Source: a virus | Reading direction: 5' to 3' (one strand) | Virus record (IMG/VR): IMGVR_UViG_3300007963_002612 | Location: 1-29,634 of that record | DNA: 29,634 bases | Shown: in pieces, positions 1-29,634 of the stretch | Numbering within the stretch: the first letter of the stretch is position 1 | How the letters are laid out: each line of letters starts with the position of its first letter | The notes under the pieces: model-generated | What the model was told of the DNA's origin: nothing | Database searches by the model: none | The model's input: only the letters and a program-made list of their open reading frames with translations | Program-made: the position numbers and the translations under genes

Positions 1-697
1 CGATGACACCGAATCCGGAGTCAACGCCCGAAGTCTTTTGAATGTTTCCATCTTCAAAGAACGGTACGCCACTGACCTTAATGCCAGTCCAGAAGTCCGT
101 CAGAGCGTCAGCGCTGAACGGCTTAGGTAGGTTACCGCCAGAAGCGATAGGCCCGGAGAAGCCGCTGATGAACTTAAAGATCGCATTAGGGTGATGGACA
201 ATAAACAAAGGCGAACCCATTTTGTTCGCCTTAGCTTTTGCAATAGCTGCCGAGGCGTTAGCCAGCGTGAAGTCGGCACCGTCGGCACCAAATTCAGTTC
301 CGCCGTTGAGTCCGACGAAGAGCGCTATTGCATCAGTGTCCTTCTTGCGAGCCATAGCAGTACCCATCTGACGACCGATAATGCTAAAGACTGACTCGTT
401 ATTCTGACGAAGCAGAATGTCAGTCACGATGACCTTAAGTCCAACCTCAGCCGTCGTTGCCGAAACAATCGAAGGGTTGATGTCTTCCGTATCAGTCATG
501 TCGATGCCTTCATCCAAGTCGGATGCAGTCATCTGTCCTACCTTAGGAATATCAAGTTGATAGTGTCCCTTAGGCAGATTAAACCTCTCAATGAGGTTTA
601 CAACCGGCATGTTGTGCTCTTCAGTCTCACGTGCTTTTACAAGCATGATCCGAGACATCTGTTGCAACACGCTGGTTGTTGAAGTCTGAGTAGCCAT
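1..697 (-). CDS. Major capsid protein, N-terminal part (runs off the left edge)
   Basis: This reading frame starts at ATG 697 behind an AGAGGA ribosome binding site and stays open for 232 codons to the window edge, so the C-terminus is missing. It directly follows a scaffold-like gene, the normal place for a phage coat protein. The visible part is rich in beta-type and Gly/Asp segments, begins with a Ser/Thr-rich arm, and has phrases typical of phage coat proteins such as VVNLIERFNLPKGHYQLDIP near residue 32 and FIVHHPNAIFKF near residue 165. I infer an HK97-type fold from context and style, not from a search. It would form the icosahedral shell. Confidence 0.75.
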   Translation of the reverse strand, partial: MATQTSTTSVLQQMSRIMLVKARETEEHNMPVVNLIERFNLPKGHYQLDIPKVGQMTASDLDEGIDMTDTEDINPSIVSATTAEVGLKVIVTDILLRQNNESVFSIIGRQMGTAMARKKDTDAIALFVGLNGGTEFGADGADFTLANASAAIAKAKANKMGSPLFIVHHPNAIFKFISGFSGPIASGGNLPKPFSADALTDFWTGIKVSGVPFFEDGNIQKTSGVDSGFGVI

Positions 698-718
698 TTT
701 TGATTCCTCTGCCGGTGG

Positions 719-1537
719 CTAGAAGATTGACATGCCTAACCGTTTAGAAGCGGCGGCTGCCATCTCTCTGTTGACACGAGTGTCTCCAGCGGCATAAGCG
801 TCTAGTATTCGCACGTCATCTGACGGTGCGACTTCGACCTCAGGGTTGCTTGAATCAAATACCTGCGCGCCGCTACTTTTAGCGAGTTGCGACTCTAACT
901 TTGCCGTCCGTGCTAATGACTTAGCATGAAGTTCCATATAGTTAGGGTCGTTAATCGCCTGTAGTTCAGCGAACGGGACTTTGTACTGTGCAGCAAGTTC
1001 ATAAGCGCGGGCGTTGCGGACCTGTTCCACAACCTGTCCTTGTGCAGTTGATGTAGCCGTTTGAGCAGTCTGAACTCCCTTAGTGGCGAGATAGTTCTGC
1101 TTAGCTAGGTTTCCGTAAGCATCAGCCATTTCTGCTGCTACTGCTTCTTCAACCCCACGACCCATCAAAGCTTCATACTGCTGCTGTTTCCAGCTTTGGA
1201 CAGTGTTATCAAGAGTGGCGGCTTCAGCTTGAGCCTGTCTCTCTTGTTCCGCTTTAGTTCCTTGCTCTACCTGACTACTAAGCTCTGCAATACGCTGGTC
1301 TGTCTTGGATTGATATTCCTTAAAACCGGGCGTTTCGTAAAGCGATTGCTCAGGCGTTTCCTGTGGTTTGTCATCATTGGTGAGCTGTGCCGGTGCCGCC
1401 GTCCCGTCCTCACTAGGAGCGTTATCAGTCACATCTTTTACAAGAGTGCCTTCTGGTTCATCTTGAACGACTGTGTTAACTGCTCCCAGATCGTCTGGAA
1501 GAGATTGCGGTTCTTGCTCAGGTCCTTTGTTGACCAT
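719..1537 (-). CDS. Capsid scaffolding protein
   Basis: 272 residues, start ATG 1537 behind a GAGGAG ribosome binding site. The N-terminal 70 residues are acidic and low in complexity (many D, E, Q, P), the middle (about 75-130) is a Gln/Ala/Glu-rich likely coiled coil, and the C-terminus (ending RLGMSIF) is a short Ala/Arg helix. That layout (disordered acidic head, coiled coil, basic tail that binds coat) is usual for phage scaffolds, and the gene lies immediately upstream of the capsid gene with a 21-base gap. It would template the procapsid and be expelled or cleaved before packaging. No protease signature is visible in it. Confidence 0.75.
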   Translation of the reverse strand: MVNKGPEQEPQSLPDDLGAVNTVVQDEPEGTLVKDVTDNAPSEDGTAAPAQLTNDDKPQETPEQSLYETPGFKEYQSKTDQRIAELSSQVEQGTKAEQERQAQAEAATLDNTVQSWKQQQYEALMGRGVEEAVAAEMADAYGNLAKQNYLATKGVQTAQTATSTAQGQVVEQVRNARAYELAAQYKVPFAELQAINDPNYMELHAKSLARTAKLESQLAKSSGAQVFDSSNPEVEVAPSDDVRILDAYAAGDTRVNREMAAAASKRLGMSIF

Positions 1538-1602
1538 ATTCTTTTTGTCTCCTCGTGTACCACTAAACGGTGATATCCGATAGTTACAAATACTAACAGA
1601 TG

Positions 1603-1619
1603 TTATCGGCTACCGATAA
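1603..1619 (-). promoter_or_regulatory. Hairpin at the stop codon of the giant virion gene
   Basis: A perfect 7-base inverted repeat (TTATCGG and CCGATAA with a 3-base loop) contains the stop codon of the giant gene. No U-run follows on the minus-strand transcript, so it is not a classical terminator. It may protect or attenuate the message just before scaffold and capsid. Confidence 0.45.
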
Positions 1620-4600
1620 ACACCGGACCCGCAGGTTCTTTGGACTTAGTGGTGCCGGGTACTACTCCAGAAGGTGCAGCAGAAGGGGTAAACCTATTTC
1701 TTCTTGGAGCATCACCGATAAATACCGGTGTTTTGGTTTTATCTACAGGAGTGTAGTCATCTCGGGGGTCTAAGTTATCCCTCTCACGAGCAGCCCTTCT
1801 GTTTTCCTCTATTGATTCCTGTCCCTGATTGATACCAGCCCTAACTTCTTCTACGTTAAGACGCCGTGACTCTATCTGAGCTTGTACCTCAGCTTCGTCG
1901 TTTGCCCAGATTTTAACAAGAGCATCACGAGCATCACTAGACGCTTTGTAATTCTCCTTTTGCTTATCAGGAAGAATGTTCCACATAGCTTCAGGAATAA
2001 CCTTGGTATTTGTGTTTGCACGAACCCACTGATTCTGCTCTTTAGACCAAGAGTTTATGTAGTCAGCGTAAGTGCTGTTAAAGAAATCATTATTAAAACT
2101 ATTGTCGCTATTAATAGAGTTAGCAACCATGTCGTAGTACGAGCGCATTGCCTTAGCGTTGTCGTCTATAGGTTCGTCATCAGATCTTACGAACTCGCCG
2201 TACTGGGTTTCAAACGCAGCGGATCTCTTGTCGGCACGGGTGTTGCCTGCGTCAAAGAACGCTGACACCTTCTGTGAGTCAGTCTTCTCCATATCGTCCA
2301 TGATGCCTACGAGTGTCGTGAAGTAGTCTTCATCAATCTGGGCGATCTGAGCCGAGAACTCACTGTCTTTCTGGCTGCCCTCAAACTTGTTCATGGCGAT
2401 AGCGTTGTCTTGCAAGAACGGCGGGAGGTCTTGGAATACAGAGTAGTCAGAATCGGTTAAGTTTGCCAAACCTTTTCTGCCCGGTCGGTCTTTATTAGGG
2501 TGGTCTTTAGGGTACTTGTAGTCTCTTCGGGTTATTTCCTCTACTCCTTGGTAGGAAATCACAGAGGTACCAAAGAACGACGGCGCTGCTAGAGCCGCCC
2601 CTGTAAGCCCGTCAGCTCTGTAGGACTCTATTAAGTCTTGGGCTAACAGTGGTGCGAACCTGGAGATTAGCAGATCCATCCGGTTGCCTGAACCGAAGTC
2701 AATCTCGTCGCCAGTGAAGTCTCCACCAAGGGCTATGTCGGTTCCGAAGCCTACTACTGGTGCGAGTTTAGCTCTGAAGAAGTTACCGATCTCTTGAGAG
2801 ACAAGGCCTATGCCGTCCTTGTCTAGGTCGGTGATTCTGCCTGTGCCAGTTGACTTGCGCTCTCGCATTGCTACACGGGCAATCGTACGCACGAGTGGTT
2901 GGAAACCACCCCAGATATCAACACGGGTGTTGCCTACCTGAATACGACCGGCGTCTGAAGACGTTGGGTTAAGTTCTACTGAGGCACCAGCGATAGCTGC
3001 GAGTCCCAGTACGGTAGCTCCACCACCCATAGCTCCACCCATGTCACGGTAAATATGATTCTTCACACGCTTAGATCGATCCCACCTGATGAGTTCGTAT
3101 GGCGCTTCGAAACGTGCAGCCATAAGGCGGGGTGAGAAGAAGATGTTTGCTAGCGGGGCTGCTGCTCCTTCAAGCATCCCAAGGTCACCACGACCAGTAG
3201 ATATGTTGATGTAGCGAGCAAGGTCACGCCCATCCTTTAGTGTTTGTGCTGTGGGAACAAGGTCGCCTGTGGCTTCGTCAAGAATAAAGCTCGCTTTACC
3301 GTTGCTATCAAGAGAGCCTGGAGTCTTCCAGCTTTCCCAGGCGTCGTTCATTAAACCGAACCTAAGCTCGTCCAAGAACCCGCTCCAACCACGCTCAGAG
3401 AACCTGATTGGGTAACCAGCTACAGTGCCGATGCCGCTAAGAATACTCTTCACAGGTTTCTTTGCCCCTGGAGTTCGAGTTGTCCAAGCAGCTAAGTTAC
3501 CAGCACGGTCAGGCAGCCTCTTTAAGAACTCAGACAAGAACGCCTCTTCGTTCTGACCAAGCCCTGCTTCAGGGTCAGTCTCAAACAGTCCTAGTCCTCG
3601 CTGGTTTTCAGGCAGGTTGGGACTGGACGGTTCAGTAAAGATTCTGTAGTTCTTGTGGGCTTGTCTCTTTGTTCTTTGTGCGTCGTAGTATTTGCCGCTT
3701 ATAGCTCCCTTCCATGCAGGTCCCCATGTTTTAGCCCAGCGTAGTGGGTGACCACCCAAGGGCAGTAATGCTTGACGTAGCGGAGCAGAGAAGTCCATCG
3801 TGGCAAGGAGGAGCCTTGGAATCCCAAGAACATCCATAATCTCATCAAATGTCTTACGCTTCCACCCTCGGGTGTCGAACATTCCGGCAGTTACTTCTTT
3901 ACCAAACACTGAACGCAATCGCTGGATATCAAATTTCGTCAGGTGTTCTCCGTCAACCAACTTCCATATAGCCTTAGCTGTATTAAGTTTGGTGTATGGA
4001 CGCATGCGCGGGTTACGTGCGATTGACTCAAAGATCAAGTGCATATCAGCTTCACTCAACGAGTTAGCTGGGTCTGCGTTCGGCCCTCTAATTGGGGGGC
4101 GATCCATAGCAGAGAGTGGTTTTTCTCCTGTGGCTTGGAGTGGCGCAGTACCTCTTTTTATTATGTCTTCACCGGTCGCTGTTGAAGTCGAGAATATATT
4201 TGCTGAAGCAGCCGCTGCTTGCCGGTTTTGCGCTGCTCGTAAATCTACGTCAGCGTTGGTCTGTCGCCCTACTTGTTTAATAATGTCCACCATGCGAGGT
4301 CGAATGTCTTCACGTACGATTCTGTCTGCATCTGCCCAAGGAACAGCCGTTCCTTGAAGGGCGGCTTTTTCCAGTGCTTTGTCGGCACCGTTCTCAAGGT
4401 CTAAGCCTAAACGCTCAGCTTGACGAACCCTTGCGTCACGTAGGACTTGCGCTGCTCTGTTCTCTTCTAGGACTACATCTCTGTTCGCCCTTGCGAACGG
4501 GTTGGTGTCGTCAAGGTCGCCACGACCGGTAACATCAGGGACTACGCTCTCGTCGATACTTTCACCACGTCGAGCTGCGGCAACGTCAGCTTCAAGTTGA

Positions 4601-7600
4601 TCATCGAGAGACATACCAGCAGCACGACGCCTTTCGCGTGCTGCGTTAAGAGCATCTTCATCTCGGCTTCCACGATCCATAAAGTTGCGAGTAGGAGTGT
4701 CCCAGTCGCTTTCAAGACTAGGCAAGTTCCTGACGCTTCTTACGGTATTGCTGGTGTCTCTAATAACAGAAAGCCCAATAGCAGACAGGTCGTCGGAAAA
4801 GAGTTCACCTTCCCTCGTGGCGTCGCCTAAAGACCGCATGTGCATGTTCCAGGTATTCCCGTTACTTACAGACGGGTCGCTACGCGGTATGCGCGAAAAA
4901 CCAACGATTGCGGCAGGGCGAAAATTGCCATCCACCCTAACAGAATATGTCAGTTGGTTACCTGAATCCACTGACCCCCTAGCAGGCACAACACGCTGAA
5001 TAATAATCGGGTTATATTCGATTGAACTAGGGTCGCCAGTTTCGATAGGCTGATATCCCGGTGCGTCCCTCCATACCTGAACACCATCTTCAACCGCTTG
5101 ATCCCAGTCTTCATCGAACATGCGTATTCCTGATGGACCTTCCACTTGCGGTGTTGTGGTTTCCGGAGAATACCGAAGTGGACCACGCTGGTTGTTAGTG
5201 TCCGGCATGGGTCGAGGTCGGGGCTGGCTTGATACATTTTCAACTCCAGGCGGACCTGTCCTTCGTCCTGAACCGGGATCTCTGTCTAGGTATACATCAG
5301 CTTCTTTTTCACTGATACGGGTTCGAGGAGGTATTGAGCTAGTAGTTCCTCCAATCTCCCCTGGTGTTCGTGCGTTGGCTGCGGAGGTGGTCCACCAAGG
5401 GTTAGGGTTACGGAATGGTTCTGTAAGCTTGCGGTTTCCGCCGCCTTCTTTATCAAGAATCGTCCTGCCTTGGTCATCACTCACTGTCCGATGCCACATA
5501 GGTTGGTTTTCTTTAGCCGTCGGGTTGTAGAAAATGTCATCAAAAGCTTTAAATTCTACTTCTGTCAGGCTTGAGCGTCCTCCTGTACCAGTAGAAGGAT
5601 CATCAAGTAAAACTTGTCGCAACCAATGAGTAACCTGCCCAAAGATTTCCATTAACCCTTGGATACCCCTACCACCTAGGTTTATTCCTTCAAGGCCAGC
5701 TCGCAAGAAATCGTCAGGATTAGCAAGGTAGTTTACGTACCCCTGTGCAAACTTTTCATCAGCATCGTTAGTCCAAATACCATTCTTTACTCCTGAGTAT
5801 TTCTCAAGAATCAAACGAGAGTCTGGATTCATGTCATATAGGTCGCGCCTAATTACGTGACCGATCTCGTGAAACATAGTTTCAACTTCGGTAACCATGC
5901 GCTGGGGGTCAACATCCCCTGCCACCCTGCCAAAGTTAGTGCTAATAACTGCTCGTACAACATTCTCTGCTACGGCATACTCGCCCTGAGCAAGTGCCAT
6001 AGGCTTTACAAACACGGTAGAAGCGTCAACACCTGATTCAGATGACGGGCTAAGAAGCCTTCCGTCATCCATCATTACCAAGCCATCAATGTTAAAACCA
6101 GCAAACCGTGAGCGCAGCCACTCCGCTTCTGATAACCCTCTTCTTTCACCTTGACCAGCGTGAATACTAAAGGGCTGGGTTTTAACTGCTAGGTATCTTT
6201 TCTTAAGAATTTCTATTTGATCATCGATTAACTCTTCATCGATATTAGGGAAGGAACGGCTGAGTCCTATCTTAACGTCTTTAAAGTTACGGACTATAGA
6301 GCTAACAGGGCCTAAAACTTCCCGTTGTTTATTTGCTTCTTTAAATCCAGCAGGTAGTTCAATTTTGCCACCAGCATAGTTTCGTATGTCATTAGCTCTT
6401 AAGGCAACAGTATTCTTAGTTCCATGTAGGCGGCTTCCTTTAATCCCTAAAACTTTTCCTGGAGGTGAGCCGTCTAGCGGAGCCATTTCTATGTAATCAA
6501 CAATTTTATCTAAGACTCGAGCAAGGTTCATGGCACCTTTAACGCCGTCACCAAAAACTGCTTTTTGATCAAAGTTCCCGTAATCAAGACTGTAACCGTA
6601 TTCATCTGTTCCTGTGATACTTAACCCGTAGTTATATTCAATAGACTTACCGCTATCAGGGTTTACATGCGTCCTTGTCTTTAGGTCGTAGTCGGCAGGG
6701 TAGACACTAAACTCTGCTACAGGCTCAAACTCGCCGTCAATTTTTTTATACACCGTGTAAGCCCCGCCACCTTTAGGATTTTGACCGAGGTCGCCATAAC
6801 CATAACTAGGCTCTCTGTACTCGACTTTAAAGTCACCCCTGCCACGAGTTATAGGTGAAGCTATTTCTTCAGGTGTTCTAGTCTCTACGTATACTCCATG
6901 ATCTCTTGGCAGAAAAGCCTGTTCTTTCATGCCTTTATAGTTGCCAGCCGCTCTAGACGGGTCCCCTTCAATATCTCTTTGAAGTTGAACAAATAGATCA
7001 GGGGCTTCTCCGGGAACAGGAGGGCTGTCAACAGACTCTATGCCACCTTCTTTATTTATACGTACAATCTCACCAGTAGCTCGTTCCTGAGGTCGAAGTA
7101 TTTCTTCACGGAACGCTACCGGAGCGCCCTGACCGTAGCCAAGTATTTCGTAGTCTTCCCTAGAAAGAGGTATTGGGTATCCGTCAGCGTCAACATGAGG
7201 CTCTACTGATTCTGGGGAGCGTCGGCTTGCATTTTCCCCATAGCGCAAGTCAGCAAGTCTTCGTTGACCTTCCTCTGTTCTGTAGCCATAGCCATCGTCT
7301 TCAGTCCTTGGAAGAGCCCCTCGCTCAATAAAATCATCAGGGTCTTCGTATATACCGTCATCTACAACACCAGCTCTTTCGCTGGTTGCCTCATCTAGTA
7401 TCCGCTGCTGTTCGCTTTCAGCTCGCCGTGTCTCACGCAACAACCTGTCTACTTTGCCAGCAGATGTACGGGGTGGCTCGGCAATGTTGCTAGGGTCTAG
7501 TGATTGCCTAGTTGCATTAATAGCCGCTCCGCCTCCTCGTTTAATTAGAGCAGGGCCAGCTATTGCACCTATACCACCAATTAACCCAACAGCAATTTGC

Positions 7601-8511
7601 TGGGCCATGTTCATTTCTACGCCTTGATCTTCCAGTGCGTTGACTAGTAGGTTTCCTCCAAGCTCTCCTTGGGCTTCCATGCGTAACGCTCTTGCATACG
7701 TTCCGTCATCTATTAGCTTGGCAGCGAGCTTTAATGCTTTAGCTTTAGCTGGTGTAGACGCTTTTGCAGCAGCAGCTCTAAGAGCTACTGATCCTGCCTG
7801 AGTAACCCCAGGTGCTAGAGCAGTTAGGCTCATTGAAAATGGTGACGAGAAGTCACGGATAGTTTCACGAGCAACCCTGTTGAACCCGCCAGTTGGGTTT
7901 TCCTCGGAGTATGTAAATGACTTAGGGATAGTCGGGGTGGTGAAGTTAAACAAAGCCCCTGCTGCGTCTGAGTATTCTTTTCTACGCTCAGGGGTGCTGT
8001 AAGCAGCCTCAGTCTTGTCTCCACCTCTAGACATTAGGAACGGGCGAGCAAAGACAGTGCCAAAGCGTTCAAGCTGAGTGGGCTCTGGAGCGTTCCGGAG
8101 TTCTTCTTTCTGCTTATCAGCAAGCATCATGCTAAGACCGGGAGCTATTCCAGACTTGAACTGATCAACCCCCATTTCGCTAAACACATCTAAGAACGCA
8201 GCATTACCTGCTTCTATTGGATCGACTCCCTGTCCAACTTTCTCATCCTTAAGCATGTCTACGGCGTTAACGACAGCTCCGAACTTTTCAGGATTGGAGA
8301 CATGAACTTTCTTTACATCAGCACCAATCGCCGCACTGTAAGCCTTGGCAAGCTCTTCCATGTAGCGATTGGCAATACCTGCCCACGCCTCTGCATTAGG
8401 CTGTTGTGGAAGCCCTTGAGTTTGACTCTTTGCTTGAGTCGCAGGGCTAAACGGGCGGCTAGCAGCCGGTATAGGAGCGTTTGGGTTTAAGCTTCTTCCT
8501 CGTGGTGGCAT
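1603..8511 (-). CDS. Giant virion-associated polyvalent protein with zincin motif (2302 aa)
   Basis: The largest gene, lying between the portal side and the scaffold. Residues 1-130 are Pro/Ala/Gln-rich then helical; about 225-330 is Ala/Gly-rich and could be membrane-active. An HEIGH metallopeptidase motif lies at residues 881-885, followed by E919 in a DEKFAQGY context, as in zincin domains. Residues 1000-1450 are low-complexity and charged. About 1560-1800 (ATMDFSAPLRQAL, ISTGRGDLG, FFSPRLMAARFE) matches my memory of a conserved region of large phage polyvalent proteins (LPD38-like). A Gly/Ala-rich stretch follows near 1815-1840, and the C-terminus is charged and helical. Likely packed in the head and ejected, or used in head maturation; no separate prohead protease is visible. 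The start, ATG 8511, is 2 bases after the previous stop and lacks a clear ribosome binding site, so translational coupling is likely. Confidence 0.8.
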   Translation of the reverse strand: MPPRGRSLNPNAPIPAASRPFSPATQAKSQTQGLPQQPNAEAWAGIANRYMEELAKAYSAAIGADVKKVHVSNPEKFGAVVNAVDMLKDEKVGQGVDPIEAGNAAFLDVFSEMGVDQFKSGIAPGLSMMLADKQKEELRNAPEPTQLERFGTVFARPFLMSRGGDKTEAAYSTPERRKEYSDAAGALFNFTTPTIPKSFTYSEENPTGGFNRVARETIRDFSSPFSMSLTALAPGVTQAGSVALRAAAAKASTPAKAKALKLAAKLIDDGTYARALRMEAQGELGGNLLVNALEDQGVEMNMAQQIAVGLIGGIGAIAGPALIKRGGGAAINATRQSLDPSNIAEPPRTSAGKVDRLLRETRRAESEQQRILDEATSERAGVVDDGIYEDPDDFIERGALPRTEDDGYGYRTEEGQRRLADLRYGENASRRSPESVEPHVDADGYPIPLSREDYEILGYGQGAPVAFREEILRPQERATGEIVRINKEGGIESVDSPPVPGEAPDLFVQLQRDIEGDPSRAAGNYKGMKEQAFLPRDHGVYVETRTPEEIASPITRGRGDFKVEYREPSYGYGDLGQNPKGGGAYTVYKKIDGEFEPVAEFSVYPADYDLKTRTHVNPDSGKSIEYNYGLSITGTDEYGYSLDYGNFDQKAVFGDGVKGAMNLARVLDKIVDYIEMAPLDGSPPGKVLGIKGSRLHGTKNTVALRANDIRNYAGGKIELPAGFKEANKQREVLGPVSSIVRNFKDVKIGLSRSFPNIDEELIDDQIEILKKRYLAVKTQPFSIHAGQGERRGLSEAEWLRSRFAGFNIDGLVMMDDGRLLSPSSESGVDASTVFVKPMALAQGEYAVAENVVRAVISTNFGRVAGDVDPQRMVTEVETMFHEIGHVIRRDLYDMNPDSRLILEKYSGVKNGIWTNDADEKFAQGYVNYLANPDDFLRAGLEGINLGGRGIQGLMEIFGQVTHWLRQVLLDDPSTGTGGRSSLTEVEFKAFDDIFYNPTAKENQPMWHRTVSDDQGRTILDKEGGGNRKLTEPFRNPNPWWTTSAANARTPGEIGGTTSSIPPRTRISEKEADVYLDRDPGSGRRTGPPGVENVSSQPRPRPMPDTNNQRGPLRYSPETTTPQVEGPSGIRMFDEDWDQAVEDGVQVWRDAPGYQPIETGDPSSIEYNPIIIQRVVPARGSVDSGNQLTYSVRVDGNFRPAAIVGFSRIPRSDPSVSNGNTWNMHMRSLGDATREGELFSDDLSAIGLSVIRDTSNTVRSVRNLPSLESDWDTPTRNFMDRGSRDEDALNAARERRRAAGMSLDDQLEADVAAARRGESIDESVVPDVTGRGDLDDTNPFARANRDVVLEENRAAQVLRDARVRQAERLGLDLENGADKALEKAALQGTAVPWADADRIVREDIRPRMVDIIKQVGRQTNADVDLRAAQNRQAAAASANIFSTSTATGEDIIKRGTAPLQATGEKPLSAMDRPPIRGPNADPANSLSEADMHLIFESIARNPRMRPYTKLNTAKAIWKLVDGEHLTKFDIQRLRSVFGKEVTAGMFDTRGWKRKTFDEIMDVLGIPRLLLATMDFSAPLRQALLPLGGHPLRWAKTWGPAWKGAISGKYYDAQRTKRQAHKNYRIFTEPSSPNLPENQRGLGLFETDPEAGLGQNEEAFLSEFLKRLPDRAGNLAAWTTRTPGAKKPVKSILSGIGTVAGYPIRFSERGWSGFLDELRFGLMNDAWESWKTPGSLDSNGKASFILDEATGDLVPTAQTLKDGRDLARYINISTGRGDLGMLEGAAAPLANIFFSPRLMAARFEAPYELIRWDRSKRVKNHIYRDMGGAMGGGATVLGLAAIAGASVELNPTSSDAGRIQVGNTRVDIWGGFQPLVRTIARVAMRERKSTGTGRITDLDKDGIGLVSQEIGNFFRAKLAPVVGFGTDIALGGDFTGDEIDFGSGNRMDLLISRFAPLLAQDLIESYRADGLTGAALAAPSFFGTSVISYQGVEEITRRDYKYPKDHPNKDRPGRKGLANLTDSDYSVFQDLPPFLQDNAIAMNKFEGSQKDSEFSAQIAQIDEDYFTTLVGIMDDMEKTDSQKVSAFFDAGNTRADKRSAAFETQYGEFVRSDDEPIDDNAKAMRSYYDMVANSINSDNSFNNDFFNSTYADYINSWSKEQNQWVRANTNTKVIPEAMWNILPDKQKENYKASSDARDALVKIWANDEAEVQAQIESRRLNVEEVRAGINQGQESIEENRRAARERDNLDPRDDYTPVDKTKTPVFIGDAPRRNRFTPSAAPSGVVPGTTKSKEPAGPVFIGSR

Positions 8512-8513
8512 AA

Positions 8514-8855
8514 CTAACTAAAGTACAGCTTCCTAGTACGAGGGTTAAATCTTTGCTGTGAAGGCATTGGGTCTGTTACGGCAGCAAACCGACGAGTAAA
8601 GTCTTGGTCTGTTAAGCCACCAGCGAACTGAGAGAACAACAGGTTAGGGTTCTCGTTGTTTAGAGAACGTCGCCCAAGCTCCTGCTGGAAGTCACTCAAG
8701 GTCTGTTGAAAGACCTGATCGAGACTTCTTCGGTTCGTGTTTGTATTTCCTGCGCCGCCAAGGAAATTGCTTGCAGCTCCTAAGAACGCAGCCTTAGGTT
8801 GATCTTCAAGAAACTGCAACCAAGGGTTCTGTGTTGGATCTAAATTGAGAGCCAT
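8514..8855 (-). CDS. Hypothetical virion-cluster protein (113 aa)
   Basis: Not recognised. It is a 113-residue protein rich in Gln, Asn, Phe and Leu (for example LDQVFQQTLSDFQQELGRR), without Cys or a membrane helix; it starts with ALNLDPTQNPWLQFLEDQP, a soluble amphipathic style. It sits in the late operon 9 bases after the preceding gene and 2 bases before the giant gene, so a minor head or ejection component is a reasonable inference. The Gln/Asn-rich style resembles its upstream neighbour, which suggests the two are partners. Confidence 0.6.
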   Translation of the reverse strand: MALNLDPTQNPWLQFLEDQPKAAFLGAASNFLGGAGNTNTNRRSLDQVFQQTLSDFQQELGRRSLNNENPNLLFSQFAGGLTDQDFTRRFAAVTDPMPSQQRFNPRTRKLYFS

Positions 8856-8864
8856 CAGTTGTCC

Positions 8865-9809
8865 TTATTGAAAGAAGCGCGATAGTCCAAGTTGGTCTGA
8901 TGCGTATTTTAAGAAGTTTTGATCTAGCTGGTTATCTGAACCTAAGTTTGGGTTTGCGTTTGCGTATCTTGTAAACATGTCTTCAACTTGGCCAGAGCGT
9001 ACTTGATTAGCATACAACGGAGAAACCCCAGCACCTTGAAAGGCTGCTGTTAATAAGTTTGCTATATTTCCTGCCTGAAGATCACCTTGACCTTCAGCTG
9101 TGTATGAACCGGAGTACGGGTTAACAAACTGACGCATGGTGTTATCACCGACAGGGGTAAGGGCGCCACTGAGGTTGGACAAAGCTTGAAGGTTTTCTAA
9201 TGCCCGGGTACCTATAGATCCAAAACGATTGCCCATGTTTGTCCCAAGACCTCTTGCAAACTGCTCTGAATCCTGAGGTCCACCTCCAGGGATGGCGTCA
9301 TCAAAGAAGTCTGCTGCTCGTTGAGCTGCAAAGGTACTCTGCCCTAAACGCCCCATCCGCTGTTGGAAGTCACGTGCAGCACTAGCCCCTTGGCTAAAAT
9401 CAAATCCAAGACCTTTTAAGAATCCTTGCACTGGGTCTACTAAGTCTCGTGACTCTTGAATTTCAGTGTCTTTACCTTCTCCACTGTAATTACTAAACCC
9501 GCCCTTATTAACGTCAGTAGTTTCTACGAAGTCCCACTTTTTACCAGAGGTAACATTGTCTTGAATTTGAACATAGTTGCTAGGATTTACAGCACCTGCT
9601 GGTACACCGTAACCACCCCAGACACTATCACCGTAGTTTACTGATCCGAACCCGGACGGGTTTTCAGTCACATTCATTTCATCTGCTATGTCAGGAGAGA
9701 ACGTGCGCGCCCACTGCCTAGCCATACTTCTAGCTGTAGCTGCGGAGGCGTTGTAGTGGTCGGGGATAAATAAGTTTCCGACATCGGTTTGAACATACCA
9801 GCTAGCCAT
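8865..9809 (-). CDS. Hypothetical virion-cluster protein (314 aa)
   Basis: Not recognised. It is 314 residues long, with Gly/Asn/Tyr-rich beta-type sequence in the first 110 residues (several W and Y, like structural proteins) and a Gln/Ala/Leu helical remainder ending LGLSRFFQ. The start codon overlaps the portal stop as TAATG, so it is translationally coupled to the portal gene. Position directly after portal is often occupied by head-completion or internal head proteins; that is inference from order only. No catalytic motif or transmembrane segment is visible. Confidence 0.65.
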   Translation of the reverse strand: MASWYVQTDVGNLFIPDHYNASAATARSMARQWARTFSPDIADEMNVTENPSGFGSVNYGDSVWGGYGVPAGAVNPSNYVQIQDNVTSGKKWDFVETTDVNKGGFSNYSGEGKDTEIQESRDLVDPVQGFLKGLGFDFSQGASAARDFQQRMGRLGQSTFAAQRAADFFDDAIPGGGPQDSEQFARGLGTNMGNRFGSIGTRALENLQALSNLSGALTPVGDNTMRQFVNPYSGSYTAEGQGDLQAGNIANLLTAAFQGAGVSPLYANQVRSGQVEDMFTRYANANPNLGSDNQLDQNFLKYASDQLGLSRFFQ

Positions 9810-11668
9810 TACTGTGGTCCTTCACTTAAACCTATAGCGGACAAAACCGCTTCTATCGATGGACCACCAGCTTCCCCGGGTGCTGCTTGCACCGGAGCAC
9901 CCTCTGGTCCTAGTTGAGCATTAATACCGCCACCCCCAGGAACCCCTAGACTATCAGGTGAAGGCTGTTGCCCGCCACCCTGTTCGCCAAGAGCACCGGG
10001 CGGCATAGCAGCTTGAGCAGATGCAGCAGCGAATTGAGCTTGTTGCATTTGTTGGGTCATAGCTTCCTGCTCAACTGTCTTCATCAGAAGGTCTATGTAG
10101 ATCATCGCCTTGTTTTCATCGCCTGTTTTAAGCAAGGCAGTAATCATGTTCATAAGCTGAACCTTAGGATCTCCTAAGTTTGCTTTCTGGGAATCAATAG
10201 CTGTTTGGAATTGTTCTGTATCAGAAACTTCTAGGATATTTTCCCAGATCCAGCTATCAGGCGCTAAAGGATTCTCGCCCTCACGAAGCATTTGGGCAGT
10301 TGCAATTTTTTGTGGATCTTCAAGTCCTTGGTTTGGTTTGAAGTCCACCCTTACACGACCGCCCTCTTCAACTTGTTCAGGTTTGATTTCTTCATCAAAC
10401 TGATCTGTTAAGTCATTAAGGCGTCCAGTAAGCGTGAGCTTACCAAACTTGTTAGATACATACTGAAGCGATAGCAATTCACCTATCTGAGTGAAAGCGC
10501 TTGCTAGAGATTTAAGACGAGGTTCAAGCGTGTGTGCAGAACCTTCCCTAACTACATTTGCTGCATAGCCAGATATAGCAAACGGAAGTTCTCCCATGTG
10601 CACATTAGACAAGCCGCCACGTTGTAATTCCCCAGCGACAAGGCTATTAAAAGTACCTGTGTCGGCAGGCATTTTCATCTCAGGCATCGGTTTGATTTGT
10701 GTTCCCTGTGGCAAAGGTACTTCCGTACCATCCTGCCAAGGATCAGTGTCTAATGTCTGAGTTCCATCAGGAGACTCCACGATATACGGTTGCCTAACAC
10801 CACGACGTACTAGCGTCTTGGTGCTCGACATTACAAAGTTGAACTCTTCGAAAAGATTACGATTAGATGAGAAAATAGATTCACCGTAATCATGAGACTG
10901 ATCTGAGTCCCCATGGACTCCCTGCATCCAAGGAACAATTCCTACAGGCCCAACAAAGACAGGCGCAACCCCTTCTCCGTCAGCGTCTTCAACACCGTGA
11001 GGAAGAGGCTTCTTTCCCCATTTAGGATCTTGCCCGTCAATAATAATCGCATGTTGCTCGCGGTCGTAGTAGTCCCACACAGGTATACCAAACTCATCGT
11101 CGTAGTCAGAGTTTGTAGGTTCATCAATGTCGATGCCATACAACTGTTTAATACTTTGAGAGGATCTTAGTGTGCGATAACCAAGCCACAGTATGCCGTC
11201 TTCGTCTTGTTCGTAAACAACTCTAAGAGGATCAAAAGGGGTTATGTCTACGTAGGTTTTGTCTTTCTTTTTATTTAAGACTGCACGACCTGCAAACCAG
11301 CCTCGTAAAACAATATGTGCTGCTATCTGGCTTTTTACAGTCAGCATACCCCGGGCAACTAACCGATCATCTGCCATGTTCATGGCACCGACGATGTACT
11401 TTTCTTTCGAATCACCAGCTTCTCTTTCAGAGATTCGCTGGCTTAAAGGGGCGCTGACGATCATACGGGAGTCGTTCATCCAGCTAATAATCTTGTCTGC
11501 AACAACCTTAGGCTGGTTAGACGTATAAGACTGGTAGCCATCTCCAGCATCGAAAGGCTTTAACGTATAAAGATCGTAGTCGTCTTCCATGCGCTGACGT
11601 CGATTTGTGAAACCATTAGAGTCCCACATGTCTTGCATTTTTCTGCGAAGTTCATCGATCTTAGCCAT
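9809..11668 (-). CDS. Portal protein
   Basis: 619 residues, a usual length for a portal. It follows the large terminase gene directly (TAG then ATG) behind a GGTGGGA ribosome binding site. The N-terminal half carries portal-like segments (a charged N-terminal helix, DYDLYTLKPF, KVVADKIISWMNDSRMIV, then DITPFDPLRVVYEQ near residue 145). The C-terminal 120 residues are Gln-, Pro- and Gly-rich, as in the disordered barrel or tail of many portals. It would form the dodecameric ring at one vertex through which the terminase pumps DNA. Identification rests on gene order plus these segments. Confidence 0.85.
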   Translation of the reverse strand: MAKIDELRRKMQDMWDSNGFTNRRQRMEDDYDLYTLKPFDAGDGYQSYTSNQPKVVADKIISWMNDSRMIVSAPLSQRISEREAGDSKEKYIVGAMNMADDRLVARGMLTVKSQIAAHIVLRGWFAGRAVLNKKKDKTYVDITPFDPLRVVYEQDEDGILWLGYRTLRSSQSIKQLYGIDIDEPTNSDYDDEFGIPVWDYYDREQHAIIIDGQDPKWGKKPLPHGVEDADGEGVAPVFVGPVGIVPWMQGVHGDSDQSHDYGESIFSSNRNLFEEFNFVMSSTKTLVRRGVRQPYIVESPDGTQTLDTDPWQDGTEVPLPQGTQIKPMPEMKMPADTGTFNSLVAGELQRGGLSNVHMGELPFAISGYAANVVREGSAHTLEPRLKSLASAFTQIGELLSLQYVSNKFGKLTLTGRLNDLTDQFDEEIKPEQVEEGGRVRVDFKPNQGLEDPQKIATAQMLREGENPLAPDSWIWENILEVSDTEQFQTAIDSQKANLGDPKVQLMNMITALLKTGDENKAMIYIDLLMKTVEQEAMTQQMQQAQFAAASAQAAMPPGALGEQGGGQQPSPDSLGVPGGGGINAQLGPEGAPVQAAPGEAGGPSIEAVLSAIGLSEGPQ

Positions 11669-13090
11669 CTAGTCCCACCGTTTGATTTTGATTTTCCTGG
11701 ACCCCAGAGTCATTTTTGTTACACCGTAATTAGATACTAACCCATACGTTATGGCCTTTACACCATGGTTGAAGGAGTCTCTTGGTACCTTTCCTACTAC
11801 ATTGCCTTCTCTGTCTGTCTTCCATGAGTACACGTGAACCTGGTCATCAAACGGATTAACAGCTCCGCCCATTTCAGACAGCACACCTTTGCACTTTTCA
11901 GAGAATACCATGCGTGGCTCTTGTGTTACTGCGTCTTGTTTCAGGAATGTATTAAACCGCTCAATGCCTGAAAGTATATCGACACGGTTCTGGTCAGTCG
12001 CCATATATAACCCACCATATTGCATCCAGACATCTAAAGGCCTGCGCTCTGATGCAGATTTAGCAGCCACGTCAATTACGCCGTGTTTAACATCTTTCCA
12101 CCAGACTTGAGAGCGAGCCCGGTCAATAACATCTTCGGTAGTAATTTGCCCTGAGTCGTTACCCCGCATAAAGACTTCATCAAAAATCCGGACTTGCCCG
12201 TTAATAATCTGCGCTGCTTCAACAGCATACGCAGATTGTGTGACCTGTGAGTAGCCGGGGTCAACCCATAAGTGGACTGGTTCACCCGGAACGTATTCAA
12301 GCATGGGGTCAACATGTATCCCTGTCTTGAAGAGAGGGTGCACGAGTCCTTTGGGTGGTGCAGGTACACCGGATATTCGCTCGTTAAACCAGTTCTCACT
12401 ATGAACTAACTCAAGGGCAAGGATTTCTTTATCATCTCGCCCTCCGGGGTAAATACGTTGGTTGGTCCATGAGGGAAGGCTAAAGGATCTGCTGTCAAGT
12501 TCGTTTGGGTAGGACTGCCACTGCTCCCACTGTGAGGGATACCAACCAAGAGACATTTCGAATGTCCCTTCCATGAAGAGCCAGCCTCGCTTTTCAGCGA
12601 TTCGACCTCGTAGTCTAAGGTAACTGTCGTGGTCAAGCTGGCTTGCCTCACACGCAACAATGCCCCGAGGAGCTTCCATAGCGAGGGTCCGATAGTCGTT
12701 GGCTGATTTTGTTTTGATTTCAAACGTATCTTCAGGACTGGCTGCGGAACCACAACTGACGACCATAACACCAGGGTCGATCCTTTTGGACGACCTGATA
12801 ATAAGACCAAGTTGCCCAAGCATGTTAAGCAGGTAGTTCCACTCTGCTCTTGTTCGCTCGTAGTCTCTGGCGACAAGCCAGACCACATCACCTTTACGAT
12901 ACTCGTCAAGATGATTGATGACTTTGAGTGCTCCCAAGAAAGATTTGCCCGCACGCTCCCCTCCGGCAATAAGTTGGACACGAGCCGGGTGAGAAAGGAT
13001 TTCATCTTGCTCCGGCCAAGTATGTACAGGTACACCTTCGAGATCCTTGATTGATCCTAGAAGCGCCTTGCGATCTTCTACTAGCAGCAT
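11669..13090 (-). CDS. terL: Terminase large subunit
   Basis: 473 residues with both terminase domains. The ATPase part has Walker A GGERAGKS (43-50), an acidic Walker B-type segment GIVACEAS (143-150, E148) and a coupling-like MEGTF (173-177). The nuclease part begins at LWVDPGY (D277), with further acidic positions near D340 (GVID) and in the VNPFDDQ segment near the C-terminus, as expected for the RNase H-like fold. It would translocate genome DNA into the procapsid and cut it. The start ATG 13090 lies 14 bases after a 52-residue gene and has no clear ribosome binding site. The portal gene follows without a gap. Confidence 0.92.
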   Translation of the reverse strand: MLLVEDRKALLGSIKDLEGVPVHTWPEQDEILSHPARVQLIAGGERAGKSFLGALKVINHLDEYRKGDVVWLVARDYERTRAEWNYLLNMLGQLGLIIRSSKRIDPGVMVVSCGSAASPEDTFEIKTKSANDYRTLAMEAPRGIVACEASQLDHDSYLRLRGRIAEKRGWLFMEGTFEMSLGWYPSQWEQWQSYPNELDSRSFSLPSWTNQRIYPGGRDDKEILALELVHSENWFNERISGVPAPPKGLVHPLFKTGIHVDPMLEYVPGEPVHLWVDPGYSQVTQSAYAVEAAQIINGQVRIFDEVFMRGNDSGQITTEDVIDRARSQVWWKDVKHGVIDVAAKSASERRPLDVWMQYGGLYMATDQNRVDILSGIERFNTFLKQDAVTQEPRMVFSEKCKGVLSEMGGAVNPFDDQVHVYSWKTDREGNVVGKVPRDSFNHGVKAITYGLVSNYGVTKMTLGSRKIKIKRWD

Positions 13091-13104
13091 GTGTCAAGGC
13101 TACC

Positions 13105-13263
13105 TTATTTATTAAAGACCTGTTGTTTTACGTACGTGCTGATATGAGTCTTTGGGATATTGTTAGCGCCGTCGGCGTCCATCTTCTCTTGGAGCATCTT
13201 CCACTCCTCAAGATTAAAACTAACGCTTAAAACTACCCGGTTATTTACTACAGTTGTTTCCAT
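13105..13263 (-). CDS. Small ribbon-helix-helix-like DNA-binding protein (52 aa)
   Basis: A 52-residue reading frame. The sequence runs as a short strand with alternating hydrophobics (RVVLSVSFN), a helix (LEEWKMLQEKMDADG), a turn, and a second helix (ISTYVKQQVFNK), the layout of Arc/MetJ ribbon-helix-helix proteins. It starts 3 bases after the stop of the 82-residue gene and ends 14 bases before the terminase start, so it belongs to the late operon. Such proteins bind palindromic operators as paired dimers; the repeated TGTCYA sites 290-640 bases upstream are a plausible target, which would make it an autoregulator. The fold is read from pattern only. Confidence 0.6.
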   Translation of the reverse strand: METTVVNNRVVLSVSFNLEEWKMLQEKMDADGANNIPKTHISTYVKQQVFNK

Positions 13264-13266
13264 GTA

Positions 13267-13515
13267 CTACATTGTAATACCAAAGTCGGCGTAAAAGCCA
13301 TCCCCTCTTTGGTATTTACCGTGACGTGGGTCGTTTTCGATTCCGCCGGGGTAATAATAGACCGTAACCGCTACGTCATCCCAGGTAAGACCTGGTTTGA
13401 CTCGGGTTAAGGCGGTTTCAACCTTAGTCAGCACACGCTGTAGCACGTCTGGGTCGTTGTAGTCATGGTCTTCTTCGGGATCAAAGTAAACCCGGAGGCT
13501 TTTAGTGTCCGGCAA
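13267..13515 (-). CDS. Hypothetical acidic protein (82 aa), TTG start
   Basis: Not recognised. 82 residues, acidic, with many D/Y/P (FDPEEDHDYNDPDVLQRVL, then VYYYPGGIENDPRHGKYQRG). The start is TTG at 13513-13515, chosen because AGGAG lies five bases upstream. It is the first gene downstream of the predicted late promoter at 13682-13711. The ribosome binding site partly overlaps the inverted repeat at 13524-13538, so initiation could be modulated by that hairpin. No Cys, no membrane segment. It could be a small terminase-associated or regulatory protein, but nothing in the sequence decides this. Confidence 0.65.
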   Translation of the reverse strand: MPDTKSLRVYFDPEEDHDYNDPDVLQRVLTKVETALTRVKPGLTWDDVAVTVYYYPGGIENDPRHGKYQRGDGFYADFGITM

Positions 13516-13523
13516 TGCGACTC

Positions 13524-13546
13524 CTGTCGGATCGACAGCGTTTTTT
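13524..13546 (+). terminator. Intrinsic-terminator-like hairpin with T6 on the plus strand
   Basis: CTGTCG and CGACAG form a 6-base stem with a GAT loop, then CG and six T on the plus strand. It would stop rightward (antisense) transcription leaving the late operon. On the minus strand the same stem overlaps the AGGAG of the 82-residue gene. Confidence 0.5.
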
Positions 13547-13616
13547 AGGGCTAGTGGACACTTGTCTAGTCGTGTCCAGTAGAATCCCCCTTCCCAACAC
13601 CCATCCCCCTGGTACC

Positions 13617-13658
13617 AGCTAGACAGTAAGGGTCTATAAGGACCCTGGATGTCTAGCT
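13617..13658. repeat. Two-part inverted repeat in the control region
   Basis: AGCTAGACA (13617-13625) pairs with TGTCTAGCT (13650-13658), and inside it AGGGTC (13629-13634) pairs with GACCCT (13641-13646) around TATAAG. The outer arms are also TGTCTAG half-sites, so it may act as DNA operator or as RNA hairpin in the late leader. Confidence 0.55.
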
Positions 13659-13681
13659 ACAGAGGATAAGAGGATAGGAAA

Positions 13682-13711
13682 AGTATAAAACTACTAAGAT
13701 CTTCTTGTCTA
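13682..13711 (-). promoter_or_regulatory. Sigma70-type promoter for the late operon
   Basis: On the minus strand TAGACA (-35, 13706-13711) is followed after 18 bases by TATACT (-10, 13682-13687); each matches the consensus in five of six places. Transcription would start near 13675 and run into the 82-residue gene, ribbon-helix-helix gene and terminase. The -35 is itself part of a TGTCTAG half-site and is abutted by the two palindromes. Confidence 0.55.
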
Positions 13712-13772
13712 GTGGACATCTGTCCAGTAGAAGGTGGACATCTGTCCACTTGGTTCCACAATAAGAAGTCCC

Positions 13773-13800
13773 AGGTCTGTCAGGCCAAGCTGACAGCCCT
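13773..13800. repeat. Inverted repeat CTGTCAG/CTGACAG
   Basis: CTGTCAG (13777-13783) and CTGACAG (13790-13796) form a perfect 7-base stem with a 6-base loop, extended by AGG/CCT beyond one mismatch. There is no U-run on either strand. Between this and 13930 I see no gene. Confidence 0.45.
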
Positions 13801-13929
13801 TCCAATTCATCAGAGATTCGAGTTCCGTGGCGAATGGTGTAGGTAATTAGCCTAGTCGCTTTTAATTGTAACCGGCAAGCTTGTCATACATTGTACGACT
13901 AGGGTCAAGGGGCAAAATAAATATAGTAG

Positions 13930-14100
13930 GGTCCCCAACAACTTCCACTAATACGCTATCTACAACCTCACCCCCACCCCGACAAGACCAACAGCCTCGC
14001 TTACTCTGCTGCTTGCCTTGCCTCCTCCCCTACATCACACCCCACACACACACACCACCCCACACCACCCCAACGACGGCACGAATTTCCGCCAGCCCTA
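13930..14100. other. C-rich, G-depleted non-coding tract (G-tracts on the minus strand)
   Basis: The plus strand is strongly C/A-rich and almost free of G for about 170 bases, with CCCC and CACA runs. The minus strand therefore has repeated GGGG tracts with short spacers near 14030-14075 and again near 13970-13980, compatible with a G-quadruplex in the message downstream of the small terminase gene. A C-rich, G-poor RNA is also the hallmark of a Rho loading site. I see no believable gene here: the one long frame is a Pro/Thr composition artefact. Confidence 0.5.
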
Positions 14101-14130
14101 GTCCGCCACTAACCGCAAGGGCAGCCTCAT

Positions 14131-14175
14131 GACATGCAAGCATGTCCTATGGCATGTCGCCTAGCCTATGGCTAG
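14131..14175 (-). terminator. Two hairpins at the end of the small terminase gene
   Basis: GACATGC and GCATGTC (14131-14146, AA loop) and CTAGCC and GGCTAG (14161-14175, TAT loop) are perfect inverted repeats. The second contains the stop codon of the small terminase gene. Neither has a U-run, so termination would be weak or Rho-assisted. Confidence 0.45.
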
Positions 14176-14675
14176 TCTGTCGGTTGCTCTGCCTCAGCCG
14201 TGCGATCCTGCGTAGACGGGGCTGTAGGAAGGGCTTTGGCAGTCTGCCCCGTAGGGACTGAGCCGGAAACTCTGCCCCGTAGGGTGTCCAGCAAAGCCAC
14301 TGCCAAGTCGGTAGTGCTTGATCCCGTGCCTGCGCCCCAAGCTTCCCGGGCAGGACCGTGTTCAAGCCACCAAGCCTTAGCCCTCCAGTCTGGATTACTA
14401 CGTAGTTCAGCAACTATTTCGTCCTCTGCTTTAGCAGAGACTATTTCTAAATCTCTAAACAGTGCCCCGTAGGGCTCAATTCCAGAATCAGCTTTCGTCT
14501 TCCACAGAGTCACGGTGCTGCGCGCGATCCCGGCAGCTTTCGCTGCGGTGCCTATGTAGTTGCCAGCACGCACCGAAGAAACGATTGCTTCGTGAACTCT
14601 CCGGGTCAGCTTAGTTGGAGCACCCCCCGTAGGGAGGATATTTGAGTCAGACTGTCCACGCCGTAGGTTTTTCAT
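14172..14675 (-). CDS. terS: Terminase small subunit
   Basis: 167 residues from ATG 14675. A TerS-like core begins GGAPTKLTRRVHEAIVSSVR, continues to an Ala-rich helix-turn-helix (NYIGTAAKAAGIARSTVTLW, about residues 36-55) and reaches RSNPDWRAKAWWLEHG near residue 95. The C-terminal 60 residues are Thr/Pro/Ala-rich and probably disordered. It would recognise packaging sites in phage DNA and hand them to the large subunit. It is separated from the large subunit by the 656-base control region and two small genes, which is unusual. Four copies of the CCCCGTAGGG motif lie inside it. The start is uncertain: an upstream in-frame ATG at 14744 exists, and neither start has a strong ribosome binding site. 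Confidence 0.8.
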   Translation of the reverse strand: MKNLRRGQSDSNILPTGGAPTKLTRRVHEAIVSSVRAGNYIGTAAKAAGIARSTVTLWKTKADSGIEPYGALFRDLEIVSAKAEDEIVAELRSNPDWRAKAWWLEHGPAREAWGAGTGSSTTDLAVALLDTLRGRVSGSVPTGQTAKALPTAPSTQDRTAEAEQPTD

Positions 14676-15032
14676 CAATGCCCGCCAAGATAGTATCTTT
14701 GTATGTTGACCTACGCTAAGTAGGTGCTGGGAACGCCACTTCATGCTATGTGCGTGATTATGGCAAACCGTTCCAGCCACTGTCAATTTTACCGTTGTTT
14801 TTGGTGTTGTGTTTTGCCTCCGAAATCATGTTTTTTTTGGCGTTATGTTTTGGGGGTCGCTCGCGAGCGCGCGCTAAACCCTACCTGCCTGTGCCCGCTC
14901 GTCACAAATCTTCGATTTGGCGCGAAACGTGATCGTCATGACGCCACGTTTTAGCGACCCCAATTGATACCGTTTTAAAAGTTCGTTTGGCAAGTGTCCA
15001 GACGATTCGCAAATAGGAAAGCGGTTTTGGAT
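14676..15032. promoter_or_regulatory. Divergent control region with repeats and palindrome; possible origin
   Basis: 357 bases between the minus-strand small terminase and the plus-strand early genes, with no convincing gene. It holds a 19-base direct repeat (TTTTTGGTGTTGTGTTTTG at 14798, 17 of 19 identical at 14834), a perfect 12-base palindrome CGCTCGCGAGCG (14858-14869), a widely spaced inverted repeat GGGGTCGCT/AGCGACCCC (14853 and 14953), a CAAATC/GATTTG hairpin (14905-14919) and GTCATGAC. T-rich direct repeats next to palindromes resemble an origin or an early promoter region. I found no -10/-35 pair I trust. Confidence 0.45.
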
Positions 15033-15695
15033 ATGAGTGCATCAGCACAGGTAGCTGTACCTACATACAGCATGGAAGAGTTTCTCGGCACTATCGTTGC
15101 ATCGGACAAGTTCGCATGCCCCACCCACGTAGGTCGCAAGGCAGGGAATTTCTCTGCTAACGGGGCTTCAAATCACATCACATGGTGCCCGGATATGCAG
15201 GCTGCATACGCTGTAGCCCCGACTGCGAAGGCGAAGGTGAAAAAATCCAAGCCTACGCAGTTGGAGGATTCGGCACTGCGGGGTTGGGCTGGCAAGCCCC
15301 GTACCCAGCGTAGGGACGCCCGGCAGGTACTCGACCCCGTAGGGCAGCAGGATAACACTGTCCGTTCGAAGGGTCGTGTGCGAATCACCGGCGGCTATGT
15401 AGACCCGGCTACGATGCCAGCCGACTGGAACGTTGATCGAAACGGTCGCGAGATCAAGGGCAAAGCCCTTACGAACCGGGTCGAGAAGCTTGTACGTGAC
15501 GGCAAGGCGGTCGTGACCGTGAAGGCACCGGCGTCTACACCAGCCCCGGCACCGGCAGAGGTGGCTGCACCTACGGTCACCCTTGCTGACCGGGTTGCAA
15601 AATTGGAAATTGAGGTCGAGAATTTCGCCCCGGTAGTGCAAGCACTACAAAGCTACGTAGCTGCACATGAGGACATGATTGAAGCTGCATCGTAG
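15033..15695 (+). CDS. Hypothetical early protein with Cys/His cluster and coiled coil (220 aa)
   Basis: Not recognised. ATG 15033 is chosen because AGGAAAG lies ten bases upstream; a GTG 39 bases earlier has no such site. Residues about 25-55 hold a CPTH and an ITWCPDM element, a possible metal-binding pair set. The middle (70-165) is basic, with a KAKVKKSKPT stretch. A Pro/Ala linker near 170-185 leads to a predicted C-terminal coiled coil (LADRVAKLEIEVENFAPVVQ). It is the first gene of the rightward set, so an early regulator or DNA-binding protein is possible. It carries one CCCCGTAGGG motif. Confidence 0.7.
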   Translation: MSASAQVAVPTYSMEEFLGTIVASDKFACPTHVGRKAGNFSANGASNHITWCPDMQAAYAVAPTAKAKVKKSKPTQLEDSALRGWAGKPRTQRRDARQVLDPVGQQDNTVRSKGRVRITGGYVDPATMPADWNVDRNGREIKGKALTNRVEKLVRDGKAVVTVKAPASTPAPAPAEVAAPTVTLADRVAKLEIEVENFAPVVQALQSYVAAHEDMIEAAS

Positions 15696-15704
15696 GCAGG
15701 TACA

Positions 15705-15773
15705 GAGTGGGTGTGGAGACACACCCGCTCATGTACGGAGGGTCAAGCCGGGTGGTTTGGTTCTCCGTACATG
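15705..15773 (+). ncRNA. Tandem strong RNA hairpins after the first early gene
   Basis: Stem 1: GAGTGGGTGTG (15705-15715) with CACACCCGCTC (15720-15730) closed by a GAGA (GNRA) tetraloop. Stem 2: CATGTACGGAG (15730-15740) with CTCCGTACATG (15763-15773), 11 perfect pairs, with a small inner AAGCC/GGTTT stem. No U-run follows, so mRNA processing or stability is more likely than termination. Confidence 0.6.
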
Positions 15774-15824
15774 GGTACACCATGAACACATACATACGGA
15801 AAGGTATGAAAATTGGAATTGAAA

Positions 15825-16151
15825 ATGGACTACATCGGACGTTCGTCCGAAGCCGTAGACATGACGACTATGGGGATTCCCGTAGGGCACTTTACAACAT
15901 CAGGGTCGTGGACAGCCACGGACGACGACGTACTCATGCTCGTAGACATGAGAATGGTGAACGGCGACGACCCACTTCCGTGGATTCGAGCCGTACGCAA
16001 GGCTGCGGGGGCTAGGTACGGGCATCTACCGGGGTTGAAACTGGTTCATGACATGTGGAGGCACATATCGAAGGAATTGGACGCCGGTCACATCACTACA
16101 CAACGCAGGGTGGTATACACCACCCCGCTGGACACCGAAAGTGGTCGGTAG
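15825..16151 (+). CDS. Hypothetical acidic protein (108 aa)
   Basis: Not recognised. The start used is ATG 15825, seven bases after a GGA within ATTGGAATTG; a TTG twelve bases earlier is also possible. The protein is Asp- and Met-rich (TATDDDVLMLVDMRMVNGDD) with two Trp and a His/Lys-rich C-terminal third (KLVHDMWRHISKELDAGHIT). The alternative frame over the same DNA is Arg-rich and looks like its shadow. It carries one CCCGTAGGG. It sits between two hairpin gaps in the early cluster. Confidence 0.6.
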   Translation: MDYIGRSSEAVDMTTMGIPVGHFTTSGSWTATDDDVLMLVDMRMVNGDDPLPWIRAVRKAAGARYGHLPGLKLVHDMWRHISKELDAGHITTQRRVVYTTPLDTESGR

Positions 16152-16168
16152 GTAGCCGCACCCAAGTT

Positions 16169-16200
16169 TCATGGCATGACCCGCCTGGGTCATGTCATGG
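16169..16200 (+). ncRNA. Intergenic RNA hairpin
   Basis: TCATGGCATGACCC (16169-16182) pairs with GGGTCATGTCATGG (16187-16200) through 14 pairs including two G-U, with a GCCT loop; an outer CCCA/TGGG extends it. It precedes the AGGAAAGG ribosome binding site of the next gene. Confidence 0.55.
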
Positions 16201-16238
16201 CACGTGGGAAAGGTTCTCACGACATAGGAAAGGCACGC

Positions 16239-16391
16239 ATGGAAGCTAAATTAGACTGGCGATTCGACCTGATTCGGTCGCTATGGGGCAAGGGCAAAGT
16301 TTCCCTACCCAACCGCAGGTTGCTTATGAAGCAACTCGCACATGACATGAACGCTGCAAAGCAGCAGAAAGGTAGCTATGGAAAAGGGTAG
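16239..16391 (+). CDS. Hypothetical small basic protein (50 aa)
   Basis: Not recognised. ATG 16239 is chosen because AGGAAAGG lies just upstream. The 50 residues are basic and helical (EAKLDWRFDLIRSLWGKGK, then RRLLMKQLAHDMNAAKQQKG), with no Cys. Its 3' end overlaps the next gene by 14 bases, and the AAAGG for that gene is inside it, so the two are translationally coupled. Size and charge fit a small host-takeover or nucleic-acid-binding protein, but this is only style. Confidence 0.55.
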   Translation: MEAKLDWRFDLIRSLWGKGKVSLPNRRLLMKQLAHDMNAAKQQKGSYGKG

Positions 16392-16764
16392 TTTGTTCAC
16401 AGTCGCAGACTCGGCTGGCAAGGCACGATATGAGGGCAGTTCTCTACGAGTTGCTGTCGAAACATGGAAGATAGGCGCTGTACTTCATGACGCCTCCATG
16501 ATGGACGTACATGGCAACGTACAAACGGACATGGACTGTGGTGGTGGAATTACGCTGGACTTTGCTGACGTATTTGGCGATGAGCGCCTTATGGACAGTT
16601 CATGTGGGCGTATATCCTGCGACGACTGTAACCCTATGGACACTGACATGCCATACAACCACCCCGAAGATTTATGTGAGGGCTGCGACGTCATGTTCAA
16701 GCACCACATGACATCTGACGGACATGCGTTCAGTGGCACGATGAACTACAACTTCGGCAAGTAG
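16378..16764 (+). CDS. Hypothetical acidic Cys-rich protein (128 aa)
   Basis: Not recognised. ATG 16378 follows AAAGG by six bases and overlaps the previous gene. The protein is acidic. Near residues 80-105 it has a cysteine cluster (CGRISCDDC, then CEGC), followed by HH and H, a possible zinc-binding module. The N-terminal half has a beta-like sequence (SLFTVADSAGKARYEGSS). It ends 13 bases before the first copy of the paired hairpin element. Confidence 0.6.
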   Translation: MEKGSLFTVADSAGKARYEGSSLRVAVETWKIGAVLHDASMMDVHGNVQTDMDCGGGITLDFADVFGDERLMDSSCGRISCDDCNPMDTDMPYNHPEDLCEGCDVMFKHHMTSDGHAFSGTMNYNFGK

Positions 16765-16776
16765 AAAAGCCGAATA

Positions 16777-16835
16777 CACACCTCCCCCTTTTCTCTCTCT
16801 GAACAAAGTGAAGAGAGATAAAAGGTGGAGGGGTG
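16777..16835 (+). ncRNA. Structured RNA element, copy A
   Basis: A long hairpin right after a stop codon. The upper stem TCTCTCT (16794-16800) pairs with AGAGAGA (16812-16818) around the loop GAACAAAGTGA. Below a C-U mismatch come TTTT/AAAA with CC/GG, then CCTCC (16781-16785) with GGAGG, then CAC with GTG: 21 pairs in all. Copy B at 17918 has the same loop and compensatory changes in the upper stem. Confidence 0.7.
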
Positions 16836-16878
16836 GTCAACCAAATTGCAAACGATTTTCAGGAAAGGAAATCACGAC

Positions 16879-17145
16879 ATGAAAACACAGGTATACACCA
16901 TGAAGCAGGTCAAGGAAGCCCCCGTAGGGTCTGATCTCGAACTGCTCGAACCCGGCAACGCTGGCGAGCTCACAGATGAGCAAGCTGACTGGGTTCGTAG
17001 GCACTTGAAGCGAAGCTTGACGCTCGCTAAGTGGTGGGGATTTAGCAAGAAGCCCCGTAGGGCTAAGCTTGCGATCATGAGGGTAGCCGCAGACGGCGAC
17101 CCGGACGACGTGGCAATCAATCAACAGCTAGTGAAAGGCTCGTAA
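16879..17145 (+). CDS. Hypothetical basic protein (88 aa)
   Basis: Not recognised. ATG 16879 is chosen because AGGAAAGG lies upstream. The N-terminal half is mixed (KTQVYTMKQVKEAP, then an ELLEPGNAGELTDEQADWV helix) and the second half is basic (RRHLKRSLTLAKWWGFSKKP). Two copies of the CCCCGTAGGG motif lie in it, read in different codon frames. It follows structured element A by 43 bases and is followed after one base by the next gene. Confidence 0.6.
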   Translation: MKTQVYTMKQVKEAPVGSDLELLEPGNAGELTDEQADWVRRHLKRSLTLAKWWGFSKKPRRAKLAIMRVAADGDPDDVAINQQLVKGS

Positions 17146-17146
17146 C

Positions 17147-17422
17147 ATGCCCGGTACGATACACGTATTCGCCTTCGTAAAAGGCGACGAGACGCTCCGT
17201 ATGGCATACACCTCTGAGGGTGTCATGAACAAAGACCCTATGGCTCCTATATATGATGGCTGGGAGTACGAAACCGAGTTCGAAATACCTGTGGTGGACA
17301 TAACGTATGACGAAGTGAAAGCCCTCTGGGACAAACAACCTAAGGCGAAGCCTGTCAACTGCTTCTCACCTGTAAACGAGCCATGTGACTGTGGCTCCAC
17401 ATGTAAAGGGTACGGTACATAA
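17147..17422 (+). CDS. Hypothetical protein with C-terminal Cys motif (91 aa)
   Basis: Not recognised. ATG 17147 follows AAAGG inside the end of the previous gene. The body is acidic and beta-like (MPGTIHVFAFVKGDETLRMA, then WEYETEFEIPVVDITYDEV). The last 15 residues hold a CDCGSTC cluster plus one more Cys, which could bind a metal. It is tightly packed with its neighbours: the small membrane protein starts one base after its stop codon. Confidence 0.6.
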   Translation: MPGTIHVFAFVKGDETLRMAYTSEGVMNKDPMAPIYDGWEYETEFEIPVVDITYDEVKALWDKQPKAKPVNCFSPVNEPCDCGSTCKGYGT

Positions 17423-17539
17423 ATGTCAGAACTACGAAGCGAGCTTCGCATGGTCTACATAAGCATCATGGTGCTGCTCATCATGAGTGCTGTCTTCTCG
17501 ATCTCAATCATCTACGCTATAGGGAAGGCGTGCACATGA
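17423..17539 (+). CDS. Small membrane protein (38 aa)
   Basis: A 38-residue frame starting at ATG 17423, directly after the previous stop. A charged N-terminus (MSELRSELR) is followed by one hydrophobic helix (MVYISIMVLLIMSAVFSISI, about residues 10-29) and a short tail with Lys and Cys. This fits a single-pass inner-membrane protein. Its role is unknown; small early membrane proteins of phages can affect superinfection or membrane potential. The ribosome binding site is AAAGGGT within the preceding gene's end. Confidence 0.55.
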   Translation: MSELRSELRMVYISIMVLLIMSAVFSISIIYAIGKACT

Positions 17540-17552
17540 AACATTGAACTAA

Positions 17553-17655
17553 GGGTAAGGGTGTCAGCCCCTACATACGCTCAAGTAATGCGTAGGCTGA
17601 CCCTCACCCACAGGGGCACAAGCTTCCCTTTCCGGCTTGTGTCCCTCTGGGTGGG
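17553..17655 (+). ncRNA. Two mutually exclusive RNA stems (switch-like leader)
   Basis: Stem 1 (17553-17609): GGGT, AGGG and TCAGCC pair with GGCTGA, CCCT and ACCC, 14 pairs with a mismatch and a 2-base bulge. Stem 2 (17603-17655): AGGGGCACAAGC pairs with GCTTGTGTCCCT, extended past one mismatch by CTCACCCA with TGGGTGGG, 20 pairs. Both need the bases 17603-17609, so they cannot form together. The element sits in the 182-base leader of the 64-residue gene. Confidence 0.55.
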
Positions 17656-17721
17656 AGATTCTCACATGAAAACGGGTACGACATATGGGTAAGGGCACTT
17701 ACATAACAGGAAGGAACGTAC

Positions 17722-17916
17722 ATGGAAAAGTTTCTGGTCAGCGATACGATCACGGAGTGGCGTAGCTATCACGTCATGGCAAACTCAGAGAAGGAAGCTA
17801 TGAAGCTAGTCGAAGAATTTGCTACGGACAAACCTACTGATGACATACACCCGGACATATCGTTCGTGGACAGGGGTATCACGGACAGAGATCAGCAAAT
17901 TGAAGTTGACCGCTAA
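17722..17916 (+). CDS. Hypothetical small acidic protein (64 aa)
   Basis: Not recognised. ATG 17722 has AGGAAGG upstream. The sequence begins EKFLVSDTITEWRSYHVMAN, followed by a helix SEKEAMKLVEEFA and an Asp-rich tail. The pattern strand-turn-strand-helix (a Tyr/His-Val strand then an SEKEAMKLVE helix) resembles small phage proteins with a ferredoxin-like half, but this is only a guess. It is flanked by the switch-like leader upstream and element B directly after its stop. Confidence 0.6.
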   Translation: MEKFLVSDTITEWRSYHVMANSEKEAMKLVEEFATDKPTDDIHPDISFVDRGITDRDQQIEVDR

Positions 17917-17917
17917 C

Positions 17918-17978
17918 CCAACCCTCCCCCTTTTCTCCTCTTGAACAAAGTGAAAGAGGATAAAAGGAGGAGGGGTGG
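17918..17978 (+). ncRNA. Structured RNA element, copy B
   Basis: The same design as copy A and likewise placed right after a stop codon. The upper stem TCCTCTT (17936-17942) pairs with AAGAGGA (17954-17960) around the identical 11-base loop GAACAAAGTGA. A C-U mismatch, TTTT/AAAA, CC/GG, a C-A mismatch and CCCTCC with GGAGGG follow. Four pairs differ from copy A with both partners changed. A T6 run follows at 17990-17995. Confidence 0.7.
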
Positions 17979-18033
17979 AGTACCCCAAATTTTTTGGTTC
18001 TCAAAGCCCATTAGCATCGTGAAAGGATACGAC

Positions 18034-18273
18034 ATGGCAACACGGAGTGAACAGCGACTGATTCTCGGACAGGTACTGGGTGTACCTACGAAGGGTGTCG
18101 CACGACATGAGTTGCAAGCGCAGCTTGAAGCTAGCCCCAACGCAGAGGCGTTGCAGGCAGTGGTGAAAAAAATCTCACGTAAGGTCAACGGCTTCAAAGG
18201 CAAGCCTGTGACACGTGTGAACAAAGCAATCGAAGCGGTTGCTAAGCAGGCAGCAGCAGAGGCTGCCGCATAG
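18034..18273 (+). CDS. Hypothetical small basic Ala-rich protein (79 aa)
   Basis: Not recognised. ATG 18034 is chosen because AAAGGA lies just upstream; longer versions of the frame would run back through element B. It is helical and basic, with EQRLILGQVLGVPTKGVARH, then KKISRKVNGFKGKP and an Ala-rich C-terminus (VAKQAAAEAAA). The first half could be a small DNA-binding helical domain. It ends directly before the 390-base hairpin-rich gap. Confidence 0.6.
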   Translation: MATRSEQRLILGQVLGVPTKGVARHELQAQLEASPNAEALQAVVKKISRKVNGFKGKPVTRVNKAIEAVAKQAAAEAAA

Positions 18274-18663
18274 GTTGAGGGTGTATGACATACTCATACA
18301 TCGGAACGCTGCGACGTGGCTCACATATACGCCAAGATTGGTAGTACGAGAGAGCGTCGCCGTTCCACATGTAGCTGCAAGCGCAGCAGGTACTCGAATG
18401 GTTTACCAGTTCAGCGAGAGTGCCGTTTGTAGCTACATGTGGAGCGTGTCGTGTGCATAACGACAGGTTGGCAGAGGAACCACCCGTAGGGGGTACAGAA
18501 TCAAGCAGGTAAATAAGCGCAGCCGCAGTCATGTAGTGCTGCACTTGATTCTCCTAAGGGTGTGGGGACGCCGTGATTCAGTCCTGCGTGCCGACACATC
18601 GGCTCCATAGTCCCTCCCGTAGCTGTCCGGCTACGGGAGAGGGCGCAATACATATATCCGGAC
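18274..18663 (+). ncRNA. 390-base non-coding stretch with at least five hairpins
   Basis: No credible gene. Stems: TGTATGA/TCATACA (18282-18300); GGAACG plus GCGACG with CGTCGC plus CGTTCC (18303-18366); a 19-pair stem from 18365-18383 to 18424-18442 with two G-U pairs; AGAATCAAG/CTTGATTCT (18497-18552) with an inner GCAGC/GCTGC; and CTCCCGTAGC/GCTACGGGAG (18614-18639). One CCCGTAGGG at 18483. No tRNA-type T arm is visible. It could be a structured RNA or a chain of processing sites. Confidence 0.55.
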
Positions 18664-19113
18664 ATGAAAAGGAAGGGATTTATCACAAATCTAAACCCAT
18701 TGGTCATGAACAGGTCGCATCTTCACTCTCAAGGTGGGCGTGCTGGAAAAGCTAGGGCATCAGCATATGCGCTGAGGCATCTAGTCGCACACGTCAAGGG
18801 CAACAACCTCAAAGATGATGTTGTGTGCAAGCTAACCGTGCCTGACTCCACAGCAGCGAATGACGACATGTATGAGATTGACCTAACAGTCTCTGATGTG
18901 ATCATCATGTTAGGCATGCGTGGGCTTCAGAACGAGTTGACATACGCAATCACCGAACTACGGGATCGTGTAGCACGTAACGACATAGACCAAGACGACA
19001 TGAGGCGAGATTTACAGGCTCTCCAATTACAGGTAGACAGGGCGTTTAGCCCAGAGAGAACAGTCTCACCTATTGTGGCTGTACTAGACAAGGAATCAGG
19101 GCTACCTAAGTAG
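18664..19113 (+). CDS. Hypothetical protein (149 aa)
   Basis: Not recognised. The start is uncertain: ATG 18664 has no clear ribosome binding site, and in-frame ATG 18706 is no better. Residues about 15-45 are His/Arg/Ala-rich. A beta-type middle (DVVCKLTVPDSTAANDDMYE) is followed by a helical acid/basic half (ITELRDRVARNDIDQDDMRR). It stands 11 bases before the AAA+ ATPase gene, so it may belong to that group, perhaps as an adaptor; this is inference from position only. Confidence 0.55.
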   Translation: MKRKGFITNLNPLVMNRSHLHSQGGRAGKARASAYALRHLVAHVKGNNLKDDVVCKLTVPDSTAANDDMYEIDLTVSDVIIMLGMRGLQNELTYAITELRDRVARNDIDQDDMRRDLQALQLQVDRAFSPERTVSPIVAVLDKESGLPK

Positions 19114-19124
19114 CCAGAAAGGAT

Positions 19125-20147
19125 ATGTTTGTGGGTATCACAGACAGGGACTTCAAGTCCAAACTAGCAGGGCTTGAGAACGAAGGGCGGTTCTTCAACA
19201 CGCTCGGGCAGGAAGTTGCGTGGGACTTATGTCGCACAGATGGACTGCATCGCTTACTGCTAGGTGGCACAGGGTGGGGCAAGACCTTCGTAGTGCAGAC
19301 GGTTATGAAGATTCTCGGCAAGCCATTCGTTGCGGTGAACGCTCACCCAGGCATGGACATACGAGACTTGGTTGGTCAATGGCGACCTGAGGCTCTTGAG
19401 TCCGGGGGCGTGACGATCAAGTGGCAAGATGGAACTTTTACTGAGGCTGTACGAGAGGGCAAGACCTTCATGTTGGAGGAAGCCACACGTGCACCGCAGG
19501 AGTTCATGTCCCGTATGTACGGTGTCATGGATTCAGCCGGGGCTTACTGGTCGCTGCCTGAGAATGGTGAAACGGCTGTGCCTATCGGTGATGAGTTCTC
19601 GGTGGTGGCTACGGCTAACCCACCCGGCAACGGCTACCTTAGCCAGAACTTAGACAAGGCTTTCCTTCGCAGGTTCAAGTGGATACGTACCATCGATGAG
19701 CCGTTGGCAGATGAGGAAAAGGCTCTTGCTTATGTACTCGGTGACGGCACTGAGGAGCAGAAAGACAGAGCCAAGCGGTTCTACACATGGGTAGACGATG
19801 CCCGTGAAGCAGCAGATACGAACATCAACACTGGTGACTTGACTGCTGCTGCGGAAATGACAATGCGTGGGTTCACACCTATGCAGGCGCTTGAGTACAC
19901 CATCACACCTAAGTATGCGAACGCTTCGGCTTTGCTAACTGGAGGTCGTGCCCACTTCGGGACTCCGGCATCGAACAAGGTAATCGTTGGCAACTCGGCT
20001 ATGTTTCCCAACAATTCAGCTAGTGCTCCGGCACCGGCACCGAAACCTGAGCCTAAGTCAGGTGCGTCGGACATAGCATCGACAATCGCAAGTATGTCAA
20101 CAGAAGACATACTCAAGGCAATCAGCGGTATCAAACCCGCAGGATAA
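19125..20147 (+). CDS. MoxR/CobS-type AAA+ ATPase
   Basis: 340 residues. Walker A is GGTGWGKT (47-54). The Walker B place is FMLEEATRA (about 115-123), with Glu where MoxR proteins usually have Asp. Sensor 1 is VVATANPPGNG (160-170), and an arginine-finger segment KAFLRRFKW follows (178-186). A Pro/Lys linker (PAPAPKPEPK, near 305-315) leads to a short helical tail. MoxR and CobS ATPases work with VWA-domain partners to insert metals or remodel proteins. The partner gene follows at 20277, so a two-component chelatase-like or chaperone-like machine is likely. The ribosome binding site is AAAGGA. CobS homologues are known in marine phages; here the pairing with a VWA protein favours a MoxR-VWA or CobST pair. 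Confidence 0.85.
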   Translation: MFVGITDRDFKSKLAGLENEGRFFNTLGQEVAWDLCRTDGLHRLLLGGTGWGKTFVVQTVMKILGKPFVAVNAHPGMDIRDLVGQWRPEALESGGVTIKWQDGTFTEAVREGKTFMLEEATRAPQEFMSRMYGVMDSAGAYWSLPENGETAVPIGDEFSVVATANPPGNGYLSQNLDKAFLRRFKWIRTIDEPLADEEKALAYVLGDGTEEQKDRAKRFYTWVDDAREAADTNINTGDLTAAAEMTMRGFTPMQALEYTITPKYANASALLTGGRAHFGTPASNKVIVGNSAMFPNNSASAPAPAPKPEPKSGASDIASTIASMSTEDILKAISGIKPAG

Positions 20148-20155
20148 GAGGGCGC

Positions 20156-20293
20156 ATGAGTAGACCAGCTAAGGCACGCAAGAGCAGGGCACGGAAGAAC
20201 CGTGGTTGTATGTTGTGTCAATTCGAGAAGCGTATGAGGGTAGAAAAGCCCAAGTACAGAAAGGTAGTGGAACGATATGCCGCGCAAGCGTAA
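20156..20293 (+). CDS. Small basic CxxC protein (45 aa)
   Basis: A 45-residue frame from ATG 20156, 8 bases after the ATPase gene, overlapping the VWA gene by 17 bases. It is extremely basic (SRPAKARKSRARKNRG), has one CMLC motif and a basic C-terminal helix (KPKYRKVVERYAAQA). It may bind nucleic acid or act as an adaptor for the ATPase-VWA pair. The AAAGG for the VWA gene lies within it, so the two are translationally coupled. Confidence 0.5.
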   Translation: MSRPAKARKSRARKNRGCMLCQFEKRMRVEKPKYRKVVERYAAQA

Positions 20294-21884
20294 GAGCAGA
20301 GACACCCGGTTCTCGGACTACGGTTCGTTCTTCGGTATGTTATCTGGCGGAGGCAGGGCTAAGATCAAGCGTGACGACACACGTGACGCTAGTGACATAG
20401 CAGCAGGGCGTGACATGGAAGGGGATAGGTCAGATGACTTTGACACCCCTGCATATGCTGAGCGTCAGGCACAGGTGTTCCTGCCTAAGCAGTCAAGCTT
20501 TGAAGCCAAGCTGCTTGGTGCAGGGCGAGCAAAGTTCAGTCCACTTGGGGCTACGGATATCCTCAAAGATGTTGCTGGCTCTGACGTAGCTAGCATATGG
20601 GACTCGTTTGAAAATGCTAGGACTGCACACAAGGCTACTGAGCATTACCACAACGACAAGATTATGAAGGAGTTCTACGGGGCGGTGGGAAACAGACCCG
20701 ACCCTATGAGCATGAGCGCAGAGCAAGCTATAACTGGCAGCAACCTGCGAACAGAAATCTTGCGTATGGCAGTAGATGTACCGTCGCCCGGTGCACACCA
20801 TGTCATAAAGAAAATGCGACAGAAGTTCGACAGTCAAGTGCATGCAGCTATGGCTTCAGATGATCAGGAGGAATTGATCAAGCTGTCGGCTGAGATCGCT
20901 GACTACTTGGACATGGAGCGACCTAAGAACTACCGCAAGCCTCCCGGCAAGCAGCCGATAGATGCTGGTGACATCTTAGAGAAGGTCAAAGCGAAAGACG
21001 CTGCCAAGCGTGAGGAAATCAAGGACGCTAAGGCAACCGGCGACGAAGTGCAAGACGGTAATACAGGTAAGTATGCACCCGGTGGCAAGGACGCTGTGAA
21101 GGTTATGGGCAGGAAGCATGAGTTCTCAAGCGTTGAGCATGTTGACTCTGAGCCTATCCAACTCGGCAGCGCAGTGAACATAGTCTTAGATGAGACACGT
21201 GGCTTACGAGATAAGCAGAAAGATAGGTTCAAAGGCGCTCCCGGTCGTGACATATGGCGACTAGGTATGATGGGTGATACCGCTGTGTTTGAGGAGAACA
21301 AGAAGACCCGTGGCAAAGTAGCCATCATGGTAGACATGAGCGGGTCGATGGGTTGTCCTTGTGCAAGCTGTGATGAGCGTCGTGGTCGGGGCTGGCGCAG
21401 CGAGTTTGGGTCATACCGAAACGCTGCTTGGTTAGCATGGCAGTGTGCTGGTGCAATCATGAAAGCGTTCCCTGAGTCAGATGTGTATTCGTACTCATCA
21501 GGCAGGGGTAGCTACTGTGCTGCATCAATCCTAACCAACGCAACAGGACAACAGCCTACCCACGCTTCAGTAGGGCGGTACATGGGAGGCAGCACTCCGA
21601 CATGTACCGGTGCTTTGTTCTTGAAGAACGTGATTACATCAGACATTGGTGCATCAGCAGCCGTGCTTATCACTGACGGATACCCAAACATGAACGACTG
21701 CACAGCAGCGGTGAACAAGGGGTTCATAAGGGACGGTCTGAGGTTTGCTTCGGTTCTAATCGGTCACGACCTGCGAAACATGGACTCTATCTTCCCCTCT
21801 GAGAGCAGTGTCCAGATCAACGATGAAGAAAGTCTGCCTAATTTAGTGCAGACTATGAGGTTTTTGAGTGAGGTACGACAGTAA
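20277..21884 (+). CDS. VWA-domain protein, CobT-like partner of the AAA+ ATPase
   Basis: 535 residues. The N-terminal 340 residues are charged and helical and probably bind the ATPase. The VWA domain starts at about 346: MIDAS motif DMSGS (353-357), threonine of the second motif in GGSTPTCTGAL (T440), and ITDG (D467) as the third. Directly after the MIDAS serines is a cysteine cluster GCPCASC (359-365), unusual for VWA domains and a possible extra metal site. CobT and other VWA partners of MoxR ATPases carry a C-terminal VWA domain in the same way. The gene overlaps the small basic gene and ends before a GTAA-tetraloop hairpin (21892-21905). Confidence 0.85.
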   Translation: MPRKRKSRDTRFSDYGSFFGMLSGGGRAKIKRDDTRDASDIAAGRDMEGDRSDDFDTPAYAERQAQVFLPKQSSFEAKLLGAGRAKFSPLGATDILKDVAGSDVASIWDSFENARTAHKATEHYHNDKIMKEFYGAVGNRPDPMSMSAEQAITGSNLRTEILRMAVDVPSPGAHHVIKKMRQKFDSQVHAAMASDDQEELIKLSAEIADYLDMERPKNYRKPPGKQPIDAGDILEKVKAKDAAKREEIKDAKATGDEVQDGNTGKYAPGGKDAVKVMGRKHEFSSVEHVDSEPIQLGSAVNIVLDETRGLRDKQKDRFKGAPGRDIWRLGMMGDTAVFEENKKTRGKVAIMVDMSGSMGCPCASCDERRGRGWRSEFGSYRNAAWLAWQCAGAIMKAFPESDVYSYSSGRGSYCAASILTNATGQQPTHASVGRYMGGSTPTCTGALFLKNVITSDIGASAAVLITDGYPNMNDCTAAVNKGFIRDGLRFASVLIGHDLRNMDSIFPSESSVQINDEESLPNLVQTMRFLSEVRQ

Positions 21885-21917
21885 CATAATATATGCGTAA
21901 GCATAGAAAGAGCAAGC

Positions 21918-22568
21918 ATGGAAAACACCGAAAAAAATAACGAGCAGCAACCTGATGAGCCGTTCGATCTCTCGTTCCTAGAGGAGAGTCTGAAAGATAT
22001 CCCAGAGTCTCCCTTAGAGGAGGCTGTAAATGCGGGTAGCTTTGGAGGTACTAAGTTTGGGGCAATAGAGATTGACCCTAACCGTCCTCTGGAGGAACAG
22101 ATTGAACTAGCAGCAGAGGCTGCACGTGAAGCAGGGCTGCCTGACGATGTGGTTGAGAAGCTAAAGGAAGCTATCTTCCACAAGATAGGGGCAGCAACCG
22201 GGTTAGTAAATACAGCGTTGAACTTTGCTAAGAGCGCAGCGTTCGCCACTATGATGTCAGGGTCTGAGGAATACACACAGGCACTAGCAATCATAGGGCA
22301 TGAGTATCATAGGAAGATCAACAGCATGTTCGGTACTGCTGATTGGATTCAAGTACCTATATGCCAGTGTGAGCTAACCAACCAACCTGATGTAAGCCAC
22401 CAGCACTCTGCGATCACTCCACCGGGGGCACCAGCAGACTACGACGAGAAGCGCAAGGAGTTTGTTCGTATTACAAAGCAGTTCCAGCGTGAGTGTGCTG
22501 CATTATCTACGTTAGTGTTTGGTATTGGTATTGGAGGTTCTCAATTTGACAACCGAAGCGAAGACTAA
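21918..22568 (+). CDS. Hypothetical acidic protein (216 aa)
   Basis: Not recognised. The first 90 residues are very acidic (NNEQQPDEPFDLSFLEESL, then DPNRPLEEQIELAAEAAREA). Residues 95-135 form helices, possibly including a hydrophobic patch (ALNFAKSAAFATMMSG). A CQC pair near 163 precedes a His-containing stretch. The C-terminal end has a short Gly/Val-rich run (STLVFGIGIGGSQ). It may be a third partner of the ATPase-VWA pair; that rests on adjacency. AAAGAGC lies upstream of ATG 21918. Its end overlaps the next gene by 23 bases. Confidence 0.6.
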   Translation: MENTEKNNEQQPDEPFDLSFLEESLKDIPESPLEEAVNAGSFGGTKFGAIEIDPNRPLEEQIELAAEAAREAGLPDDVVEKLKEAIFHKIGAATGLVNTALNFAKSAAFATMMSGSEEYTQALAIIGHEYHRKINSMFGTADWIQVPICQCELTNQPDVSHQHSAITPPGAPADYDEKRKEFVRITKQFQRECAALSTLVFGIGIGGSQFDNRSED

Positions 22569-22800
22569 GGCGTGTGTGCACCACTTCATGATACCTGAGC
22601 CGGAAGGAGTCAACGAAGTAGTAGGTGTGTGTAAGAAATGTGGTGCAGAGCGGGTACATGAACTTGTAACCCCGTTCAACGTATTCAATAGCTGGCGTGG
22701 TGACCCTAAGAAGTCAGCAGCAGCCAAAGCAAAGCGTGAAGCTGAAAAGCAGAAAGGTTCGAATGGCACAGACAGGAAACATTCTCGCAGTGGCAACTAA
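22546..22800 (+). CDS. Small zinc-ribbon protein (84 aa), TTG start
   Basis: TTG 22546 is chosen because GGAGG lies eight bases upstream, inside the preceding gene; the longer frame would start without a ribosome binding site. The core is a C-x-HH motif followed 18 residues later by CKKC, giving a C/H/C/C zinc site, and then a basic Ala/Lys tail (KKSAAAKAKREAEKQKGS). This layout, with HHF...GVCKKCG, reminds me of small zinc proteins common in phages of Actinobacteria and Chloroflexota. Role unknown; a transcription or translation modulator would fit. The next gene starts inside its 3' end. Confidence 0.6.
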   Translation: MTTEAKTKACVHHFMIPEPEGVNEVVGVCKKCGAERVHELVTPFNVFNSWRGDPKKSAAAKAKREAEKQKGSNGTDRKHSRSGN

Positions 22801-23206
22801 CTGCGGGACTATGGACGATGAGTCCTTAGGGTTACTGTTGCAAGCACTCAAAGAGGGTGCATCAGACTACCGGGGTGCGGTAGCTGCGGTTAGCTATGAG
22901 ATACATAAGCGACTGCTAAAAACAAAGGGCACTCGACTGCCTCACTCAACACTGGACATCAAGAGAGCGGGCTCACCTACCTATGACGTAGGCAAGGTAA
23001 AGGCGCTCACTGAACTGCTGTCCGAACGTGATGCGTCAGAGTTAGTAGTCGAGAAGCACGTACCAGCAAGTAGTAAAACTGTGGTGTCAGGTAGCAAGGC
23101 AAACAACTTACTAAAAGCGTATGGTGTTGAGTCCGAAGTAGGGAAAGCGATCATCGCTGCCCGTATGCCGGAGTCCACATCGTTTACGATTACGGAGAGG
23201 ACATAA
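22763..23206 (+). CDS. Hypothetical protein (147 aa)
   Basis: Not recognised. ATG 22763 is chosen because AAAGG lies just upstream, inside the zinc-ribbon gene. It is mostly helical (DDESLGLLLQALKEGASDYR, later KVKALTELLSERDASELVVE), with a Ser/Lys-rich stretch near 110. The end is coupled to the following gene by TAATG. No motif is visible; the gene context (zinc proteins and replication genes) suggests early nucleic-acid metabolism. Confidence 0.6.
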   Translation: MAQTGNILAVATNCGTMDDESLGLLLQALKEGASDYRGAVAAVSYEIHKRLLKTKGTRLPHSTLDIKRAGSPTYDVGKVKALTELLSERDASELVVEKHVPASSKTVVSGSKANNLLKAYGVESEVGKAIIAARMPESTSFTITERT

Positions 23207-23532
23207 TGCCAAGCTGGTTTATTGACAAGAAGCAGATATGCCCTAGCTGCATGACTGCAATCAGGGCATATTGCTCAACGTGCTACAACGAAGGCAAGTC
23301 TGCTGCTGAAACTTACGCACAGTTTGTGTGGAAAAAGTCAGGCGAAGACGGCGAGCCGGTCATGGTAGACATAATGAGCATGGTAATGGGAAACAATCAG
23401 CCTAAGGTCAGGGTTTCTGACGATGGTCTAAGCGCTGAATTCCTCAACAGTGATGGCGATGTTGTCATGACTGCAACTAATACAGCTACGCAAGTAGCAG
23501 GGGAGCAAGAAAAAGATGAGTCACTCGGATAG
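23206..23532 (+). CDS. Zinc-ribbon protein (108 aa)
   Basis: ATG 23206 shares its A with the TAA of the previous gene. The N-terminal 30 residues hold CPSC and CSTC twelve residues apart, a four-cysteine zinc ribbon (residues 12-30), then an acidic body (SGEDGEPVMVDIMSMVMGN and DGLSAEFLNSDGDVVMT). No function is known to me. The end overlaps the next gene by 17 bases. Zinc-ribbon plus acidic tail could be a replication or transcription accessory protein. Confidence 0.6.
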   Translation: MPSWFIDKKQICPSCMTAIRAYCSTCYNEGKSAAETYAQFVWKKSGEDGEPVMVDIMSMVMGNNQPKVRVSDDGLSAEFLNSDGDVVMTATNTATQVAGEQEKDESLG

Positions 23533-24370
23533 ATTCCCACATGATGTGAAAAGCATCAACGGACAGAGGGAAACATTCAAGACCGTAGTGGTCACAGTGG
23601 ACAAGGTGTTCACGAACTTTGGTACAGGGTACTCGTTCGTAGAGGACACCACGATAGACGATCAAGGGCGCAAGCCTATCTGGAACATGCAAGGTGCTTA
23701 CGTCAACGGCAAGCGTGAAGACTACGCCGGTGTAGTGTTTGAGTCCGGTGACCGTATTGAAGTAGACCTGTCATTGAACCCGGGTCGTGGAAGTAAAATC
23801 TTCTATGACATAAAGCGGGCAGCTAAGGTTAGCGAAGGTACAGAGGTCACTAAGTACAAAGCCCCTCCACCACCAGTACAAGCTACACCTATAGATGTAC
23901 GCATCAGCAAGGGTATGGCGTTCAACAACTTGACCACCATGCTTGCAAGTCCCGAGTCAGCGCAGGCATTTAGTGGCAAGGCACTGGCAGCAGCATGGGA
24001 CATGTGGCACAAGGCACTTGAAGATACGATGGCTGGTAAGACACCGTTCATGAGAGAGGCTGACGCTGTTGCTGACGCTGTTGTTGATGCTGTCACAGAC
24101 GACGGTGTTGTAGACCTAGCCGATGTGGAACCAACCCCTCCAAAGACTGACCCTATCGATGAACTCGTAGAGACTCTACCGTGGAGTGATAACGCTCCTA
24201 GCATAGACGACCTAAAGCAAAAGGGTGTTGCCCTGATGCAAGCTAAGTGGGACACGCCAATCGATGCAGCCGATGAACTTCGGGGTACGTTAGGTCTGCC
24301 TCAGGACTGGTCACAAATGACAGCCGAACAATGGCAGTCAGTGATCGACTACGCTGAAGCTAAAGAGTAG
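23516..24370 (+). CDS. Possible ssDNA-binding / OB-fold protein (284 aa)
   Basis: ATG 23516 lies inside the previous gene's end. The first 110 residues look like a beta-barrel nucleic-acid domain (KTVVVTVDKVFTNFGTG, then GVVFESGDRIEVDLSLNPGR), an OB-fold-like pattern. A Pro-rich linker (APPPPVQATP, near 116) leads to a helical part, then three 12-base tandem repeats encoding ADAV, ADAV and VDAV, an acidic stretch (DLADVEPTPPKTDP) and a last helical segment ending AEAKE. Single-stranded DNA-binding proteins commonly combine an OB-fold with an acidic tail. Just two genes upstream of the primase-helicase. This is inference by pattern. Confidence 0.4.
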   Translation: MSHSDRFPHDVKSINGQRETFKTVVVTVDKVFTNFGTGYSFVEDTTIDDQGRKPIWNMQGAYVNGKREDYAGVVFESGDRIEVDLSLNPGRGSKIFYDIKRAAKVSEGTEVTKYKAPPPPVQATPIDVRISKGMAFNNLTTMLASPESAQAFSGKALAAAWDMWHKALEDTMAGKTPFMREADAVADAVVDAVTDDGVVDLADVEPTPPKTDPIDELVETLPWSDNAPSIDDLKQKGVALMQAKWDTPIDAADELRGTLGLPQDWSQMTAEQWQSVIDYAEAKE

Positions 24371-24846
24371 TGCCCTCAAACGAATACCAATGTATCGGGA
24401 CAATCGGGGCGCAGTATTCTGTGCCCTGCCCCGGTACAGTCCACCTCGAAAACGCGGCAGCTCAGTATCCCTGGGTATGTGACACGTGTAAAGGTGTGTA
24501 CCCACATGAGTACATACAGGAAAGAAAGCTAGAAAGGAAGCAAGTGAGCAGCATTACACCTATGACAACAGCAGAGGTTCTCTCTGCCTTAGTCACAACG
24601 GGGCGTCGTGGTAAAGCACGGCACCCTCAAACAGCAGCGTTAGCTGCACTTAGTCCCGGTGAGGGATTCAAGGTAAATGATTGTTGCAGTGGTGACAGGA
24701 AGAAGTGTGCCACTGTACGTCGGTTGAACTCTGCAAGGCAGCGTTGGGGGCTACTCGATAGTCACTTACGCCACCATACCTTAGGGTCAGGTCTAGGCAT
24801 GACCCAAGTCTGGAGGGACAATGCCAGCCCGCAAAGTCAACCGTAA
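24370..24846 (+). CDS. Zinc-ribbon protein with possible internal start (158 aa)
   Basis: GTG 24370 overlaps the previous stop by one base. The N-terminal 45 residues carry cysteines in pairs (C8, C20, then CDTC at 37-40), a likely zinc ribbon. At codon 59 there is a second GTG (24544) five bases after AGAAAGGA, which could start a 100-residue product. The second part (AEVLSALVTTGRRGKARHP, LSPGEGFKVN, RRLNSARQRWGLLDSHLR, ending near MTQVWRD) resembles a small phage module with a final VWR motif. Function unknown. It overlaps the primase-helicase gene by 26 bases. Confidence 0.55.
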   Translation: MPSNEYQCIGTIGAQYSVPCPGTVHLENAAAQYPWVCDTCKGVYPHEYIQERKLERKQVSSITPMTTAEVLSALVTTGRRGKARHPQTAALAALSPGEGFKVNDCCSGDRKKCATVRRLNSARQRWGLLDSHLRHHTLGSGLGMTQVWRDNASPQSQP

Positions 24847-26875
24847 ACTAGAAGCAGCCGTTCAATACCTAAGCGAAGGGCTGTCGGTTATCCCGTTGAA
24901 ACCAAACGACAAGCGTCCCTTGCTGTCATCATGGGCTCAGTTACAGACTGTACGCATGACAACAGATGAGGCGCATGAAGTCTGGGGCAGCGAGCCTGAT
25001 GCCAATGTAGGTATCGTGACAGGTCAGATCAGTGGTCTATCTGTGCTTGATATTGACGGGGCTCCGGGTGCTTTAGCAATTCAGAAGGCAGACATTAGCC
25101 TGCCTGAGACTAGGGTAGTACGCACTCCAAACGGGCTGCACTATTACTTCCAGTTCACTGACGACATGAAGCAGAGCGCTGGCATCATAGATCACGTAGA
25201 CATACGGAGTACAGGGGGTTACGTAGTAGCCCCTCCCTCTACAATCGAAGGCAAGGAATACAAGGTAGCTAAGAACTTAGCGCCTGTGTTCTGGACTGAC
25301 ATACCGGAGGAACTCTTAGGCAGGAAGCCCGCACCTGCTGGGATATCAGCACCTATAACAAGTGCTGGTGCGCCGTGGGTAAGTGAGGCGTTGGAGCAAG
25401 GGGCACCTGAGGGTCAACGAGATCAGATGGCTACTCGGTTAGCCGGGTACTTCCATAGCCGGGGTGTTCAGCCGGACATAATCATGAGCACTTTGGCTCC
25501 GTTTGCTGATAGGTGTACCCCACCTATGGCATTGAGTGACCTGACTAGAGTGATCAAGAGTGTGACCCGGTACGAACAGTCGAAGATACGTAGTCACTTA
25601 GGGGTGAAGATCAAAGACCCACTGGTAAAAATCAGTGAGTCGGGTGTGGTCACGGTCATGTTCCCTGATGATGGTGTGACCATGACGTTTGACAGACCTT
25701 TCAAGGGTAGGACAAGCGTCACGACACAGGTAACAATCGAGACAACAGACTTAGGCTACCTGATCGGACCTGTTAGGTATGACACGTTATCTACAAGCAA
25801 GACTACTGAGTTAGTGCGTGCTTTAGATAAGAGAGAGCAGCGACCGTGGCTAGAGATGCTATCGGCTGCGGCTAGGCTGGTTACGTTTAGCGTAGAAACA
25901 ACGGCGGAGTTCGTAGACCTACGTAAGAGTGTTAGATCTCTTGCTAGTAGGTGGGCAGTCAAGCCTATAACCCCTGCTCTAAAGCCTTCTGTCCTATACG
26001 CTGACGGTGGCTCAGGTAAGTCAACGCTTGCTGTTGCTATCTGTATGTCTGTTGCTTCCGGCATTGAGATCGTGCCTGGGATCACGCCTGAGGTAACTGG
26101 GAACGCTATGTACTTGGACTGGGAGTCTGATGAGGAAGACGTCCTAGACATGGTGGATAAGATTGCCCGGGGCTTAGGTCCACGTGGACCACAGGGTGAG
26201 TATCTAACTCACATTGACTTCGACATAACCTACGTGGCATGTGGGGATAACCTCTCTGGCATGGCTGAGGAAGTAGAGAAGAAGGCAGAAGAAAACGGCA
26301 CAGTCTTTAGCATAGTGGACTCGGCTGTTCCGGCTAGTTCAGATGATGTCAACGATGTGGAAGCACCGAAGGCATTGTTCAGAGCGCTACGCCAGATCGG
26401 TGTGCCGTCGTTGATACTGGCACACGTTGCTAAAGGTCAGGGTGATGAGAAGAAGCCGTTTGGCTCAGCGTTCTGGTGGAACTACTCCAGAAGTGTGTGG
26501 CGTATGAGCAGTGAGCAAGTGCCTGACGCTGACTACATAACAGTAGGGCTAGAGCATAGGAAAGCTAACGGTTTCAAGTTGCAACCACCACTAGCTATTC
26601 GCGTAGATCACGGGAAAGATACAATCAAGTTTACTTCCACGTCAGTTATGGGAATGGCTAAGCTAGCATCAGGGCTACCTGTTCAGTATCAAGTATCAAG
26701 GCTGTTGTCCGATGGTAAAGACAGGACAGTAGCAGAGATAGCGACAGAACTAAGCGATGGTGCTGAGAAGCCGGTGTCACAAGACAGTGTGGATAAAGCA
26801 CTCAAGCGTGGGGAGTTTCAACAGGTGATAGACATGTCAACAGGCTCGACAAGAAAGGTATGGCGTAACCCATGA
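24821..26875 (+). CDS. Bifunctional primase-polymerase and replicative helicase
   Basis: 684 residues in two modules. Residues 1-165 are a PrimPol domain: LSVIPLKPNDKRP (21-33), the metal-binding DID pair (D77, D79), GLHYYF (H107), and DIRSTGGYVVAPPS (127-140). Residues about 385-590 are a RecA-fold helicase: Walker A DGGSGKST (395-402), Walker B-type YLDWESDEED near 430, SIVDSAVPASSDD near 505, and ILAHVAKGQGDEKKPFG near 530. The C-terminal 80 residues look like a winged-helix DNA-binding domain (VAEIATELSDG, SQDSVDKALKRGE). It would prime and unwind phage DNA. No DNA polymerase is visible in the window, so that is encoded elsewhere or supplied by the host. Confidence 0.9.
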   Translation: MPARKVNRKLEAAVQYLSEGLSVIPLKPNDKRPLLSSWAQLQTVRMTTDEAHEVWGSEPDANVGIVTGQISGLSVLDIDGAPGALAIQKADISLPETRVVRTPNGLHYYFQFTDDMKQSAGIIDHVDIRSTGGYVVAPPSTIEGKEYKVAKNLAPVFWTDIPEELLGRKPAPAGISAPITSAGAPWVSEALEQGAPEGQRDQMATRLAGYFHSRGVQPDIIMSTLAPFADRCTPPMALSDLTRVIKSVTRYEQSKIRSHLGVKIKDPLVKISESGVVTVMFPDDGVTMTFDRPFKGRTSVTTQVTIETTDLGYLIGPVRYDTLSTSKTTELVRALDKREQRPWLEMLSAAARLVTFSVETTAEFVDLRKSVRSLASRWAVKPITPALKPSVLYADGGSGKSTLAVAICMSVASGIEIVPGITPEVTGNAMYLDWESDEEDVLDMVDKIARGLGPRGPQGEYLTHIDFDITYVACGDNLSGMAEEVEKKAEENGTVFSIVDSAVPASSDDVNDVEAPKALFRALRQIGVPSLILAHVAKGQGDEKKPFGSAFWWNYSRSVWRMSSEQVPDADYITVGLEHRKANGFKLQPPLAIRVDHGKDTIKFTSTSVMGMAKLASGLPVQYQVSRLLSDGKDRTVAEIATELSDGAEKPVSQDSVDKALKRGEFQQVIDMSTGSTRKVWRNP

Positions 26876-26888
26876 TGTAATCGAATGT

Positions 26889-26925
26889 GTTGTGAGCGCT
26901 GAGTAATTTATTTTCAGCGAACAAC
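26889..26925 (+). terminator. Hairpin after the primase-helicase gene
   Basis: GTTGT plus CGCTGA (26889-26902) pair with TCAGCG plus ACAAC (26914-26925) around an AT-rich 11-base loop. No U-run follows, so it is a weak terminator or an operator-like inverted repeat. Confidence 0.4.
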
Positions 26926-26955
26926 ATCATTCATGGTATGTGGACAGAGAGTTTA

Positions 26956-27003
26956 GGGAGTCCCCCTTTAGGGGGACCCCTACTATTATCCTCTAGGAGG
27001 ATA
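26956..27003 (+). promoter_or_regulatory. Leader with two hairpins, the second burying AGGAGG
   Basis: GTCCCCC/GGGGGAC (26960-26977, TTTA loop) is a strong stem. TATCCTC/GAGGATA (26987-27003) is a perfect 7-base stem whose loop and 3' arm contain AGGAGG (26995-27000). The only strong ribosome binding site of the leader is therefore hidden when the stem forms. Confidence 0.55.
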
Positions 27004-27018
27004 GAAAGCAGTAATGAT

Positions 27019-27783
27019 ATGGGCAAAAGATTTAACGCCCTACGTGTAGCGCTTGCACTACCTAAGCGCAAGAACTGGAAAACTGAATACAGCGTAGTTC
27101 GCAAAGAATTAGAGCGGGCATTGGTACGGGCTACCACCGCAGAGATGAACGCTAGGCGTTTGCAAAAAGCAGCAGACGATGGCTACTTACGTAATACTGA
27201 TCGGAAGCCTAGCCCGCAAAGCGATGCTTCCCGCTTTAGGCAAGGCGTCGATGCCCTTACACGCCACTCATTCCGCTCTGGGTACGATGGTAACCCGTGG
27301 AAATGTAAGGTATGTAAGAAAGGCACTAGGGATTTACGGCACAGAGGCTTACTTCCTATGTCGTCGGTGCCAAAAACCCGGCTGCCGAATCAACTGACAG
27401 CAAGCATTGACATAGGTAGCGAGACTTATCAGCCACCATCTGAACGTAGCACAGACGGCTACTATGTGTCCGGTCGTTCGCTAAACTATTCAACAAGTAA
27501 TCCGAATCGCAGGAGGGCTTTTGTTCATGTGTTTACATGCGACAACATCAGAAGCCGACGTGACGACAGCACTGTTGTAGTTCAAGGTGACCCGGATTAC
27601 AGACGAACTAAGAAGACAATCGGTGGCTGGCTATGGGGACCGGACATGAAAGCGGTACGCAGTATGGCTAAAGCCCACCGCAAGTACACTAAGCTATGTG
27701 ATTGCATCACTAACGAAAGAGACTTTGCGGATAATAGCAACGGTCAGATCGGCAGCCGTATCACGGCAGAAAGTGAGTCATAA
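27019..27783 (+). CDS. Hypothetical basic protein with Cys motif (254 aa)
   Basis: Not recognised. Start ATG 27019 is 18 bases after AGGAGG, long for a ribosome binding site; a weak GAAAG is nearer. An ATG at 27013 opens an 11-codon overlapping leader frame. An in-frame ATG at 26938 would put both leader hairpins in coding sequence and is less likely. The protein is basic: Lys/Arg-rich N-terminus, a CKVC pair near residue 97, a Tyr/Ser-rich middle (GYYVSGRSLNYSTSNPNRR), FVHVFTCDN, and a CDC pair near 230. It probably binds nucleic acid. It lies between the helicase and the nuclease. Confidence 0.6.
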   Translation: MGKRFNALRVALALPKRKNWKTEYSVVRKELERALVRATTAEMNARRLQKAADDGYLRNTDRKPSPQSDASRFRQGVDALTRHSFRSGYDGNPWKCKVCKKGTRDLRHRGLLPMSSVPKTRLPNQLTASIDIGSETYQPPSERSTDGYYVSGRSLNYSTSNPNRRRAFVHVFTCDNIRSRRDDSTVVVQGDPDYRRTKKTIGGWLWGPDMKAVRSMAKAHRKYTKLCDCITNERDFADNSNGQIGSRITAESES

Positions 27784-28134
27784 ATGCCCAGACCTACGCA
27801 GACATGGAAGAAGTGGGAACGATGGTGGGGAACACTGCTCGGTGGTGTCCGTGTCCCTGTGACAGGACGCCAGAGGGGTGCTGCCCCTGACGTAGCCCAC
27901 CCTGAGTTTGCTATTGAGGTCAAATACGGCAACGTCATGAGCAGTCGCTTGTCTCTAGCGGTAGAGCAAGCGATTGCTGCACGTGACTACGCCTTAGAGC
28001 ACGAAGGGATCGAAAAGATCCCTCTAGTTTGTATAACTAACCGCACCAAAGTACAGAAGATAGATAACTATGTGCTTATGCGAGCGGAGGACTTTGTGAC
28101 ATGGACAGAAAGCAAGACCAAGACCCTAACGTAG
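27784..28134 (+). CDS. PD-(D/E)xK nuclease, resolvase-like
   Basis: 116 residues. The catalytic pattern is visible: an N-terminal Glu (E12), then PD in GAAPDVAHP (D36) and EVK (E45, K47), the PD-(D/E)xK arrangement with strand FAIEVKYG. The remainder has a helix (SRLSLAVEQAIAARDYALEH) and strand PLVCITN, as in Holliday-junction resolvase-like and phage-type endonucleases. It starts one base after the preceding stop. It could resolve branched replication intermediates before packaging. Which subfamily it belongs to cannot be decided by eye. It overlaps the next gene by 34 bases. Confidence 0.75.
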   Translation: MPRPTQTWKKWERWWGTLLGGVRVPVTGRQRGAAPDVAHPEFAIEVKYGNVMSSRLSLAVEQAIAARDYALEHEGIEKIPLVCITNRTKVQKIDNYVLMRAEDFVTWTESKTKTLT

Positions 28135-28343
28135 TTAGTGTCCAGCGTAAGATAGGGGAGCGCAGTAAAACTGCTGCCACCAAGTACGGAGTGGACACGA
28201 CACGCAGAGACTACGGCGAAGTTGACTGGCTTACTGAATTACAAGAAGAACTGATGGACGCAGCCGTATACATAGAAGCGCTGTTGTCTAACGTAAACCG
28301 TGTCATAGAGGCTGACATGAGAAAAAAACGTGATGTTTACTAG
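28101..28343 (+). CDS. MazG-like / NTP-pyrophosphohydrolase-type small helical protein (80 aa)
   Basis: Helical 80-residue protein. The segment KYGVDTTRRDYGEVDWLTELQ followed by EELMDAAVYIEALL (E49, E50, D53) has the E-E-x-x-D helix of MazG-like all-alpha pyrophosphohydrolases and is common in phages. It lacks a clear second acidic helix, so it may be a one-helix-pair variant that works as a tetramer or is inactive. It might clear non-canonical or alarmone nucleotides. It overlaps the nuclease gene upstream, so it is translationally coupled. Confidence 0.5.
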   Translation: MDRKQDQDPNVVSVQRKIGERSKTAATKYGVDTTRRDYGEVDWLTELQEELMDAAVYIEALLSNVNRVIEADMRKKRDVY

Positions 28344-28548
28344 GCATGAAAATCATGGGAAGTACCGGGGTGTTCTTATCTCCGACATGGGGCAAGCCCA
28401 AGCCGACTACAAAAAACTTTTCAGAACCTTAGGGGCGCCCTCCCAAAACGCAGCAAGAGACTGCGAGATACTCAAGCAGCGTTCCAAACAGCAGTTTGCA
28501 AAACTGTCCCCGCTGTTTGGAATGAATTCCAAAAGGCAGGGTGAATAG
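28333..28548 (+). CDS. Hypothetical small basic protein (71 aa)
   Basis: Not recognised. The start could be GTG 28330 or ATG 28333, both within the preceding gene's end. The sequence is FTRHENHGKYRGVLISDMG, then a helical Gln/Ala/Lys-rich remainder (KQRSKQQFAKLSPLFGMN). The 3' end contains a nested inverted repeat (28482-28533), which makes the coding call less certain, but the frame is open and overlaps its neighbours in the way the other genes do. Confidence 0.45.
   Translation: MFTRHENHGKYRGVLISDMGQAQADYKKLFRTLGAPSQNAARDCEILKQRSKQQFAKLSPLFGMNSKRQGE
28482..28533 (+). repeat. Nested, competing inverted repeats upstream of the HNH gene
   Basis: TTCCAAACAGC (28482-28492) pairs perfectly with GCTGTTTGGAA (28512-28522), enclosing CAGTTT/AAACTG (28492-28506). 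TTTGGAAT (28516-28523) can instead pair with ATTCCAAA (28526-28533). The two outer stems exclude each other. Confidence 0.5.
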
Positions 28549-28555
28549 GAATTAG

Positions 28556-28822
28556 ATGAGTCGGTTTTCTAGTAAATCCAAACGAGTACAACGCTCCCGC
28601 ATGAAGCGTCGTAGACGCAGGTTCTGCGCCCACTGCGGTACTGGCAGCAACCTCACTATCGATCACATCATTCCCTTATCTAAGGGCGGAGATAACCAAG
28701 TTCATAATTTACAAATGTTATGCGAGCCATGTAATACAAAAAAAGCAGACAGCCACCCGTACATGGTTGCTGATATTTTAGAAAAAGTAAACTCTACAGC
28801 AAAGGGCAAGGGCGATAAATGA
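28556..28822 (+). CDS. HNH endonuclease
   Basis: 88 residues with a basic N-terminus (SKSKRVQRSRMKRRRRR) and a canonical HNH core: CAHC (24-27), DHIIPLSKGGDN (36-47), HNLQMLCEPCN (50-60). The two CxxC pairs bind a structural zinc and H37, N51 and N60 belong to the catalytic site. TAGGA lies five bases upstream of ATG 28556. HNH proteins in phages nick DNA, help terminase cleavage or act as homing endonucleases. Here it is far from terminase and next to nested inverted repeats, so homing is possible. It ends coupled to the next gene. Confidence 0.88.
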   Translation: MSRFSSKSKRVQRSRMKRRRRRFCAHCGTGSNLTIDHIIPLSKGGDNQVHNLQMLCEPCNTKKADSHPYMVADILEKVNSTAKGKGDK

Positions 28823-29118
28823 TTAAAAAAACAGCTAACGTAATGATGTCTTGCGCTAAAGCAGTAGGAATGTCTAAAGCTACAGCAAAATCTTGGGACC
28901 CAGGGCTCTGGTTGTATCCTCTCATGGGCGTTCACGAAGATATGCAAGGGACTATATCGCAAGAGGACATACTAGAAGACGAAGAGGGTAGCTTCTACTT
29001 TACTGAGTTTGATTGCGGTTGTTCTTTCTATGTTCCAAGCACTTCCCTTAAAGGGACATACAATGACGGGCTTCCAGGGGATGTTGACTTAGAAGAACCA
29101 ACCGTTCACCAGAACTAG
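28819..29118 (+). CDS. Hypothetical acidic protein (99 aa)
   Basis: Not recognised. ATG 28819 overlaps the stop of the HNH gene as ATGA, so it is translationally coupled. The N-terminal 30 residues are basic and hydrophobic (IKKTANVMMSCAKAVGMSKA), possibly membrane-associated or helical. The rest is acidic (QEDILEDEEGSFYFTEFDCG) with a CGC pair. Its stop shares CTAG with the stop of the opposite-strand membrane gene, so the two operons converge with a few bases of overlap. Confidence 0.6.
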   Translation: MIKKTANVMMSCAKAVGMSKATAKSWDPGLWLYPLMGVHEDMQGTISQEDILEDEEGSFYFTEFDCGCSFYVPSTSLKGTYNDGLPGDVDLEEPTVHQN

Positions 29119-29207
29119 ACTGACCCCCAGCCTAAGTAGATTCCGCAAAACAACACCAGCCCATAGATTAGCACTAGCCATACTATCGGCAACCACCCAC
29201 GCATCAT
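29115..29207 (-). CDS. Tiny membrane protein 2 (30 aa)
   Basis: A 30-residue minus-strand frame that overlaps the previous gene as ATGA. It begins MMRGWLPIV and is one hydrophobic helix with little else (WLVLIYGLVLFCGIYLGWG). Its stop overlaps the stop of the plus-strand 99-residue gene. The role is unknown; a single-pass membrane peptide near a TatC-like gene could be a partner of it. Confidence 0.45.
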   Translation of the reverse strand: MMRGWLPIVWLVLIYGLVLFCGIYLGWGSV

Positions 29208-29293
29208 CTCAGCAGCCACACAGCAAGCGTCACAGCGACCCAGACAGCCACAGCAACACGGTTTGTCCACTTGTTCTGCATGAAGCGTTTCAT
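29204..29293 (-). CDS. Tiny membrane protein 1 (29 aa)
   Basis: A 29-residue minus-strand frame that starts at ATG 29293, sharing its A with the TAA of the TatC-like gene (TAATG). A basic start (MKRFMQNKWTNR) precedes one hydrophobic helix (VAVAVWVAVTLAVWLL). This fits a small single-pass inner-membrane protein with a positive cytosolic end. It does not look like TatA, which has a longer amphipathic helix. Confidence 0.45.
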   Translation of the reverse strand: MKRFMQNKWTNRVAVAVWVAVTLAVWLLR

Positions 29294-29634
29294 TAGAACC
29301 TCTTGTTGTTATCCCTAAACTTATAATGAATCTTGTGAACTAGCACAACAGGTCGGTGTGCAATCCACACTAAGAACAACTGCCCGCTCTGCACCATAGG
29401 CAAGTCAGTAAAGTAGTTACCTTCTTCTCTGTGTGTAAGCCAGCTAGCAAGCAGCCCTATTTCATAGAGTAGCAACATAGGGATTGCGACAAGCAGTGTG
29501 AGGGTTCCGTCTAGCGACGGGGTGATGAGGGCTGCGAAGATAAAAGCTGTTGGGATAACCCACTTGCGTAACGTACTAGCCCTTGCATACGAGACAACCC
29601 TGAACTTAGCTAAGAGTTGCATGACGATAGGTAG
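29293..29634 (-). CDS. tatC: TatC-like twin-arginine translocase, C-terminal part (runs off the right edge)
   Basis: The frame is open to the window edge (114 residues visible); its N-terminus is outside. It begins inside a TatC-like helix (LPIVMQLLAKFRVVSYA), then STLRKWVIPTAFIFAALITP, and AIPMLLLYEIGLLASWL, which match my memory of TatC's last helices: a conserved LRK, a hydrophobic AAxITP, then the short final helix LAIP-LLLYEIG. The C-terminal 35 residues are longer and basic compared with many TatC proteins. TatC is the core of the twin-arginine export machine in the inner membrane. It is the first of a minus-strand trio with two tiny membrane genes. Whether it is a phage gene or host DNA at a prophage junction cannot be decided from this window. 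Confidence 0.75.
   Translation of the reverse strand, partial: LPIVMQLLAKFRVVSYARASTLRKWVIPTAFIFAALITPSLDGTLTLLVAIPMLLLYEIGLLASWLTHREEGNYFTDLPMVQSGQLFLVWIAHRPVVLVHKIHYKFRDNNKRF

What the first reader, a model, noticed from the sequence alone, without database searches (positions are those of the whole stretch)
16777..17978. Two copies of a structured RNA with an identical 11-base loop and four compensatory base-pair changes
Elements A (16777-16835) and B (17918-17978) each follow a stop codon and precede a small gene. Both have the loop GAACAAAGTGA, a C-U mismatch after seven upper pairs, TTTT/AAAA, CC/GG, another mismatch, then a C-rich/G-rich stem. In the upper stem, TCTCTCT/AGAGAGA in A becomes TCCTCTT/AAGAGGA in B: four pairs changed on both sides and still Watson-Crick. 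This is direct covariation evidence for a functional RNA stem and a selected loop, perhaps an RNase III or protein binding site, or a regulator of the following gene.
Basis: seen in the sequence. Interest (0 to 1): 0.85.

Follow-up and report, generated by a model that had tools for sequence, protein, structure and literature searches.

The report
GA-capped RNA hairpins before phage genes
Between small genes of this uncultured tailed phage lie long RNA hairpins whose arms change freely but stay paired and whose tip is almost fixed; the same tip occurs on unrelated long stems in other, unrelated phages, always pointing the way the next gene is read, so it is a real and apparently undescribed RNA element, probably a site where phage messages are processed or controlled.

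Summary
Elements A (16777-16835) and B (17918-17978) are ~21-24 bp hairpins (z about -4) between a stop codon and the next start. Two diverged relatives carry five more, at the same genes plus one extra site; over 15 pairs in 7 sequences, 12 pairs change on both sides. The 'loop' is a structured cap: closing U-A, tandem G.A, two covarying pairs (AC/GU, GU/AC, AU/AU), then a triloop. The same cap on long stems of unrelated sequence occurs in 16 other viral contigs, 1-5 copies per record, all on one strand; wherever a next gene was called it is on the same strand (29 of 29), start a median 35 nt downstream. No U-tract follows; no Rfam family matches. Relatives of gene B in distant phages of this group also follow long hairpins, with other tips (7 of 7 versus 14 of 110 other genes). 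Best reading: an RNA element of gene junctions working like the RNase III processing sites of phage T7, cap perhaps protein-bound. RNA class well supported; mechanism inferred (0.5).

The parts
16777..16835 (+). Hairpin A: stem of 21 bp in segments 7+6+5+3 separated by single mismatches (C.U, C.U, A.G), cap at the tip
16801..16811 (+). Cap of A: GA-AC-AAA-GT-GA (tandem G.A, 2 bp, triloop), closed by T-A
17918..17978 (+). Hairpin B: stem of about 24 bp in segments 7+6+6+3 with single mismatches (C.U, C.A, A.G); extended finder limits 17916-17981
17943..17953 (+). Cap of B, identical to that of A
16378..16764 (+). Gene that ends 12 nt before hairpin A (128 aa, pI 4.5)
16879..17145 (+). Gene A, led by hairpin A: 88-aa basic protein (pI 9.4); L015 and L016 orthologues (76-77% identical) are also led by capped hairpins, the L092 orthologue is not
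17722..17916 (+). Gene that ends just before hairpin B (64 aa, pI 4.5)
18034..18273 (+). Gene B, led by hairpin B: 79-aa basic protein (pI 10.4); relatives in L015/L020, L016/L024, L092, L046, L043, L047 all follow a long hairpin

Best explanation
A and B belong to a phage-borne RNA element that acts in the transcript at gene junctions: an imperfect hairpin of about two helical turns (median 21 bp plus cap) closed by a near-invariant cap (U-GA-[2 bp]-triloop-GA-A). Shown by sequence analysis: RNA-type covariation, fixed cap, sense orientation, position between a stop codon and the next start, several copies per phage, no terminator-type U-tract. Inferred: in the polycistronic early transcript the stem is a double-stranded substrate for the host's RNase III, which separates the messages and sets their 5' and 3' ends, as at the R sites of phage T7. 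The cap either fixes the fold and register of the stem or is bound by a phage or host protein; which one is open.
For: Covariation: 94.3% of cells paired against 69.0% in shuffles and 51-64% in slid registers; 12 of 15 pairs changed on both sides. Same cap on unrelated stems in other phages, including copies not used as search keys. Next gene on the same strand in 29 of 29 cases, 0 opposite; all copies in a record on one strand. Stem median 21 bp, about 2 mismatches, start codon median 35 nt on, T content after the hairpin below background. T7's known RNase III sites measured the same way: mostly 20-23 bp, 9-18 nt before the next start (108 nt for R1.1), repeated in one genome. Relatives of gene B keep a long hairpin in front while its sequence turns over completely. 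RNase III is widespread in the control genomes, and none of 10 phage records tested encodes one, which fits use of a host enzyme. Streptomyces RNase III cleaves mRNA (PMC2936110).
Against: No cleavage or RNA-end data. RNase III does not need a fixed tip, yet the tip is the most conserved part. In T7 the stem core is conserved and the tip varies, the reverse of what is seen here. Host unknown. Hairpins stand before only some genes.
Confidence: 0.5

Rival explanations
1. Protein-binding operator in RNA: a phage protein binds the tandem-G.A cap in the nascent message and represses, activates or antiterminates (in logic like lambda N and boxB, or an autoregulated ribosomal protein). The small basic proteins encoded next to the elements are candidates.
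For: The cap is nearly fixed while stems are free. Tips are lineage-specific but shared by several hairpins of one genome, as if matched to a factor. The genes after A, B and the third copy in L015 encode basic proteins (pI 9.4, 10.4; window homologue of the third 9.7), neighbours 16378, 17147 and 17722 are pI 4.5.
Against: No protein shown to bind; no recognisable RNA-binding domain. A tip-reading factor needs no two-turn stem. In the other phages many led genes encode acidic proteins. The gene family that follows hairpins in the L140/L219/L240 group is basic but homology to gene B is not supported.
Confidence: 0.25
2. Passive message stabiliser or insulator: the stem blocks exonucleases or shields the next leader, without cleavage or a dedicated partner.
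For: Position in leaders, very stable stems.
Against: Does not explain the conserved tandem G.A, two covarying cap pairs and U-A closing pair, nor stem lengths centred near 21 bp.
Confidence: 0.12
3. DNA-level palindrome: a REP-like element moved by a Y1 (RAYT-type) nuclease, or a replication or recombination signal.
For: The same cap, on a 5-bp stem inside GTCACTCTGAACGAAGTGAAGAGTCT, is repeated in genomes of many bacterial phyla. GNA triloops flanked by sheared G.A pairs are very stable in DNA (own knowledge). A and B are about 91% alike over 58 bp while A differs from the orthologous hairpins of relatives, as if one had been copied. G-U pairs are rare in the capped stems of the window clade.
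Against: Strict sense orientation relative to genes and one strand per record; stems share no sequence outside close relatives; positions conserved at orthologous genes; no long stem in the bacterial repeats. Y1_Tnp found in only 1 of 3 repeat-bearing genomes tested.
Confidence: 0.08
4. Intrinsic terminators, or neutral products of palindrome-forming mutation.
For: Long stable hairpins after stop codons; template switching can create and repair stems (PMC8794818).
Against: T content after the hairpin is below background, 1.4 against 1.9 in 8 nt. The mismatches and G.A pairs are not repaired, GA...GA is not seen inverted to TC...TC in the elements found, and position and orientation are conserved.
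Confidence: 0.05

Closest known systems
RNase III processing sites of phage T7 (R0.3 to R6.5)
   Same: Hairpins of about 20 bp repeated between genes of one phage, sense strand, shortly before the next start, related to each other with paired changes (sites from own knowledge, folded)
   Different: T7 conserves the stem core (AAGGTC.../...GGCCTT) and varies the tip; here the tip is conserved and the stem varies; starts lie further away; cleavage unproven here
lambdoid boxB hairpins bound by N
   Same: Copies within a phage share the tip, other phages have another tip, stems covary (own knowledge)
   Different: boxB stems are short and belong to nut sites with boxA near the start of operons; here stems are about 21 bp at several gene junctions and the tip has tandem G.A plus 2 bp
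Bacterial REP repeats and RAYT transposases
   Same: Identical cap GAACRAAGTGA in REP-like repeats; RAYTs described in PMC2817692
   Different: Bacterial repeats have 5-bp stems of fixed sequence; the phage elements have long stems of free sequence in fixed sense orientation
Promoter-stem-loop cassettes (PeSL) of T4-type phages
   Same: Intergenic stem-loops repeated in phage genomes (own knowledge; the paper itself was not available here)
   Different: PeSLs carry an early promoter; no promoter was identified here

Membership tests
RNase III processing site (T7-like) | Double-stranded stem of about two helical turns | tested here: met
   Median 21 bp in 32 elements; T7 sites mostly 20-23 bp
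RNase III processing site (T7-like) | Between co-directional genes on the sense strand | tested here: met
   29 of 29 called next genes on the same strand
RNase III processing site (T7-like) | Cleavage by RNase III in the stem | not testable with these tools
   Needs RNA-end mapping or an in vitro assay
boxB/N antitermination site | Short stem with a GNRA-like pentaloop | tested here: not met
   Stem length and tip differ; boxA and an N protein were not searched for
REP element mobilised by RAYT | Conserved stem sequence, many copies in both orientations | tested here: not met
   2-5 copies in the multi-copy records, one strand per record, stem sequence free
Intrinsic terminator | U-tract directly after the hairpin | tested here: not met
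   1 of 32 with 5 or more T in the 8 nt after it, equal to background
Any Rfam 15 family | Score at or above the gathering threshold | tested here: not met
   No hit for the window; weak below-threshold matches are microRNA look-alikes
Kink-turn or kink-loop | Asymmetric bulge beside tandem G.A | tested here: not met
   The tandem G.A is flanked by pairs on both sides and the two inner pairs covary

The most novel reading that the evidence does not exclude
The GA cap is the recognition tip of a widespread, undescribed phage regulatory RNA: a dedicated protein (perhaps the small basic product encoded next to it) binds capped hairpins before several genes of the same phage and coordinates their expression, with tip and protein re-specified in each phage lineage.
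Probability: 0.22. Interest if true: 0.82.

Novelty: new variant of a known kind. Interest (0 to 1): 0.66.

Why it matters
It adds a recurring structured-RNA element, with a precise searchable signature, to phage groups known only from metagenomes. It offers a testable case of free stem sequence with a fixed tip: either phages mark message boundaries for host RNase III in a standard format, or they use an unknown tip-binding regulator. It also shows that double-sided changes between two copies are weak evidence until relatives, orientation and gene context are examined.

Tried and rejected
Rfam membership of the capped hairpins. DNA similarity to cultured phages and protein-level relatives of genes A and B there: none. 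Short-query searches for capped stems among cultured phages gave only chance-level, mostly coding hits. Phage-encoded RNase III: none in 10 records. A virion RNA polymerase with DNA-hairpin promoters (N4 type, from memory): the 2302-aa ORF gave no family or structure match. Coding explanation for the TTG-started ORF through hairpin B: not open through to gene B in the relative L001/L016. Fold of proteins A and B: confident all-alpha models, no PDB match. Kink-turn or kink-loop reading of the tip: disfavoured because the two inner pairs covary and the internal loop is symmetric. Homology of gene B to the INGQLANATKA family: not supported. ATPase scan of bacterial genomes for prophages: nothing. 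The first pattern scan with fixed stem flanks found only the window's clade and one chance-like site, which is why the cap with one flanking pair was later used. MAFFT misaligned the third L015 copy in two alignments, so it was kept only in the fixed-length alignment A5 and left out of A13.

Full report
THE OBSERVATION. Both elements are present as described. The loop sequence occurs exactly twice in the window, with one further one-mismatch site. Both fold far better than shuffles (z -4.43 and -4.17). A lies between genes 16378-16764 and 16879-17145, B between 17722-17916 and 18034-18273; the starts follow 43 and 55 nt after the hairpins and have their own Shine-Dalgarno sequences.

RELATIVES. 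The window is a fragment of an uncultured tailed phage with no close cultured relative; its terminase resembles those of Microbacterium, Gordonia and Mycobacterium phages at 23-27% identity. Two diverged lineages were found in IMG/VR, held as L015/L020 and as L016/L021/L024. Both have a hairpin before the same two genes, and L015 has a third before its homologue of window gene 14994-15695. The tips are GAACAAAGTGA, GAACGAAGTGA, GAATGAAATGA and GAGTTCTACGA. These share U-GA-NN-NNN-NN-GA-A, where the NN pairs are complementary in every case and differ (AC/GU, AU/AU, GU/AC). So the tip is tandem G.A, two base pairs and a triloop. On the seven sequences 94.3% of cells pair (shuffled 69.0%), 12 of 15 pairs change on both sides, and slid registers give 51-64%.

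DISTANT RELATIVES OF THE SAME PHAGE GROUP. A terminase profile brought 63 loci with terminases down to about 60% identity. A long-hairpin finder (no hits in two shuffled contigs at the strict threshold; few in shuffled contigs at a looser one) shows long hairpins at gene junctions there too, with completely different sequence. In L043, L046, L047 and L092 the gene that resembles gene B again follows one, 37-69 nt before its start. Over seven genomes, 7 of 7 B-type genes have such a hairpin against 14 of 110 other genes. Related genomes are not independent, and L043 and L047 are joined to the B family only through L046, whose product is itself a fusion with a 14994-like C-terminal part. Tips are lineage-specific and shared by several hairpins of one genome: CTCTTTGAAAAAGAG in L092, mostly UUUA tetraloops in L043, L046, L047 and L053. 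Among intergenic hairpins of this group, G-U pairs exceed A-C mismatches 39 to 15 when both are scored alike, against 15 to 21 inside ORFs, as expected for selection on the sense RNA. The capped hairpins of the window clade themselves contribute no such excess.

UNRELATED PHAGES. Sixteen contigs carry the cap on long stems of unrelated sequence. None has tblastx similarity to the window at 1e-6, although several are related to each other. Representative ones encode terminase, portal, primase or internal virion proteins. Caps in this set, including copies not used as search keys, are GAACAAAGTGA, GAACGAAGTGA, GAACATAGTGA, GAACGGAGTGA, GAACGTAGTGA, GAATGAAATGA, GAAGGAACTGA and, with a tetraloop, GAACTAAAGTGA. 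With a codon-usage gene finder, the next gene lies on the same strand in 29 of 29 cases where one was called; five more hairpins lie inside same-strand gene calls; one lies at a contig end; none is opposite. All copies in a record are on one strand, up to five per record. Stems have a median of 21 bp with about two mismatches or bulges; the next start is a median 35 nt away; no U-tract follows. The stem covariation in this wider set is partly a result of the stem filter; the cap variants in copies not used as keys, the orientation and the position are not.

MECHANISM. Orientation, position, duplex length and freedom of the stem sequence are what an RNase III processing site needs. T7's known sites (positions from own knowledge) give a direct yardstick: mostly 20-23 bp hairpins shortly before starts, repeated in the genome with a shared core. 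What RNase III does not explain is the fixed tip. That points to a tip-binding factor or to a folding role of the cap. The genes led by A, B and the third copy encode basic proteins while neighbours 16378, 17147 and 17722 are acidic, which suggests but does not show autoregulation; in the other phages both basic and acidic products follow the hairpins. Proteins A and B have no recognisable fold.

CAUTIONS. The same cap occurs in bacteria as a short REP-like repeat with 5-bp stems, so convergence on a very stable cap, at DNA or RNA level, is possible. Template switching can generate paired changes without selection (PMC8794818); the retained mismatches, the GA...GA that is not seen inverted in the elements found, and the sense orientation argue that it is not the whole story. 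No expression data were available. Host and environment are unknown. Several viral contigs are related, so counts are not independent. E-values of the home-made models rest on short calibrations.

VERDICT. A real structured RNA element, absent from Rfam, with a signature that recurs across phages. RNA function in sense transcripts: about 0.9. RNase III-type processing as the main mechanism: 0.5. Dedicated cap-binding regulator: about 0.25.

Noticed in passing
window 17603-17655; L020 about 7530-7590; L024 6400-6477: A second conserved covarying hairpin class with loop (T)ACCTTTCCG or TTCCCTTTCCG; CCTTTCC is complementary to GGAAAGG, the Shine-Dalgarno sequence of several nearby genes, so it may be an anti-SD regulator.
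   Followed up: partly
window 15700-15776; L024 4206-4280 and 4580-4660; L020 about 5571-5648: Two abutting hairpins (GTGGGTGTG-GAGA-CACACCCGC then CATGTACGGAG...CTCCGTACATG) in an intergenic stretch conserved between relatives, apparently another structured RNA.
   Followed up: partly
window 18274-18480: Noncoding stretch after gene B folds into a very stable structure (-88.7 kcal/mol) and its first part is conserved in L015/L020.
   Followed up: partly
L092 6199-6278 -; L219 12123-12205 -; L231 761-866 +: RNAs of 80-106 nt that score as tmRNA but hold only a tRNA-like domain, each placed after the small gene that follows a long hairpin: possibly mini-tmRNA decoys.
   Followed up: partly
L219 12313-12382 -; L178 959-1034 -; L092 7660-7724 -: Pistol and type II hammerhead ribozymes in the same regions as the long hairpins of these phages.
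   Followed up: no
window 16777-16835 versus 17918-17978: A and B are about 91% identical over 58 bp while A differs strongly from the hairpins at the orthologous site in relatives, so one hairpin may have been copied over the other without its flanks.
   Followed up: partly
L352-L468 (bacterial genomes): Widespread repeat GTCACTCTGAACGAAGTGAAGAGTCT in many phyla, many copies in one Kapaibacterium genome, which also has a Y1 transposase gene with an internal stop.
   Followed up: partly
window 19125-20147 and 20277-21884: CobS-like AAA ATPase followed by a protein with an MVDxSGSMG motif like von Willebrand A domains, resembling a MoxR/CobS-CobT type pair; function in the phage unknown.
   Followed up: no
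window 1603-8511 -: 2302-aa protein with a HEIGH zinc-protease-like motif, no family match; possibly a polyvalent or ejected virion protein.
   Followed up: partly
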